The notes below the pieces were generated by a model, which was given only the letters and a program-made list of their open reading frames with translations, made no database searches and had not been told where the DNA came from. From positions 3,105,116-3,169,115 of the forward strand of contig JAVSMP010000001.1 of assembly GCA_032027145.1 (NCBI GenBank): a stretch of DNA of 64,000 bases. Reading direction: 5' to 3'. The DNA is from Ignavibacterium sp. GTDB taxonomy: Bacteria; Bacteroidota; Ignavibacteria; Ignavibacteriales; Ignavibacteriaceae. Below are positions 1-64,000 of the stretch, in pieces; the first letter of the stretch is position 1, and the number at the start of each line of letters is the position of its first letter. The position numbers and the translations under genes are program-made.

Positions 1-1346
1 TTAAATGTATGTCCTCCAACGCTTAAATCAGGATTAAGGACATTGTCATTTTCATACATATGACAGCCTATACAAGTATTTTCAATATCTGCAAAGTGAG
101 GAGATTGATCAAGTGTTTCGCCCCAAGTATAGGCATTAGTTCCGATTAACAAATCACCCTGCGGTCCATGATGAGGGCCAAATCTTGAGTTTAATGATGC
201 CCTATAATTTTGAACATAAGAAACTGCATTAACTCTTGATTGATGACAATTCAAACATAAACCACCATATCCGGCGTTATCAACTGTTAATCCATTTTTC
301 ATAGTAGCAGTAACAATTCTAAGCTGATAAGTATTGGTTGCATCGTGCGGATCGTGACAAGTAGCGCAGGTAATCGGATCAGTTTCAGTAACCGGTCCGG
401 TAACACCTTTTAATTTATTAACAAATGCTTTACCATAGTGGCACGGATTACAGGTAGCATTGTTTGAAACATGAGACAATGCATCACCGATACCGTGGAA
501 AGAAAGATCATATTGTAACGGAATATCGTTTTCTTCTCCGCCTTTATGGCAATAAGAACAAACATCAGCAGATAAAGTCATATCAATCTTAGCATTGTCA
601 ATTTGTGCTAAGTGATTACTGCCAGGTCCATGGCAAGCTTCGCACTGAATACTTGACCTTCCCATTGCTTCAGGATAAAGAGCAAACAATTGATTGTAAA
701 CACCCGGCTGTCTTACAGATGGGAATACAAAAGGAAAATCATCAAAGCCATCATTATTAGCAGCAGGATCAAAACCTGTTGTATGACACGGCATACAAGA
801 AGGAATAAAGAAACCAAATTCTCCGTCAAAAGCTTTTTTATTATCAAGTGCGTGACCGGTAGCTGACCAAGGATTGTAAATATCCGGAATACCAGCGATT
901 GAATATTGATGACATGTTTTACAAGATACTGGTCCGCCCTCTACACCCAAATAAAGCGCAGCATTAAATATCATTTCTGCTGTTTGTGTGCCGCTGGAAA
1001 ACTTAATTTTATAAGTTCCCTGTACATCAGGTATAAAAGTAATAATCTGATTTGAAGTATCAATTACTTTAACTGAACCAAATTGTACGTTGGAACCTGT
1101 TGGTTTTTCAATTACTTGCCAGGTTGGGTTTGAAAAAGCAGCAGTTGATTTGGCTAATACAAAAACTTTTGTTTCAATTCCAACATTTCTAAGTCCATTA
1201 TACGTTCTGTTAAAATAATGTTCAATACTGTCGGCTTCAACATCATGAGGTGAAACGCCATAGGTAGAAACGCTAACTGTTTGAGCAAAGTTAAGTATTG
1301 TTCCTACAGTTAAAATAAAAAAGAACAAGAGTACTGATTTTTTCAT
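1..1346 (-). CDS. Multiheme c-type cytochrome, 3' end cut by window edge
   Basis: The frame is open from an ATG at 1346 to the left edge of the window, so the C-terminus is missing. About 448 codons are visible. The protein starts with a signal peptide (MKKSVLLFFFILTVGTILNF, then AQT), followed by a roughly 110-residue beta-sandwich-like region. It then has eight CxxCH haem-binding motifs between about residues 142 and 429: CKTCH, CMPCH, CEACH, CSYCH, CNPCH, CATCH, CLNCH and CIGCH. Such proteins carry covalent haems and act in periplasmic or outer-surface electron transfer. The spacing and extra histidines resemble cytochrome c554/NrfA-like or DmsE-like multihaem families, but the subfamily cannot be fixed from the visible part. 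It lies downstream of, and on the same strand as, the barrel gene at 1615-3300, with about 270 bases between them. Function beyond electron transfer is not inferred. Confidence 0.9.
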   Translation of the reverse strand, partial: MKKSVLLFFFILTVGTILNFAQTVSVSTYGVSPHDVEADSIEHYFNRTYNGLRNVGIETKVFVLAKSTAAFSNPTWQVIEKPTGSNVQFGSVKVIDTSNQIITFIPDVQGTYKIKFSSGTQTAEMIFNAALYLGVEGGPVSCKTCHQYSIAGIPDIYNPWSATGHALDNKKAFDGEFGFFIPSCMPCHTTGFDPAANNDGFDDFPFVFPSVRQPGVYNQLFALYPEAMGRSSIQCEACHGPGSNHLAQIDNAKIDMTLSADVCSYCHKGGEENDIPLQYDLSFHGIGDALSHVSNNATCNPCHYGKAFVNKLKGVTGPVTETDPITCATCHDPHDATNTYQLRIVTATMKNGLTVDNAGYGGLCLNCHQSRVNAVSYVQNYRASLNSRFGPHHGPQGDLLIGTNAYTWGETLDQSPHFADIENTCIGCHMYENDNVLNPDLSVGGHTF

Positions 1347-1614
1347 ATACTATCCTCGATAAATTAAATTATGCTGGTTTGGTAAATCAAACCTTGTTCC
1401 AAACATTAACAAAGGTCAATTATTGGATTTCGCCAATTTTTCGATTTTTCGCAATGAATTTTAAATTTGGAATAAGTTAAGTTCTTAAAACTTCTCGATA
1501 ATAGGAATGAGTGAGTTTTTTCTGTCAAAAATGAGGGAAGCTTTATAGTTGGCAAATAATTCTATGGCTAAGGGTTGATTTATTGTAAGCTTTTTTATTT
1601 GTTAATTTTTAACT
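1347..1614. other. Intergenic region, no recognised element
   Basis: About 270 AT-rich bases lie between the barrel gene and the multihaem cytochrome, both on the minus strand. It should contain the cytochrome promoter. I see no strong hairpin, repeat or RNA gene in it. Confidence 0.5.
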
Positions 1615-3300
1615 TTAGTACTCAAGGGTGAATTTTAATAAAGCAAAATTCTGATTTGAAGATATGTGTTTCGCTAAATTTTCTCTTTTCATAAAATTAT
1701 AAGATACATCAAAGAAGAATCCCCGTATTGGTTCAACTTTGATTGCCAGCTTAAAGAAATTAGTATTTACCCGTTCACCATCTAAAAAAAAAGCTTTTTC
1801 TGATTCGAGAATATATCCATGTGATACTGCAATATCTCCGCCGACATTTTTAATCAATACACCATTTTCATCGTAAATATTTTCACCTTCTCTCTGATAA
1901 CGATATTCAGTACTAAGTCTGATCCATTCATTAAAGTTATAATTAGATTGTATCATAATTTCATCAGAGTTTGGTCCAATCCGGTGCCCAAGATTTGCAC
2001 CAAAAGCAGTGTAGTTATTCTTGATATCATAATGAGTGTAAACATAAGGGCGGATTCTTGTATATTCTAATATCAAAGAAAGGTCATCAATCCCAATCGG
2101 CTGATACCAAAATGCACCAAGCTGATATGCAGTTTTATTCGTATATTTATCAAGTTCAGCGAGATTGCTTAGTATATTTTCATCGAGAAAAAAGGTACCC
2201 TGAAATTCAAGATTTTTTAGAAATTTAGTTTGCAAATCAAAATAAATATTTCCATTATCTCTATCCTGCAGGCTCATCTCAATAAATTTATAAAATCCCA
2301 CAGGTGTAAGGTAACCCAAATCCAAACCTCTGCCTGAATAAATTATTGACTCCCCTATCCCAATATCAAACAAATTTTTAAATTTTAATTTTAGATGATT
2401 AAAGGCAAAGTATTTTGTATGATTTTTACTTCTATCCGTATTAAAGTAACTAGTTGTAGAAGTATGAACTGAAGAAATACTGACAATTCCGTAATCAAAA
2501 TTAAATTTAATAAAATCCATAGCTGGATTATCACCGGATAATAAAAGTTTACTTCCATATCCATAACCAAGTGTGAGGTCTTCTCTACCCAATTGGACTG
2601 ATAGATGCATATTATCAACTGGTTCTGAATAATATTTTAAGTATCCGGATGTAAAATCGTAATTACCGATATTCTCAATATTTTCGACCCACTTAAAATT
2701 GGAAAGTAATTTCGGTTCTATAATTTCAGCAAAGTATCTGTTTCCGCTTCCACCGCCCTTTAATGTTGTTAGATTATATCCAAGATGATTGAAAAGTGTT
2801 CCTCTTAATCTGAAACCGATATCAAATAAATTTGAGTTTACTGCACTTGTCTGAGAGAAATCCTGTCCGTGATAAAAATGTCCTAATAAATCCAAATAAA
2901 AATTTGCATCCGCCTCCTTATAAGCATATAAGTATTTTATTTTGTCATCATAACTTATTTCCCGATCAGAAGAAGAAGAACTATTCTTTGGATTAAATAA
3001 TTGTGTGGTTGTATCCGGATGAATTGATTCTGAAAATTCAAACAGATATTTATCTAAAAGTTTTAGCTCGGTATTACTTAAATCAATTTTGTGTTTTGAT
3101 ATTTCATCAAGCAGATTTTTAACTTCAAACCTTGATAAAACAGGATCATCTTCACTAATAAAATCCAAAATGCCTTTAACTTTCATTTCCTTAAGAAATA
3201 AATAAACTCCGTTTTTTAACGGAACATTTTCTACCTGTGCAATTATTTGAAATGCTAAAAATATTACAAAGATAATCAGTTGTTTAGGACTCAGTCTCAT
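1615..3300 (-). CDS. Outer-membrane beta-barrel protein, possibly Wzi-like
   Basis: A 561-residue protein with an N-terminal signal sequence (about residues 1-22, ending IIAQ). A helical stretch of about 60 residues follows (LFLKEMKVKGIL onward), then a long series of alternating amphipathic strands that ends in an aromatic-terminated strand (LLKFTLEY), as expected for an outer-membrane barrel. The order of a short helical N-terminal part followed by a barrel containing a GYGYGSKLLLSGDNPAMDF region is reminiscent of the capsule-assembly Wzi family. That match is by eye only. No polysaccharide genes are adjacent. It shares a strand with the multihaem cytochrome downstream, so a role as a porin-like partner of a cytochrome is an alternative, though no cytochrome-conduit motif was seen. 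Confidence 0.6.
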   Translation of the reverse strand: MRLSPKQLIIFVIFLAFQIIAQVENVPLKNGVYLFLKEMKVKGILDFISEDDPVLSRFEVKNLLDEISKHKIDLSNTELKLLDKYLFEFSESIHPDTTTQLFNPKNSSSSSDREISYDDKIKYLYAYKEADANFYLDLLGHFYHGQDFSQTSAVNSNLFDIGFRLRGTLFNHLGYNLTTLKGGGSGNRYFAEIIEPKLLSNFKWVENIENIGNYDFTSGYLKYYSEPVDNMHLSVQLGREDLTLGYGYGSKLLLSGDNPAMDFIKFNFDYGIVSISSVHTSTTSYFNTDRSKNHTKYFAFNHLKLKFKNLFDIGIGESIIYSGRGLDLGYLTPVGFYKFIEMSLQDRDNGNIYFDLQTKFLKNLEFQGTFFLDENILSNLAELDKYTNKTAYQLGAFWYQPIGIDDLSLILEYTRIRPYVYTHYDIKNNYTAFGANLGHRIGPNSDEIMIQSNYNFNEWIRLSTEYRYQREGENIYDENGVLIKNVGGDIAVSHGYILESEKAFFLDGERVNTNFFKLAIKVEPIRGFFFDVSYNFMKRENLAKHISSNQNFALLKFTLEY

Positions 3301-3423
3301 TTAATATCCGGATTTTAATGTGCAAATATAATTTTATTTTGGATTGATTTGTATAACAACCGGGTGATTCTGGCTTTTAGTTCTAATACAATATGATTAA
3401 TTTTACAGAAAAAATAGAGGAAA

Positions 3424-3690
3424 ATGAGACCTATATACTTATATGCAAACACAAGCGGTGTTTTGAGAAAAATTGCCGTTGATATGGCTTATTTATTTGC
3501 TCATAAGAAAATAAGACTTCCAAAATATTACTTTGAAGACAGCTTGCATTTTATTTATAGTGATTCAAAAAGCTCAAATAAAACCGAGCAGTATTTTCTA
3601 ACTAAAGATAAAGTTGTAAAAGAGGATAATGACTTTTTCTATTTTGATTTTCCTGTAAAGCTTAATCAGGTTATCGGAATATCAATTTAA
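3424..3690 (+). CDS. Small hypothetical protein (88 aa)
   Basis: I do not recognise this family. The 88-residue product has no signal peptide or membrane segment and is rich in Lys, Asp, Phe and Tyr. The C-terminal half alternates acidic and aromatic residues (EDNDFFYFDFPVKL), suggesting a small beta-rich fold. A purine-rich ribosome binding site (AGAGGAAA) directly precedes the ATG, which supports real translation. It is the first gene of a plus-strand run (this gene, then the DUF3078 and MscS genes) and is separated from the DUF3078 gene by only 43 bases. Confidence 0.6.
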   Translation: MRPIYLYANTSGVLRKIAVDMAYLFAHKKIRLPKYYFEDSLHFIYSDSKSSNKTEQYFLTKDKVVKEDNDFFYFDFPVKLNQVIGISI

Positions 3691-3733
3691 TTTTTATGCT
3701 TACTTATTAAAAACAAAATCATCAAAGGGAAAA

Positions 3734-4585
3734 ATGAAAAGAATATTTTTTTTATTGATAATTAGTATTTCAATCAGTGCTTTTGCTCAGGAAATTCCTG
3801 ATTCGCTACTAAAAAACGGATGGAATATGAACGGTGTTGTTGGTGTAAACCTGAGTCAGACAGCATTTTCTAATTGGGCACAGGGCGGAACAAACTCATT
3901 GGCATTTGCTGTTTATACAAATTTAGGTGCTGTATATTTTGATCATCCATGGAAATGGAAAAACAGATTAAATGCTATTTTTGGGCGAACAAGATTGGAA
4001 GATGTTGGCTACAGAACAACAGAAAATGATATTTACTTTGAAAGTGTTGGTTCAAGAAGTATCGGCTGGGCAGTTGACCCTTATGTATCTGTAACCTTCA
4101 GAAGCGCTTTAACTAAAGGATACGATTACAGTGTTAATCCTGAATTACAGATTGTAAACTTCTTTGATCCGGGCTATCTTACAGAAGCAATCGGTTTTAC
4201 CTTCGATAAGAACAAAGTAATCACTACCCGTTTGGGAATTGCATTCCAACAAACATTCGCAGATAAATTTGCTGCTCTTTATACCGATGACCCTGAAACC
4301 CAGACTAAAATTGAAGATTTTAAATTTGAAACAGGTTTGGAATCTGTTACTGAAGTTAAATACGAATTTCTGCCTAATATGACCTATAATACTTTTTTAA
4401 GATTATTCACAAGATTTAAAGCATTGGATGTTTGGGATGTAAGATGGGATAATATTATTACTGCAAAGGTAAATGATTATATAAATGTAAATTTAGCTGT
4501 TACAGTTTTGCACGAAATAAGCCAAACAAGAAAGACACAGCTAAGAGAAGCATTACAGTTAGGATTCAGTTATTCACTATTTTAA
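3734..4585 (+). CDS. DUF3078 family outer-membrane protein
   Basis: A 283-residue protein with a signal peptide (cleavage near residue 19, SAFAQ). A conserved N-terminal block follows, containing LSQTAFSNWAQGGTNSLAF, the Asn-Trp/Gly-Gly signature typical of DUF3078 proteins of Bacteroidota and relatives. The rest alternates hydrophobic and polar residues and ends in FSYSLF, consistent with a small outer-membrane barrel. Function of the family is unknown. The start is supported by AAGGGA eight bases upstream of the ATG. It is followed after 14 bases by mscS, so co-transcription is likely. Confidence 0.8.
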   Translation: MKRIFFLLIISISISAFAQEIPDSLLKNGWNMNGVVGVNLSQTAFSNWAQGGTNSLAFAVYTNLGAVYFDHPWKWKNRLNAIFGRTRLEDVGYRTTENDIYFESVGSRSIGWAVDPYVSVTFRSALTKGYDYSVNPELQIVNFFDPGYLTEAIGFTFDKNKVITTRLGIAFQQTFADKFAALYTDDPETQTKIEDFKFETGLESVTEVKYEFLPNMTYNTFLRLFTRFKALDVWDVRWDNIITAKVNDYINVNLAVTVLHEISQTRKTQLREALQLGFSYSLF

Positions 4586-4599
4586 CCTGAAATAATTTA

Positions 4600-5415
4600 A
4601 TGGATTGGAAAGAAATACTGCCTGAACTTAGACAATATGTAACAGAATTTGGAATACATATAATATCTGCTGCTGCAATATTAATTATTGGTATTTGGGT
4701 TTCTAAATCTGTTACAAAATTATTAAAGAAAATATTAAACAAAAAAAATGTTGATATTACTTTAGTTGAGTTCTCATCCAGTGCATTAAAGTTTGCATTA
4801 TATTTATTTGTTATTATTGCTGCAGTCTCACGTCTGGGTATTGAGACAACTTCATTAATTGCCGCCCTTGGCGCTGCAGGTTTGGCAATAGGTCTGGCAT
4901 TACAAGGATCTTTATCAAATGTAGCAGCAGGTATTATGTTGATTATTTTCAGGCAGGTAAAAGTAGGACAGTTTATCGAGAGCGGAGACGTTAAAGGTAC
5001 AGTTGAAAAAGTTGGGATTTTCAATACAACTCTGATTACGATTGAGAATAAGGTAATATTTATCCCAAACTCTAAACTCATTAATGATAACATTATTAAT
5101 TATTCTGAAAAAGAAAATCGTATGATTGATCTGGTTGTTGGCATCAGTTATAAGGATGATATTGATAAAGCAAAATCAACTCTGCAATCTATTATTGATA
5201 ATGATGCAGATATTTTGAAACAACCTGCAGCAATAATCGCTGTTGGGGAGCTCACCGATAATTCAGTAAGAATCTATGTAAGACCATGGGTGGTTAACAA
5301 AAAAGCAGTTGAAGTTAGATTCAGATTGATTGAACAGATTAAGAAAAAATTTGATGAAGAAAATATTTCTATCCCTTATCCGCAAAGAGATGTTTATATT
5401 CATCAGAGTAAATAA
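4600..5415 (+). CDS. mscS: Small-conductance mechanosensitive channel MscS
   Basis: The 271-residue protein has the usual MscS length and three predicted N-terminal membrane segments (about residues 18-38, 60-80 and 85-115). The pore-lining third segment carries the hallmark Gly/Ala-rich pattern AALGAAGLAIGLALQGSLSN, almost identical to E. coli MscS. It continues into the beta domain (GTVEKVGIFNTTL, IFIPNSKL) and the C-terminal alpha/beta domain ending PYPQRDVYI. It sits in the inner membrane and releases solutes on hypo-osmotic shock. No clear ribosome binding site precedes the ATG. The close spacing to the upstream DUF3078 gene suggests translation from a shared transcript. Confidence 0.96.
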   Translation: MDWKEILPELRQYVTEFGIHIISAAAILIIGIWVSKSVTKLLKKILNKKNVDITLVEFSSSALKFALYLFVIIAAVSRLGIETTSLIAALGAAGLAIGLALQGSLSNVAAGIMLIIFRQVKVGQFIESGDVKGTVEKVGIFNTTLITIENKVIFIPNSKLINDNIINYSEKENRMIDLVVGISYKDDIDKAKSTLQSIIDNDADILKQPAAIIAVGELTDNSVRIYVRPWVVNKKAVEVRFRLIEQIKKKFDEENISIPYPQRDVYIHQSK

Positions 5416-5440
5416 AGAGTTAATTGAAAGCGTTAATTAT

Positions 5441-5515
5441 TTTGCTGACACTATATTTGTCAGAATCGCACTCATACTAATCTGATTAGTCAGTTCATAC
5501 TGCTCTGTGCGATTC
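5441..5515. promoter_or_regulatory. Nested inverted repeats upstream of the HerA-like gene
   Basis: Between mscS and the ATPase gene a 9-base perfect inverted repeat (GAATCGCAC at 5463-5471, GTGCGATTC at 5507-5515) encloses a second one (ACTAATC at 5476-5482, GATTAGT at 5484-5490). A CTGAC...GTCAG pair lies just before. No T-run follows, so this is not a typical terminator. It could be an operator, a processing site or a small RNA element; the role is unknown. Confidence 0.45.
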
Positions 5516-5576
5516 AAAATATTACTTTTAAGAAAGCTTATTTATATCATAGTTGAAAACATTATTGGGAATAAGT

Positions 5577-7142
5577 ATGAACTCTGTAGAAAAATTTATC
5601 ACTTCAATCCAAGAAGGATATTCTTTTAAAGGTGATTCACTGACACTTGGTACTGCAATTTATGAAAAGGAAGCTCAGCAAAACCTTCTCGTAAAAGTTC
5701 CTCTTAACACAATTAATAGACACGGATTGATAGCAGGTGCAACTGGTACTGGTAAAACAAAAACAGTACAGGTTTTTGCAGAAGCATTGTCCGAAAAAAG
5801 TATCCCTGTTCTTTTAATGGATATTAAAGGTGACTTAAGCGGCATTGCAGCGGCAGGGGCTTCAAACCCAAAAATTGATGAGAGGCACTCAAAGATAGGT
5901 TTGCCTTTTATCCCAAAAGAATTTCCTGTTGAATTTTTGACTTTGTCAGATGAAAAAGGAACCCGCCTTAGAGCAACAGTTTCAGAGTTTGGTCCTATCC
6001 TTGTTTCCAAAATACTTGAACTGAATGATACACAAGCCGGACTTATCGCAGTTCTATTTAAATATTGTGATGATAATAATCTTCCTTTACTCGATCTGAA
6101 AGATCTGAAAAAGATTCTGCAATATGCTGCCGATGAAGGTAAACAAGATATTGCTAAAGACTATGGGGCAATTTCGCCGGCATCAATTGGAACCATATTA
6201 AGGAAAGTAGTAGAACTTGAACAACAGGGTGCTGAAAAATTCTTTGGAGAAAGATCATTTGAAGTTGAAGATCTTTTAAGGATTGATGAAAATGGTAATG
6301 GAGTAATTTCTGTTTTACGTTTAATTGATTTACAAGACCGTCCAAAATTATTTTCTACTTTTATGCTTTCGCTTCTGGCAGAAATTTATTCAACTTTTCC
6401 TGAACTTGGTGATAAGGCAGAGCCTAAACTGGTTATTGTTATTGATGAAGCCCATTTAATATTTAAAGAAGCAAGTAAAGCATTGCTTGATCAGATTGAA
6501 ACAATAATTAAACTTATAAGATCAAAAGGTGTAGGAATTTATTTTTGTACACAGAATCCAACCGATGTACCTCAGGCAGTTCTTAGCCAGCTTGGATTGA
6601 AAATACAGCATGCACTCAGAGCATTTACTGCACAAGATAGAAAGATGATAAAGTTAACATCTGAAAATTACCCGATATCAGAATTTTATAAAACTGATGA
6701 ATTACTCACTTCACTTGGTATTGGCGAGGCTGCTATAAGCACATTAAATGAGAAAGGCGTTCCAACACCGCTTGCTGCAACATTGCTTTGTGCACCAAGA
6801 TCAAGAATGGATATCTTATCACCTGAAGAACTTGATGCTAAAGTTAAGGCATCATTTCTTTATAAAAAGTATAGTGATGTTATAGACAGAGAAAGTGCTT
6901 ATGAAATCCTGAATAAGAAAATTAATGCAGCAAAGGAGTTTGAACTTAAAATTCCCGAAGCAACCAAATATCAGTACCCGCAGCCTACTCAAAGACAAAC
7001 AACTACTACACGCAGAACTGAAAAGAGTACTATGGATAAAGTTATAAACAGCTCTCTTTCCAAACAGGTTGGCAGAACTTTAGTCAGAGAAATAACCCGT
7101 GGTTTACTTGGTGTTCTTGGAGTCGGGGGAAGAAGAAGATAA
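5577..7142 (+). CDS. HerA-like P-loop ATPase (DUF853 type)
   Basis: A cytoplasmic ATPase of about 521 residues of the HerA/FtsK superfamily, DUF853 branch. Walker A is GATGTGKTKT (about residues 54-63). A family-typical LLMDIKGDLSGIAAAG block follows, and Walker B is LVIVIDEAHLIF (about residues 285-296). Another conserved block is GVGIYFCTQNPTDVP. The C-terminus is basic (GVGGRRR). I chose the ATG at 5577, which has GGGA seven bases upstream. The frame also opens at a TTG at 5553, which would add eight residues and is less likely. The family is predicted to translocate or remodel DNA, but its cellular role in bacteria is poorly defined. Its stop is immediately followed by the ATG of the M19 dipeptidase gene, so the two are probably translationally coupled. 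Confidence 0.88.
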   Translation: MNSVEKFITSIQEGYSFKGDSLTLGTAIYEKEAQQNLLVKVPLNTINRHGLIAGATGTGKTKTVQVFAEALSEKSIPVLLMDIKGDLSGIAAAGASNPKIDERHSKIGLPFIPKEFPVEFLTLSDEKGTRLRATVSEFGPILVSKILELNDTQAGLIAVLFKYCDDNNLPLLDLKDLKKILQYAADEGKQDIAKDYGAISPASIGTILRKVVELEQQGAEKFFGERSFEVEDLLRIDENGNGVISVLRLIDLQDRPKLFSTFMLSLLAEIYSTFPELGDKAEPKLVIVIDEAHLIFKEASKALLDQIETIIKLIRSKGVGIYFCTQNPTDVPQAVLSQLGLKIQHALRAFTAQDRKMIKLTSENYPISEFYKTDELLTSLGIGEAAISTLNEKGVPTPLAATLLCAPRSRMDILSPEELDAKVKASFLYKKYSDVIDRESAYEILNKKINAAKEFELKIPEATKYQYPQPTQRQTTTTRRTEKSTMDKVINSSLSKQVGRTLVREITRGLLGVLGVGGRRR

Positions 7143-8771
7143 ATGAGAGTTAAACTTCTGTTATTATTATTTGCTTTTTTAAATCTGCTGACTCTTGCAC
7201 AAACGATTACTATAACCGGTTATGTTAAAGATTTAAAAACCAATTCACCAATAGAAAATGCAAAGGTTCAGATTAAGGATTTGCAGAATGGAATAATAGA
7301 TTCTGTGTTTTCGGATATTGCCGGCAACTGGCAATATGATGTTATCGCTGTTTCTACTGAACCGATTACTTATCTGCCAAATGATTTCAAAGTTGAACAA
7401 AACTTCCCTAACCCATTTAATCCATCTACTAAAATTAATTTTTCGATACCATCAGAAGGACAGGTTACTATCAGTGTTCATAATATTCTTGGTGAAATGA
7501 TTAATCAAAAGAGTACTTACTTAACTGCCGGCGTTTATACAGTTGACTGGTACAGTAAAGGAAGCGCAGGAGTTTATTTATACACCATTTCTTTCGGTAA
7601 TAAATCATTAACCAAAAAGATGATTCAGCTTGATGGTGGTAGTGGGATTGGTCTTGGAGAAATTCATTCCGGAATTTCAAAAAACTATTCTGCAGCTAAC
7701 AAATCAGCAGTTGACCTTGAAATAGTGGTTACTAAGTTTAGCTATGCTGCTGATTCAATTTATGCTTCGGTTGTTGGCGGAGAAAATTTTGTCACTGAAC
7801 TGCAGACAATTCATTCAAAATATACTTTGATTGATCTTCACAACGATGTACTGGAAGTAATGATAAGCGATACAAGCTATCATCTGAAAGATCTTCATTC
7901 ATATAATCATACCGATATACCAAGGCTGCAAATTGGTGAAGTTGATATTCAATTTTTTTCGATTTGGGTAAATCCATCTGATTATCCTTATTATTTCGGA
8001 CCCGCTTTGGCAATGCGCGATCGTTTTTATTCTGAACTGTCTTCGAATACACAAACGATTGGGCAGGCTAACACAATTCAGGAAGCTTTAATACTTAACA
8101 ATCAGAATAAAATTGCAGGAGTTATCGGTGTTGAAGGCGGTCATCATATAGATAATAGTATTGACAATCTTATTGAGCTTTATAATTCAGGTATGAGATA
8201 TTTAACAATCACCTGGAATAACAGTACCAGTTGGGCTATCTCTGCAAATGACAGCAGAACTCTTACTCAAGGATTAAGTAATTTTGGAAAAGAAGTAATT
8301 CGTAAACTGGATTCGCTTGGAGTAATTATTGATGTTTCTCATACCGGAATAAAAACTATTCAGGATATTTTAACAATTACAACAAATCCTATAATTGCAT
8401 CACACAGCGGAGCGAGAAGTATTCACGATCACAGAAGAAATCTTTACGACTGGCAGATAGAGGATATTGCTAACACCGGCGGAGTAATCGGAGTGGTTTT
8501 CTATCCATATTTTCTTAATGGAAGTGCTAGTGCATCAATTGATGATGTAATTGCTCATATTGATCATATCGTAAATTTAGTAGGGACTGATTATGTTTCA
8601 CTCGGTTCTGATTTTGATGGAATAGAAGTAACTCCATTTGGTCTGGAAGACGTCAGTAAGTTTCCTCAGCTGACATTGGCATTATTACAACATGGTTATA
8701 CAGAACAGGAAGTTGCAAAATTCTTAGGTGGAAATTTTAAAAGAGTATTTGAACAAGTCTGCGGAAATTAG
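7143..8771 (+). CDS. Secreted M19 membrane-dipeptidase-like protein with an internal T9SS-type sorting domain
   Basis: A 542-residue exported protein: signal peptide (1-19), the start of a carboxypeptidase-regulatory-like domain (about 22-75), and a complete type-A sorting domain at about 80-163 (EQNFPNPFNPSTKINF ... GVYLYTISF ... KKMIQL). About 50 residues of beta domain follow, then a peptidase family M19 (renal/membrane dipeptidase) domain from about 226 to the end. Metal-site motifs are visible: HxD in DLHND (H233, D235), the glutamate in GVEGGHH, SHSGARS, and GSDFDG. The family cleaves dipeptides, often containing D-residues. The sorting domain is normally the extreme C-terminus, so its position here before the catalytic domain is odd and may make it structural rather than a secretion signal. 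The start directly abuts the stop of the ATPase gene. Dipeptidase assignment is strong; export route is inference. Confidence 0.88.
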   Translation: MRVKLLLLLFAFLNLLTLAQTITITGYVKDLKTNSPIENAKVQIKDLQNGIIDSVFSDIAGNWQYDVIAVSTEPITYLPNDFKVEQNFPNPFNPSTKINFSIPSEGQVTISVHNILGEMINQKSTYLTAGVYTVDWYSKGSAGVYLYTISFGNKSLTKKMIQLDGGSGIGLGEIHSGISKNYSAANKSAVDLEIVVTKFSYAADSIYASVVGGENFVTELQTIHSKYTLIDLHNDVLEVMISDTSYHLKDLHSYNHTDIPRLQIGEVDIQFFSIWVNPSDYPYYFGPALAMRDRFYSELSSNTQTIGQANTIQEALILNNQNKIAGVIGVEGGHHIDNSIDNLIELYNSGMRYLTITWNNSTSWAISANDSRTLTQGLSNFGKEVIRKLDSLGVIIDVSHTGIKTIQDILTITTNPIIASHSGARSIHDHRRNLYDWQIEDIANTGGVIGVVFYPYFLNGSASASIDDVIAHIDHIVNLVGTDYVSLGSDFDGIEVTPFGLEDVSKFPQLTLALLQHGYTEQEVAKFLGGNFKRVFEQVCGN

Positions 8772-8969
8772 TTTAACTGCAAACTGATATTCTCAAAAAA
8801 TTAATCACATACCTCGAACTCATTACAGATTCTGATTACAGTAATTATCTCATTTTTTTAAAGCAGTACAAAACACTTTGAGAATTTCACAAGCGTTAGT
8901 TTTCAACTCATTCAGATTTTCAATTAGAAGTTTTATACGAGTTAAAGATTTTGTTTAAATGTACTAATC

Positions 8970-9000
8970 AAAAAAAGAGGTCTTCTGTGCAGAAGACCTC
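8970..9000 (-). terminator. Rho-independent terminator of the 16.3-9.0 kb operon
   Basis: A perfect 11-base stem (GAGGTCTTCTG at 8977-8987 pairing with CAGAAGACCTC at 8990-9000) is followed on the minus strand by seven T residues (8976-8970). It lies about 40 bases beyond the stop of the PorV-like gene. Confidence 0.9.
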
Positions 9001-9038
9001 AGGAACTTTAGATTTTCATTAAAGAAAAATCATACTTT

Positions 9039-10052
9039 TCAGAAGGTAATCCCCAAAGAAAAATAATGCACTTCACTCAGCCTGCCAAAATCCTGATAAG
9101 CATAATCAAGTTTAACTTTAACAAGATCAACTATCCGATAGTTTACACCTATACCAGCAGTTAAACCTTTTTCAGAATCTTTTTCAAATAAAGAATTATA
9201 TCCAACTCTTAAGAATACTGTTTCGTTCCATGCATATTCCAAACCTGAGTTAATATACTCAGTATGATCATTTGGATGAATTGCATCAACTGAGGTTGTT
9301 AATCTTGCTGATTGATCTTTAATAACATCAGCAGAAAGACCAAACCTGAACATAAGTGGTAAATCAAACTTATCCAATTCAAGATTAGCATTAATAAGAT
9401 TTCCTCCGCCGGCACCAGCAGGAAAATTCTGTGTTACATCTCTGCCTTCCATCTGCATCTTTGTACCAAAATTTGAGATACTTGCAGCAATGCGTAATTC
9501 ATTTAATACAGGAATTCTGTATAGTGTGCCAACATCAATGGCAAATCCGGTTGCACTCATATGCCAAATAGATTCGTTTATATACTTAGCATTAAATCCA
9601 ATTGAAAAGTTTTCTGTAAGAAAACGCGAATAATTTAATCCAACTATTATTGCACCATAACCAAAATATTCACCTGTACCATCTGGCTTTTCAACAGTTC
9701 GTACTGGCATATCATCAACAGATAAAACTGAAACAAAAGCACCAACAGTTCCAAATCCGCTTAGATTACTTGCAATAGCGGCGTAATCATGTTTAATGTC
9801 TAAATATAAAGTAGAATGATTAAAGAACACTTCATTGGATTCAATACTTGCTGATCCGCTTGGATTCCAATAAAGTGAAGTAATATCATTAGCAACTGCA
9901 GTAAATGCCCCTCCCATTCCAATAGCGCGAGGACCAACATTTATTTTTAGAACCTGTGCAGCCGTAGTTCCAGTTTTAAGAGTTTGAGCATCTACTGAAA
10001 ATAACAGAGCAGATGCAGATATTAAAAGAATAATATAGTTTATTGTTTTCAT
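9039..10052 (-). CDS. PorV/PorQ-family outer-membrane protein
   Basis: A 337-residue protein with a signal peptide (cleavage near residue 22, DAQ). It has the hallmark start of PorV/PorQ (UPF0164-like) barrels: VGPRAIGMGGAFTAVANDIT followed by YWNPSG. The rest is a series of amphipathic strands ending in HYFSLGITF, a classical outer-membrane terminal strand. PorV is a T9SS outer-membrane factor that shuttles cargo, but the family is broad and this copy may be a general barrel. An AGGAG site lies nine bases before the ATG. It is the last gene of a three-gene operon after the giant secreted protein (23-base gap) and is followed by a strong terminator. A paralogue lies at 32775-33791 in an equivalent context. 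Confidence 0.87.
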   Translation of the reverse strand: MKTINYIILLISASALLFSVDAQTLKTGTTAAQVLKINVGPRAIGMGGAFTAVANDITSLYWNPSGSASIESNEVFFNHSTLYLDIKHDYAAIASNLSGFGTVGAFVSVLSVDDMPVRTVEKPDGTGEYFGYGAIIVGLNYSRFLTENFSIGFNAKYINESIWHMSATGFAIDVGTLYRIPVLNELRIAASISNFGTKMQMEGRDVTQNFPAGAGGGNLINANLELDKFDLPLMFRFGLSADVIKDQSARLTTSVDAIHPNDHTEYINSGLEYAWNETVFLRVGYNSLFEKDSEKGLTAGIGVNYRIVDLVKVKLDYAYQDFGRLSEVHYFSLGITF

Positions 10053-10075
10053 AATTTTTTTCTCCTGCTGCTCTT

Positions 10076-13000
10076 TTACTTTACTATTGCAAACTTGATC
10101 AGTTTTTCACCAACACCGGGTGCATCTATGTGAGCAATGTATAAACCATACGAAACACTAAAACCATCCCTGTTAAGAAGATTCCAGAATTCTCTTCCAT
10201 TATCCATTCCGGATTGATGTTCGATAGTTGTAACTAACTCTCCGCTCAGAGTAAATATTCTTATAGTGCAATCCATCGGAAGATTCTCAAAGTATATTCT
10301 CCGTTCTCCGCGGTTTTGACCTGGCAGTTTGTTTGTCGGTTCAATATCATTCGTTCCTACATAAGGATTCGGAACTACATAAATGTTATCTAATTTAGAA
10401 ACAGCTTCTTGATTATTTATAAATCCTGCTTCAGTATGTAAAGTGTACTCATCTTCATTTGTAAATGGTCTCTGAGTATAAATCAAAAGCGTATAACCAG
10501 TACCTGGTATTGAGGAATCTGTGGCTGTAACTTTTGTAAGTGTTACACCCCAGGTTAAAGTATCAGTAAGTGTACCTTGTGATTCAGGTGCAAAAAAGAT
10601 AATCTCATCACCTCTGGTATAAGCTGAATCATTTTTCACTTTTTCATTCAGCAGTGTCATTATAGGTTTAGAAATACCGGTAGATATCTCTTCCACTTTG
10701 TAGTTTACGGGAATGTCTATCATCCGTCCGCTAATAACCTTTCTTGCAGTAGAAATATTCTGATCAGAAAAAGTGAGTATATAATCACCGGGATATTTTT
10801 TCTTTCTGTTACCTATTGAGGCAATATTAATTGTATATGGTATAGTGATAGATTCATTTGTCCATTTTGTTTTATCATTATCAATCGCCAATAAGGGATA
10901 ATCCTGCATCTTAAGTTTAATACCATCAAATACGATATTATCATCTTCGTTATTAAAAAATTGGCTTTGATAAATCGAATAATTCTTATATGTAATGCTG
11001 TACTGACTGTTATCGGGCATAGAGCTGTTATTAGTTCTTTTAATACTACCCTTAGCATAATTGATTTCATAATCAATAACATTTTGATAAATAGTTCCAT
11101 CCATTCCTTTTACAACAAGATTATTATCATCAATTATATACTGATATTTAAGATTAGTGTTTTTGCTACCATACAAATAAAAAGTTTCGGTGTTTATTCT
11201 GCTGCTAACAACATTATAATTTTTACCGGCAACTTTAGCAGAATCACCTAAATTTAATGAGTCCTGAAACGAAATAGTATAATCAGTAGTTATCATTTTC
11301 AGGTCATCAAGAATATCTAAACTTATTATTCCGTTTGAAAATCCTTTTGTATGAACAAGATTATTATTTGTGATTTCCGGGGCATTATAACCGCTTGCTC
11401 TTGGTCCTGGTATTACTGATACAGTATTATAATCAAAAATCAGATTACCGGTAATAGGATCCAAAGAAATCTTTTTGGTCGTTTCAGTTGGCGGTATTCC
11501 GATACTATCACTGCCATGATCGTAAGCCACTAAGCCATAATAATAAGTTTGCCCATTAATTACACCATTTGAATCAACATAAGTATGTCTTAATCCTGTA
11601 TCATCACCTAAATAATAATGCACACCTCTGCCTTGAAACGGAACCGGGTGATAACCTTTTATATCATTTCTTAAATCAAATTTGGCATCAACACCATTAA
11701 TACTTTTTAATGGCTCGTATAAAAAGCTGGAACCTCTTCCATCAGATATAGTTTGAATATCGCCAAAGTCAGGACGAGTACTTCGGTAAATTACGTAGCC
11801 TTCAAAATCTTTTCCGGTTATCGGGTCTATACTTTCTTCAGAGCCGGTGTCCCAATACAAAGTAACTTTTCTATCATCTGGTACAGCGGTTAATTTTGGC
11901 AATGATGGCGGTCGGAAGAAACGATAGTTTTTGTTATAGATATCTTGTACTGTTTCGGCTGTAGTTAAAAGGTCATTTAAGTCTTCACCAAAAAGAAACG
12001 CCATAGAGATTCTTTTCGATTCCCCTTTTTTAAGTGAAGTGTATCCTGAACCAAATGTAAAAACAATATCAGCATCATTAGTAATCTGATTAAAGCTTCC
12101 GGGGATATTTCTGTTCCATATTACATCATCATTACCCATTTTCAGGTCTGTATTCCATGTTGAACTTGCAAAGCTCGTTAATCCTATCTGATCAGATTCA
12201 TCAAGATCTGTATATTCAAAATTAGGTTCACCTGGTGCTAATGGATCCGGTCTTCCATCAGGTAATCTTCTGCCGGCAGTCGGGATACCATCACCTTCGC
12301 CTTCATCTCCGGTATTGGGAATGCCATCAACACCAACATCATCTGTTTCAGGATTCCAGTCTCCATCATTATCAATTCCATCATCCTGTCTCTCGTCAGT
12401 CATTCCATCACCATCGTTGTCAATTCCATCCTCAGGGTTACCAGGACTTTCCAAAAACTTGCAGCCTAAATAATAAACAGGCAGTCCATTCAAACCTGTA
12501 GGAGTAGCCGGATTATCAAAAAAGTAAACCATACTTCTTGCATAGACCGGTATATGCTGGACATCAGAGCCGTAGGGTTTTATAAAAGCACCCCAGTCAT
12601 CTTTGTTATCTGCCTGCCCGCCAATATCCGGATCACCATATATACCAAATAAAACAGAATCCAAATCCTTATCACTAACATTGGTAATTGTCCAGACAAA
12701 GAATAAGGCATTTGCAGCTAACGAATTACTCCATTGAAAAGCTCTTGCATCAACTGATACACCAAGCCCTCCTTTTGTAGGATCATTTAAAAACGGATGA
12801 TATGTGTAGGCGAGAGTATCTCTTATAAACTCAAGATTATCTCTATCGTCCATTGCCCAATAAACTTCAAGATCAGCATTATTTTCACCAACTGTTAAAT
12901 AGCCAGGCCAAACATATTCACCGAGTGCTTCATGATACCATTCTCTGGGCCAACTGTCAGGTTTTCCATCGTGATCTGAATCGAAAGCAGGATTTGAAGC

Positions 13001-13555
13001 CATAAACTCCTGTTCAGGATCGGCATAACCTGGCAATGGCTGAAATGTCCACTTAAATCCGGTAACAGGATCTTCATCTCTTAGCCCTGCATAACTATAA
13101 TCATACATACCATCAGAAATAATTTTTAGCCGAACATTCGGATTCTGATCACTCGGAACCGAAGCCCCAACAAAAGGAGAGAATTGGAAAATGTAAGGAA
13201 CATCTCTCCAAACCATATCAAGTTTTTCTCTCAGACCTTCACCGCCTAATCCGGCACCAATGCCGCCATAATTCCAGACCTGGCAAAGAACATTGTTCCC
13301 ATTCATTATATAATACTTTCTATCTTCTTCGCCGGTTATTTTTCTTAGACTCCTGTTATCAGCATTTTTTGAAAGCTGTGATTCGTTAGTACGGCTTCGT
13401 GGATATTTTTCCATTAGTGTATTCAAATAATCTTTCACTGCCTGATGTTCAGCTTGTCTTTGCTCAGGTGTCTTTTGTGAAAAAGTTATTGTACTAAATA
13501 AGATGAACAAGAGAAATAATTTAATCATTTGATAGTAGCCTATATTTTTCAGCAT
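10076..13555 (-). CDS. Giant secreted protein with Asp-rich repeats, FnIII-like domain and C-terminal FlgD/T9SS-like domain
   Basis: About 1159 residues with a signal sequence (hydrophobic segment LFLLFILFSTITF). The frame opens at 13567, but the ATG at 13555 is preferred because GGAG lies seven bases upstream, inside the longer version. From about residue 375 to 438 there is an Asp/Gly-rich stretch with DGIDNDGDGMTD and DGIDNDGDW units resembling thrombospondin type-3 calcium-binding repeats. A fibronectin-III-like domain follows near 547-650 (VTLYWD, FEGYVIYRSTRPDFGD). The C-terminal domain (about 1055-1159) begins VVPNPYVG and ends LIKFAIVK, a FlgD-Ig-like variant distinct from the NFPNPFNP type. 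The middle gene of the TonB-receptor/PorV operon, it may be a surface ligand-binding or matrix protein; substrate unknown. Confidence 0.8.
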   Translation of the reverse strand: MLKNIGYYQMIKLFLLFILFSTITFSQKTPEQRQAEHQAVKDYLNTLMEKYPRSRTNESQLSKNADNRSLRKITGEEDRKYYIMNGNNVLCQVWNYGGIGAGLGGEGLREKLDMVWRDVPYIFQFSPFVGASVPSDQNPNVRLKIISDGMYDYSYAGLRDEDPVTGFKWTFQPLPGYADPEQEFMASNPAFDSDHDGKPDSWPREWYHEALGEYVWPGYLTVGENNADLEVYWAMDDRDNLEFIRDTLAYTYHPFLNDPTKGGLGVSVDARAFQWSNSLAANALFFVWTITNVSDKDLDSVLFGIYGDPDIGGQADNKDDWGAFIKPYGSDVQHIPVYARSMVYFFDNPATPTGLNGLPVYYLGCKFLESPGNPEDGIDNDGDGMTDERQDDGIDNDGDWNPETDDVGVDGIPNTGDEGEGDGIPTAGRRLPDGRPDPLAPGEPNFEYTDLDESDQIGLTSFASSTWNTDLKMGNDDVIWNRNIPGSFNQITNDADIVFTFGSGYTSLKKGESKRISMAFLFGEDLNDLLTTAETVQDIYNKNYRFFRPPSLPKLTAVPDDRKVTLYWDTGSEESIDPITGKDFEGYVIYRSTRPDFGDIQTISDGRGSSFLYEPLKSINGVDAKFDLRNDIKGYHPVPFQGRGVHYYLGDDTGLRHTYVDSNGVINGQTYYYGLVAYDHGSDSIGIPPTETTKKISLDPITGNLIFDYNTVSVIPGPRASGYNAPEITNNNLVHTKGFSNGIISLDILDDLKMITTDYTISFQDSLNLGDSAKVAGKNYNVVSSRINTETFYLYGSKNTNLKYQYIIDDNNLVVKGMDGTIYQNVIDYEINYAKGSIKRTNNSSMPDNSQYSITYKNYSIYQSQFFNNEDDNIVFDGIKLKMQDYPLLAIDNDKTKWTNESITIPYTINIASIGNRKKKYPGDYILTFSDQNISTARKVISGRMIDIPVNYKVEEISTGISKPIMTLLNEKVKNDSAYTRGDEIIFFAPESQGTLTDTLTWGVTLTKVTATDSSIPGTGYTLLIYTQRPFTNEDEYTLHTEAGFINNQEAVSKLDNIYVVPNPYVGTNDIEPTNKLPGQNRGERRIYFENLPMDCTIRIFTLSGELVTTIEHQSGMDNGREFWNLLNRDGFSVSYGLYIAHIDAPGVGEKLIKFAIVK

Positions 13556-13574
13556 TTTAGTCTCCATTAAAAAA

Positions 13575-16304
13575 TTAGAATTCCAGCATCAATCCGAGCA
13601 TAACTTCACGCGGAGCTGAATAAAACTGTGGTTGGTTAAAATATTCAGTAGCCGATGGAATAAGTGGATTTTTATCCGATAAATCATTTGCTGCGCGCGG
13701 TCCACCTTGATTCAGTTCCATTGTATAAGTAGATCTTCCTGTATCGTTGTACACAAAAAGCTCATTTCGGGTATCAAACAGATTATAGACTTTCAGAAAT
13801 ACAGTCAGTACAAAATCCGAAAGACTGATAGATTTTTCGATACGCAAATCAACATTTGTCTGAAGTGGTTTTCTTTCGCTATTTGCTTTTAAATAAATTT
13901 GTTTATCAAAAAGATATGGCGTATAAGGTAAACCGGTACTTAAATTTCCAACAATAGTAACAAACCAATCTTTTTCTGCACCAAATGAAATAACTCCGTT
14001 TAATGTATGCGCCTGATCCCAGTTTAATGGAACAGGGATTTTTTCACTTTGTCTTCCGGAAGAAAGATCAAGGAAAAATGCATCTGCACCGGTTTCATTA
14101 CCTTCAGCCACCTGAAATGTATAGTCGAGCGATAATGCAAATAACTCGGTTGGAAGTTTTCTTTTGGTTAATGAAAATGTTATGCCTTTAATATTTCCAT
14201 AATCTTTATTTACATATTTATAATAATAACTGCTAACGCTGGTTCTTATTTTTTGTAATGCAAGTAAATCACGAACATCTTTGTAGAATCCGGTAACATT
14301 AAATGCAACAGCATCTGATAATTGCTGCTGTAAGCCTATTTCATAGGTTATGGTCTTTTCTGGATTAAGATTTGCGTTTCCGTAAGTAGGATTTGCAACA
14401 TTATCCTCAAATGTTGGATTTGTATATAAATAACTGTAAGGCGGCAATTGATAAAAATGACCATAAGAAAAATGTATTATTCCCTGATCTGTTATTGGAA
14501 ATGAAATACCAAGTCTTGGACTAAAAGAACTTTTTGTCTCTGCCATTTCAAGATTTTTTGTAGGTGCATTAATATCAGGTGCATATTTAGACCTTGAATC
14601 AAAAAGATCATATCGGATACCTGCATTAATAATCATACTGGTAAATTCCATTTTATCTTGTACATAAGCCGAAAACTGTCTTGGTTCTTTAGAATACAAA
14701 TCATGCACCGGGCTTTCAGAGCTTAAAATTGTCGGAGTTAAATATTGAGATGTATCCCGCTGTATGGTAAAATCCTCGAAGTCCATCAGATCATTTTTAA
14801 ACTTAACACCAAATTTTAATTCGTGCTGATTATCTACCTGACTTGTCAGATCAAATTTTATTTCGGTTGTATGGGATCTCTGATAGTAGTGATCATTTAA
14901 AGTACCGCCGGGATAAAAAGTATATGGTGATGTTCTGTTAAGTTTAAATGTTGGCTGATATCTTGGATCAGCATGTAATTTTGATATATCCATTCCTGGT
15001 TTAAAAGTAACTTCATTGCCACCTTCATCCAATAATGGAAACAGATATCGTTTATAATCATAAATATTATGTGAACCTTGCAAGGAGTAAAAAGTACTAC
15101 TGCTTAAGGCATGTCTGATTTCCAAAGAGTTCAACAAACTCCATTCATATCTATTGTAGCTGGCATCAGGATTATATTTAAAGTTATGGTTATAAGTCTT
15201 ATAATTTGAATTTGAATAGACAACATCATAATTGATTTTGAAGGCAGAAAATGGTTTAATGGTTATTTTAGCTGTTCCCGAAAAATCTTCCGAAGGATTC
15301 ATCGGAACAATACTGTTATCACCGGATGCAGCAACTCTTATATCTTCAATATTGTTTGGATTAACCCAGATTGAATCATATATAGTATGAACTCTTTTGC
15401 CGTACAGGTAACCTTTGCTTTCATTATATCTGCCGGAAAGAAAAAATGTAATAGCGTTGTTGAAAACAGGTATAGGCCCACCAATGGTGCCTTCTATTAC
15501 GTGATTACTGAAAGGATTAAAATCCTTAATATTAAGAAAAGTCTCGCTGTTAAGACTATAATAATCACCAGTATAAAAGGAAATAGTACCTCTGTAGTTT
15601 GCTCCACCCTCTTTGGTAACTGTGTTTACAATTCCGCTAAGAGCATTGCCATACTCTGCATTAAAAGTACCACTGACTACAGATAACTCTTGAACAGCAT
15701 TTGTCGAAATAGTTACAGTTCTGCTGAAATCAAATGGATTAACAGTAGAGACACCATTAACATTATAAGATACCTCAGATGATCTTCCGCCGCGAATGTG
15801 AATTTCGCCGCCTGCACCTTTTGTAATACCAGCCTGCAGTGTTAAAATCTGATCCAGGCTTTCAACAGGAAGTGTTTGAATCTGGCTTTCATCAACAACT
15901 GTTTTAGATGATGTTAAATCTTTTCTGATCATTGGATTATGTGCTTCAACAACAATTGTTTCCAGACTAATTGCTTCGCTCGAAAGTTGAATATCAATTC
16001 TTGTAGTATAATCTGAGGATACTTTAACATCCTTAACAATTTGCTTTTGATAACCCACTCCGGAAAATATCAGAGTATAGGTTCCTGGTTCGATATTGTT
16101 GATAATATAAGTACCATCAACACCCGTTGCTGCACCGGTTGTAGTTCCTTCAACAAGAACATTTATTCCAATAAGTTCTTCGCCGGTTTGTGCATCAGTA
16201 ACTTTACCGGCAATTTTTCCGGTTATACCAGCAAAAGTATGCACAGAAAAGATTAGTAAAAGGATAAAAAATTTAAGTGAGTTAGAAAGTAAGATTTTTT
16301 TCAT
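13575..16304 (-). CDS. TonB-dependent receptor with N-terminal carboxypeptidase-like domain
   Basis: A 909-residue outer-membrane receptor with a signal peptide (about 1-25) and a carboxypeptidase-regulatory-like domain (about 27-115, GKVTDAQTGEELIGINVLV). The plug domain (about 125-235) contains IHIRGGRSSEVSYNVNGV and FNAEYGNALSGIVNTVTKEG. A 22-strand-type barrel follows, ending PREVMLGLMLEF. The family imports large or scarce ligands using TonB energy, but the substrate is not readable here. AGAGG precedes the ATG by about seven bases. First gene of a three-gene minus-strand operon with the giant secreted protein and the PorV-like barrel. The same order recurs at 40.1-32.8 kb. Confidence 0.9.
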   Translation of the reverse strand: MKKILLSNSLKFFILLLIFSVHTFAGITGKIAGKVTDAQTGEELIGINVLVEGTTTGAATGVDGTYIINNIEPGTYTLIFSGVGYQKQIVKDVKVSSDYTTRIDIQLSSEAISLETIVVEAHNPMIRKDLTSSKTVVDESQIQTLPVESLDQILTLQAGITKGAGGEIHIRGGRSSEVSYNVNGVSTVNPFDFSRTVTISTNAVQELSVVSGTFNAEYGNALSGIVNTVTKEGGANYRGTISFYTGDYYSLNSETFLNIKDFNPFSNHVIEGTIGGPIPVFNNAITFFLSGRYNESKGYLYGKRVHTIYDSIWVNPNNIEDIRVAASGDNSIVPMNPSEDFSGTAKITIKPFSAFKINYDVVYSNSNYKTYNHNFKYNPDASYNRYEWSLLNSLEIRHALSSSTFYSLQGSHNIYDYKRYLFPLLDEGGNEVTFKPGMDISKLHADPRYQPTFKLNRTSPYTFYPGGTLNDHYYQRSHTTEIKFDLTSQVDNQHELKFGVKFKNDLMDFEDFTIQRDTSQYLTPTILSSESPVHDLYSKEPRQFSAYVQDKMEFTSMIINAGIRYDLFDSRSKYAPDINAPTKNLEMAETKSSFSPRLGISFPITDQGIIHFSYGHFYQLPPYSYLYTNPTFEDNVANPTYGNANLNPEKTITYEIGLQQQLSDAVAFNVTGFYKDVRDLLALQKIRTSVSSYYYKYVNKDYGNIKGITFSLTKRKLPTELFALSLDYTFQVAEGNETGADAFFLDLSSGRQSEKIPVPLNWDQAHTLNGVISFGAEKDWFVTIVGNLSTGLPYTPYLFDKQIYLKANSERKPLQTNVDLRIEKSISLSDFVLTVFLKVYNLFDTRNELFVYNDTGRSTYTMELNQGGPRAANDLSDKNPLIPSATEYFNQPQFYSAPREVMLGLMLEF

Positions 16305-16510
16305 TATGACCTCTAATGGCGAAATTTATTTTTATTTTCCTTATTAAACTGCCGATTTGGTCAGCTAAACGCTAATTACTTAAAAAACAATAGACCTAAA
16401 AGTGATAAAAAAAGTCGAACAACCATTGCAACTTTCTACAAACCATTTTCATATTAACTGCAATTAAAAGCGAGCCGCAGACAAGAATATTTAAAAGACA
16501 TAAAAAAATA

Positions 16511-16563
16511 GCTGTCAGAAAAAGTATAAATCAGAATTCTGATAAAAATATTTTTCTGACAGC
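16511..16563 (-). terminator. Nested-palindrome terminator after the FG-GAP gene
   Basis: A perfect 13-base stem (GCTGTCAGAAAAA at 16511-16523, TTTTTCTGACAGC at 16551-16563) encloses a second palindrome ATCAGAATTCTGAT (16530-16543). On the minus strand a T-rich tail (16510-16501) follows. It lies just beyond the stop of the FG-GAP gene at 16581. Confidence 0.8.
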
Positions 16564-16580
16564 CCATAAAACAAAACGAC

Positions 16581-18209
16581 TTATTTAAGTAATTGCATTT
16601 TCTTTGATACTGTATTAGCTCCGGCAGTCATTTTATAGATATAATTACCGCTTGCCAGTTTTGAAGCATCAAATTTAATGTTATATGATCCAGCATTCAT
16701 AAATTCATTATTAATCAGTACAGCAACTTCTTTTCCGAGAACATCATAGATTCTTAAATCAACATTTGCTGACTTAGTAATTCCAAATTTAATCTCAGTA
16801 GTCGGGTTAAATGGATTTGGGAAGTTCTGATCCAGATAAAACTGAGCAGGAACAACATCGTTTTCTTTTTCAACTGAAACAGGAGTGTGCTGCAAGTCTA
16901 AAATAATTAATGGCATAAAACTGTCAGTGGGATTGCCTCTTGAATAACCTTGAGTATAAAGAACTTCATCTTCGGGATCGCCATCAATATTAGCAACGCA
17001 AATTACATCCATATCACCATTATCATTCCAGTAAGCAGAATCGATAATTGACATTTCATAGCTTGCCGGATTTGTCTGATCACCACCCTGATATTCTAAT
17101 CTGAATATAGGATTTTTTGCTGTATTACCTGCCATATATCTTGAACCAAATACTATATCTGGCAGTCCATCACCATCAAGATCACCAACTGCTGCACCGT
17201 TTAATCTAACAGCATAAGGTGCAAAATCAGCAATTTCGTAAGAAGTAAGAACATCAGAAGTATCTTCCTTCTCGACTAAATAGACTTTACTGCTTAACCA
17301 ACTTCCGACAACAACACCTACACTTCCGCCGCCGAAATCAACTTTAACAGAACCTTTGAATGAACTGTTATTACCCATTACACCTGATTGTGTTGGTGAT
17401 GAAACCCAACCGCCGTTTTCATAAGATATTATTGAAATTGGACCAGCACCTCCACTTAATGCTATCATATTGCCAACTACCACAAAGTCGTAACAAGAAC
17501 CAATTGAACTTAAGTTCGGATCAGTTTCTCCGCTATACTCAACAGTCCAGGTTTCCAATCCGCCGCCATTATCGGGAATATCATCAACAGATAATACACC
17601 AACGTGCCAGGTTCCGGCTCTGTCACAAAATATAAGTTCATCTTGCCCATCACCGTCAGGATCAGCAATTTCAAATTTAACTGGTCTTAAATTGAAATTA
17701 TTTGCAGTTACTATTGATGTAGATGCATTCGGCAGCCAGGATCCAAATCCATCATCAACTCCCATATTATCACTTCCATCTCCAACATATTCGTAAACTA
17801 ATACTCTAGCAGGATTAGGATCTGTATCTATAAAATTAACTGGTCCCCAATATATTTCCGGCTTTCCATCTTTATCTAAATCACCCCAAGTAAGTGCAGG
17901 CCAGGTATTTTGTTTAGGAACTGGTGCAGTTGCTCCCCATACAGAATCCCAAGTAGCTGTATTAGGATTCCATTCGAATTTATAAATTCTTGGAATAACT
18001 TCGTAATCGCGGTCTACAAAATTTGTGTTACAAGCATAAATCTCAGGCAAACCATCTCCATCAAAATCTACACCTGCAATAACATTACCAAATCCAGCTT
18101 CAATTTGTGATGGAGGACTGATCTCTGCAGTACGAGGAAATGTTTGTGCAATCAACAGAGAAGGAATCAGTATAGAAAGAAAAAACAACGTTAGAAATAT
18201 TTTTTTCAT
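16581..18209 (-). CDS. Secreted FG-GAP/VCBS beta-propeller protein with T9SS type-A sorting domain
   Basis: A 542-residue protein with a signal peptide (ending LLIAQ). A propeller-like region carries repeated calcium-binding loops (GVDFDGDGLPEIY, WGDLDKDGKPEIYWG, IADPDGDGQDELIF, VGDLDGDGLPDIVFGS, NIDGDPEDEVLY) typical of FG-GAP/VCBS repeats. A C-terminal sorting domain runs from about residue 455 (DQNFPNPFNPTTEIKFG ... SKKMQLLK). It is predicted to be secreted by T9SS and attached to or released from the surface; ligand unknown. AGGAG precedes the ATG. It is a tandem paralogue of the gene at 18303-19946, and the sorting-domain DNA is identical over 115 bases between them, suggesting recent duplication or gene conversion. 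Confidence 0.87.
   Translation of the reverse strand: MKKIFLTLFFLSILIPSLLIAQTFPRTAEISPPSQIEAGFGNVIAGVDFDGDGLPEIYACNTNFVDRDYEVIPRIYKFEWNPNTATWDSVWGATAPVPKQNTWPALTWGDLDKDGKPEIYWGPVNFIDTDPNPARVLVYEYVGDGSDNMGVDDGFGSWLPNASTSIVTANNFNLRPVKFEIADPDGDGQDELIFCDRAGTWHVGVLSVDDIPDNGGGLETWTVEYSGETDPNLSSIGSCYDFVVVGNMIALSGGAGPISIISYENGGWVSSPTQSGVMGNNSSFKGSVKVDFGGGSVGVVVGSWLSSKVYLVEKEDTSDVLTSYEIADFAPYAVRLNGAAVGDLDGDGLPDIVFGSRYMAGNTAKNPIFRLEYQGGDQTNPASYEMSIIDSAYWNDNGDMDVICVANIDGDPEDEVLYTQGYSRGNPTDSFMPLIILDLQHTPVSVEKENDVVPAQFYLDQNFPNPFNPTTEIKFGITKSANVDLRIYDVLGKEVAVLINNEFMNAGSYNIKFDASKLASGNYIYKMTAGANTVSKKMQLLK
16741..16855. repeat. 115-base identical segment, copy 1
   Basis: This stretch of the sorting-domain coding sequence is base-for-base identical to 18463-18577 in the neighbouring paralogue. 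Flanking coding sequence differs at many positions. Confidence 0.95.
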
Positions 18210-18302
18210 ATAAGCTCCTGCGTGTTAGTTAAATCATTAGTTAGTTAATTAAATTTTCTATTTTATGTAAAAATACATTTACTTACTTTATAAAAAAATA
18301 AA

Positions 18303-19946
18303 TTATTTGAGCAATTGCATCTTTTTAGAGATTTGTACTGAACCGGCTGTTAAACTATAAACATAATTACCGCTTGCCAGTTTTGAAGCATCAAATTTTA
18401 CATTGTATGATCCTGCGCTCATATATTCATTATTGATAAGAACGGCTACTTCTTTCCCTAGTACATCATAGATTCTTAAATCAACATTTGCTGACTTAGT
18501 AATTCCAAATTTAATCTCAGTAGTCGGGTTAAATGGATTTGGGAAGTTCTGATCCAGATAAAACTGAGCAGGAACAATATCGCTTTCTTTTTCAACTGAA
18601 ACTGGAGTGACATTTGCATCAAGTACAATTATCGGCATAGGATCATCATTAGGATTACCTAAAGAATAACCCTGAGTATAAAGTACTTCATCTTCTGCAT
18701 CTCCATCTAAATTGCCAGTAGCAACAACTAACATATCTCCGTTATTATCCCAATAAGCAGAATCAATTATTGAAGCAATATAATTTGCCGGATTAGTTTT
18801 GTCACCGCCCTGATACTCAACTCTAAGGATAGGCACTTTTGCTGTATTACTTGCATTGTATCTTGAACCAAAGATCAGGTCTGGTTTTCCATTATTATCA
18901 ATATCACCAACTGCAGCACCTCTTATGTAATTGCAGTAAGGCGCAAAATCAGCTATTTCATAAGAAACCAGAGTATCAGCATCATTTGGATTATCTAACA
19001 GATAAACTTTACCGCTAAACCAGCCACCCATAAAAATACTTTTGTTTCCATCATTATTCAAATCAACTACAAGCGAACCTCTGAAAGAAGCATCTTCATT
19101 TGCAACATTAAACTGAGGCGGAAAAGTAACCCAACCACCATTTTCATATTTTACCAGAGATATGGTTCCATTTGAATTGAATAACCAAATACGGCTATCA
19201 ACAACTGCAAAATCCCATTTAGCACCAGTGCCGGCTAAATTTGCATCACCTTCTCCGGAAAACTTCAAAGTCCAGTTTTCCAAACCGCCGCCATTATCAG
19301 GAATATCATCAACTGATACAACACCCATGTGAAAATTATTTGCAGCAGATTGATTTGAGAAAATTATTTCCTCATTGCCATCGCCATCAATATCAGTTAG
19401 AACAAATTTTATCGGTGCCACACTAAACATATCAGTATTGATAATAGTTGTTTGTGCATTGGGCAGCCATCCGCCAAATCCATCATCAACACCCATATTA
19501 TCACTTCCATCACCTGGATACTCATATACTACTATTCTATATGGATTTGGATTTATACTTCCATCTAAAAAGTTTGATGGACCCCAGTATATTTCTGGTT
19601 TACCATCTTTATCTAAATCACCCCAGGCAAGAGCAGGATAAGTATTTTGTTGAACAATATCAGGTTGTGCACCCCATACTGAATCCCAGGTAGCAGTTGA
19701 AGGGTTCCATTCGAATTTGTAAATCCTGGGAATAAGTTCATAATTTCTATCTACAAAATTAGTATTGACAGTATAAATTTCAGGTAATCCATCGCCATCG
19801 AAATCTACACCAGCAATGATTCCACCAAATGCCAGTTCAAGTCCTGCAGGATCTTTTATTTCAAAAGCCCGAGGGATTATTTGAGGATAAATGGAAGTAA
19901 TAAACAGGAAAAGAAAAAAAACAACAAAGTAAGTTTGACGGTTCAT
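18303..19946 (-). CDS. Secreted FG-GAP/VCBS beta-propeller protein with T9SS type-A sorting domain (paralogue)
   Basis: A 547-residue protein with the same architecture as its downstream neighbour: signal peptide (ending IYPQ), FG-GAP/VCBS loops (GVDFDGDGLPEIYTVN, WGDLDKDGKPEIYWG, LTDIDGDGNEEIIFSN, VGDIDNNGKPDLIFGS, NLDGDAEDEVLY), and a C-terminal domain DQNFPNPFNPTTEIKFG ... SKKMQLLK. A near-perfect Shine-Dalgarno (AGGAGGTG, six bases before the ATG) is the strongest in the window, suggesting high expression. The gap to the next gene is about 90 AT-rich bases. Ligand and role unknown; likely surface-exposed or released. Confidence 0.87.
   Translation of the reverse strand: MNRQTYFVVFFLFLFITSIYPQIIPRAFEIKDPAGLELAFGGIIAGVDFDGDGLPEIYTVNTNFVDRNYELIPRIYKFEWNPSTATWDSVWGAQPDIVQQNTYPALAWGDLDKDGKPEIYWGPSNFLDGSINPNPYRIVVYEYPGDGSDNMGVDDGFGGWLPNAQTTIINTDMFSVAPIKFVLTDIDGDGNEEIIFSNQSAANNFHMGVVSVDDIPDNGGGLENWTLKFSGEGDANLAGTGAKWDFAVVDSRIWLFNSNGTISLVKYENGGWVTFPPQFNVANEDASFRGSLVVDLNNDGNKSIFMGGWFSGKVYLLDNPNDADTLVSYEIADFAPYCNYIRGAAVGDIDNNGKPDLIFGSRYNASNTAKVPILRVEYQGGDKTNPANYIASIIDSAYWDNNGDMLVVATGNLDGDAEDEVLYTQGYSLGNPNDDPMPIIVLDANVTPVSVEKESDIVPAQFYLDQNFPNPFNPTTEIKFGITKSANVDLRIYDVLGKEVAVLINNEYMSAGSYNVKFDASKLASGNYVYSLTAGSVQISKKMQLLK
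18463..18577. repeat. 115-base identical segment, copy 2
   Basis: Identical to 16741-16855. Both copies encode the start of the type-A sorting domain. Confidence 0.95.
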
Positions 19947-20077
19947 TTAACACCTCCTATAAGGTTCGTTGGGAAATAACAACTAAATAAAACAGAAATA
20001 TTTTATTGTTTTCTGATTTCAAATTAAATAAATGAGTAGTTTTTTGCAATTAAATAATCGGGCATTAACTCAATTCA

Positions 20078-21016
20078 TCAGCTGTTAATTCCGATTGCTC
20101 TTCTTACAAATCCGTCTGCAAGTTTTAATTTTTCTTTTGCTTCTTTAAAATCAACTTTAGCAAGAATCATAACTAAAGCAGTTTTTACATGTCCTTTTGC
20201 ATTTTCAAGTGCAGCAGATGCATCATCATAATTTAATCCTGTAATAGTCATAACAATTTTTTTGGATCTTTCGACAAGTTTTTTATTATTCATTTGCAGA
20301 TCAATCATCATATTTTCATAAACCTTACCAAGTCTTATCATTGATGCAGTTGTCAGCATATTCAGAACCAGCTTTTGAGCTGTTCCGCTTTTCATTCTTG
20401 TTGAACCCATAACTACTTCCGGTCCTACGTTTGGGCAGATTGCCACATCAACTTCAGCAATGTCAAAATCCTTACGTGGATTAGTAGTAATGTAAAGGGT
20501 TTTAGCTCCAAGTTGTTTTGCTTTTTTAACTGCGCCAACAACATAAGGTGTTCTTCTGCTTGCAGCAATTCCACAAACAACATCTTTGGAATTAACTTTT
20601 GCCGCAGCAACTTCTTTAGCGCCGTTTTCTTCTTTGTCTTCAGCACCTTCCTGAGCGCGAAACATAGCCGCTTTTCCACCAGCGATAAATCCCTCTATCA
20701 TTCCATAAGGTGTACCGAATGTTGGAGGACATTCTGAAGCATCTACAACACCAAGTCTTCCGCTTGTTCCGGCACCAAAGTAAAGCAATCTTCCCCCGCT
20801 TTTTAATGCTTTCACAATAATTTCCACAGCTTGTTCAATATATGGAAGTTCTTGTTCTACAGCATAAGGCACAAGTTTATCTTCTTCATTAATAATCTTA
20901 AGGATTTCTGATGTTGAGCTTAAATCAATTTTTAATGAACGTGTATTTCTTTGTTCGGTAGTAAGTTTATTGATTTCTTCAAACAAAGATTTTGAATCGG
21001 TTAGTTTATTCATCAT
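20078..21016 (-). CDS. murQ: N-acetylmuramic acid 6-phosphate etherase MurQ
   Basis: A 312-residue SIS-domain lyase of normal family length. Visible signatures are GRLLYFGAGTSGRLGVVDAS, then ECPPTFGTP, the EGAEDKEENG acidic block, and GSTRMKSGTAQKLVLN. The enzyme removes the D-lactyl ether from MurNAc-6-phosphate to give GlcNAc-6-phosphate and D-lactate in the cytoplasm, a key step of cell-wall recycling. It is divergently oriented from the NagB/PIG-L fusion about 155 bases away, which acts further down the same amino-sugar route. Two ATGs are adjacent (21016 and 21013), and neither has a clear ribosome binding site. Confidence 0.96.
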   Translation of the reverse strand: MMNKLTDSKSLFEEINKLTTEQRNTRSLKIDLSSTSEILKIINEEDKLVPYAVEQELPYIEQAVEIIVKALKSGGRLLYFGAGTSGRLGVVDASECPPTFGTPYGMIEGFIAGGKAAMFRAQEGAEDKEENGAKEVAAAKVNSKDVVCGIAASRRTPYVVGAVKKAKQLGAKTLYITTNPRKDFDIAEVDVAICPNVGPEVVMGSTRMKSGTAQKLVLNMLTTASMIRLGKVYENMMIDLQMNNKKLVERSKKIVMTITGLNYDDASAALENAKGHVKTALVMILAKVDFKEAKEKLKLADGFVRRAIGINS

Positions 21017-21172
21017 TAAATTAAATCTCAGAAAATGATGTTTTAATTTATAAAACTTTAGCTAAATAATTAACATCTGATAAAAATATGAATATCTTTT
21101 ATGGAAGTGCTGAGGTTCTTATATTTAGATGAACAAATTTAATTTTTACTTACTAATACATATATAAATGAT

Positions 21173-23506
21173 ATGACATCCAAAGTTGAACAATACTACC
21201 TTGAACTATCCCAGAAAAAGTTAATTTATAAACCAACTGAAAAAACTCCGGTTATACAGGTATCAAATTTTCCGGAGCTTGGCAAAATGACTGCTCTTAG
21301 ATTTATTGAATGGGTTCAACAAAATCCTAACGGTGTTGTATCACTGCCAACCGGAAAAACACCTGAACATTTTATAAAATGGGTTGCTTACTTCCTAAAG
21401 AATTGGGATAAAGATGATGTAAGAGAAATATTGAAAAAAATAGATCTTGATCAAAGCAATAAACCTGATATGAAAGGTATTCAGTTTATTCAAATTGATG
21501 AATTTTATCCGATTGATTCTCATCAGCATAACAGTTTTTATTATTACATACAAAAATATTACTTCAGTAATTGGGGATTGGATGTTAACAAAGCACTGCT
21601 GATGAACATTAATGAAATTCCTACTGCTAATAATCTTCATTTATCAGAGATATTTCCTGATGAGACTATAGACCTTTCATTAAGAACAAGATGGGCGTCA
21701 ACTACCTTAGAGAGATATCAGAAACAGACAATAGAATTAGTGGATCAGTTCTGCACAGATTATGAAAAGAAAATAAGAGAAAAAGGAGGAATTGGATTTT
21801 TCCTAGGTGGTATAGGACCGGATGGACATATTGGCTTTAATGTTATGGGCAGCGATCATTATTCGACTACAAGGTTAATTCAGACAAATTATGAAACTCA
21901 GGCTGCAGCTGCAACAGATCTGGGTGGAGTTGAAGTTGCAAAGAAAAGACTAGTTATTACAATCGGACTTGATACAATAACCTACAATACTGATGCAACT
22001 GCTATTATAATTGCTGCTGGTGAAGCCAAAGGAAATATAGTACGTGATTCTATTCAGAGCTCTATTTCCAACAAATATCCTGCTACTGTTTTGCAGCGCT
22101 TGCCAAATGCGAGATTTTACTTAACAAACGGTGCAGCCTTCAGATTAGTTGAAAGACGTTATCAGGATGTTTCAGAAGAATCAGAGATATCTCATACATC
22201 TGCAGAGAGAGCAATTATTAACTTATGTCTGGAAAGAAATAAATCATTGCTTGATCTTACTACTGAAGATTACAATTCTAATAAACTCACTAAATTAATT
22301 CTTGATAGAACAAATAAATCACCAAAACAATTCGGCAAAGAGATTCACGATTCGATCATACAAAGATTCGAAAGAGGAATGCAGCCTGTTTCTAATCAGG
22401 TAATTCTGCACACAGGTCCGCATCACGATGATATTCCGCTTGGGTATTTACCATACATAACACATCTTGTAAGAGATGCAAGCAACAGCCATCACTTTGT
22501 TACTATGACAAGCGGATTTACTGCTGTAACAAATTCTTATATGCTTGGATTGCTTGAGGATCTAAAATATTATTTAAGCCAGACTGATTTTACTTCAAGA
22601 TTTACTCAACGCTATTTTGATCCTGAATTTAAAGAAGGAAAAAACCGTGATATCCACCTTTATCTTGATGGGTTAGCTGCACACAGCAAAACAATCAGGA
22701 AGGAAGCTGTTTCAAGAAGATTACTGAGAAATATGATTGAGATATACGAAGAAGATAATATATCTTATCTGGAAGACAGAGTTGATGAACTTATAAATTA
22801 TTTTAAAACACAATATCCGGGTAAAAAGGATATACCTCATGTTCAGAAATTAAAAGGAATGATGCGCGAATGGGAAGAAGAGCTTGTCTGGGCTTTCTTC
22901 GGTTTCAATACAAGCGCAGTTTCACATATGCGTTTAGGATTTTATCAGGGAGATATCTTTACTGAAAATCCTGAAATGGATAGAGATGTTATTCCGATTT
23001 TGAACTTACTTAAAAAAATCAAACCTACTATTGTATCAGTTGCATTAGACCCTGAAGGCAGCGGACCTGATACCCATTACAAAGTATTACAGGCAACTGC
23101 TGAAGCACTTAAACTTTATGAAAAAGAAACCGGAATAAAGGAAGTGAAAGTTTGGGGCTACAGAAATGTTTGGTACAGATTCCATCCTGCCGAAGCAAAT
23201 ATTTTTATACCAGTAAGCCTTAACTCGATGGCAATAATGGAAAATACTTTTCTGAACAGTTATGGCTCTCAGCGTTCTGCAAGTTTTCCAAGCTGGGAGT
23301 ATGATGGTCCGTTTTCAAGATTGGCTCAGAGAATTCAGGTTGAACAATATCAAACGATAAGATTATGTTTAGGTAAGGATTATTTCTTAAAACATCCTCA
23401 TCCAAGAGTGCAGGCTGCTTATGGAATGGTATATCTAAAAGAGTTATCACTTGAAGAGTTTTACACTCATTCAGCTGAACTGAGAAAATTAACTGAAAAT
23501 TATTAG
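21173..23506 (+). CDS. nagB: Glucosamine-6-phosphate deaminase fused to a PIG-L/LmbE deacetylase-like domain
   Basis: A 777-residue two-domain protein. Residues about 1-330 are NagB-like, with SLPTGKTPEHF (phosphate loop), FIQIDEFYPI and FLGGIGPDGHIGFN (near 215-225). In E. coli NagB the position after FN is the catalytic-triad Glu148 (FNEP); here it is Val (FNVM). The long NagB-PIG-L subfamily may share this, so activity is not excluded. Residues about 405-680 resemble the PIG-L/LmbE zinc deacetylase family (GPHHDDIPLG, a variant of HPDD). Together they could deacetylate and deaminate GlcNAc-type sugars; the reaction of the second domain is inference. It lies divergent to murQ and 11 bases upstream of the epimerase gene. 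Confidence 0.85.
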   Translation: MTSKVEQYYLELSQKKLIYKPTEKTPVIQVSNFPELGKMTALRFIEWVQQNPNGVVSLPTGKTPEHFIKWVAYFLKNWDKDDVREILKKIDLDQSNKPDMKGIQFIQIDEFYPIDSHQHNSFYYYIQKYYFSNWGLDVNKALLMNINEIPTANNLHLSEIFPDETIDLSLRTRWASTTLERYQKQTIELVDQFCTDYEKKIREKGGIGFFLGGIGPDGHIGFNVMGSDHYSTTRLIQTNYETQAAAATDLGGVEVAKKRLVITIGLDTITYNTDATAIIIAAGEAKGNIVRDSIQSSISNKYPATVLQRLPNARFYLTNGAAFRLVERRYQDVSEESEISHTSAERAIINLCLERNKSLLDLTTEDYNSNKLTKLILDRTNKSPKQFGKEIHDSIIQRFERGMQPVSNQVILHTGPHHDDIPLGYLPYITHLVRDASNSHHFVTMTSGFTAVTNSYMLGLLEDLKYYLSQTDFTSRFTQRYFDPEFKEGKNRDIHLYLDGLAAHSKTIRKEAVSRRLLRNMIEIYEEDNISYLEDRVDELINYFKTQYPGKKDIPHVQKLKGMMREWEEELVWAFFGFNTSAVSHMRLGFYQGDIFTENPEMDRDVIPILNLLKKIKPTIVSVALDPEGSGPDTHYKVLQATAEALKLYEKETGIKEVKVWGYRNVWYRFHPAEANIFIPVSLNSMAIMENTFLNSYGSQRSASFPSWEYDGPFSRLAQRIQVEQYQTIRLCLGKDYFLKHPHPRVQAAYGMVYLKELSLEEFYTHSAELRKLTENY

Positions 23507-23517
23507 TCAGGATTTAA

Positions 23518-24648
23518 ATGAAACAGAACAGAAAAGATTTTTTAAAAACAAGCGGACTTATAGTTGCAGCCTCTGCTGCGGCTTCAATTCCCACCGCCTC
23601 ATTTGCGAAAAACATAATTAAAAACAAAGGCTCTAAAATGAAGTTAAGATTTAAACCATATACACTTGAGCTAAAGCATGTTTTTACAGTTGCTGTTTAT
23701 TCCAGAACTACAACTCCGGTTATGCTTACTGAAATTGAATATGATGGAATAATAGGATACGGTGAAGCTTCAATGCCGCAATATCTCGGTGAGTCACAGG
23801 AAACTGCAGCAGCTTTTTTATCAAAAGTTAATCTTGAACAGTTTGATGACCCGTTTCAGATGGAAGATATTCTTACTTATGTTGATTCCATTGATAAGAA
23901 AAATACTGCTGCTAAAGCTTCAATTGATATTGCTTTGCATGATCTTGTGGGAAAATTATTAAATCAGCCCTGGTATAAAATATGGGGATACGATAAATCA
24001 AAAACTCCGGATACAACTTTTACAATCGGTATTGATACAGCCGAGGTAGTTAAACAGAAGGTTAAAGAGGCCTCTGAGTTTAAGTTATTGAAAGTTAAAC
24101 TGGGCAAGGATAACGATAAAGAAATGATTAATACCATAAGATCTGTTACCGATGTTCCGTTAACTGCAGATGCTAATCAGGGCTGGACTGACAAGTATCA
24201 GGCGCTTGATATGATTAATTGGCTTAATGATAAAAATGTTCTGTATGTAGAGCAGCCTCTTCCGAAGGATATGATTGATGAAAATGCATGGATAACTGAA
24301 AACTCACCAATACCTATTCTTGGTGATGAAGCTATACAGCGAATTGGTGATTTGATTAAGATGAAAGACGTTTATGCTGGTGTGGTAATAAAACTGATGA
24401 AGTGCACCGGAATGCGGGAAGCAAATAAAATGATTGCTATGGCAAGAGCATTAAACAAGAAAATAATGCTCGGTTGTATGACTGAAACAAGCTGTGCTAT
24501 TTCTGCTGCTTCACAACTTTCTCCAATGGTTGACTGGGCTGATCTTGATGGTGCTTTACTTATTAAGAATGATCCATTTGAGGGAATGAAAGTTATTGAT
24601 GGCAGAGTAACTCTGAATGATTATCCCGGTATTGGATTAAAGAATTAA
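23518..24648 (+). CDS. Exported enolase-superfamily dipeptide epimerase (L-Ala-D/L-Glu type)
   Basis: A 376-residue protein. The N-terminus (NRKDFLKTSG, then a hydrophobic Ala-rich stretch ending TASFAK) resembles a Tat signal with Arg-Lys in place of Arg-Arg. The enolase-superfamily core follows: the KVKLG base, metal ligands in TADANQGW, VEQPL and LGDEAI, and the second-base region IKLMKCTG. TETSCAISAASQLSP and DWADLDGALLI close the barrel. These features match the L-Ala-D/L-Glu epimerase branch, which converts the murein dipeptide for use as a nutrient. An internal ATG at 23638 could give a cytoplasmic form. AGGA precedes the first ATG, 11 bases after the NagB fusion. Substrate is inferred from motifs and neighbours. 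Confidence 0.85.
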   Translation: MKQNRKDFLKTSGLIVAASAAASIPTASFAKNIIKNKGSKMKLRFKPYTLELKHVFTVAVYSRTTTPVMLTEIEYDGIIGYGEASMPQYLGESQETAAAFLSKVNLEQFDDPFQMEDILTYVDSIDKKNTAAKASIDIALHDLVGKLLNQPWYKIWGYDKSKTPDTTFTIGIDTAEVVKQKVKEASEFKLLKVKLGKDNDKEMINTIRSVTDVPLTADANQGWTDKYQALDMINWLNDKNVLYVEQPLPKDMIDENAWITENSPIPILGDEAIQRIGDLIKMKDVYAGVVIKLMKCTGMREANKMIAMARALNKKIMLGCMTETSCAISAASQLSPMVDWADLDGALLIKNDPFEGMKVIDGRVTLNDYPGIGLKN

Positions 24649-24680
24649 GCTGAACTAATATTATACTTAAAGCAAAAATA

Positions 24681-24710
24681 ACAATGATTTTTAGAGCGTT
24701 AAATCATTGT
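24681..24710. terminator. Possible bidirectional hairpin between convergent genes
   Basis: Ten-base arms ACAATGATTT (24681-24690) and AAATCATTGT (24701-24710) surround a 10-base loop, between the convergent epimerase and amidase genes. The right arm overlaps the amidase stop. No strong T-run follows, so terminator function is tentative. Confidence 0.4.
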
Positions 24711-27685
24711 ACATTTAAATAATTTAAAACAGCTTTCATTATTGTATTTCTGTTTTTTTCACCCAGAATAGTTTCAAACGGGAAACCAAATGTAATTACA
24801 GAATATTCTCCTTTGAATCCAATAACAGAACTAAAATAATTTTCTGAATATCTCATAAGCACTTCACTTCCGTTTAACTCTCCAAGCTCATCCGGTGCTT
24901 CCACTTTATAAATTGAATCATTTAATGCTGTGTTAAATTCCAAAGATTGATTTTTTGTTAAAAAGTTTTCGTTAACTGAAATTACTTTTCCGGTTTTTAC
25001 TGCCCAGCCGGTTTTTAATTTTAATTTAAGAACTTCGTTTGCAAATTTAATTCCGGTGCTGTCTTTGTCTGAGTACAAATCAGTGCCGATATAAGATCCG
25101 CTTATAAATAATTTTCCGCCGTTTGTTAAATATGATTTAACTTTTTCTTTAAGTAAATCAGGAAAGACTTCAAATCTTATTTGTTCTTTGTATTTAGGAG
25201 CCTGGGTTTTTTTCTGTTCTCCAAATAAAATATCTGTCATTTTGTAATTTGTTAAATCAACTTCACCGCTCATTACTGATTCATCACTGGCAGAACAAAA
25301 ACTAAATCCGTTTTCTTTTAATGCCTTGCCATGAGTATAAACAAAATCAAATGTGTTTCCGGCAATAACTTTTCCTTCATTGTAGGAATGACTTGCACCG
25401 TGTCCAGGATTATCATCTGTAATCCATTTTGAAGCAGGATTAAAGTTAAATTGTGTTCCGGTAAAAGATAAATCATATTTATCCGGAACTCCTTCATCAA
25501 TAAAATTAGTAAAACCGGAAAAATCAGGTGAATCAAAACTTGCTGGTGCTGAAACACGATCAAAGCCATTTACAATTAGTACCGGATTTGGTGATTTCTT
25601 ATTAAAGCAAACAGACAGCACTTCTGACGGAAAACTTTCACCACCGTTATTTACAGCCGTAACTTTGAAACTATAAATATTATCTTCTTTCAGATCAGAT
25701 AATTTTATTTTATTGGATTCAACTATTCTTCCGTTATCAAATCCTTTATTGTTTATTCGTGTGTATAATATAAATTTATCTGCAGTTGCAGTTGGTTCAT
25801 TCTTATCAATCTGAGCTTTCCAGTTTAGTTCAACTTCTCCTTTATTATTGAGAATTGCTGAAAAGTTTTGCGGAGGTAAAGGTTGAACAACATAATCAAA
25901 TCCGTTTTGTACAGATAAGAATTTTAACATACCAATATAAATCGATCGTGCAACATCAAATCTGAAAATAGGATCCAATGAAAACTTCATATCATAAAAA
26001 TTCTGATGTGATAATAACTCTAAAAGCATGGATGGAATATTTGGTCTTGCCGCTTCACTGTACATTGAATTCATAAGCTGTCTTCTTGTCCAGGCAGAAT
26101 CATAATTTTTCCGTATGTCATTCACAATCTGAGTCTGCACAATATCTGAGAGGTCTCTGTTTGCAAGTCTTGAAACACCATCAGGAAAAACATTCTGAGA
26201 ATCCAAACCAGGAATGCTGTAAATCATTAATGTTCCGATTGCAGTATCATTTCTGGTAATTCCGGCATCAGTATGGAATGCCAGAGAAAGGTCAATGGGA
26301 ACTCCTAATCCTTTTTCATCACGTTTTTTGTTAGGACCAAAAGGAGCACCGTATAAATAATTTCCGTATTCAGCACGAGATTGATAATCATCATTATAAT
26401 CGTTGCTGTTTTTATTCAGATTGTATGTTAGTGTATCCGGCATACCGGCAAATTGCAGCCAATATCTTGAACCTTCTGCAAATTTTGGTTTACCGCTTGT
26501 GGTTCCTTCACGTTCAACAATACCCACACCGCCGCCAAATCTAACAGCATCAGCAGAAACAATTCTATCAATATCTTTACTTTGATTTGTTAAAATCACA
26601 CCCTGATTTTTACTCCTGCCCTTTTCAAATTTAAATGTTCCAAGATAAATCCAGGTTTTCCCTCCGATAGTTTGATTGATCCGAAAATCTGTTTCGCCTC
26701 CGGAATGTTTCACTTTGTATTGTGCATCTGTAACATTTTTATCCGATGCTATATAAGAAATGTAAACTGCATAATAACCTGTCTTTGGAATTTCAGGAAT
26801 CCAGCTAACCGATGAAAAGGGATTTATCATTGAATTGATATATCTGGCAGTTCCGTTATTAAACGGATTTTCACCTTCTTTAATTGTTGGATTTTTTAAA
26901 GTGAATCCTTTTTCTGATGAAGTCTTCCAGACAATTTTATCGGAAACTGAAGTTTCTATGTATGATTCTTTGCCCGGATTATCATTATCAACAATAACTT
27001 CATTGATTTGAAAATCACGTTCTCTTGGAACAAACACATTAGCTCCTGCATTTTCCAGCATCGGTATAAGATAAGGAATTGTAAAACTTAATGGACCGAG
27101 GTCTTCAATTGTCTGAAATAACCGCGCACGCTGCCACATCCATCGCTTTTCATTGTTATTGTAATACCAGCCATGGCTATGCCATAATAAAATATTTTTA
27201 TTATTCAATCCTTTAATAATCTTAAAAGGTTTGCTGATATTTTGTACAACAGGTATTCTATCTTTGACTGATTTTGTAATTCTTGCTTTATCAATTTTGT
27301 TTTTATCAGTTCTGTAAAAATTGGGAATAAGCTCTTCAATATTATAGCCCATAGATGTTACAACTATATTATAATCGCTTAAACTTTCAGTAAAATAATT
27401 TTTTATAGTGCTTTTTAACCGGGCTGCAAATTCTTCTCTTATAGGTAATGAAGCAAGTTCTTTACTAAACTGAACAGTAATGGTTCTATTTACACTATCA
27501 AACAGAACATTGTTTAACTTAACATATTTTGAAAGATTGAATTCCTGTTTGACCACATCGAACTGTGAAATAAAATTTGAGTTACAATAATCAAACTCTG
27601 ATTGTAAAGTAATTACTTCTGATGTGCTGCAGGAATTGATAATATAAAATGTAAGGAACAGAAAAAAGATTTTGATTTTTTGCAT
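24704..27685 (-). CDS. Lipoprotein N-acetylmuramoyl-L-alanine amidase-like protein with golvesin-like insert
   Basis: A 993-residue protein with a lipoprotein-type signal (YIINSCS, Cys19). An amidase_3-like fold appears split. The first part (about 160-230) has LLWHSHGWYY. An inserted beta domain (about 250-390, AVYISYIAS, TWIYLGTFKFEKG) resembles golvesin C-terminal-like domains. The second part carries LAFHTDAG and MLLELLSHQNFYD, which match the His and Glu zinc-site blocks. An FnIII-like domain lies at about 602-695, and a C-terminal ThuA/glutamine-amidotransferase-like fold (NGGKLFISGSYIGTD) at about 830-993. Related Bacteroidota proteins are often labelled xanthan lyase by homology; the amidase reading rests on motifs. 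Outer-membrane-anchored, it could strip stem peptides from murein, feeding the adjacent glycosidase and recycling genes. Confidence 0.72.
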   Translation of the reverse strand: MQKIKIFFLFLTFYIINSCSTSEVITLQSEFDYCNSNFISQFDVVKQEFNLSKYVKLNNVLFDSVNRTITVQFSKELASLPIREEFAARLKSTIKNYFTESLSDYNIVVTSMGYNIEELIPNFYRTDKNKIDKARITKSVKDRIPVVQNISKPFKIIKGLNNKNILLWHSHGWYYNNNEKRWMWQRARLFQTIEDLGPLSFTIPYLIPMLENAGANVFVPRERDFQINEVIVDNDNPGKESYIETSVSDKIVWKTSSEKGFTLKNPTIKEGENPFNNGTARYINSMINPFSSVSWIPEIPKTGYYAVYISYIASDKNVTDAQYKVKHSGGETDFRINQTIGGKTWIYLGTFKFEKGRSKNQGVILTNQSKDIDRIVSADAVRFGGGVGIVEREGTTSGKPKFAEGSRYWLQFAGMPDTLTYNLNKNSNDYNDDYQSRAEYGNYLYGAPFGPNKKRDEKGLGVPIDLSLAFHTDAGITRNDTAIGTLMIYSIPGLDSQNVFPDGVSRLANRDLSDIVQTQIVNDIRKNYDSAWTRRQLMNSMYSEAARPNIPSMLLELLSHQNFYDMKFSLDPIFRFDVARSIYIGMLKFLSVQNGFDYVVQPLPPQNFSAILNNKGEVELNWKAQIDKNEPTATADKFILYTRINNKGFDNGRIVESNKIKLSDLKEDNIYSFKVTAVNNGGESFPSEVLSVCFNKKSPNPVLIVNGFDRVSAPASFDSPDFSGFTNFIDEGVPDKYDLSFTGTQFNFNPASKWITDDNPGHGASHSYNEGKVIAGNTFDFVYTHGKALKENGFSFCSASDESVMSGEVDLTNYKMTDILFGEQKKTQAPKYKEQIRFEVFPDLLKEKVKSYLTNGGKLFISGSYIGTDLYSDKDSTGIKFANEVLKLKLKTGWAVKTGKVISVNENFLTKNQSLEFNTALNDSIYKVEAPDELGELNGSEVLMRYSENYFSSVIGFKGEYSVITFGFPFETILGEKNRNTIMKAVLNYLNVQ

Positions 27686-27704
27686 GTTGATCCAGAGAAT
27701 TTAA

Positions 27705-27725
27705 AAGCCCGGCACTACCGGGCTT
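27705..27725 (-). terminator. Hairpin after the GHL10 gene
   Basis: Eight-base GC-rich arms AAGCCCGG (27705-27712) and CCGGGCTT (27718-27725) with a five-base loop lie immediately after the glycosidase stop and before the amidase start. The T-run on the minus strand is short (TTTT), so it may attenuate rather than fully stop transcription. Confidence 0.65.
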
Positions 27726-27730
27726 AAATT

Positions 27731-30094
27731 TTATTTTATTAGCAGCATTTTCTTCGATGCGGATAGTTCGTTTACTTTAAGTCTGTACAGATATATTCCG
27801 CTTGGTAATGCAGATGCATCGAAGTTAAATGAATAATTACCTGAGGTTAAATAATCATTTACTAAAACAGCAACTTCCTGTCCTAATAAATTATAAATCT
27901 TAAGTGAAGTAAAGCCAGATTGAGGAATACTAAACTCAATATTGGTTAACGGATTAAAAGGATTTGGATAATTTTGTTCAAGTGAAAATTTCTCAGGAAT
28001 ATAATCCTGCTCTTCTAAACCTGAAGGATTAAATGTTTTAAATCTCCAGATATTGGAATATAAACCTGTTCCGTATTGATTCTCTGCTCTTACTTTCCAG
28101 AAATACAAAGTATTTTGATTGAGGTTATTAATTGCAAGAGAAGTATCTGTAATTCCTGATTGATCAACTATGATAGAATTCTGTGAAAAGTCTAATGACC
28201 TGGCTAAAAGTAATCTGTAAGATTGAGCGCCGGGAGTTTCAAGCCAATACAAAACTGTATCTACTGGTACATTAACAGTATTATTAAGAGGAGCAGCAAG
28301 TATAGTTTTTGACGGAAATCCGGTTGTAAAATTAAACGATGCAGAATAATTACTTGCACCGCCGGCATTAACTGAATACACCCTCCAATAATATTTTGTC
28401 TGACCATCAATACCGGTTACTACTTTGAAAGTATCGGTTATTCCACTTACATCTAAAAACATTAAAGAATCAAAAGAAGCTGATCTTGATATCTGCAACC
28501 TGTATGATGAAGCAAGATTTGGATAATTCCATCTTAATGTAACAGTATCTTCAACATTTACAGCACCATTTATCGGAAATGCAAGAATTGGAACCGGAGG
28601 AGGATTGACTTGCAAAATGTTGCTCATCGTGCTCTCGTTATAATTTCTGTCAAGAGAAGTAACAACAAAATAATAAGGTCCGTTTGGTGATGGCGGTTCA
28701 CCGGGGATATTTTCTCTGTAGCCTGCTACATCAAGAATGTTTGCTGAGTTCTCCAAATCTGATGGCTGAATATTAGAGTTGTTAAATCTGTAAACAACAT
28801 ATCTGCTTGCAGTATCACCGTCAATTGCAACAGGTGGAAGGTCCCATTTTAATCCTGCCTGTCCACTTGCTAATCTTTCAAATTTAAGATTCTGTGGTGG
28901 ATTTGGATTAATTACATCTTTCCAATTCATAACCGGTAAGATTGCTTTATATCTGTAAAGATCATTGCGTAAAGAATCTGTTACACCTTTTGGATTTTCC
29001 TTAAAATTTTTCGCTCTAAAAAATACTCCGCCCTGAACTTTCGGATTACTTCTATCAAGTCTTATCTGCCTCGGCATTTCACTTGGATTAGTCCAATTAG
29101 GAATTCTGTAATAGGCATGCCCAGGATAAAAATGTCTGCCATTTGCATAAACAGAATCAGCCCACCATGGTTGAAGTTTACCGTAATCTTGTCCACCGCC
29201 AAATGGCCAATAAAGCTGAGGAGTAAGATAATCAATCGAGCGATTATGAAGCCAGGCAATCGCATCACAATAAATGGAACTATATGCATCCAATCCTGTG
29301 ATACCAGGAGGAACACCGTTTTTCCAGATACCAAAAGGACTCATTCCAAATTTTACCCACGGTTTTACAGATTGAATTGTGTCATTTACCTGTGCAATTA
29401 ATAAATTAACATTATCTCTGCGCCAATCGGCAATATTTGTAAAACCACGCGGATACAAAGCAAATGTTTGTGCGTCCTGGTTTGTAATCTGATCAGGCGG
29501 ATAAGGATAAAAATAATCGTCAGCATGAATTCCATCTACATCATAACGGCTTACAACATCATAAACAACTGAAGTTACATAATCTCTAACCATAGGTAAG
29601 CCTGGATCAAGAAATTTGAAATTTGATATCTGTATGATCCAGTCTGGATGCTGATGTGTTACATGGTTTGGTGCAGTAGTATAATTTCCAACTGCTCTTT
29701 CAACCCGGTATGGATTAAACCAGGCATGTAACTCCATCCCGCGTTTATGTGCTTGCTCAATTGCAAATTCAAGAGGATCATAATAAGGATAAGGAGCCGT
29801 ACCTTGAGAGCCGGTTAACCAATAAGACCATGGATCAAATGATGAACTGTACATAGCATCACATTCTGATCTTATCTGGAAAACAACTGTATTAATTCCA
29901 TCCTGATCAAGTTCATCAAGTAAATCTATCAACTCCTGTTTCTGCTGTGCAGTAGAGGAAGTATTTGAATTTGGCCAATCAAGGTTAGTTACAGTGGCTA
30001 TCCACGCTGCCCTCATTTCTCGTTTAGGCGGAATTGATTGACTGTAAATTGATGTAACAATAAATAATGATAAAATAATGGTAAGCTTTTTCAT
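27731..30094 (-). CDS. Secreted GHL10-family glycosidase (DigH/YngK-like) with T9SS sorting domain
   Basis: A 787-residue protein with a signal peptide (1-19, ending SIYSQ). The GHL10/DUF187 barrel spans about 23-340: EMRAAWIATVTNLDWP, TVVFQIRSECDAMYSS, ELHAWFNPYRVE, DGIHADDYFYPYP, KFGMSPFGIW and DYLTPQLYWPFGG. Two or three FnIII-like domains follow (about 365-690, each with a YYWRVYS- or YFWKVRA-type strand). A type-A sorting domain begins EQNYPNPFNPLTNIEF and ends SKKMLLIK. The characterised E. coli member, DigH, cuts denuded peptidoglycan lacking stem peptides. This suits the adjacent amidase gene, which would make that substrate, and murQ nearby. Substrate here is inferred. Confidence 0.88.
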   Translation of the reverse strand: MKKLTIILSLFIVTSIYSQSIPPKREMRAAWIATVTNLDWPNSNTSSTAQQKQELIDLLDELDQDGINTVVFQIRSECDAMYSSSFDPWSYWLTGSQGTAPYPYYDPLEFAIEQAHKRGMELHAWFNPYRVERAVGNYTTAPNHVTHQHPDWIIQISNFKFLDPGLPMVRDYVTSVVYDVVSRYDVDGIHADDYFYPYPPDQITNQDAQTFALYPRGFTNIADWRRDNVNLLIAQVNDTIQSVKPWVKFGMSPFGIWKNGVPPGITGLDAYSSIYCDAIAWLHNRSIDYLTPQLYWPFGGGQDYGKLQPWWADSVYANGRHFYPGHAYYRIPNWTNPSEMPRQIRLDRSNPKVQGGVFFRAKNFKENPKGVTDSLRNDLYRYKAILPVMNWKDVINPNPPQNLKFERLASGQAGLKWDLPPVAIDGDTASRYVVYRFNNSNIQPSDLENSANILDVAGYRENIPGEPPSPNGPYYFVVTSLDRNYNESTMSNILQVNPPPVPILAFPINGAVNVEDTVTLRWNYPNLASSYRLQISRSASFDSLMFLDVSGITDTFKVVTGIDGQTKYYWRVYSVNAGGASNYSASFNFTTGFPSKTILAAPLNNTVNVPVDTVLYWLETPGAQSYRLLLARSLDFSQNSIIVDQSGITDTSLAINNLNQNTLYFWKVRAENQYGTGLYSNIWRFKTFNPSGLEEQDYIPEKFSLEQNYPNPFNPLTNIEFSIPQSGFTSLKIYNLLGQEVAVLVNDYLTSGNYSFNFDASALPSGIYLYRLKVNELSASKKMLLIK

Positions 30095-30166
30095 GGCGTT
30101 AAATAATTATGATTAATAACTGTTTAAACTTAATCAATTTTTTTTAATAAGATAAACCTGTCTGAC

Positions 30167-30196
30167 AAAAAAAACAGGCACGCTTTAACGTGCCTG
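30167..30196 (-). terminator. Rho-independent terminator of the 40.1-30.2 kb operon
   Basis: Eight-base perfect stem CAGGCACG (30175-30182) / CGTGCCTG (30189-30196), six-base loop, then eight T residues on the minus strand (30174-30167). It sits about 25 bases beyond the stop of the propeller gene. Confidence 0.92.
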
Positions 30197-30220
30197 CTTT
30201 AATCAAGAATTGTAAGAATA

Positions 30221-31504
30221 TTACTTTAAGAGTATCATCTTGTTTGTTATTCTTATACCATTAACATTCAATTGATACAAATAAGTTCCGGATGCTAAAT
30301 TAGCAGCATTAAAATTAACAGAATGCGAGCCGGCAGTTAATTCATTCTGTACTAATGTTGCAACCTCATTGCCAAGCATATCATAAATTTTTAGTGTTGT
30401 AAAACCGCTTGCTGATAATTCAAAGTTAATTTTTGTTGTTGGGTTAAACGGATTAGGATAATTCTGAGAAAGCTTATATCCATTAACAACAATTTCACCC
30501 TGGTCTTCAACACCAACAGTTTTGTCAACTTTTTGAGCTAGCGGATAACCTGAACCGGCAAAGCAGCCGATGTATGCTGTATTTCCACTAGGGCTAAAAT
30601 CAATAGCACGTGGTCTTTCAGCAGGACTTTGAGGTACAACAAACTCCCATTTCAAACTGTCGAGTACTTGGCTTGTTGAGAGATCAAACTCATACCAGGT
30701 ATTAGGTGTAAACGGTGGATCTGGCATATCATTATATGAACCAGCAGAAACCCATAAATGTCCGGTAGCTTTGTTAAATGCTATTGACTCACAATCTACG
30801 CCATCCATGATAGTTCCTACTGAGTCAAATGCTGAAAACTCATCAGGTCTGTTATAAACTATGATTATTCCTCTTGAATAACTTGGGAAATAAAGAGTAT
30901 TACCATCAGCAGAGCATTCCATACTTCTTGAGAAACCGGATAGACTAAATGATACTACATCTCCTAAATAGTTAAAATCAGCGTCATACTCTTGAATTAC
31001 AGATCCGGCATTAGTAACCGGTCCAACGAAGATTTTTCCATCAGCGCTAACTGCTGGAGCAGTAGGTGATGTTCCTAATGTAAGAGTAACTTTGTTCATA
31101 CCAGCACCATCCTGATAATTAACTCTATACATTTTCTGATTACCAAAAGTGATAAGTATGTTACCATTGTGATCTGCTCTCATTCCTCTGACGTTGCTGC
31201 CTTTTAGAGTATCATTAATTCCATTACCAACAACACGCCATACAGGTGAAAATGAAGCAGGAGTCCCATCAGGATTAAAAACACGAATCAGATTTGCTGT
31301 TACAGTATCTGAAGAACCTGCAGGCAGATATTTTTCAGGATTAAAATTTCCTAACCAGACTTTTCCATCAGGATCTACAGCAATACCGTGTAACTGCCCC
31401 AGTAATGAACCATCAGGCCAAGCACCTGTGTTAACCCATTGCGAATGCCCGGTTACAGTTAATAATAACACTGCAACCAGCGAAAACAGAAGTTTTTGTT
31501 TCAT
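30221..31504 (-). CDS. Secreted beta-propeller protein with T9SS type-A sorting domain
   Basis: A 427-residue protein with a signal peptide (ending TGHSQ). An NHL/SMP-30-like propeller follows, with units such as LHGIAVDPDGKVWLGNF, VRGMRADHNGNILITFGN and SADGNTLYFPSYSRG. The C-terminal sorting domain starts at about residue 345 (SQNYPNPFNPTTKINFELSA ... TNKMILLK). GAGAGGT precedes the ATG. It is the last gene of the six-gene operon starting with the TonB receptor at 40078 and is followed by a strong terminator. Its propeller resembles that of the lipoprotein encoded just upstream, suggesting a related ligand or shared ancestry. No enzymatic motif was seen. Confidence 0.82.
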   Translation of the reverse strand: MKQKLLFSLVAVLLLTVTGHSQWVNTGAWPDGSLLGQLHGIAVDPDGKVWLGNFNPEKYLPAGSSDTVTANLIRVFNPDGTPASFSPVWRVVGNGINDTLKGSNVRGMRADHNGNILITFGNQKMYRVNYQDGAGMNKVTLTLGTSPTAPAVSADGKIFVGPVTNAGSVIQEYDADFNYLGDVVSFSLSGFSRSMECSADGNTLYFPSYSRGIIIVYNRPDEFSAFDSVGTIMDGVDCESIAFNKATGHLWVSAGSYNDMPDPPFTPNTWYEFDLSTSQVLDSLKWEFVVPQSPAERPRAIDFSPSGNTAYIGCFAGSGYPLAQKVDKTVGVEDQGEIVVNGYKLSQNYPNPFNPTTKINFELSASGFTTLKIYDMLGNEVATLVQNELTAGSHSVNFNAANLASGTYLYQLNVNGIRITNKMILLK

Positions 31505-31551
31505 AGCTTACCTCTCTATTTTATTGTAAGTAGTTTGTTAATTAAGTTCAA

Positions 31552-32766
31552 TTATCTTCCAAAATAAGGAGCCCCTGGTTTTTCCATATCAATTCTAATA
31601 ATAGTCTGAGTTAAATTATCAAGAGAATTTCTGGTCATATATAAAAAATTACCGGCTCCCCAGCATAATGAGTTTACAGATGAATTAAGAATTCCCGGAT
31701 ATAGTTTTTCAAATGATTTGTCAGAATGAATTACATAAATAGGATCTTTTTTTGCATCAGTTCCAATATAAATATCTCCATCAGCAGCAATTGAAATATC
31801 ATTAAGTTTGATCACCGAATCAACTTCTGCGGAAAAATTAAAATATACTTCGGGTGTTCCGATATTATCTGCACTTATAACAGGCACCTTCCATAAAATC
31901 TGCTGGTTATTTGATGTAGCAACAGCATAAATTGCCCCATTAAATATCTTAATAGCATTTATATTTCCGTCAAATGGAAATGCCTGCACCACTTTTGCCG
32001 GTGTAATACTGAGAATATTTCCATTCGCACCAACCCATAAATTCAAATTCTGGTCAAAATCAGAGTCATTAGCATTTCCGCCACCTGATGGAGTTAAATT
32101 TACATAAATAGTTGAAGGAATACCTTCTGAAGCTTGAAATATTGCCCTAACCCTTCTTGCACCATAAATAACGGAAGAGGGACCAAATGTTAATGAACTA
32201 AAGAATGACTCAGCACCATTAGGTGCCCATAGACTAAGGTTGCCTTGTGGATCTAATTTAAAAATACCAGCTCCTATTTGTTTAGCAACAGAGGTATATA
32301 CATTCTCATTTGCATCAACAGTAAGAGCATAAGGAGTTCCATTATTAGCCGGATCAAATTTGAAGATTTCTACAGCAGCAGGAGCTAATTTATAAAACAT
32401 TATATTACTAAAATCCTCAACCTTAAATACTGAAGCTTTTACCTGAACAGAATCAGAAATAACATTTGGAGGTCTTACTTTTAATTGTGTTGATGTAGCG
32501 GTCAAAATCTCACCTTTAACTCCGTTAAAATACACCATATTCTTAGCTGGATCTGAAGAGAAGTTTGAGCCGTTAATAGTAAGTACTGTTATTCCTGCCA
32601 AACCTCCATTACTCGGTTCTATAGAATCGATTGACGGAGGTGTAGTAGGAAGGTCAATCAATTCATCAAGCCCCGAATATGGGTCTTCACTACAAGCGGA
32701 CAAGAATAAAGCAGTTAAGATAATTAAACCTAAGTATTTGTATAATTTTATCATTTTTATACTCAT
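31552..32766 (-). CDS. Lipoprotein with IPT/TIG domain and beta-propeller
   Basis: A 404-residue protein with a lipoprotein signal (LILTALFLSACS). An IPT/TIG immunoglobulin-like domain follows (about 45-130: IDSIEPSNGGLAGITVLTIN, VYFNGVKGEI, VRPPNV), then a propeller-like region (PYALTVDANENVYTSVA, DISIAADGDIYIGTD, LCWGAGNFLYMTRN). Start is uncertain: ATGs lie at 32766 and 32754, and the second gives a more typical signal length. SusE/SusF-like and surface glycan-binding lipoproteins often carry IPT domains, so ligand capture for the receptor at 36920-40078 is a reasonable inference. Spacing to the PorV-like gene is eight bases. Confidence 0.8.
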   Translation of the reverse strand: MSIKMIKLYKYLGLIILTALFLSACSEDPYSGLDELIDLPTTPPSIDSIEPSNGGLAGITVLTINGSNFSSDPAKNMVYFNGVKGEILTATSTQLKVRPPNVISDSVQVKASVFKVEDFSNIMFYKLAPAAVEIFKFDPANNGTPYALTVDANENVYTSVAKQIGAGIFKLDPQGNLSLWAPNGAESFFSSLTFGPSSVIYGARRVRAIFQASEGIPSTIYVNLTPSGGGNANDSDFDQNLNLWVGANGNILSITPAKVVQAFPFDGNINAIKIFNGAIYAVATSNNQQILWKVPVISADNIGTPEVYFNFSAEVDSVIKLNDISIAADGDIYIGTDAKKDPIYVIHSDKSFEKLYPGILNSSVNSLCWGAGNFLYMTRNSLDNLTQTIIRIDMEKPGAPYFGR

Positions 32767-32774
32767 AAAATTTA

Positions 32775-33791
32775 TTAATAACCAATATTAACTGATACTC
32801 TGTGTACATCATTAAAAATACCAAATGGTGTATATGAGTAATCAATAGAAAATTTTACTTCTGATAAATTTTGTTTGAAACCAACACCGGCACTGAATTC
32901 CTGTTCATCAGTTGGAGTAGTTATTCCTGCACGAAGTGAAAATGTATTCATAAAAGTATATTCACCACCCAAAGAAATCTGTTCAGGATAATCTCTCGGA
33001 TGTGAAGCATCAACTGAAAAAAGGAAAGAATGCATTTGTTTATCAATTTCCCAGAGGTCAAGCATATTCATAGATACACCGATTTTAAATGATAACGGAA
33101 GCTGAAAACCATCTTCATCATATCTGACTTCGGTAGAAAAGTTTCTTACATTCATACCAAAATCCAGGCTTTTAAAACCTGTATGATAAAGGATACCAAA
33201 ATCGAATACCATTGCATTAACTGATTTTGATTCAACAATCTGATCGCCGGTTCCGGTCAATCCTGATACAACAGTACCTAATGATTGACGAACATATTTT
33301 ATATTACCGCCAATAGCAACTTTTTCAGAAAGTGATTTTGCATAACCTAAACCGATAGACATAGCAACAGGCTTAAATGTTCCAACATCAAGATATCCAT
33401 CATCGTTAGAAGCAACCACAGTGCCCAGAAATTCGCCGTAGTCAACAGCTACCAGAGACAAACCGAAAACACCATAATCACCATCAAATAAATTTAAACC
33501 GACTGTTCCATAAATGTAATTAATATCAGCAATCCATTTAGTTGTTCCGAAAGAAAAATCCGTCATTCTGTTTAACTCAGCCATACCTGCAGGATTATAT
33601 AACAGCGAGGTAGAATTACTTGATAGTGATGTAAATGCATCTCCCATACCACTTGCTCTTGGATCAAGTGAAACGCTTAAAAATTTCACCCCTGTCTGAG
33701 CAAGTTTTTCATTTTTTTGAGCATACCCGCTCTGTGCAATCAGTAAAAATACAAGAATGAAAATTACGATTATTAAACTGTTTTTTCTCAT
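32775..33791 (-). CDS. PorV/PorQ-family outer-membrane protein (paralogue)
   Basis: A 338-residue protein with a signal peptide (ending SGYAQ) and the family start VSLDPRASGMGDAFTSLSSN followed by LLYNPAGMAEL. Barrel strands run to the final HRVSVNIGY. Same family as 9039-10052 and in the same relative order after a TonB receptor and a secreted protein. PorV binds and shuttles T9SS cargo in Porphyromonas. Whether these operon-linked copies serve dedicated cargo is an open inference. A TAGGTAAATAA stretch precedes the ATG. Confidence 0.86.
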   Translation of the reverse strand: MRKNSLIIVIFILVFLLIAQSGYAQKNEKLAQTGVKFLSVSLDPRASGMGDAFTSLSSNSTSLLYNPAGMAELNRMTDFSFGTTKWIADINYIYGTVGLNLFDGDYGVFGLSLVAVDYGEFLGTVVASNDDGYLDVGTFKPVAMSIGLGYAKSLSEKVAIGGNIKYVRQSLGTVVSGLTGTGDQIVESKSVNAMVFDFGILYHTGFKSLDFGMNVRNFSTEVRYDEDGFQLPLSFKIGVSMNMLDLWEIDKQMHSFLFSVDASHPRDYPEQISLGGEYTFMNTFSLRAGITTPTDEQEFSAGVGFKQNLSEVKFSIDYSYTPFGIFNDVHRVSVNIGY

Positions 33792-33834
33792 TTATTTACC
33801 TATAACTTTTTCATCAGATTAATGAGTGAAATAA

Positions 33835-34755
33835 TTATTCAAAAAGATCTACTTTAATTACGCCGGTACCATTTGGAACCAGATTATTTTGCCGCTGCAT
33901 CGTGTATGAAACTCCGCTTTGTGCAGAGTTAGGAATTGCAGCAGAAAATAAGATCTTTGATGGAGTACTGCCGGAGGTTTTTCCATTATTCCACTCAAGT
34001 GAAATAAATACATTTTTACCTGATAAATCAGTTGGAAAGGTTAAACCAGCCGGTGCATTCAGCAGAAAATCTTCACCCGGGAATGAATAACCTGCAGATG
34101 TTGAAGAGTAACCTTTAAATAAATCTGCTGCTTTGGGATTTGTAAATCTGCCTGTTGAAACGTAAGTACCATTAATTTCAACCCAGCCTTCATATCTCCA
34201 GCCGCTATATAATACAGGTAACTTTAATCCCGCAACCGGTACAGCGGCAGTTAACAGTGAGTCGATAAACCACACGCCGCTTAATTCATCTGTTCCGGGT
34301 CCGTTTGTTGGTGTGGACAGTGTAAATACAGCTGAAATATTATTCATTTGATCGGCTTTTTCTCCAACATCAAAAACACAATTACCATCTTTAATTCTTC
34401 CTGAAAGAATAACCCTTGCTGAACCAAAAGCAAAATTAGAATCATTAACTGCTGCTTTTCTATCAACTGTGATTTTAAGAACCTGAGCATTTGTTAAATA
34501 ACTCAATGGCTGTTCCGATTTGAAATTAATCTCTCCGTTTGCATCTGCATCTAAATTAAAAGCCTTGATGGGTTTAAACTTAGTATTATCCTGTGCATAC
34601 CAGCAAACAAATGTCATAGTATCAGGTATTGCAGGTAAGCCTGTCAGTTTAACTTCAAGTGATGCAGTATTTAGTGTATCACTGTTTTCAAAATAATCAC
34701 AACTTGTTAATGTAACGGTCAAAATTAAAAACACTGAAATTAAATATTTCTTCAT
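33835..34755 (-). CDS. Lipoprotein with RskA-C-like beta repeats, function unknown
   Basis: The frame opens at 34791, but the ATG at 34755 is preferred: it gives a standard lipoprotein signal (MKKYLISVFLILTVTLTSCD) and AAGG lies eight bases upstream. The mature part of about 285 residues has two similar beta segments, one with LEVKLTGLPAIPDTMTFVCW and one with SGWRYEGWVEINGTYVSTGR. Both resemble the beta-sandwich seen in anti-sigma-K-like (RskA C-terminal) domains, but no sigma factor or membrane helix is present. It lies between the secreted FnIII protein and the PorV-like protein and is missing from the shorter operon at 9-16 kb. Probable surface or periplasmic ligand binder. Confidence 0.7.
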   Translation of the reverse strand: MKKYLISVFLILTVTLTSCDYFENSDTLNTASLEVKLTGLPAIPDTMTFVCWYAQDNTKFKPIKAFNLDADANGEINFKSEQPLSYLTNAQVLKITVDRKAAVNDSNFAFGSARVILSGRIKDGNCVFDVGEKADQMNNISAVFTLSTPTNGPGTDELSGVWFIDSLLTAAVPVAGLKLPVLYSGWRYEGWVEINGTYVSTGRFTNPKAADLFKGYSSTSAGYSFPGEDFLLNAPAGLTFPTDLSGKNVFISLEWNNGKTSGSTPSKILFSAAIPNSAQSGVSYTMQRQNNLVPNGTGVIKVDLFE

Positions 34756-34798
34756 CCGAAATGCCTTACTAATTTTTATTTGTTTTTTCATAGTGGTA

Positions 34799-36886
34799 TT
34801 ACCTTATCACTGCAAATTTAGAAATATGATTCTTACCTGTTGTGTTATCAGTTATAACAGCTATGTAAATACCGCTTACAACAATCTGGTTTGAAGAAGT
34901 TACATTATACCAGTAATCATCACCGCTTCCGTTTGTATGTTCAATGATTTTTACCAATTCACCAAGTTCAGTATAAATTCTGATGGTACACATACCAGGT
35001 ATATTGTAAAATGCAATTTTATCTTCATCAAGACTGCCGGGGAATTTAATACCATTGTACACAAATGGATTTGGAACTATTCTGATATCATTTAAGTTTT
35101 TACCGGCAGGTCTTTTAAGATTTGTAGGATCATAAGTCTGTGTATAATATCTGCTGCTCTCTAAAACTCCACCTGATGGTGTTGCAACTCCGCCAGTGTT
35201 TGTGCGATAGCAGGTCATATAATAAAAATAATTAAATCCTCGTATCAAATTAACATCCTCAAAGCTTGTAGTTGAAGCCGGAAGATCAGCAATTATTTCA
35301 TAATCTTTATCATAATCACCAAGTGCTCTGTATATACGAAAACCTTCAGGAGGATTAGGATCACCGCTTCTCAAAGACCAGCTTAATTGGATTTTATCAC
35401 CACCGCCATTAACTTCAAAAGTTGCGGGAGGTAAAGGCGGCTGCGGAATATCCCAATTATTCTGGAAATTTGCAGTTGCTCTTTCCCAGGTTGTAAATAG
35501 CGAATCCTTTCCTTTTTGAAGAACCAAAATATTTTTATCAATTGCATTTAGCTGCCCATTTTTAAACTGCCTTCCATACTTTACCTGATCAGCACGATTC
35601 ATCCCGGCAGCCCCTTCAACAATAACGATACGGATACTTTCACCGAATGGTATATCATAGGGCCCAAAAGCATTATCAAAGGAAAAACCGCCACCGCTGC
35701 TAAGAAACGGATTAGTAGTCTGATTTGCCAAAGCAACTACATCAGGGCTTGTTGTGCCGGTTATAACTTCTGCATGTCTTGGAACAACATGTCCCTGTGC
35801 CATTTTTAAATACTGCTGAGTCATACGATCAATATTAAACGCATTATCCCTGCCTGCTAAGAACAAAATACCATCAGAATCATAATATGTTGTAGTTGAC
35901 GGCTGGGTTTGATCATCACTCTTATCATTGTAGGACTTATCAGCGTGAAGTGTTAAAGTTCCAAGGAATTGTGTTCCACCAAGCCTTCCGATAGTATCAT
36001 CAGAAGCATTCCAGGTTAAAGCATTAGAATTCAATGCCCATATTGGTCCGCCGATATTATTATATGAAACATCTTTTTCGGTAGTGTAGCCGTGCCAAGA
36101 ATACTGTGTTCTGAAATTATTTGGATTGTCAGCATCTACTCTTCCATCGCCGCGGGCATCATTCATTGTATTTTTTCCCCAGCCGGTTGAATTACCAATA
36201 ACATATCTGACCGATTGATTAACAGCATTTCTGTATGTCCAGAAAGTATAAAATTCCTGGATATTATTACCGGGTAATTCAATTTCATCATCAGCATCAG
36301 TATTTCCTGTATTAGTAAAGGTATAATCATATACGATATAGTTATCATTATACTGCTGGCTGAACTGGAATATTTTTCTTTCCATTGTAATACCAAGCTG
36401 GGTGTTAACTATATTATTAATCATTCTATCCCATTTCATTGTTTCATCAATCTCATCAATTGTAACATCCTTGGAATAAGAAGGAATACCATCAACTGTA
36501 ACAAAAGTTGGTTCAAATTTAGATATTATTTCCATCTTAATCGGATAAGCAGCAAAGAATTGAGGGTTACGCGGACCTACCGTTACAACTTTATATGGAT
36601 AAGTAGTTCCGGTTTCATCAGTAAAATTTCTTGCACCGATCCACCAGCCTCTTGCCGCCTGCATATCTTGTGCTCTGTAAATTGCAGGCCATTGCATACC
36701 ATATTGTTGTCTTAAAACAAATCCCTCTTCAATCTCGCAGCCAATAGATGAATACCAGTTATGTAAAGAACCGGCACTCATCCAAACATTATCAAACTGT
36801 GCATTTGATATAGATTGAAAAAACAAAACTGCAAACAGAGGCAGAAGGAACTTGACCTTATATTTTATAATTCTGTAAAAATTCAT
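34799..36886 (-). CDS. Secreted FnIII protein with FlgD/T9SS-like variant C-terminal domain
   Basis: A 695-residue protein with a signal peptide (about 1-29, ending SISNAQ). A large unrecognised N-terminal region (about 30-470) follows, then an FnIII-like domain (about 478-575: IQLSWSLRSGDPNPPEGFRI), and a C-terminal domain from about 595 (IRIVPNPFVYNG ... IRIYTELGELVKIIEH ... HISKFAVIR). The last domain is the same variant class as in the 10076-13555 protein. AAGAGGT precedes the ATG. It follows the TonB receptor by 33 bases and appears to be the counterpart of the giant protein in the other operon. Ligand unknown. Confidence 0.8.
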   Translation of the reverse strand: MNFYRIIKYKVKFLLPLFAVLFFQSISNAQFDNVWMSAGSLHNWYSSIGCEIEEGFVLRQQYGMQWPAIYRAQDMQAARGWWIGARNFTDETGTTYPYKVVTVGPRNPQFFAAYPIKMEIISKFEPTFVTVDGIPSYSKDVTIDEIDETMKWDRMINNIVNTQLGITMERKIFQFSQQYNDNYIVYDYTFTNTGNTDADDEIELPGNNIQEFYTFWTYRNAVNQSVRYVIGNSTGWGKNTMNDARGDGRVDADNPNNFRTQYSWHGYTTEKDVSYNNIGGPIWALNSNALTWNASDDTIGRLGGTQFLGTLTLHADKSYNDKSDDQTQPSTTTYYDSDGILFLAGRDNAFNIDRMTQQYLKMAQGHVVPRHAEVITGTTSPDVVALANQTTNPFLSSGGGFSFDNAFGPYDIPFGESIRIVIVEGAAGMNRADQVKYGRQFKNGQLNAIDKNILVLQKGKDSLFTTWERATANFQNNWDIPQPPLPPATFEVNGGGDKIQLSWSLRSGDPNPPEGFRIYRALGDYDKDYEIIADLPASTTSFEDVNLIRGFNYFYYMTCYRTNTGGVATPSGGVLESSRYYTQTYDPTNLKRPAGKNLNDIRIVPNPFVYNGIKFPGSLDEDKIAFYNIPGMCTIRIYTELGELVKIIEHTNGSGDDYWYNVTSSNQIVVSGIYIAVITDNTTGKNHISKFAVIR

Positions 36887-36919
36887 TAGTACCTCTTATT
36901 TAAATTCTTTCTATAACTG

Positions 36920-39900
36920 TTATAAATTGATATTAATTTTAAAACCAAAGAAAACATCTCTTGGATTAAGAAAAGAAGCATAAGGTAAATTAGGCATATC
37001 TATATAAGCTTTGTTCTTAAGAACTTCATCAATTCTTGAATCACTAACCTGAGACCAGTTTCCTCCAGACCATTGGAAATATTTTCCGCTTGAAGCATCA
37101 AAATAATATGCTGAAGTATTTGGATTTGTTATTGCACTTAACGAAGATGCATATTCAAGCGGCTGGAATGCAACTCCGTCTGCTCTAATATCGCCTGGGT
37201 TATCATCACCAGGTATATTACCATAGGAATTAAAATCCTTCACGTTATCAGCCGGTAAATGCAGTGATCTCATATAAAAATCATAGTCATTCAAATCCAT
37301 AAATCCAGCTCTGTAACTCATATACTTAATATTAAAGACATTGATTACATCTACAAAAAACTCCAGATCAATAGTACCAAGATCAAATGTTTTTGAAAGT
37401 CTGATATCAACATTAAAAAAGTCATTCCATTGGAAATTATTTGCATATCCGCCAATAACACCGCCGCCGCCAGTCCAGCTGAAATAATTACCTGATGTCC
37501 AAACTGCAAGGATACTTAATCTAAGTTGATCCAGCATAGAGATATTTCCTAACTGCGGTCCCCAGCCAACAGGTGTAAACAAATCTATATTAGCTCTGCC
37601 ATAAGGGCGTGGAACAGGACGCGACTCATACAGCTTTTTGGTATTACGTGCTTCATTTCGATAGTCAAGCGGATTTTGGTACACAGTTCCTAAACCAAAA
37701 TAACCTGAGGTTGAAACCTGATAAGTATAGTTGATAAACCCTGTAATCCAATCCCCTCTGTTTTTTCTGATATCAATCTCAAATCCGCGGATATCCTGAA
37801 AGTTGTTTGGCTCAGGTAATGAATAACTTACACTGCCGTTTCTGCTGATATAAGTAACAAGCCTTGTCTGATCAGTTACATCCTTATAATATCCTTTTAT
37901 CGAGAGCAGAAATTGGTCATATATATTTTGTTCAAACCCTAATTCATATGCAATTGTTCTCGGCAGGTCTTTTGACGGATTTGCCATTCTGGTTATATTG
38001 AAAAAGGCTTCACTTCTTCTTAATAAGAAAAGGTCTTCGGGAGTTGGCATCGAAAAGAAGTGACCGTAATTAAAATATAATTTACTGTCTGTTGTTATAG
38101 GAAATGCAACTCCTAATCTTGGACTAAGATTAACTTTCATTTCAACTTTTTCTTTAGAAAGTAGAGTATCAATACCACCAGCTAATTTACCTGATAAAGC
38201 AGGATCAAATGTATCATAGACATACCAATCCCCGCCCGGATCAGATATATCCAATCTTAATCCTAAATTAGCAATCATACCTTCAAACTCTAATTTATCT
38301 TGTAAGTATGCCGACATTCTTTTGGGAAAGGTATGCCATACAGATTTTGCATTGTTTGTCGGTAGCGATGGCTCAATCAAAGCATAGTTTACATTATTAT
38401 CAACATAAATGAATTCAAACCCGGCTTTTGTCTGATTAAATCTATCCATCTGGCTTGTATAATCAAATTTTAATGTATAGACAGCTATCTTACTGCTATC
38501 GCGGGAGTTACTAAAACCTAATCCCATATTCATTGATGAACCAATACCGCTGCTTGGACCACTGAAAACACCAAATGGTGATTCATCAAAGCCAATACCG
38601 CCAAAGTAATATAAAGTATTAACATCTCTTTGTCTGCCTGGATTTGTATCATAGTAAGTGCCTACTCTGCTTCCCAGTACATCATAAAATGTATGCGGAC
38701 TAATTACATGTGATAATTTGAATCCAACCATATTTGTATTTATAGTACTTGGATTCCAATAATCCGTAGCATAAACTCTTGCATCAAGATAACTGGCACC
38801 TGATCGAACATCTATCTGCTCTGTAATACTGCTTGGCGATGTAAATAAACCAGGTCCGCCGGAACGGCTGCTGTTGGTTCCTGTTTGTCTTCCCAATAAT
38901 CCTTCAATGGAAAGTTTCATCCCTTCATTAATGTTTGAAGTTATTTTTATTTGTCCGTTATAATCTCTATATCCGCTAGTTGCTAAAGGGTATAAATACA
39001 TTTGCTGTTTTCTTCGATATGATGCGGCAAATCTTAATCCGCCAAGTTCTTCACCACCGGGAACCGGTCCACTAAAACTCATATCAATATCAAAGTCCGG
39101 CTGTGTAATATCAGTTTGTTTTCTGTGCTGCCACAAAAAAACCTTTTGTGCTGCTTCAGGTGTAAGATCATTATCAGGATTATCATCACCAAGAAGTTCT
39201 TCCGATACTTTATTCCAGCCTCTGAATTCTTGATATTGTCTTTGAGTATAAATATCCCATGCTCCTGATTTTGTACCTGTCCAGGCAACTGCATCATCAA
39301 GAAATGGTCTTATCCAATATGAGTTAGGAGAGTTTATTGCATCGCCAAAATGTTTTCTTCCTGCAGGTCGGTATCTGCCAAGCATCGAAAATGAATATTT
39401 ATCTCTTTTGCCCTCTTTGGTAACAACGTTTATCAGTCCTGAACGGATGTTTCCATATTCAGCATTAAAGCCGCCGGTTTGAATCTGCAACTCTTCGATA
39501 GAAGTAAAACTGATTCCGGTATAAGGTGTATTATCTCTTTCATCTCTTAAGGTAATACCATTTACTACAAATGCAGTTTGGTCAGCAGCACCGCCGCGAA
39601 TTGTAAGCCCTTGAACGCCAGCTTGTAAACCAATAATACTTGATACACTTACAACAGGCATGGATTTTATCTCTTCCACGTTAAGATTAACAACACTAGA
39701 TGATATGTCCTGTTTAACAATAGGTTGTGTAGCAACAACTACTACCTCTTCAGTAAGGAAAGAAGTTGATTGAAGATTTGCATTGATTTCTGTTGTTAAA
39801 CCAATATTAACTTTTACATCTTTAAAAGACTGGGGAGTATATCCTACCATTGATATTCTTAAACTATACATCCCTGGCGGAACGTTAAGAATAACATAAT

Positions 39901-40078
39901 ACCCTTCGATGTCTGTTGCAGCACCAATGGTTGTACCTTCAAGTATAATATTTGCCCCGATAAGAGTTTCACCGGTGGTTGCATCTTTTACAATACCGGT
40001 AATTTTACCAACTTGACCTAAAACGGACATTGAAGAAAAAGTTAGGATGAGTATAAAATAAAGTAGCAATTTTCTCAT
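36920..40078 (-). CDS. TonB-dependent receptor with N-terminal carboxypeptidase-like domain (paralogue)
   Basis: A 1052-residue receptor with a signal peptide (ending SVLGQ) and a carboxypeptidase-regulatory-like domain (about 23-115, GIVKDATTGETLIGANIIL). The plug (about 125-235) contains GVQGLTIRGGAADQTAFVVN and FNAEYGNIRSGLINVVTKEG, and a long barrel ends PRDVFFGFKININL. AGGAG lies about nine bases before the ATG. It heads a six-gene operon: receptor, secreted FnIII protein, lipoprotein, PorV-like barrel, IPT lipoprotein, secreted propeller, then terminator. The arrangement echoes SusC-type systems but there is no SusD homologue. Substrate not determinable. Confidence 0.9.
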   Translation of the reverse strand: MRKLLLYFILILTFSSMSVLGQVGKITGIVKDATTGETLIGANIILEGTTIGAATDIEGYYVILNVPPGMYSLRISMVGYTPQSFKDVKVNIGLTTEINANLQSTSFLTEEVVVVATQPIVKQDISSSVVNLNVEEIKSMPVVSVSSIIGLQAGVQGLTIRGGAADQTAFVVNGITLRDERDNTPYTGISFTSIEELQIQTGGFNAEYGNIRSGLINVVTKEGKRDKYSFSMLGRYRPAGRKHFGDAINSPNSYWIRPFLDDAVAWTGTKSGAWDIYTQRQYQEFRGWNKVSEELLGDDNPDNDLTPEAAQKVFLWQHRKQTDITQPDFDIDMSFSGPVPGGEELGGLRFAASYRRKQQMYLYPLATSGYRDYNGQIKITSNINEGMKLSIEGLLGRQTGTNSSRSGGPGLFTSPSSITEQIDVRSGASYLDARVYATDYWNPSTINTNMVGFKLSHVISPHTFYDVLGSRVGTYYDTNPGRQRDVNTLYYFGGIGFDESPFGVFSGPSSGIGSSMNMGLGFSNSRDSSKIAVYTLKFDYTSQMDRFNQTKAGFEFIYVDNNVNYALIEPSLPTNNAKSVWHTFPKRMSAYLQDKLEFEGMIANLGLRLDISDPGGDWYVYDTFDPALSGKLAGGIDTLLSKEKVEMKVNLSPRLGVAFPITTDSKLYFNYGHFFSMPTPEDLFLLRRSEAFFNITRMANPSKDLPRTIAYELGFEQNIYDQFLLSIKGYYKDVTDQTRLVTYISRNGSVSYSLPEPNNFQDIRGFEIDIRKNRGDWITGFINYTYQVSTSGYFGLGTVYQNPLDYRNEARNTKKLYESRPVPRPYGRANIDLFTPVGWGPQLGNISMLDQLRLSILAVWTSGNYFSWTGGGGVIGGYANNFQWNDFFNVDIRLSKTFDLGTIDLEFFVDVINVFNIKYMSYRAGFMDLNDYDFYMRSLHLPADNVKDFNSYGNIPGDDNPGDIRADGVAFQPLEYASSLSAITNPNTSAYYFDASSGKYFQWSGGNWSQVSDSRIDEVLKNKAYIDMPNLPYASFLNPRDVFFGFKININL

Positions 40079-40204
40079 GTATTCTTACTCCTATATAATT
40101 CTCTTAATATCAGAGAAAAAAAATTTATTAAAGGTCTTATTGCTTTTTAAAAGTCAGTTATTTTATAGAACAAAACCGTAAAAGACTGATTTTACACTAA
40201 AAAG

Positions 40205-40217
40205 CTAATCAAATTAG
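40205..40217 (-). terminator. Weak AT-rich hairpin after the glycosyltransferase gene
   Basis: CTAAT (40205-40209) and ATTAG (40213-40217) form a short stem followed on the minus strand by CTTTTTAG. It lies between the glycosyltransferase stop and the receptor start. The stem is only five pairs, so this is tentative. Confidence 0.3.
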
Positions 40218-40272
40218 TTTCTAAAGTCAATTGTTTTATTAGTTTGATATTTCACTGAGGTTTATCAAGACT

Positions 40273-41742
40273 TTACAATTTACTATTTGCTTTTTTCCTG
40301 GCTAATAGTTCAAAAGTTCTTATTCTGTCTTTGTAAGTATTATTAAGATTCATTTTAACAATATCCAACCGGGCATCCGAGTTGCCTTCCCATCTTCTGC
40401 ACAAGTAGATTGAATGATAAATTCTTCCGATCTTAAATTGTCTGCTAACTGCTAAACCAATTGAATAATCTTCCCCATAACTAACATTTGGTATTTTAAT
40501 TTCTCTTAACAATGGTGTAAAGAAAGCCCTTGGTGCTCCTAATCCATTTATTCTTAATGCGTTGTTTGGACCATTATCGTCAGTCCATTCTTTATGATCA
40601 ATCAGTCCCGGCGGCAGCTCATTAAGATTAAAATCTGTTATCTGATAAGAACCAATAACCATTCCGCATTTTTCTTTATGAAATACATCAACAATTGTCT
40701 GAAGCGTATTTTCATCTTTATAAATATCATCACTATCCAATTGCACGGTAAATCTTCCGCATTTGTTATGATGAGCGCCTGCATTCCAGCAGCCGCCGAT
40801 TCCAAGATCATTCCGCTCAGGAATATAGTGAATCAGTCTTTCATCATTTGATGCCAGTTTTTTAATAATATCAGTTGTGCCATCGGTTGAATGATTATCA
40901 ACTACGATAAGATTGAATTTGAAATCAGTTTTTTGTTTAAGTACAGATTCAATTGCATCACCAATTGTTTTAACCCGGTTTTTTACCGGGATTATTACAG
41001 ATGCTTCAAATTCAAAATTTTTTGCTGCGGATAAATCAATCTCCTTAAAAGGCGGATGAACATAAGCATCGATATCTTTAAGATACTGCGTAACAGCTTT
41101 TTCCATTTCAATCTGTACTTCCCTGTTTTTAGGATCAACATAGCTAAAGTGCTTTTCTTCAGTTCCAATCTCTTCCGGACTTTCAACTGTGTATAAATAT
41201 TCCGGCACTCTAATTATTCTTCCGAGCTGCGCCAATCCAAGTCTAAGATTATACAATCCGGCAAATCTAAAATTACTTTCATCTCTCTTTGCAACACTCT
41301 TAAGTAAGTCTGTTCTAACGAATAATATTTTACCAAAATCAAAATCATCTCTTAAACTTCCTTCCTGATAATCAATAACAGGATGAGGGGTAAGTTTGCC
41401 TTTATCTTCTTCATAAAAGTCAGAATATACCATTGAAGCATTCGTGTTTTTTGCAATCTGAAAGAATCTATCCAAACAAAACTGTCCGGGTTTTATTGAA
41501 TTCTGTTCACTAATAATCATTGTATATTCGGTGGAAGAAAACTGGGCAAATAATTTTATTGTTTCACTGCTGTTAAAATGCTTTGAATGGATTACTGTTG
41601 CTTTTTCAAACGAGGAATACTTTTCATCAGAAGAGACAATAATTATTTCCTTAATCAGTTCGGATTCAATGAGCTGCTTAATAGTTTTGGCGTTCTGTTT
41701 ATGGCTTCCCTGCTGCAGAAAAACAGTTACTGAATTTTTCAT
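40273..41742 (-). CDS. Family 2 glycosyltransferase with a degenerate second GT-A-like domain
   Basis: A 489-residue protein without a membrane segment. The C-terminal half (from about 245) is a clear GT2 domain: [36 protein letters not shown], and the metal-binding acidic motif in VQLDSDDIY (near 333). The N-terminal 240 residues also look GT-A-like (nucleotide-fold strands, [26 protein letters not shown]) but lack a clean DxD, so they may be a degenerate or acceptor-binding domain. It transfers a sugar from a nucleotide donor; donor and acceptor are unknown. No other glycan-assembly genes adjoin it. Confidence 0.85.
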
Positions 41743-41876
41743 TTTTCATCTCAATATTTTTTTATCTGTGTTATAAAGATAAAGCATCACACCATAATAA
41801 AACAAACTGATTATCTGCTAATTTTTTTTTATCTTTCAACGTCAAATACTAAATTAAATTAAGCAAGGTTTCTAAG

Positions 41877-42797
41877 ATGAAAAAAGTATTTTTATTTTTA
41901 ATTATTCTTTCAGTTTCTGTATTCCCACAACATAAGGCTCAGCTTATAATAGATGGAACGCAGGAAGAAGCAGCTATAAATCCACAATACTCACCGGATG
42001 GTTCTAAAATAGCATACACTAAATCTGGTTATCAGGGTTTATTTATATATGATTTAACTAATAATTCCACAACACAATTAACTGATGAAATAGCGGCTGG
42101 ATTCGGTTATCAATGGTCTTCGGATTCCAAGAATATTTTAACACGTGTTGCAAAATATGAAGATATGAGAAGATATAATGCAGTAAAGATATTTGATGTT
42201 GAAACTAAAAGTTCAAATCAGTTAAATGAATATAAAACAATGATGCCCTATCTTCCACAATGGACAGATGGCGGTTCAAAAGTTTATCTGCCGGTAAAAG
42301 GTGTTAATGAGGTTTACAATTCAGGATTAGAAAAAAGTTTAACCGGACTTAACAAATATCTTGTATTTGAGAAAGGCAATAAATTAAATGTCCTCAACTT
42401 GTCAACTAATTATATTAATACATTTGAGCCTATAAGAGATGCTGAATATATAAATATTAGTTTATCGCCAGATCAATCGAAAATTGTTTTTGAAGTAATG
42501 GGCGGAAACATGTTTAAAATTAATATTGATGGTTCCGGTTTAACTGATTTAGGAAGAGGCAACAGACCAAAATGGTCTCCGGATAGCAAAAATATTATTT
42601 ATATGATAACTGAAGATAACGGATATGAAATCACTTCTTCAGATATTTATCTTATCAATTCCGATGGCAGCGGAAAAAATAATTTAACCAACACAGACAC
42701 AATTATAGAGATAACCCCTTCCTTTTCACCTGATGGCAAATCAATTTTATTTGAGAACTATCTGGAAGGTTCAATTTATTTAATGAACATTGAGTAA
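41877..42797 (+). CDS. Exported PD40/TolB-like beta-propeller protein
   Basis: A 306-residue protein with a signal peptide (ending SVFPQ) and repeated PD40 motifs: YSPDGSKIAYTKSG, WSSDSKNILTR, LSPDQSKIVFEV, WSPDSKNIIYM and FSPDGKSILFEN. This indicates a six-blade TolB-type propeller without enzymatic domain. It lacks the N-terminal TolB domain and a Pal gene neighbour, so it is unlikely to be TolB itself. AAGG precedes the ATG. The stop is 13 bases from the secreted amidase gene, so the pair is probably co-expressed. It may bind or regulate that amidase, but this is only inferred from proximity. Confidence 0.8.
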   Translation: MKKVFLFLIILSVSVFPQHKAQLIIDGTQEEAAINPQYSPDGSKIAYTKSGYQGLFIYDLTNNSTTQLTDEIAAGFGYQWSSDSKNILTRVAKYEDMRRYNAVKIFDVETKSSNQLNEYKTMMPYLPQWTDGGSKVYLPVKGVNEVYNSGLEKSLTGLNKYLVFEKGNKLNVLNLSTNYINTFEPIRDAEYINISLSPDQSKIVFEVMGGNMFKINIDGSGLTDLGRGNRPKWSPDSKNIIYMITEDNGYEITSSDIYLINSDGSGKNNLTNTDTIIEITPSFSPDGKSILFENYLEGSIYLMNIE

Positions 42798-42809
42798 CGG
42801 AGTAAGAAA

Positions 42810-45308
42810 ATGAAAAATCTAAATCTAAAATTGTTTACTATAATACATCTGATATTATTTATCTTCTTATTAACCGGTACAAAAAGTTTTGCTCAACAGG
42901 TAACCGGACTTGCAGGCTGGAATATCTATATTGACCCCGGACACAGCGGCTATGAAAACATGGGTATTTATAATTATTCAGAAGCTCAAAAGACCTTACG
43001 GGTTGGATTAAATCTCAGGCAAATGCTTACCGACTGGACTGATATTGATACAGCTTACATCTGTAGAACAAACGATCAGCAAAATGTGTCACTTACACAA
43101 AGAACTGATCAGGCAAATGCACTTGGTGCAGCACATTATCACTCAATTCATAGCGACGCTGCAACTATGGGAGGTTCTGCTAACAGTACTTTAATTATGT
43201 GGGGTCAGATGGGAATTGGCGGACCCGAGAAAACTCCTCCAGGCGGTAAAAAAATGTCTAACATTATGATCGGATTGTTAACAGCAGGCATGCGTACAAA
43301 TACACGAGGAGCAATGGGAGACAGAGATTTTTATCAGGTTGCTGGTTCATTACCATATTTACATGTTAACCGCGAAACTAATATGGCTTCAGAATTAAGT
43401 GAAGCCGGCTTTCATACTAACCCAACCCAAAACCAGTTGAATATGAATGCTAAATGGAAAAGGCTTGAAGCAAAAACAAAATTCTGGACAATACTCAGAT
43501 ATCATAATATTGCCAGACCATTTGCCGGTACTGTTGTAGGTATTATTAAAGATTTGGAATCAGGATTAGCAATCAATGGAGCAATTGTTTCACTTGAAGG
43601 ACAATATGATACCACAGATACTTACGAATCACTATTTCATTTATATTCTACTGATCCGGAACTTTTAAGAAACGGATTTTATTACTTTGAAAATATTTCA
43701 CCGGGTACTCATCAGATTCAGGTTTTGGCAGAAGGTTATGATCCCTATACAGCTAATATAACAACACAGGATACTTTCTTTACTTTTAAAGATATTAATC
43801 TTATTTCAAACCTGCCTCCAAAGGTAGCTTCTACAACTCCCGCTCAAAATGATAGTATTTATCCCGGAGTTGAAAATGTTGTTATTTATTTTTCACGTCC
43901 GATGGATAAAACATCAGTAGCATCAAATATTACTGTTACACCAGCAGTAAGCTATACTTTGAGCTGGACTAATAACGATAAAACTTTGACTATTAAGACT
44001 GATAACTTCAATTTTACCACTCAATATGATATTACAATCAGCGGCAATGCAAAAGATAAATACGGACATCTGTTTGATGGTGACGGTAATGGTATTGGCG
44101 GTGATCCTTTTACACTTACAATTACAACTAAACATCCGGATTTAACAGCACCTTCGATAACTTATGTTTATCCTTCAGCTAATGCTGTAAATGTTGAATA
44201 CAGACCAGTTCTAAATATATCTTTCGATGAATTGTTAAAAACATCAACAATTTCAAGCAGATTTAAAGTTGTTAGAAATTCTACTCAGACTAATGCAGCA
44301 GGTATTTTAAAACACTATGCGGTTAATGGAAGAAGTGTTTTAAACTTTTTTGTTTCAGCTCCGCTCATAGAGAACGAAGCATACACAATAAAAATACTGG
44401 CAGGAATGGAAGATGTATTTGGTAATCAAATTGCAGAAGATCATAATTATGAATTTTCAACCGGCAGCTCTAATTACTTTACAGAAACTAATATAGATAA
44501 TTTTGAAGCCGGAGTTGGTAACTGGTGGCAGCCGGGTAGTTCGGGCAGCACTATTGGAATCTTACCTTTATCAACAAATATGGCTCTTTCAACTGCTATA
44601 CTTAATCTGAATACTGCGAGTACAAAATCAATGCAACTAAATTATGAATGGGATACTTCAGCATCAGCATGGCTAATAAGAGAATATTTTACTCCAACTA
44701 CTCCATCTTTTGGTACAAATACATTACTTCAGGCTTTTGTATTTGGCGATGGATCAAACAATAAATTCAGATTTGCTGTCAGAGAAACATCGCCGGGCAA
44801 TTTTGAAGTAAGTCCTTGGTATGATATAAACTGGCTCGGCTGGAAGTTAATCAGCTGGGATCTTTCTCAAGGACAAACAGGAAACTGGATCGGTAACAAT
44901 ATTCTTGAGCCTCCATTAAGATTTGATAGTTTTCAGTTAACATATACACCGGGTAATCTCAGCACATCAACAGTATATTTTGATGATCTCAGAACTGCTG
45001 TTTTTGCTCCATCCGATGTTGAACAAGAAGATGGAATTACTCCAACAGAATTTGTGCTTCAGCAAAATTATCCGAACCCTTTTAATCCGGTAACACAAAT
45101 AAAATTCAGTATTCCATCATCATCAAATGTTAAGTTAATTGTTACTGATATTTTAGGAAGAGAAATAACCGCCCTGGTTAATGATGAATTAGCAGCCGGA
45201 AATTATAGCGTTAGTTTTGATGCAAATAATCTTTCAAGCGGTGTTTATTTTTACACTTTGGTTACAGACAATTTTAAGCAAAGTAAGAAAATGATTTTAA
45301 TGAAGTAA
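42810..45308 (+). CDS. Secreted N-acetylmuramoyl-L-alanine amidase with Ig-like domains and T9SS sorting domain
   Basis: An 832-residue protein. The signal peptide (about 1-29) is followed by an amidase_3 domain (about 36-235) with zinc-site blocks IYIDPGHSGYENMG, the Glu in YNYSEAQKT, HYHSIHSDA and ASELSEAGFHTNP. A carboxypeptidase-regulatory-like domain (about 240-330) and two SbsA/Big_5 Ig-like domains follow (about 335-440 and 445-550, VVIYFSRPMDKTSV and LNISFDELLKTSTI). A beta-sandwich (about 555-735) precedes a C-terminal sorting domain starting QQNYPNPFNPVTQIKFS and ending SKKMILMK. It cleaves the MurNAc-L-Ala bond of peptidoglycan, outside the cell given the sorting domain, so foreign or shed murein is a plausible target. 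GGAG precedes the ATG. Confidence 0.92.
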   Translation: MKNLNLKLFTIIHLILFIFLLTGTKSFAQQVTGLAGWNIYIDPGHSGYENMGIYNYSEAQKTLRVGLNLRQMLTDWTDIDTAYICRTNDQQNVSLTQRTDQANALGAAHYHSIHSDAATMGGSANSTLIMWGQMGIGGPEKTPPGGKKMSNIMIGLLTAGMRTNTRGAMGDRDFYQVAGSLPYLHVNRETNMASELSEAGFHTNPTQNQLNMNAKWKRLEAKTKFWTILRYHNIARPFAGTVVGIIKDLESGLAINGAIVSLEGQYDTTDTYESLFHLYSTDPELLRNGFYYFENISPGTHQIQVLAEGYDPYTANITTQDTFFTFKDINLISNLPPKVASTTPAQNDSIYPGVENVVIYFSRPMDKTSVASNITVTPAVSYTLSWTNNDKTLTIKTDNFNFTTQYDITISGNAKDKYGHLFDGDGNGIGGDPFTLTITTKHPDLTAPSITYVYPSANAVNVEYRPVLNISFDELLKTSTISSRFKVVRNSTQTNAAGILKHYAVNGRSVLNFFVSAPLIENEAYTIKILAGMEDVFGNQIAEDHNYEFSTGSSNYFTETNIDNFEAGVGNWWQPGSSGSTIGILPLSTNMALSTAILNLNTASTKSMQLNYEWDTSASAWLIREYFTPTTPSFGTNTLLQAFVFGDGSNNKFRFAVRETSPGNFEVSPWYDINWLGWKLISWDLSQGQTGNWIGNNILEPPLRFDSFQLTYTPGNLSTSTVYFDDLRTAVFAPSDVEQEDGITPTEFVLQQNYPNPFNPVTQIKFSIPSSSNVKLIVTDILGREITALVNDELAAGNYSVSFDANNLSSGVYFYTLVTDNFKQSKKMILMK

Positions 45309-45314
45309 ATTATC

Positions 45315-45345
45315 AAACCCTTCCTTAGTGAAGGGTTTTTTATTT
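45315..45345 (+). terminator. Rho-independent terminator after the secreted amidase gene
   Basis: Nine-base arms AAACCCTTC (45315-45323) and GAAGGGTTT (45330-45338), six-base loop, then a T-rich tail. It lies seven bases after the amidase stop and shows that the GTG at 45328 is not the start of the next gene. Confidence 0.88.
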
Positions 45346-45363
45346 TTAAAATATGTTTATCTA

Positions 45364-47199
45364 ATGAAGAAATTTTTATTATTATTTCTGTTGTTCAGTA
45401 CTCTGATTTTTAGCCAGAATTTTCAATTTGCCTGGCTGTCTGATATACACGTTGGCAATCTGATTTCTGAAGAAGACCTGAAAAGATCTGTAATTGATAT
45501 AAATGCCCAGAAGAATATTCAATTCACTATTATTTCCGGTGATATAACTGCTGATGGAGCTTTATCAGATTTGATAATCGCAAAAAATAATCTCGATATG
45601 CTGAACAAACCATATTATATTATTCCTGGCAACCACGAAGCTAAATGGTCTGAATCAGGATGTACAGATTTTGCAAAATTATGGGGATATGAAAGATTCG
45701 TTTTTGAATTTGATAAATTTTTGTTCATTGGACTTTATGAAGGCCCATTAATGCGAATGGCAGATGGTCATTTCTCTCCTCAGGATTTGCGATGGTTAGA
45801 TTCTGTAATTAATAATATGCCGGACATTGATAAGCCAATAATCTTCGTTACACACTATCCGCTTGATCAAAGTATCGCGAATTGGTATGAAATGACTAAC
45901 CGTCTAAAAAAAATTAATACTCAGATTGTTTTTTGCGGTCACGGTCATAAAAACGAAGTTTTCGATTTTGAATCTATCCCCGGTGTAATGTGCAGATCAA
46001 ATTTAAGAGGTAATCAAGAAACCGGAGGTTATAATCTTGTTGAAGTAAAAGATGACTCTGTTTTCTTCTATGAAAAAAATCCGGGCAATGAAAAAAAACT
46101 ATGGCATAGTTTGCTCTTGAAGCAAAGAGACTTTGATAAAAACCTGCCGGAACCAACAAGACCTGATTATTCAATTAACTCAGTTTATCCAAATATTAAA
46201 TCAGTATGGAAGATAAACACCGGTTACACAATTGGGTCATCAGCAACTGTAACAGACAAATCAGTTTTTGCAGGAGATGTTTCAGGAACATTCTATTCAA
46301 TAAATATCAGCAACGGAAATATTCAATGGAAATATAAAACAGATAACGCTATCTACTCTACTTCTGCAGTAAGCAGCAGTTTTGTAGTTTTTGGTAGCGT
46401 TGACAGCAATATTTATTGTTTAAATACAAATGATGGAAAATTAAACTGGAAGTTTAAAACAAATGCAGCAGTTATGGGCTGCCCTGTTATAATTGATGAT
46501 ATTGTTTATATAGTCGGAAGCGATAAGGTCTTTAGAGCTTTAGATTTGAAAAACGGAAAACTGATCTGGCAGTTTACTGGTCTTAATGGTTTTGTAGAAA
46601 CTAAACCAACTTTCTACGATAATAAAATCCTATTTGGTGCATGGGATGAAAACTTTTATTGTCTCAGCGCTGATGATGGACAATTACTCTGGAAGTGGAA
46701 TGGAGGCAGAAAAGGTAAATTATATTCACCTGCTGTTTGCTGGGCTGTTGTTTCTGATGATGTTGTATTTATCGCTGCACCTGATAGACAATTAACTGCT
46801 ATTGATATTTCGACCGGAAATAATTTATGGCGTACCGGTAAATATCAGGTTAGAGAAACTATTGGTATCTCCGAAAATAGTAAATCTATCTATGTGCGTA
46901 CTTTCAATGATTCAATCATCTCGATCCCTGCATTAAAATATTTACAGGAACCTAACTGGATAGCCGATTGTAAATTCGGTTACGACATCAGTTCAGCACA
47001 AATTGTTGAAAAAGATGGAGCTGTTTTTTATGCTACTAAAAATGGAATGATTTTTTCTTTAAGTCCGTTAACAGGAAAGATTAATTGGCAGCATAAATTT
47101 TCTAATGGATTTATTAATACTATTACTGCAATCAGCAATAAAAAGATCATTGTTACTGACTTTGATGGGGCTATCAGTTTAATAGAAGATATTGACTGA
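45364..47199 (+). CDS. Exported metallophosphoesterase fused to a PQQ-type beta-propeller
   Basis: About 611 residues from the ATG at 45364, which directly begins the signal peptide (MKKFLLLFLLFSTLIFSQ). A GTG at 45328 opens the same frame but lies inside the upstream terminator hairpin. A calcineurin-like phosphoesterase domain (about 20-225) shows FAWLSDIHVG, IISGDIT, IPGNHEAKW, THYPLD and CGHGHKNE. A PQQ/YWTD-type propeller (about 275-605) follows, with repeated GxxxWxxxT blades (GNIQWKYKTDNAIYSTSA, GKLNWKFKTNAAVMGCPV, GKLIWQFTGLNGFVETKP, GQLLWKWNGG). The combination suggests a periplasmic phosphatase whose propeller binds substrate or a partner; substrate unknown. Confidence 0.9.
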   Translation: MKKFLLLFLLFSTLIFSQNFQFAWLSDIHVGNLISEEDLKRSVIDINAQKNIQFTIISGDITADGALSDLIIAKNNLDMLNKPYYIIPGNHEAKWSESGCTDFAKLWGYERFVFEFDKFLFIGLYEGPLMRMADGHFSPQDLRWLDSVINNMPDIDKPIIFVTHYPLDQSIANWYEMTNRLKKINTQIVFCGHGHKNEVFDFESIPGVMCRSNLRGNQETGGYNLVEVKDDSVFFYEKNPGNEKKLWHSLLLKQRDFDKNLPEPTRPDYSINSVYPNIKSVWKINTGYTIGSSATVTDKSVFAGDVSGTFYSINISNGNIQWKYKTDNAIYSTSAVSSSFVVFGSVDSNIYCLNTNDGKLNWKFKTNAAVMGCPVIIDDIVYIVGSDKVFRALDLKNGKLIWQFTGLNGFVETKPTFYDNKILFGAWDENFYCLSADDGQLLWKWNGGRKGKLYSPAVCWAVVSDDVVFIAAPDRQLTAIDISTGNNLWRTGKYQVRETIGISENSKSIYVRTFNDSIISIPALKYLQEPNWIADCKFGYDISSAQIVEKDGAVFYATKNGMIFSLSPLTGKINWQHKFSNGFINTITAISNKKIIVTDFDGAISLIEDID

Positions 47200-47340
47200 G
47201 TTTTATTTTTTTTAATGCAAATATTCTATAATCTTACAGAGCATCTCAAGCAGTGCGTTACACTTAGTTTTTTGAAGTGTGGATGAAGACTAATTAATAA
47301 TGAATGTCACTCTTTATCAAGTTAAGGATAAAAGATAATT

Positions 47341-48024
47341 GTCACTTTGAGCGAAGTCGAAAAGTGACAAGAACAAAATCAGTCTTCGACTCCGCTCAGA
47401 CTGACTAATTAGAAACTAAAAATCCTCTGTAACTTTGAGCGAAGCCGAAAAGTGATAAGAACAAAAGTCAGTCTTCGACTCCGCTCAGACTGACTATGTA
47501 AACTGTTAATCCTCTGTCACTTTGAGCGAAGCCGAAAAGTGACAAGAACAAAAATCAGTCTTCGACTCCGCTCAGACTGACTAATTAGAAACTAAAAATC
47601 CTCTGTAACTTTGAGCGAAGCCGAAAAGTGATAAGAACAAAAGTCAGTCTTCGACTCCGCTCAGACTGACTATGTAAACTGTTAATCCTCTGTCACTTTG
47701 AGCGAAGCCGAAAAGTGACAAGAACAAAAATCAGTCTTCGACTCCGCTCAGACTGACTAATTAGAAACTAAAAATCCTCTGTAACTTTGAGCGAAGCCGA
47801 AAAGTGATAAGAACAAAAGTCAGTCTTCGACTCCGCTCAGACTGACTAATTGGAAAATGTTAATCCTCTGTCACTTTGAGCGAAGTCGAAAAGTGACAAG
47901 AACAAAAATCAGTCTTCGACTCCGCTCAGACTGACTAATTGGAAACTGAAAATCCTCTGTCACTTTGAGCGAAGCAGAAAAGTGACAAGAACAAAAGTCA
48001 TTCTTCGACTCTGCTTAGACTGAC
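47341..48024. repeat. Array of eight ~88-base units, each with two oppositely oriented palindromes
   Basis: Eight units start at about 47341, 47429, 47516, 47605, 47692, 47781, 47870 and 47959 (spacing 87-89). Each unit holds a 28-base imperfect palindrome beginning GTCACTTTGAGCGAAG and ending AAAAGTGAC, an AAGAACAAAA spacer, then a second 28-base palindrome GTCAGTCTTCGACTCCGC...AGACTGAC. The second is essentially an inverted, point-mutated copy of the first: the core GAGCGAAGTCGA compares with the reverse complement GAGCGGAGTCGA. A 20-odd-base AT-rich linker follows, in two main types that alternate. No reading frame crosses it. It resembles REP-type intergenic elements. Confidence 0.93.
47429..47780. 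repeat. Perfect 176-base higher-order tandem duplication inside the array
   Basis: 47429-47604 and 47605-47780 are identical over all 176 bases, and the identity continues for a further 67 or so bases into the next unit before the linker changes. This indicates recent expansion of two-unit blocks. Confidence 0.93.
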
Positions 48025-48104
48025 AGAAAATAAGATTATAATGAAACGAAGAAATGCTCTATCAGTTTATTGCAATAAAATTACAATGTTATTCTCAATA
48101 ACTA

Positions 48105-49706
48105 TTAAAACTTATTTGGACCTGCGTTTCTTATCTCTTCTGAGGTACTCTCTGCATACTCTAAAAAATTATCAACAAACATATTCGCAAGTTTCTTTGC
48201 CTGCTCATCATAAGCATTTTTATCTGTCCAGGTATTTTTCGGATTCAGGATTTCTTCAGGAACATCTGGACAGCTTTGCGGCACCATCAAATTAAAGAAC
48301 GAGTCTTTAACAAATTTAACATTATCAAGTTTGCCTTCTAATGCAGCAGTAAGCATTGCTCGTGTATATTTTATTTTCATTCTGCTGCCAACACCATAAG
48401 GTCCGCCTGTCCAGCCTGTATTTACGAGCCAGCAGTTAACTTTATGTTTAATAATTTTTTCACCGAGCAGTTTAGCATAAATACTTGGATGCAGAGCCAT
48501 AAATGGTGCTCCGAAACAAGTACTAAATGTAGCTTTGGGTTCATTAACTCCTTTTTCAGTTCCGGCAACTTTTGCAGTATAACCGGAAATAAAATGATAC
48601 ATCGCTTGTTCTGTTGTAAGTTTTGAAATTGGCGGCATAACACCAAATGCATCAGCGGTTAGCATAATAATATTTTTAGGATGTCCAGCTTTTCCGTCTT
48701 CAACAATATTTAACAGATGTGTAATCGGATAAGCAGCGCGGGTATTTTCTGTAAACGAATCATCATCAAGATCCAATCTGCGTGATTGAGAATCAATCTG
48801 AACATTTTCCAGGATAGTCCCGAATTTTCTTGTGCACTCATAAATCTCAGGTTCAGCTTCCTGTGAAAGTTTTATCACTTTGGCATAACAACCGCCTTCG
48901 TAGTTAAACACCCCATCATCGCCCCATCCATGTTCGTCATCACCAATTAATTTTCTGTTCGGATCGGAGGATAAAGTTGTTTTTCCAGTACCGCTTAAAC
49001 CAAAGAATAAAGCTACATCATTATCTTTACCAACATTAGCAGAACAGTGCATAGACATTACTCCGCGTAATGGCATAAGATAATTCATAATTGTAAAAAC
49101 AGATTTTTTTATCTCACCAGCATAACTTGTTCCGCCGATCAATACCAGTTTCTTTGCAAAGTTTAAAAGTATAAACGATTCTGAGTTTGTACAATCAACA
49201 TCCCTATCGGCATTAAAATTAGGCATATGGATAATTGTAAAATCTGTCTGATGTGCAGTCAGCTCTTCCGGAGTTTTATATCTTCTAAACATATTTCTGG
49301 CAAATAATGTATGCCATGCATTTTCAGAGATAACCCTAATGCCAATTTTATGCTTTGGTTCTGCACTTGCAAAGCAGTCTTCAACATATAAATCTTTACC
49401 CTGAATATAAGCCATCATCTTAAAATAAATTCTCTCAGCACATTCTGAAGACATGCCTTTATTAACTTTTCCCCACCAGATATTTTTTTCACTTTCAGGT
49501 TCACGAACAATAAATTTATCATTAGGGCTTCTTCCGGTATGATAGCCGGTCCTAACCACTAAAGGTCCCAAATGAGCTAATAATCCTTCACGCCGTCTTA
49601 TCACCTGTTCGTAAAGTGCAGGCGTGCCGTAGTTATAAAATACCTCTCTGATATTCTTAATACCTAAGGTATTAAGTTCTTCCATCAATCTAACTTTTTT
49701 AATCAT
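48105..49706 (-). CDS. pckA: Phosphoenolpyruvate carboxykinase (ATP)
   Basis: A 533-residue cytoplasmic enzyme of the ATP-dependent family. Visible signatures are RTGYHTGRSPNDKFIV, the kinase-1a P-loop GLSGTGKTTLSSDP (about 234-247), LIGDDEHGWGDDGVFNYEGG, and the C-terminal substrate block LVNTGWTGGPYG. It converts oxaloacetate plus ATP to phosphoenolpyruvate, CO2 and ADP, the entry step of gluconeogenesis. Length is normal for the family. AAGGA six bases before the first ATG supports the start at 49706. It is separated by 44 bases from bshB1 upstream on the same strand, and its 3' end faces the repeat array. Confidence 0.98.
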   Translation of the reverse strand: MIKKVRLMEELNTLGIKNIREVFYNYGTPALYEQVIRRREGLLAHLGPLVVRTGYHTGRSPNDKFIVREPESEKNIWWGKVNKGMSSECAERIYFKMMAYIQGKDLYVEDCFASAEPKHKIGIRVISENAWHTLFARNMFRRYKTPEELTAHQTDFTIIHMPNFNADRDVDCTNSESFILLNFAKKLVLIGGTSYAGEIKKSVFTIMNYLMPLRGVMSMHCSANVGKDNDVALFFGLSGTGKTTLSSDPNRKLIGDDEHGWGDDGVFNYEGGCYAKVIKLSQEAEPEIYECTRKFGTILENVQIDSQSRRLDLDDDSFTENTRAAYPITHLLNIVEDGKAGHPKNIIMLTADAFGVMPPISKLTTEQAMYHFISGYTAKVAGTEKGVNEPKATFSTCFGAPFMALHPSIYAKLLGEKIIKHKVNCWLVNTGWTGGPYGVGSRMKIKYTRAMLTAALEGKLDNVKFVKDSFFNLMVPQSCPDVPEEILNPKNTWTDKNAYDEQAKKLANMFVDNFLEYAESTSEEIRNAGPNKF

Positions 49707-49750
49707 AATTTTTCCTTTTACTGTTTAATCAAGTCTTTAAGTGTTTAATC

Positions 49751-50476
49751 TTATTTATTTATTTTAAATATACTGTTATGATCGAGTTCAATTTTCTCTT
49801 CACAAAAGAAAGGTTCAGCATAATTTCTTCCTATTGCGAAACCATAAAACTTTGCCCGTGACTTAACATAATTTATAAATCCTGGTTTACTAATAAAAGT
49901 TTCAGGTTCCAAACTTCTTGGGTTATGAAATTGTGTAGAATAACATTCAATAGCTTTCATTTTTGTTTCAAATGTATCGGAGATATCATATACAAACGAA
50001 GGCTCAAAAGTGTAAGTCTGCATATAATAATATAGTCTTTCAGGTCTAAAATGATTTTGTGGAACCTTCCTATCAAATGTTTTGATTTTTGCAAGACCGG
50101 TAGAAAACATTGCTCTTTTAACAAGATTGCTTGCATCAATATGATCAGGATGACGATCATTAAAATAAGGAGCGAAAATTATTTCAGGTTTATATTTTCT
50201 GATTTTACAGATAACCTTCATCAGATTTTCTTTTGTATTTTCAATATTTCCATCCGGAATTCCAAGGTTTTCGCGAACAGTAACTTTCAATACAAGTGCA
50301 GCATTAAAAGCCTCTTGTTGTCTGGTTTCTGCGGTACCCCTTGTGCCAAGTTCTCCTTTAGTAAGATCAATTATACCAACTTTAATATTGTTTTTAGAAA
50401 AGTCTGCAATAGTTCCACCCATTGCCAGTTCAGCATCATCCGGATGAGCTGCGAATACCAGTACGTCTAATTTCAT
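49751..50476 (-). CDS. bshB1: Bacillithiol biosynthesis deacetylase BshB1
   Basis: A 241-residue PIG-L/LmbE-family zinc deacetylase with FAAHPDDAELAMGGTIAD (residues about 8-25) and the second metal block NDRHPDHIDAS. LTKGELGTRGT and FHNPRSLEPETFISKP are typical of the BshB1 branch. It removes the acetyl group from GlcNAc-malate to give GlcN-malate in bacillithiol synthesis, a low-molecular-weight thiol of many Bacteroidota-type bacteria. No other bsh genes lie nearby. A TAGGTAAA site precedes the ATG. It is transcribed toward pckA. Confidence 0.92.
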   Translation of the reverse strand: MKLDVLVFAAHPDDAELAMGGTIADFSKNNIKVGIIDLTKGELGTRGTAETRQQEAFNAALVLKVTVRENLGIPDGNIENTKENLMKVICKIRKYKPEIIFAPYFNDRHPDHIDASNLVKRAMFSTGLAKIKTFDRKVPQNHFRPERLYYYMQTYTFEPSFVYDISDTFETKMKAIECYSTQFHNPRSLEPETFISKPGFINYVKSRAKFYGFAIGRNYAEPFFCEEKIELDHNSIFKINK

Positions 50477-50667
50477 GCTTTACCTAAATTTTAAAATTGA
50501 TACTCCGAACTTAAAAATTTTATTTTATGTAAGCTAATAGCTTTGATGATGTTCTGATTTGGATTAACAATTTTATAATAAGTTTATTGAATCATTTGTT
50601 ATTTGACATCATATTTTTATTTTAATAAAAACTAATCCAATTAATAATTAAAATCTCAGGTAAATAA

Positions 50668-52200
50668 ATGAAAAAACTATTTACTCTTTTAATGGTCATA
50701 TTTTTTCTGCCTTTTATTTTCTCGCAAAATTATGTTTGGCAGCTTAAAAAATCCGGTTCTAGTTTAGGCGGTCCAATTGATGTAGAAAAGTATAACCACA
50801 ATAATGTTTATTACGGCTCAGTTAATAAGATTTTTAAAAGTACCGACCGGGGTGAAACTTTTGTTCAGATTGGTGTAAATATTCCATCAGCAAGTGAAAT
50901 CAAATGTGTAATTATTGATGACAATAATCCGAATGTTATTCTTGTTGGAATTGAAGCCGCATCAGATAAGATAGTCAAAACTACTGATGCTGGTGCAACC
51001 TGGACCATTACTGCCGATGGCTTATCTTTTTCATATTTTGGAATTCCAATTACACAGGATCCTGCTCACCCGGATACTTTTTATACAATGAATGGAAACA
51101 ATTTTATGCGCTCAACTGATTTTGGTTCAACCTGGACTACTATTGCGGCATCCTTTGGAACAAACAGCGCACCTTGTGATATCGAAGTTTTCCCGGATAC
51201 TTCAATCATCCTTGTTGGAGATAATGGAACAGGTATTTTCAGAAGTTCAAATTATGGTTTAACCTGGACACAAACTTACAGCACTTCAGGTGAAATCCCC
51301 ACCATTGCTGTTGACTTTACTCAGCCAGGTATTGCTTATGCAACAAAATGGGCTGGCGGCGGCGGACTGCTTAAATCTACTGATTATGGCGCAACCTGGA
51401 CACTTATACCTGGATTTACAGGTCAGTATATGTGGGGAGTTCATGTTAATCCTTTCGATGGAAATGAAGTTTATGCAGGCTGTTACTCTTGCAACTTAAC
51501 CTGGAAAACAAAAAATGGTGGAGCAACCTGGCAAACTGTTTCAATTCCTTCAACAAATTATCAGTACTTTATTGTTGATTCTATGAATGTTTTTGCTGCT
51601 CAGGGTAATGGGTTTTATAAATTAGATTCACCTTTCTTTATTCCGGTTGAGTTAACTTTATTCAAGGCTGAACTGCAAGATGAAAATATTTTACTTAATT
51701 GGACTACTGCAACTGAGTTAAATAATTCCGGATTTGAAATTGAATCAAGTACAAATAATGTGGATTTTGTTAAGATAGGATTTGTTCCCGGATATGGAAC
51801 AACAACAGAATCAAAAAGTTATTCGTTTATTATTTCACAAACCTATGACTTTAAAACCTTTTATAGACTTAAACAGATTGATTTTGATGGTTCACATCAA
51901 TATTCATCTTCGGTTGAAGTTGAATCAGTTCTGCCCAAAGAATTTTCTTTAGCTCAAAACTATCCCAATCCATTTAACCCTTCAACAACTATCCGTTACC
52001 AGATTCCAAAAGATGGTTTGGTAACACTAAAAATTTATGACATACTCGGTAATGAAATTGCCGAATTAGTGAACGAACAAAAAACTGCAGGCAGATATGA
52101 ATTGAACTTCAATGCCTCCGGAATTGCAAACGGAGTTTATATTTATAAAATACAATCAGGAGAATATATTTCTTCCAGAAAGATGATGCTGATTAAATAA
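50668..52200 (+). CDS. Secreted Asp-box (BNR) repeat protein with T9SS sorting domain
   Basis: A 510-residue protein with a signal peptide (ending IFSQN). At least six Asp-box repeats are present: STDRGETF, TTDAGATW, STDFGSTW, SSNYGLTW, STDYGATW and KNGGATWQ. These form a sialidase/VPS10-like propeller, but the arginine triad and other catalytic residues of sialidases are not evident, so enzymatic activity is not claimed. An FnIII-like segment (about 325-400, LLNWTTATELNNSGFEIE) precedes the C-terminal sorting domain (AQNYPNPFNPSTTIRYQ ... SRKMMLIK). CAGGT precedes the ATG. Probably a surface-exposed or secreted binding protein. Confidence 0.86.
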   Translation: MKKLFTLLMVIFFLPFIFSQNYVWQLKKSGSSLGGPIDVEKYNHNNVYYGSVNKIFKSTDRGETFVQIGVNIPSASEIKCVIIDDNNPNVILVGIEAASDKIVKTTDAGATWTITADGLSFSYFGIPITQDPAHPDTFYTMNGNNFMRSTDFGSTWTTIAASFGTNSAPCDIEVFPDTSIILVGDNGTGIFRSSNYGLTWTQTYSTSGEIPTIAVDFTQPGIAYATKWAGGGGLLKSTDYGATWTLIPGFTGQYMWGVHVNPFDGNEVYAGCYSCNLTWKTKNGGATWQTVSIPSTNYQYFIVDSMNVFAAQGNGFYKLDSPFFIPVELTLFKAELQDENILLNWTTATELNNSGFEIESSTNNVDFVKIGFVPGYGTTTESKSYSFIISQTYDFKTFYRLKQIDFDGSHQYSSSVEVESVLPKEFSLAQNYPNPFNPSTTIRYQIPKDGLVTLKIYDILGNEIAELVNEQKTAGRYELNFNASGIANGVYIYKIQSGEYISSRKMMLIK

Positions 52201-52329
52201 TGTTTGGTATTAACAAACCCAATTTCTAAAAAATCTTTTCAAGAATAATTTAACTCAGCAATTGGATTAAATCCTTTTTATTTTTGAAGCAGGAAGATAT
52301 TTTTACAAAAGTAAATCAAGAGGCATTTT

Positions 52330-53982
52330 ATGAAATACTTCATAACTATTTTTATAATATTTTCAGGATTGTCTTCAATGCTTGCACAAAATAATAAAAC
52401 AGCTTTCATTAATGGTAAAGTTTTTACAGTAAACGAGAATCAGCCGCTCGCACAGGCAGTAGTAGTACAGGATAATAAAATTCTTTTTGTCGGTACCAAT
52501 GATGAAGCAAAAAAGTTTATTGATAAAAATACTAATGTAGTTGATTTAGACGGCAAACTGATGCTTCCGGGATTCAATGATAATCACGTTCATTTTTTAA
52601 CAGGTGGTTTTTATTTACTTGGCATCGATCTTAGACCGGCAAATTCAACTTCAGAGTTCAAACAAATACTTAAAGACTATGCAGCTAAGTATCCCCGTAA
52701 ATGGATAACCGGTGGATATTGGGATCATGAAAAATGGGAAGTTAAAGATCTTCCGACTAAAGAAATGATTGATGCAGTAGTTTCTAATCAGCCTGTATTT
52801 GTTGAAAGACTTGATGGACATATGGGTGTTGCAAATTCTTATGCACTTAAAATTGCAGGAATCACAAAAGATACTGAAAGTCCTGACGGCGGTCTTATTG
52901 TTAAAGATCCTAAAACCGGTGAACCAACCGGAGTGCTAAAAGATAATGCAATGGAAATTCTGACTAAACATATTCCTGACCCAACTGAAGAAGAAAATTA
53001 TGATGCTCTTTTAGCTGCACTTAATGAAGCCAAGCGATTGGGAGTAACAAGTATTCAGGATATGAGTTATCTTGATGCTTTAACAGTTTATGAGCGTGCA
53101 AAAAATGAAGGTATATTAACTTGCAGAATTTTTTCACGATGGCCCATTGCTGATTATAAATATCTTGTAAAGAACAATATAAAGGCAGGCTATGGTGATG
53201 ATTTGATCAGAATGGGTTCATTAAAAGGTTTCGCAGATGGATCATTAGGATCAAGCACTGCATGGTTTTTTGAAAAATATGTTCAGGATACTACTACAAG
53301 CGGTTTGGCAATGGATAATATAACCGATGGCAGTATGGATAAATGGTGTCTGGATGCAGATAAAAACAGACTACAAATTTGTGTTCACGCTATCGGAGAT
53401 AAAGCAAACTCGTATATGCTCGATCTTTACGCTAAGATTATACAAGAAAACCCCAAGTGGGATAGAAGATTCAGAATTGAACATGCACAGCATGTAAAAT
53501 TTGAAGATATTAAAAGATTTGCTGAGCTTGGTGTTATTGCTTCTGTTCAGCCTTATCATTGTATAGATGACGGCGTTTGGGCTGAGAAAAGAATAGGACC
53601 TGAAAGACTTAAATATTCTTACCCTTTTAAATCATTTCTTGAAGCGGGAGTTAAATTATGCTTTGGTACTGATTGGTATGTTGCACCACTAAATCCATTA
53701 CTTGGGATTTATGCCGCCGTAACAAGAAGAACTCTGGATGATAAAAATCCTGATGGCTGGATACCTGAGCAAAAAATCTCAGTTGAAGATGCAATTAAAT
53801 GTTATACTTTAAACTCAGCTTATGCATCGTTTGAAGAGAATATTAAAGGCAGCATTGAAACAGGCAAGCTGGCTGATTTAGTTGTACTTAGTGATGATAT
53901 ACTCACAATTGATCCAGTTAAAATTAAAGATGTAGAAGTTACAATGACTGTCTTTGATGGCAAGATCATTTATAAGAAATAA
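52330..53982 (+). CDS. Exported YtcJ-like amidohydrolase
   Basis: A 550-residue amidohydrolase-3 family protein with an N-terminal signal peptide (ending SMLAQ). Metal and active-site blocks include FNDNHVHFL (HxH), KGFADGSLGSST, CVHAIGDKAN, FRIEHAQHV and LCFGTDWYVAPLNPL. The family hydrolyses C-N bonds of varied amides and is usually cytoplasmic, so export here is notable. Substrate cannot be assigned. AGAGG lies seven bases before the ATG. Single gene with no obvious partner, in the segment bounded by the two repeat arrays. Confidence 0.9.
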   Translation: MKYFITIFIIFSGLSSMLAQNNKTAFINGKVFTVNENQPLAQAVVVQDNKILFVGTNDEAKKFIDKNTNVVDLDGKLMLPGFNDNHVHFLTGGFYLLGIDLRPANSTSEFKQILKDYAAKYPRKWITGGYWDHEKWEVKDLPTKEMIDAVVSNQPVFVERLDGHMGVANSYALKIAGITKDTESPDGGLIVKDPKTGEPTGVLKDNAMEILTKHIPDPTEEENYDALLAALNEAKRLGVTSIQDMSYLDALTVYERAKNEGILTCRIFSRWPIADYKYLVKNNIKAGYGDDLIRMGSLKGFADGSLGSSTAWFFEKYVQDTTTSGLAMDNITDGSMDKWCLDADKNRLQICVHAIGDKANSYMLDLYAKIIQENPKWDRRFRIEHAQHVKFEDIKRFAELGVIASVQPYHCIDDGVWAEKRIGPERLKYSYPFKSFLEAGVKLCFGTDWYVAPLNPLLGIYAAVTRRTLDDKNPDGWIPEQKISVEDAIKCYTLNSAYASFEENIKGSIETGKLADLVVLSDDILTIDPVKIKDVEVTMTVFDGKIIYKK

Positions 53983-54057
53983 GAATACGGAATCTGCCTT
54001 ATTTACTTAAGTAAAGTTTCTGAATAGGTTTTGCTCAAATAAATCAAGGATTCTGTT

Positions 54058-54450
54058 ATGAAACATTTCAAATGGCTCTCTTTTGCATTTGTGCTTATAA
54101 TCTTTTCAGGAATGTTAAATCATTCTTATTCACAATCTATTTACTTCTGTGAAGGAGTAGATGATGATGGGCAGCCAATTAACGAAAGTTCAGTGTTTAC
54201 AATTCCGGAAGGCGGTGGATATCTCTATGTACTTATTCAATTGCCGTATGAGATTGATTGTAAAGAGATTGATCTTGAGATTTACAGAAATGACAGCTAT
54301 GATACTACTATTACCATCAATACAGAGAGAAACTGGACATGGTTCTGGAAAAAAGTTACTTTTTATAAATCGGGCGATTTTGATATTGATGTTTATGATT
54401 GTAATGATGAATATATTATATCCGGATCAGTCACAATAGAAATGGAATAA
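54058..54450 (+). CDS. Small secreted protein of unknown family
   Basis: A 130-residue protein with a signal peptide (about 1-25, ending SYSQ). The mature part is acidic (EGVDDDGQPINESS, DFDIDVYDCNDEY) with strand-forming segments and a Trp pair (NWTWFWKK). Three cysteines are visible in the mature chain. It looks like a small beta-sandwich, but I do not recognise the family. A good AAGGA site precedes the ATG, and the reading frame is clean. Its 3' end points directly into the second repeat array. Confidence 0.65.
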   Translation: MKHFKWLSFAFVLIIFSGMLNHSYSQSIYFCEGVDDDGQPINESSVFTIPEGGGYLYVLIQLPYEIDCKEIDLEIYRNDSYDTTITINTERNWTWFWKKVTFYKSGDFDIDVYDCNDEYIISGSVTIEME

Positions 54451-54832
54451 AATTCGTCTATGTCAGTCGAGCAGAGTCGAAGAATGACTTTTGTTCTTGT
54501 CACTTTTCTGCTTCGCTCAAAGTGACAGAGGATTAACAGTTTACAATTAGTCAGTCTGAGCGGAGTAGAAGACTGACTCTTGTTCTTGTCACTTTTCGAC
54601 TTCGCTCAAAGTGACAGAGGATTAACAGTTTCCAATTAGTCAGTCTGAGCGGAGTCGAAGACTGACTTTTGTTTCTGTCACTTTTCTGCTTCGCTCAAAG
54701 TGACAGAGGATTTTCAGTTTACAATTAGTCAGTCTGAGCGGAGTCGAAGACTGACTTTTGTTCCTGTCACTTTTCGGCTTCGCTCAAAGTGACGATTTTC
54801 TTTTATCTTGAGATTGAAGAAGACTGGCATTT
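54451..54832. other. Convergent intergenic region occupied by the second repeat array
   Basis: About 380 bases between the small secreted protein (plus) and prmA (minus). Nearly all of it is repeat units, and no gene is present. Confidence 0.8.
54462..54793. repeat. Second repeat array, four units, inverted relative to the first
   Basis: Units start at about 54462, 54550, 54639 and 54728 (spacing 88-89). Each is the reverse complement of the unit at 47.3-48.0 kb: a GTCAGTCTGAGCGGAGTCGA-type palindrome, a short spacer, then a GTCACTTTTCTGCTTCGCTC or GTCACTTTTCGACTTCGCTC palindrome ending AAAGTGAC, then a linker with AGAGGATTAACAGTTT. The first unit is the most diverged. Confidence 0.93.
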
Positions 54833-55684
54833 TTATTTTATCTTCTTAAACACCAACCCAATCCATTCATCCATTTTCAAATAATCAATTTCTTGAAATC
54901 CTAAAGAAGAGTATCTTGAAACAATTACTTCCCTATCCATCTCTAACAAACCGGATAAAATTAAAACCCCATTCGCTTTTATTCTAAAACTAAATCCATC
55001 AGATAACTCAAGCAGAATATTTTTCTGGATGTTTGCAATAATTAAATCAAAATCATTTTCTTTTATTTCATTCAGCTCACATTTCCTGATTTCAACTTGC
55101 GAACTAACTTCATTCAAGTTTGTATTTTCAACTCCGTTTTCATAACACCATTCATCAATATCAAATGCAATAACTTTTTCTGCTTTAAGTTTAGCGGCAG
55201 CAATTGCTAATATAGCTGTCCCTGAGCCGGCATCCAGCACCTTTGAATCAGCTTTCAAATATTTTTCAATAAACTTCAGACAAATTTTAGTTGTCTGATG
55301 ATCTCCGGTTCCAAAGGACATTTTAGGATCAAGTGTTAATACAATCTCTTCGGGTTTGGGATGATATTCTTTAAATGTCGGCTTTATAACTATTCTATCG
55401 GTAACGTGTACAACTTCTCTGCTCTTTTCCCATTCTTCATTCCAGTTTTTTTCCTGAACATAATTTTCCTGAATTGAAAAATCCCTGAGTAAACTATTAT
55501 CCTTTAAATGATTTAGAACGGTTTCTATCCCGTCAACAGTAATATCTTCTTTACTTGCAAAAACTTTCAGACAATTAACATCTTCGTTAATTCCGTCAAT
55601 ATCAAGTTCCCATAAAACAGAGCTTAATATCTCTGCATTAAATGGCTCGGCAGTAATAATAAATTCTTTAAATAATCTGGTCAT
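54833..55684 (-). CDS. prmA: Ribosomal protein L11 methyltransferase PrmA
   Basis: A 283-residue methyltransferase of expected length. It has the PrmA-typical linker DPKMSFGTGDHQTTKICLKF, SAM motif I VLDAGSGTAILAI (about 146-158), motif II KVIAFDIDEW, and the catalytic-loop variant DLIIANIQKNILLEL. It tri-methylates amino groups of ribosomal protein L11. The gene starts five bases after the dacB stop on the same strand, so the two are likely co-transcribed. Its 3' end faces the second repeat array. Confidence 0.95.
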   Translation of the reverse strand: MTRLFKEFIITAEPFNAEILSSVLWELDIDGINEDVNCLKVFASKEDITVDGIETVLNHLKDNSLLRDFSIQENYVQEKNWNEEWEKSREVVHVTDRIVIKPTFKEYHPKPEEIVLTLDPKMSFGTGDHQTTKICLKFIEKYLKADSKVLDAGSGTAILAIAAAKLKAEKVIAFDIDEWCYENGVENTNLNEVSSQVEIRKCELNEIKENDFDLIIANIQKNILLELSDGFSFRIKANGVLILSGLLEMDREVIVSRYSSLGFQEIDYLKMDEWIGLVFKKIK

Positions 55685-55689
55685 AATTT

Positions 55690-57060
55690 TTATTTATACT
55701 CGTAAATAATTTTACAGATTTCATCTTCTAATTTTTTAGCAGTTGAAGATGAGCCGACAAAGTTTTGAAGTATAATTGAAAAAGCGATCAGGTGTTTATT
55801 TTTTGAAGTGAGATATCCTGAAAGAGAACTAACACCTGTTAATGTTCCGGTTTTAGCATGAACATTATCTTTTAACTGACTGTTAAGCATTCTTTTTTCA
55901 AGTGTTCCATCAATCCCGCCAATTGGAAATGAATCATAAAGCAGGCTAAAAAGCTCAGGTTTCGCTGTATAAAAATATTTTAGAAGCGTTAGGAGTAATT
56001 CAGTGCTGACCACATTATAATGAGAAACACCTGAACCATCAACTAATCTGTAGTCTTTGGGGTTTAATCCAATTTCTTCAATCATCTGCTGAATAACCTT
56101 AATTCCGTTTTTTGCATTAGCTGGTTTGCCATAAAATTTTTCTGCTAATGCTGATAAAGTCATTTCAGCACTAAGATTATCACTTTCTTTATTCAGATTA
56201 ATTATAACATCGGAATATTTTCTTTTAAGCGAAGTAAGAAATATCTGAGTATTGGTAAGGGTATCAATTCTCAGGTTTCCCTTACACTTAATCTGATTTG
56301 AGTCTAATACTTCCGAAAAAACTTTTAAGAAATATAATTCGGGTTTTAAAACATTAACCTGCACTGAATAATCATTTTTATTATCAGAACCTTTAACAAT
56401 AATTTCATTTTCTCTTTCAAACCAGTTTCTGTCGATGGTTAGTTTATCAGTATTAATATTTCTGTTTACACTTACATAATTTGTTTTGGGGATAATCTCA
56501 ATCGAATCAGCTTTACCATAATAATTTACTATAACACAATTATCATTGATGTTCAAAGCACTTAAATACGGTGCATCGCTTGAAGGATCATCATCCCACA
56601 TCCAGCCGCTGCCCCAATAAAGTGAATCCTTAAATGAAACATCACCGATTATATCACCTGTTACAACAGAAATATTCAATGATTTAATTGCATCAACAAA
56701 AAAATAAAGATCATTGGTAGTAAAATCAGGATCGCATCCGCCAAGCACATAAATATTTCCATAAAGCGTATCGTGCAAAATTGTTCCGTCATAATACAAA
56801 TCAGTTTTAAACTCATAATCTGGACCAAGATAAAGTAATCCTGCGGCTGAGGTTATAATCTTCATGTTAGAAGCTGGTCTCAGTAAATATTTTTCATTTT
56901 TCCTGAAAAGAACTGTATTTGAGGTAAGGTCTTCAGCGTCAATTGATACGACACAGGATTCAAAAAATTTATCAGTTAAAAGCTGATCAAGTTTTGTTTT
57001 GATTGACTGTGGATAAACTGAACAGGCGATTATAAATGCAAGAACTATTTTCTTTATCAT
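55690..57060 (-). CDS. dacB: D-alanyl-D-alanine carboxypeptidase/endopeptidase (PBP4 type)
   Basis: A 456-residue class C penicillin-binding protein (peptidase S13). Signal peptide about 1-18; the active-site Ser-x-x-Lys is SNMK (64-67); SxN lies in DGSGVSHYN (near 339); KTG lies in HAKTGTLTGVSSLSGYL (near 399). The large insertion between SxxK and SxN is typical of PBP4. It trims or cleaves D-Ala crosslinks in periplasmic peptidoglycan. Followed five bases later by prmA. The AT-rich stretch before it contains a weak hairpin. Confidence 0.93.
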   Translation of the reverse strand: MIKKIVLAFIIACSVYPQSIKTKLDQLLTDKFFESCVVSIDAEDLTSNTVLFRKNEKYLLRPASNMKIITSAAGLLYLGPDYEFKTDLYYDGTILHDTLYGNIYVLGGCDPDFTTNDLYFFVDAIKSLNISVVTGDIIGDVSFKDSLYWGSGWMWDDDPSSDAPYLSALNINDNCVIVNYYGKADSIEIIPKTNYVSVNRNINTDKLTIDRNWFERENEIIVKGSDNKNDYSVQVNVLKPELYFLKVFSEVLDSNQIKCKGNLRIDTLTNTQIFLTSLKRKYSDVIINLNKESDNLSAEMTLSALAEKFYGKPANAKNGIKVIQQMIEEIGLNPKDYRLVDGSGVSHYNVVSTELLLTLLKYFYTAKPELFSLLYDSFPIGGIDGTLEKRMLNSQLKDNVHAKTGTLTGVSSLSGYLTSKNKHLIAFSIILQNFVGSSSTAKKLEDEICKIIYEYK

Positions 57061-57089
57061 ATTTCTTTTATCACATTTTATTTTGCTTG

Positions 57090-57121
57090 TTTAAACTTTT
57101 AACAACTATTAAAAATTTAAA
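57090..57121 (-). terminator. AT-rich hairpin between the TatD/radical-SAM gene and dacB
   Basis: TTTAAACTTTTAA (57090-57102) pairs with TTAAAAATTTAAA (57109-57121), with one mismatch and a six-base loop. It lies just after the fusion gene stop. The stem is almost pure A/T, so terminator function is tentative. Confidence 0.35.
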
Positions 57122-57178
57122 AGCAAGAGATGACTGTTTCATTAAATTAATTGCTATTTATCTATTGGAATCAATGAA

Positions 57179-58540
57179 TTAGAAATATTCTCTGATTCTA
57201 AACTCCACACCGATTTCTTCTTCAACAACTTTACGTGATTTTTCAACTTCAACTTCATCTAACGAAACGATACTCAATACAACTTTATTAACATATTTCT
57301 TAGCAGAGCCGGCAAAGTTTTTCATTTCGACAAAATGATCTTCACTAACCTGCATCAGTTCTGAGTACTGTTTCGGATCGTACGAGTTTAAGCTAATGGA
57401 AACTGTATCAATCAAGCCTTTCATTTCAGGAGTTATATCTTTTTTGTTTATCAGATTTCCATGCCCGTTAGTATTAAGTCTTGTTTTGCCGCCGTTTGAT
57501 TTGACATAATCAGATATTTTTTTTACAACATTCCAGCGGATTGTCGGTTCTCCATATCCGCAAAATACTATTTCATCATACTTTTTAGGATCACCAATTT
57601 CACTAATGTAAGTTTCCGCAGGTGGTTCTTCAGATTTTTTCATCCCAAGATTATATCCAGCTAAATAAGGATCTTCTTTTCTTCTGCAGAAAGTACAATC
57701 AGCATTACAGCGATTTGTAATATTAACGTATAATGAATTATGAATCTTATAAGTAAAACTTGTTTCCGGCGGACTTCCAATCCCGAAAAACCTGAAGGCA
57801 TTAAGTGAAGTTATTCTGCCTGTTTCTTCAATTGTTATTTTATGGATATCGGCAATTTGCTGCGCAATATATTTCAGGTTAGCGGGTTCATTTCTTTTAC
57901 CACGAAAAGGAACAGGTGTCATAAATGGTGAATCAGTTTCGAGCAGTAAATGATTTAGATTTATTGATTTTAATATCTCCCTTAATGAATTACTCTTTTT
58001 ATAAGTTATGTTTCCAGTAAAAGAGATAAAATGATTCATCTTCATAAATTCAATTGCATCATTTAATGAAGCGTTGAAACAATGAAACTGAGCTTTCAGA
58101 CCGGTGCCGCAATAATCTTGAATAATATTCATCATATCTTCATCGGAGTCACGGTTATGTATTATTACAGGCAGTTCAAGTTTTAATGATAAGTCAAGCT
58201 GCGCTTTAAAGGCTTTTATCTGTTGCTCCTTTGGAGAAAAATCATAATAGTAATCTAACCCTATTTCACCAATTGCAACTACCTTTGGGTGTTTCGTTAG
58301 TTCTTCAATCTCCTTGATTAAATTATCATTCCAATCTTTTGTATCGTGCGGATGGATCCCTACAGCTGTATATATATTTGGATATTTTTCCGATAGAATA
58401 ATTGCTTCTTTTGCAGTTTTAATATCAGTAGCAGGTACTATAATATAATCAACATTATTTTGCGAGGCACGATTAATAACTTCATCAATATCATCTTTGA
58501 AATTATCAAAAAATAAATGTGCGTGAGTATCAACAAACAT
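57179..58540 (-). CDS. TatD-family hydrolase fused to a TatD-linked radical-SAM domain
   Basis: A 453-residue fusion. Residues about 1-258 are a TatD-type metal-dependent DNase/hydrolase: FVDTHAHLFFD, AIGEIGLDYYYDFSP, PVIIHNRDS, QFHCFNAS and LLETDSPFMTPVPFRGKRNEP. Residues about 260-453 are a radical-SAM domain with CNADCTFC (CxxxCxxC, near 278-285), EIVFCGYGEPTIRW and RLNTNGHGNL. The two are known as separate neighbouring genes in other bacteria (the TatD-associated radical-SAM family); here they are one chain. Product of the radical-SAM reaction is unknown. The start overlaps the purM stop by one base (TGATG), so translation is coupled. Confidence 0.9.
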   Translation of the reverse strand: MFVDTHAHLFFDNFKDDIDEVINRASQNNVDYIIVPATDIKTAKEAIILSEKYPNIYTAVGIHPHDTKDWNDNLIKEIEELTKHPKVVAIGEIGLDYYYDFSPKEQQIKAFKAQLDLSLKLELPVIIHNRDSDEDMMNIIQDYCGTGLKAQFHCFNASLNDAIEFMKMNHFISFTGNITYKKSNSLREILKSINLNHLLLETDSPFMTPVPFRGKRNEPANLKYIAQQIADIHKITIEETGRITSLNAFRFFGIGSPPETSFTYKIHNSLYVNITNRCNADCTFCRRKEDPYLAGYNLGMKKSEEPPAETYISEIGDPKKYDEIVFCGYGEPTIRWNVVKKISDYVKSNGGKTRLNTNGHGNLINKKDITPEMKGLIDTVSISLNSYDPKQYSELMQVSEDHFVEMKNFAGSAKKYVNKVVLSIVSLDEVEVEKSRKVVEEEIGVEFRIREYF

Positions 58541-59535
58541 CAGACAACTTCACCTATTAATAACGGATGTTCCTGTGCATCGTGTGCAGCCTGAAAAGCA
58601 ACAATTTTATCTTCCTTCGAGATAACAGCAATTAGACCAATGCCGCAATTAAAAACCTTTCTCATCTCATCATTAGAAATATTTCCGGTCTTCTGAATCA
58701 ATTTAAATATTGCAGGCATTTCCCAATTACCCCAGAAAATATTTATGTTCAAATCTTTTGGAATTATTCTTAAAGTGTTTCCGATAATTCCGCCGCCCGT
58801 AATATGAGATAAACCTTTTACATTTATTGTTTTCTTTAGATTTGAAATTAATCCGAAATATGATTTATGAACTTTTAAAAGCTCATTGCCAAGAGTATTG
58901 TTTAATTCAGTAATGAAATCATTAACAGAATACTTTTCGAGAAGAATTTTTCTGGCAAGTGAATATCCATTAGTATGCAATCCGTTAGAGGGATAGCCGA
59001 TTAGATAATCACCTTTTTGAATTTGTTTACCGTCAATAATTTTAGATTTATCAACAACACCGACAATAGTTCCTGAAATATCAAAATCATCATCATTATA
59101 AAGTCCCGGCATCTCAGCAGTTTCGCCACCGACTAATGCACAATCATTTTCTTTACAGGCAATTGCAAATCCTTTTATTACTTCTGCGGCATTATCAGGA
59201 TTTAATTTACCAGCAGCATAATAATCTAAAAAGAATAATGGTTTTGCACCGCATACAGCAATATCATTAACACAATGATTTACAAGGTCCTGACCAATAG
59301 TATCATACTTTTTCATTTCGACAGCAATTTTAAGTTTGGTTCCGACTCCATCAACACTCGATACCAAAACGGGGTTAGCTAATCCTGAAAAATCAGGTTC
59401 ATAAAAAGCACCAAACATTCCTATATCTGTTAGAACACTTTTGTTAAAAGTTGATCTTGCATAGGTTTTGATTTTATCAACAGTTTTTTCGCCTGCTTCG
59501 ATATCAACACCGGCGGATTTATAATTCTCTTCCAA
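58540..59535 (-). CDS. purM: Phosphoribosylformylglycinamidine cyclo-ligase PurM
   Basis: A 331-residue AIR synthetase with YKSAGVDIEAGEKTVDKIK at the N-terminus, VSSVDGVGTKLKIA, the nucleotide block GGETAEMPGLY, and GLSHITGGGIIGNTLRI. It closes the imidazole ring to give AIR in purine synthesis. Start is TTG at 59535: an in-frame TGA lies only two codons upstream and no ATG fits, while a GAGAG site lies eight bases upstream. The stop overlaps the next gene's ATG by one base. Confidence 0.95.
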   Translation of the reverse strand: MEENYKSAGVDIEAGEKTVDKIKTYARSTFNKSVLTDIGMFGAFYEPDFSGLANPVLVSSVDGVGTKLKIAVEMKKYDTIGQDLVNHCVNDIAVCGAKPLFFLDYYAAGKLNPDNAAEVIKGFAIACKENDCALVGGETAEMPGLYNDDDFDISGTIVGVVDKSKIIDGKQIQKGDYLIGYPSNGLHTNGYSLARKILLEKYSVNDFITELNNTLGNELLKVHKSYFGLISNLKKTINVKGLSHITGGGIIGNTLRIIPKDLNINIFWGNWEMPAIFKLIQKTGNISNDEMRKVFNCGIGLIAVISKEDKIVAFQAAHDAQEHPLLIGEVV

Positions 59536-59629
59536 AACTCACTCTCTTTTTTTAAGTCTTATTATCTTACAAAAAAATTAATATTAAAATCAGATTATTA
59601 CAAAATATTTAATTACAATATTAAGCTAC

Positions 59630-60124
59630 CTATTTATTACTAAAGTTATCCGGCATTTGAACTGCAACCACTTTCCCCTTGGCAGTTATAACTCCATCTG
59701 CTAAAAGTGAAATTTCTGTTGTTACCCTACGTGCTTTTATTTCAATAATTCTTCCTCTTAACTCTAACTCAACGCCTAAAGGAGTTGGTTTCAGATAATC
59801 TACATTCAAAGATGCAGTAACAAACCTGAAAGCAGGTAAAGTATCAATATCCCTGTTTTCATTACGGTAAGCTGCTAATGCAGCACTGCCAGTTCCATGA
59901 CAATCAATCAATGAAGCAATCAGACCGCCATAAACAAAACCGGGAATAGCGGTATGATATTCTTTTGGAGTAAACTTTGCAATTGTTTCATTACCATCCC
60001 AATAGCTTTTTATCTGAAGACCAAATTCATTTAATTTCCCGCAGCCATAACAATGGGCAACATCATCCGGATAAAAATCCTGAACAGCTTTAATCTTTTT
60101 ATTTTGTTCCATATTAAAAACCAT
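59630..60124 (-). CDS. PaaI-like hotdog-fold thioesterase
   Basis: A 164-residue single hotdog domain. CYGCGKLNEFGLQIKSYWDG near the N-terminus is typical of the PaaI branch. The hotdog helix follows in FVYGGLIASLIDCHGTGSAA, then the strand-rich end (VDYLKPTPLGVELELRGRI). Such enzymes hydrolyse acyl-CoA or acyl-ACP thioesters in the cytoplasm; substrate unknown. Two in-frame ATGs exist (60124 and 60112); neither has a clear ribosome binding site. It is 18 bases after the EamA transporter stop on the same strand. Confidence 0.88.
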   Translation of the reverse strand: MVFNMEQNKKIKAVQDFYPDDVAHCYGCGKLNEFGLQIKSYWDGNETIAKFTPKEYHTAIPGFVYGGLIASLIDCHGTGSAALAAYRNENRDIDTLPAFRFVTASLNVDYLKPTPLGVELELRGRIIEIKARRVTTEISLLADGVITAKGKVVAVQMPDNFSNK

Positions 60125-60142
60125 TATGGTTAAACTATTAAA

Positions 60143-61021
60143 TCAATCCCTAAGAATTAAGATTGCACCGAATAAAATAAACAGAACTGCAATAATTTTT
60201 TTTAACATATTGGAATCTTTGAAAATTTTGCCGCCTATTATTGTTGCCCACAAAACAGAAGTTCTTTTTACTGCAAGAGTTAAAGCAACTGAAGACATAC
60301 TGATTGATATAACCTGTGTAAAACGATAGCCCAACGTTAAAACCGATATCAAAGAAATCCATATATAATCTTTTCTGTTTGCCAATAAACTTTTTACCTC
60401 AAATTTCTTTTCTGATATCAAAAATATGAAAAAGAATAAAACAGCATAGAAAAGATGTTGGAAAGCAGTTAGCGAAACAGGAGTAAAATCAAGTTTTACT
60501 AAAAGCAGTTTATCCATAACTGAAGATGCAGTAAACAAAAGCAATGCTGCAAGGATATAATGATGATATTTTGATTTGAAGAATACATTTAACGGAAATA
60601 ATATCTCTTTTAAGTTTTTGCTTTCTAAAATATATGTCCCAACTATCAGAGATATCAATCCGATAACTTCATACAAGCTGAGTGATTCGCCAAGGAATAT
60701 GAATGCAAATACAGCTACAAGTCCTGGAGTTAAAGCAAGTAAAGGCAAAGCATTGCTGATCTGAAGGTTCTTTAACGCAGTCATTACACATAAAAATGCA
60801 AGCACTCCAATAACTGATTTGATAAACAAAACAAAAAGATTGTATGAATATATTGCTTCATAATTAATAAAAAAGAAAAATGGTATTGATAATATTAGAT
60901 TTACTACTGCTAAATGAAATGAGAATTCAACAGGGTTAAGATCAAATAATACTTTCTTTTGAGTTATCGCTGCAAATGCAGAAAAGAAAGAAGAAAGTAA
61001 GGCAATTAAAAACCAGTCCAT
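60143..61021 (-). CDS. EamA/DMT-family transporter
   Basis: A 292-residue inner-membrane protein with about ten hydrophobic segments arranged as two EamA halves. The first half has NALPLLALTPGLVAVFAFIF and LYEVIGLISLIVGTYIL; the second has SSVALTLAVKRTSVLWATII and IIAVLFILFGAILIL. Members export metabolites or act as drug/metabolite exchangers; substrate cannot be assigned. It probably shares a transcript with the downstream hotdog thioesterase gene, 18 bases away. Confidence 0.9.
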   Translation of the reverse strand: MDWFLIALLSSFFSAFAAITQKKVLFDLNPVEFSFHLAVVNLILSIPFFFFINYEAIYSYNLFVLFIKSVIGVLAFLCVMTALKNLQISNALPLLALTPGLVAVFAFIFLGESLSLYEVIGLISLIVGTYILESKNLKEILFPLNVFFKSKYHHYILAALLLFTASSVMDKLLLVKLDFTPVSLTAFQHLFYAVLFFFIFLISEKKFEVKSLLANRKDYIWISLISVLTLGYRFTQVISISMSSVALTLAVKRTSVLWATIIGGKIFKDSNMLKKIIAVLFILFGAILILRD

Positions 61022-61150
61022 CAGAATATTTGTTTAATTAATATTATTGTTCTTGTCTATCATTACAATTTAGAAACAGCACGGTAATCTTTGATTTGTA
61101 TTAAAAGTAAGATCACTTTGCTCAACTTGTAATGACAATAATAAGAAATA

Positions 61151-63526
61151 TTAAAACTCCACTGCTAATTTAGCAAAAATATTTCTGCCCGGTTCAATTG
61201 TTAAATTACCTCTTGTAGTTGAAAGGTGATTACGGTATGATTTGTCAAATAGATTATCAATACCAGCAAATACTCTCACTTTTACCGTTGTAAAGTCTAT
61301 TGGCACAGATGAAAAAGCACAATTAAAAATTACATAACCCGGAGTTTTTAATTCACCTGGTGCAACATCACCCTGCTCAGCAAATAGTGTAGATGAGATA
61401 TCTGCATTGGCAAAATCAAATAAGTTAAATTTAATTCCCGCAGTTCCGTTTAATGGCGGAATCTCAGACAGATTTCCTCCGCTTGTAACATCATCACCTT
61501 TGGTATAAGAAAACGCTGTATAAAAAACATAATCATTGATAAAGTTAAATTCAGAGCTAAGATCAAATCCATATATTCTTGCTTCACCAATGTTTGTTTT
61601 GAATGTTGCATTTCTGCCTTCGAAAGTACCGCGGACTTCTGAAACAAGATTATTGAAATAGCTGTAGTAAATACTTGTAATAATTTTAAGATTATCTCCA
61701 TATAGTCTGAATCCTAAATCTATATTTTTTCCTTCTTCGGGTTTTAAAGCAGGATTTCCAATTCTAACCAAACTGCCCTGATCTATGAATTGAAATCTTT
61801 CTTCCAATGAGGGAGAACGAAAAGAATAAGCTAATCCGAGAGTAATATTTATTAATGAACTCAGCGAATATTTCAATCCAAGGTTAGAACTAAACGAGCT
61901 ATTATTTGATTTAACATCATTCCAGATTATTTGCTGTCCGGCTGGATTATTATTCAGGTTTCCGTTCACAATTTCATACTCAGGATTAAAAGTCTTTTCA
62001 CCAGAAATACCGATGTAATCATATCTGACACCAAGATTAAGATCTAATTTATCTTTAAGCAGATTCATTCCATCCTGTGCAAAAACGCCAAAGCTGCTGT
62101 ATGATGAATTTGGAAGCGGTTTTTCACCGATTATTTTATTTGTAGTACTTAAAACTTGTCCTGCTGAATCCAGTGCTTCTATCTTTTGATATTTTTCTCT
62201 ATGACCTTCATATTTTCTATCCCAATAATCCAGCCCAAGAATTAAGTTATTCCAATCTGCCAACAAAAGATTTCCCTGAAGCAGAATATTATTACTCTTG
62301 TGATCGGCACCGGGAGTAATCTTAAGAACACTGACTCTTCTTGCCGGTGTGCCGCCAGAACCCGGAACCATCTGCACAGTATGTGGAATATTTTCCACGT
62401 CTCTTGCGATATACTGATAAGAGTATTTAGCAGTCAGCTTATAAAACATTTCTGAAATATTCTGGATTTCATATCCGGCAGAGATCAATTCTCTTTTTTC
62501 AAATGGATAACGAACATCTGCATTATTTGGAAAGACTGATGCACCTGGTATCCCTACATTATTTGCTTTAAATAATTGATAATCAATTGAAAGTTTTTGA
62601 TTTGTTACCGGTAAAACATTTAGCGAACCGGTAAAACTATAATCTTCAAACTGACTGTTTTTTAATTCACCAAGTGGAGTACGGGTATTGTTTGCTTTTC
62701 TGTACGAGCCGGAAAATTTTGAAGCCCAGAAAGTTCCACCGCTGTATAATGAACCTGCAAATGCAGATAAGTTATTTACCGAATTAAACTGTGCAGCAAA
62801 ATTTCCATTAACTGAAAATGTATTGTATAAAGAAGGAGCCTTTGTAATTATATTCACAATTCCTCCTGTTGCACCAGATCCATAAATTGAAGATGATGCT
62901 CCTTTAATAATCTCAATTCTGTCAATGTCATTTAGATTTACCATTGATAAACGCGCCGCTATATCTGTAGCTGTTAATATCCTGCTGCCATCAATCAAAG
63001 TAACAATATTTTCTCTGTTTAATCCTCTAATACTGATTTCAGTGCCCCAGACACCATCGCGTAAAAGAGACACTCCCGGCTGATCTTTTACAATATCAGC
63101 AAATGATTGTAATGGTTTTGATTCTATTTCTTTAGCACTGATAAGCAATTCAGAGTAAGGTGAGTTTTTTAAATAGTCCTCAGTTTTACTAGTACTTACT
63201 ATTACTTCATCAAGCTCAATCAATGATGGTTCAAGTGTTATACCTAAATCTTTCATTGATGATTCTATTGTTACTTTATCTGAAAATAGTTTATATCCTA
63301 AGCGTGAAATTTTTATTTCGTAACTGCCTGAAGGAATATCATGAATTGTAAATAATCCATGATTATTTGTGTATGTGGAATAATTATAATTAATAAAAAC
63401 AAAAGCACCTGATATGGGTTGATTCGTTTTTGAATCAGATACTTTCCCCTGAAAATTTATTGACTGAGAAAATATTGACTGGGTAAATCCAATTAATATT
63501 ACTAATGTTAGGACTCGGAGTTTCAT
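61151..63526 (-). CDS. TonB-dependent receptor (vitamin/siderophore-like architecture)
   Basis: A receptor of about 791 residues. ATG at 63526 begins a proper signal peptide (MKLRVLTLVILIGFTQSIFS). The frame also opens at a TTG at 63547, which is less likely. A carboxypeptidase-like domain (about 25-105, GKVSDSKTNQPISGAFVFI) is followed by the plug (about 110-215: SFADIVKDQPGVSLLRDGVW, EISIRGLNRENIVTLIDG, SSIYGSGATGGIVNIITKA). The barrel ends RNIFAKLAVEF. The plug and the TDIAARLSMVNLNDIDRIEI block are closer to BtuB/FepA-type receptors than the two operon-linked receptors elsewhere in the window. Substrate is not determined. No riboswitch-like structure was recognised upstream. Confidence 0.9.
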   Translation of the reverse strand: MKLRVLTLVILIGFTQSIFSQSINFQGKVSDSKTNQPISGAFVFINYNYSTYTNNHGLFTIHDIPSGSYEIKISRLGYKLFSDKVTIESSMKDLGITLEPSLIELDEVIVSTSKTEDYLKNSPYSELLISAKEIESKPLQSFADIVKDQPGVSLLRDGVWGTEISIRGLNRENIVTLIDGSRILTATDIAARLSMVNLNDIDRIEIIKGASSSIYGSGATGGIVNIITKAPSLYNTFSVNGNFAAQFNSVNNLSAFAGSLYSGGTFWASKFSGSYRKANNTRTPLGELKNSQFEDYSFTGSLNVLPVTNQKLSIDYQLFKANNVGIPGASVFPNNADVRYPFEKRELISAGYEIQNISEMFYKLTAKYSYQYIARDVENIPHTVQMVPGSGGTPARRVSVLKITPGADHKSNNILLQGNLLLADWNNLILGLDYWDRKYEGHREKYQKIEALDSAGQVLSTTNKIIGEKPLPNSSYSSFGVFAQDGMNLLKDKLDLNLGVRYDYIGISGEKTFNPEYEIVNGNLNNNPAGQQIIWNDVKSNNSSFSSNLGLKYSLSSLINITLGLAYSFRSPSLEERFQFIDQGSLVRIGNPALKPEEGKNIDLGFRLYGDNLKIITSIYYSYFNNLVSEVRGTFEGRNATFKTNIGEARIYGFDLSSEFNFINDYVFYTAFSYTKGDDVTSGGNLSEIPPLNGTAGIKFNLFDFANADISSTLFAEQGDVAPGELKTPGYVIFNCAFSSVPIDFTTVKVRVFAGIDNLFDKSYRNHLSTTRGNLTIEPGRNIFAKLAVEF

Positions 63527-63568
63527 GATGGTAGTTTGGTTTTTCAATGAATTGTATTAACATATAAA

Positions 63569-63580
63569 AGTAAATTTACT
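63569..63580. promoter_or_regulatory. 12-base palindrome upstream of the TonB receptor
   Basis: AGTAAATTTACT is perfectly palindromic and lies about 43 bases before the receptor ATG, a position suited to an operator. No regulator gene is nearby, and AT-rich palindromes arise by chance, so this is weak. Confidence 0.3.
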
Positions 63581-63757
63581 ATGTAAAGATAACTCTTCTT
63601 ATGCAAGTTTCGAAGTTTAGATCAGCTTCAGCAATTATTAATAATTATGAAAGATCGAATATTTGATAAACATAGTTTTAATATTTTACAGATAGAATTA
63701 AAACCTGCAAATCAATGTTTAGTAATAATAAACACCGCCATAAGCCGGCATTAAATC

Positions 63758-64000
63758 TTAGCATCCACCTATAATTCGCTTTTGTGTTTTCTTTACAGGT
63801 CCTGCTGATTTATTTTCTTTTATCAGCACAGGAATTATTGAACTAGCTTTTGTCCTGAACCTGTATGTATCCTCTTCCCTTTTATTATTTGCAACGAGAG
63901 TTTTATCAAATTCCAAAATTTCTTTATTGAATTTATTTAATCCGCCTTCAAGAATTATAATATTTTTAAAACCTAATTTGTTCGCTACAATTGCCAATTG
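63758..64000 (-). CDS. Rhodanese-domain protein, 5' end cut by window edge
   Basis: The frame remains open to the right edge, so only the C-terminal 80 or so residues are visible. AIVANKLGFKNIIILEGGLN matches the C-terminal helix-turn-strand of rhodanese domains (the part after the active-site loop, which would lie beyond the window). A lysine-rich tail ends IIGGC. Rhodanese domains carry sulfur on a cysteine; that residue is not visible, so activity cannot be judged. The terminal Gly-Gly-Cys is unusual but may be coincidental. Confidence 0.7.
   Translation of the reverse strand, partial: QLAIVANKLGFKNIIILEGGLNKFNKEILEFDKTLVANNKREEDTYRFRTKASSIIPVLIKENKSAGPVKKTQKRIIGGC

Follow-up and report, generated by a model that had tools for sequence, protein, structure and literature searches.

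Gene, domain order, and neighboring genes

The window analyzed here is a stretch of 64,000 nucleotides from Ignavibacterium sp., taken from a genome that consists of one contig of 3,665,746 bases. An uninterrupted and intact open reading frame at positions 7143 to 8771 of the forward strand encodes a protein of 542 amino acids, in which a signal peptide is followed by half of a regulatory domain, a C-terminal sorting domain (CTD) of the T9SS, the other half of the regulatory domain, and an M19 dipeptidase. The putative Sec/SPI-type signal peptide (7143 to 7199, residues 1 to 19, ...LTLA|Q20) was assigned by inspection; it forms a helix at residues 2 to 16 in the predicted model, is also present in orthologs, and carries no lipobox cysteine as judged from its sequence. 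The first half of the CarboxypepD_reg/transthyretin-like domain (7200 to 7349, residues 20 to 69) covers PF13620 positions 1 to 43 and has four strands in the predicted model, at residues 19 to 30, 41 to 46, 52 to 56, and 62 to 70. Linker 1 (7350 to 7379, residues 70 to 79, pLDDT of about 43) joins it to the internal type A T9SS CTD (7380 to 7634, residues 80 to 164, NFPNPFNPST ... KKMIQLD), with strands predicted at residues 83 to 85, 95 to 102, 106 to 114, 119 to 127, 130 to 137, 143 to 151, and 154 to 162. Linker 2 follows (7635 to 7703, residues 165 to 187, GGSGIGLGEIHSGISKNYSAANK), and the pLDDT drops to 47 at residues 181 to 190, a segment reaching into this linker. The second half of the regulatory domain (7704 to 7808, residues 188 to 222) has three predicted strands (190 to 197, 204 to 210, and 215 to 222), and the M19 (renal-dipeptidase family) catalytic domain occupies the remainder up to and including the stop codon (7809 to 8771, residues 223 to 542). 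All of these features lie on the forward strand. A preliminary description of this DNA had placed the CTD at residues 80 to 163 and the second regulatory half at about 185 to 220, ahead of a 315-residue dipeptidase, and these limits proved accurate to within a few residues.

The ATG of the dipeptidase gene directly abuts the TAA of a gene for a HerA-like ATPase (5553 to 7142), the junction lying at window positions 7140 to 7143. A HerA-like ATPase gene also nearly abuts the dipeptidase gene at two other loci (L042 and L043) and is found about 1 kb upstream of it at two more (L045 and L056), and it is possible that a DNA-translocase-like ATPase and a secreted dipeptidase are co-transcribed. The convergent neighbor, at 9039 to 10052 on the reverse strand, encodes an outer-membrane protein of the PorV/PorQ family (NF033709, 213.8 bits, cut-off 90), and a similar neighbor was present in 10 of 20 orthologous loci examined with a 4-kb flank; the convergent pair recurs in this genus and in some relatives. 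Adjoining the PorV/PorQ-family gene, positions 10076 to 13567 encode a protein of 1,163 amino acids with a CTD-like end (VVPNPYVG...KFAIVK) to which no NCBIfam model matched.

The catalytic domain matched Peptidase_M19 (PF01244) with 329 bits at residues 223 to 538, and its predicted fold matched 17 entries of solved M19 dipeptidases with Z scores from 36.1 to 39.6, human renal dipeptidase (1itq) among them with a Z score of 38.9. Residues H233, D235, E331, H400, H421, R432, and D490 align to H20, D22, E125, H198, H219, R230, and D288 of DPEP1, and all seven M19 active-site residues were invariant in 57 of 57 orthologs. Because of this invariance and the match to the M19 fold, the product, as read from its sequence, is very probably an active zinc dipeptidase. 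The whole catalytic fold and the seven residues are those of the M19 family (PF01244; human DPEP1, 1itq; GliJ; Sco3058), whereas the N-terminal region of about 220 residues, made up of signal peptide, regulatory domain, and CTD, was missing from the plain bacterial M19 proteins that were sampled.

An internal sorting domain nested in a regulatory domain

A C-terminal CTD is regarded as a hallmark of T9SS cargo, and secretomes are predicted from it. The claim that this protein has a complete type A sorting domain near its N terminus was borne out by two profiles, both of which scored above their cut-offs: TIGR04183 of NCBIfam gave 42.3 bits (cut-off 23), and PF18962, Por_Secre_tail, of Pfam gave 32.7 bits (cut-off 27), with the CTD match at residues 88 to 161. 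Genome-wide there were 150 matches to TIGR04183, and the DNA around all of them was inspected. A stop codon followed within 23 residues in 149 cases (146 clean terminal CTDs and 3 with a stop inside), and the short tails behind the terminal matches represented either truncation of the HMM match or the real KKMxLLK end. The CTD of the dipeptidase was the sole internal one in the genome, with 380 amino acids of coding sequence after it. It does not occupy the C-terminal location usual for a type A CTD, and the dipeptidase, with its CTD in an internal position, lacks the combination of a Sec signal peptide and a C-terminal CTD that marks T9SS cargo. The domain resembles known type A CTDs (TIGR04183, PF18962) in its PNPF motif, conserved glycines, K159, and seven predicted strands, and it differs from them in being internal, nested, and 380 residues away from the C terminus, in ending with QLDGG where type A CTDs have LLK/R, and in class-specific surface substitutions.

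The predicted strands of the CTD fall within residues 83 to 162, and their number, seven, is that expected for a type A CTD. Foldseek with the N-terminal model returned only low-scoring Ig-like and pilin matches, and an aligned fold search with the model of residues 20 to 226 had no solved CTD among the matches listed, which were filled by the regulatory domain. When a profile of three internal CTDs was compared with PDB sequences, the matches were weak (the CTD chain 8glj_D appeared at an E value of 0.075), and phmmer with the N-terminal region of one ortholog produced a single match at chance level. The missing match to a solved CTD is not evidence against a CTD fold; since the fold search gave no solved CTD, the proposed seven-strand fold of the dipeptidase CTD is based on the sequence profiles and the strand count.

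The preliminary description had also proposed a carboxypeptidase-regulatory-like domain that is broken by the CTD and continues at about residues 185 to 220, and profile searches with excised sequences and the predicted fold both agreed with this. In the intact protein, PF13620 matched with positions 1 to 43 of 82 at residues 23 to 66 (25.4 bits). After in silico excision of the CTD and linkers, the match grew to positions 1 to 63 and 30.4 bits, compared with a cut-off of 32.3. The same excision raised the score of one ortholog (L052) from 17.8 to 29.8 bits, covering positions 1 to 78, and that of another (L033) from 23.4 bits for the N-terminal half alone to 36.7 bits over positions 1 to 82; two orthologs exceeded the cut-off of 32.3 with the CTD excised (36.8 and 36.7 bits). 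AlphaFold2 placed four strands before the CTD and three after it, both in the model of the complete protein (pLDDT of 81.8) and in that of residues 20 to 226 (pLDDT of 77.6). Carboxypeptidase D has a transthyretin-like domain (5aq0_B), 79 of whose 82 residues aligned with the latter model (rmsd of 1.4 Å, Z score of 12.5). This alignment spans model range 3 to 205 and both regulatory halves, so that about 120 model residues constitute an insert, and in the models a transthyretin-like fold is built from both halves. Taken together, the halves have in the predicted model the seven-strand fold of transthyretin-like/CarboxypepD_reg domains (PF13620; 5aq0, 1qmu), split here by a whole, putatively Ig-like domain between strands 4 and 5.

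Orthologs, origin, and selection

The search for homologs with the same domain order in Ignavibacteria, which the preliminary description had suggested, covered relatives, another collection of genomes, and 391 class genomes, and it yielded 57 distinct CTD-containing M19 sequences from independent assemblies. These share the order of regulatory half, CTD, regulatory half, and M19 domain, a few being truncated or having uncertain starts, and the proteins are about 490 to 625 amino acids long as extracted. Within the sampled class genomes, the architecture occurs in about 47, which belong to eight families (f1, f2, f3, f5, f11, f13, f14, and f19); it is thus spread over at least eight families of Ignavibacteria. 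Another single-contig genome (G002) has the same order with an M19 domain 91% identical to that of the dipeptidase. For the next-best M19 proteins in the class sample, identity was for the most part about 40% or lower; the ones that were inspected were plain enzymes of about 390 to 430 amino acids without the N-terminal region. In a maximum-likelihood phylogeny of M19 domains, a branch with 99/99 support separated all 57 sequences from the 12 plain M19 proteins sampled. Because of this branch, a single origin followed mainly by vertical descent and loss fits the distribution. The ratio dN/dS for the CTD was about 0.09 to 0.11 between close relatives, similar to that of the catalytic domain; pairwise values were saturated for distant pairs, and close pairs alone were used. 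The architecture probably had a single origin that predates the radiation of the Ignavibacteria families now carrying it, and purifying selection has maintained it.

These results also decide between some of the explanations raised earlier. An assembly error or missed frameshift near position 7640, which would have joined a CTD-tailed protein to a dipeptidase, was ruled out by the same order in the 57 sequences, and its probability is negligible: the frame is open, the 57 orthologs have the same junctions, and the dN/dS of the CTD is near 0.1 between close relatives. A recent fusion of two secreted proteins was likewise ruled out, by the one old clade that is conserved across the class. The nested architecture is genuine, of old origin, and conserved.

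Among the 57 orthologs, mean pairwise identity was 51% for the CTD, 32% and 27% for the two regulatory halves, 24% for residues 70 to 82, and 25% for linker 2. The higher identity of the CTD than of the two halves of its host domain argues that the CTD does something specific. When the internal CTD and the terminal CTD of one control cargo were compared within the same genomes, the internal domain showed the lower conservation in 62 of 66 pairs (means of 0.56 and 0.63, respectively), the pairs not being independent. In two control cargo families, identity was about 60% between terminal CTDs, including cases in which it was about 40% between the passengers. Conservation of the internal CTD is by itself no argument for a retained role in the T9SS because fold motifs explain much of it.

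Internal CTDs were also sought in other proteins. When 395 genomes of the phylum were searched with a profile built from the CTD end and second regulatory half, the dipeptidases and a few other proteins were found. A KKM-LDG DNA pattern occurred in 42 of the 391 class genomes, compared with 1 for a reversed control pattern, and by position nearly all of its matches fell in dipeptidases. Two of the matches (G221:C153 and G058:C44) lay in proteins with an internal CTD and without M19, two at contig ends (G112:C300 and G247:C34) were read as truncated relatives, and a further protein (G221:C30) was found by the profile and missed by the pattern. In total, three non-M19 proteins in two genomes (G221 and G058) possess an internal CTD that likewise ends in LDG, and A142, D164, and G165 are common to their CTDs and the M19 set. 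The two G221 proteins (758 and 749 amino acids), encoded at C30 (L248) and C153 (L249), have a signal-peptide-like start, a regulatory-like stretch, a CTD ending in KKMILLDGG or KKMIQLDGS, and several hundred residues without M19. The G058:C44 protein (L250) has an internal CTD that ends in KKMVLLDGN and is followed by about 260 residues; its regulatory half lies just upstream in a different frame, owing either to a true frameshift of the gene or to an error in sequencing.

Remodeled end and surface of the internal CTD and its possible roles

The 57 internal CTDs were set against the 146 clean terminal CTDs that this genome encodes. The internal domains keep the fold motifs PNPF, G117, G130, G143, and Y147, and K159 was present in all 57, compared with 139 of the 146 terminal CTDs; we take this residue to be the counterpart of the near-invariant lysine described for CTDs (PMC10994853). 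The C-terminal end was changed from KKM[IL]LLK/R in terminal CTDs to KKM[IV]QLDGG in internal ones. Among the latter, Q162 and D164 each occurred in 53 of 57 and G165 in 51 of 57, while 143 of the 146 terminal CTDs ended in K/R, 1 had D there, and none had Q at position −3; the CTD of the dipeptidase does not have the KKMxLLK/R-stop ending of the lineage. Other positions also differed: L123 (130 of 146 terminal CTDs) was replaced by K/R (49 of 57 internal CTDs), S142 (135 of 146) by A (53 of 57), K127 by L (53 of 57), A121 by D, F154 (105 of 146) by polar or charged residues, and Y/F113 by H in most internal CTDs.

Published work on the T9SS bears on how these changes can be read. Contacts in substrate-bound translocon structures are predominantly hydrophobic, and the conserved CTD motifs are described as determining the fold, with the exception of a single near-invariant lysine, which touches PorV in known complexes; known cargo leaves the pore CTD first and carries its passenger N-terminal to the CTD (PMC10994853). 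Secretion was blocked when the last six residues of PorU were replaced or two were removed from RgpB, and it was not stopped by histidine tags behind the CTDs of PorU, PorZ, and PPAD (PMC11285876), so that a free C terminus is not strictly needed. The CTDs of PorU and PorZ are uncleaved and stay on the mature protein (PMC11285876); unlike the internal CTD of the dipeptidase, they are C-terminal and work in export. Exchange of CTDs between distant species may fail (PMC11285876). A literature search for CTDs in other than C-terminal positions found none reported in the papers covered, an absence that is no proof. The genome encodes SprA (1016 bits) and PorU (935 bits), and SprA was found in 388 of the 391 class genomes; because it is practically universal in the class, its presence or absence is uninformative with regard to the CTD.

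We consider it reasonably probable that the internal CTD is an exapted export tag, now a nested domain in a Sec-exported dipeptidase. The type A CTD is inserted into a loop of the transthyretin-like domain ahead of the M19 enzyme, and in this reading it would still fold as a seven-stranded Ig-like sandwich. Its recognition end and part of its surface would have been rewritten, with K/R replaced by D-G, the leucine two residues before it by Gln, and other hydrophobic positions by charged or polar residues. Such a CTD has probably lost its function as a T9SS export tag and probably acts instead as a structural or interaction module that projects from the regulatory domain; it might, for example, keep the dipeptidase in place, orient it, or dock it, either in the periplasm or at the outer membrane. 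Dipeptides, derived for example from peptidoglycan or protein, would be cut by the enzyme outside the inner membrane. Exaptation fits better than a working signal because the fold is kept while the C-terminal end and several hydrophobic positions are rewritten, and, of the three explanations offered in the preliminary description, the structural Ig-like module is better supported than the internal signal because the recognition end is remodeled in a conserved way; the third, a recent fusion or artefact, did not stand. Also in favor of exaptation are the lower conservation of the internal CTD in 62 of the 66 same-genome pairs and the rarity of the KKM-LDG signature (42 of 391 genomes). Several observations count against exaptation, namely, the stricter retention of K159 than in terminal CTDs, conservation of the CTD above that of its host domain and beyond what a passive spacer needs, the PorV/PorQ-family gene adjoining in part of the family, and the histidine tags tolerated behind the CTDs of PorU, PorZ, and PPAD.

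The same observations favor the main rival, a reading that we regard as somewhat unlikely, in which the internal CTD is a working T9SS signal: projecting from the regulatory domain as a knob that folds on its own, the CTD would be bound by PorV in the SprA pore and would lead to export of the whole protein through the outer membrane, with the dipeptidase following as the passenger. The protein would either stay intact or be nicked by PorU in linker 1. The kept K159 and the tolerated C-terminal extensions (PMC11285876) leave room for it, and the fold motifs retained in all 57 orthologs and the encoded T9SS core of SprA and PorU are also in its favor. However, the terminal K/R and the hydrophobic residue at −3 have been lost in a conserved way, L123, F154, and L162 have turned polar or charged, and the last CTD residues matter in PorU and RgpB (PMC11285876). 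In addition, 149 of the 150 CTD matches in the genome are terminal, and a folded enzyme of 320 residues lies on the C-terminal side of the CTD, while the passengers of known cargo are N-terminal (PMC10994853). It is unlikely that the T9SS accepts a near-N-terminal signal domain provided that it forms a free knob on a host domain, with the CTD still being the export signal. If that were so and PorU cut linker 1, the nicked strands of the transthyretin-like domain would hold the enzyme noncovalently to an anchored N-terminal piece. It is quite improbable that the signal peptide, split regulatory domain, and CTD form a mobile N-terminal cassette placed before different secreted proteins, to which it would confer a common location or partner with or without the T9SS. 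The two G221 proteins and the G058 protein, with their internal CTD, no M19, and the shared A142, D164, and G165, are consistent with such a cassette, but they come from two genomes so far, their second regulatory half has no profile match, and the shared residues could be convergent. A mobile cassette is compatible with both exaptation and an internal signal and so is not exclusive of either.

A match to Por_Secre_tail is by itself no proof of T9SS secretion, and here the matched domain is internal, nested, conserved across the class, and marked by a sequence signature of its own. The internal CTDs provide a natural experiment on which residues of a CTD act as a signal and which merely fold, and they bear on whether the T9SS signal must be terminal.

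Some other CTD sequences were observed in the course of the searches. Four tandem genes at G000:C1:2531944-2541528 (L125) encode proteins of about 676 to 752 amino acids with identical CTD sequences, either because the genes were duplicated locally in the recent past or because gene conversion is ongoing. In-frame stops interrupt CTD-like stretches at G000:C1:387354-393163 (L078) and G000:C1:1220187; these stretches apparently represent decayed cargo genes, two of which adjoin intact ones.
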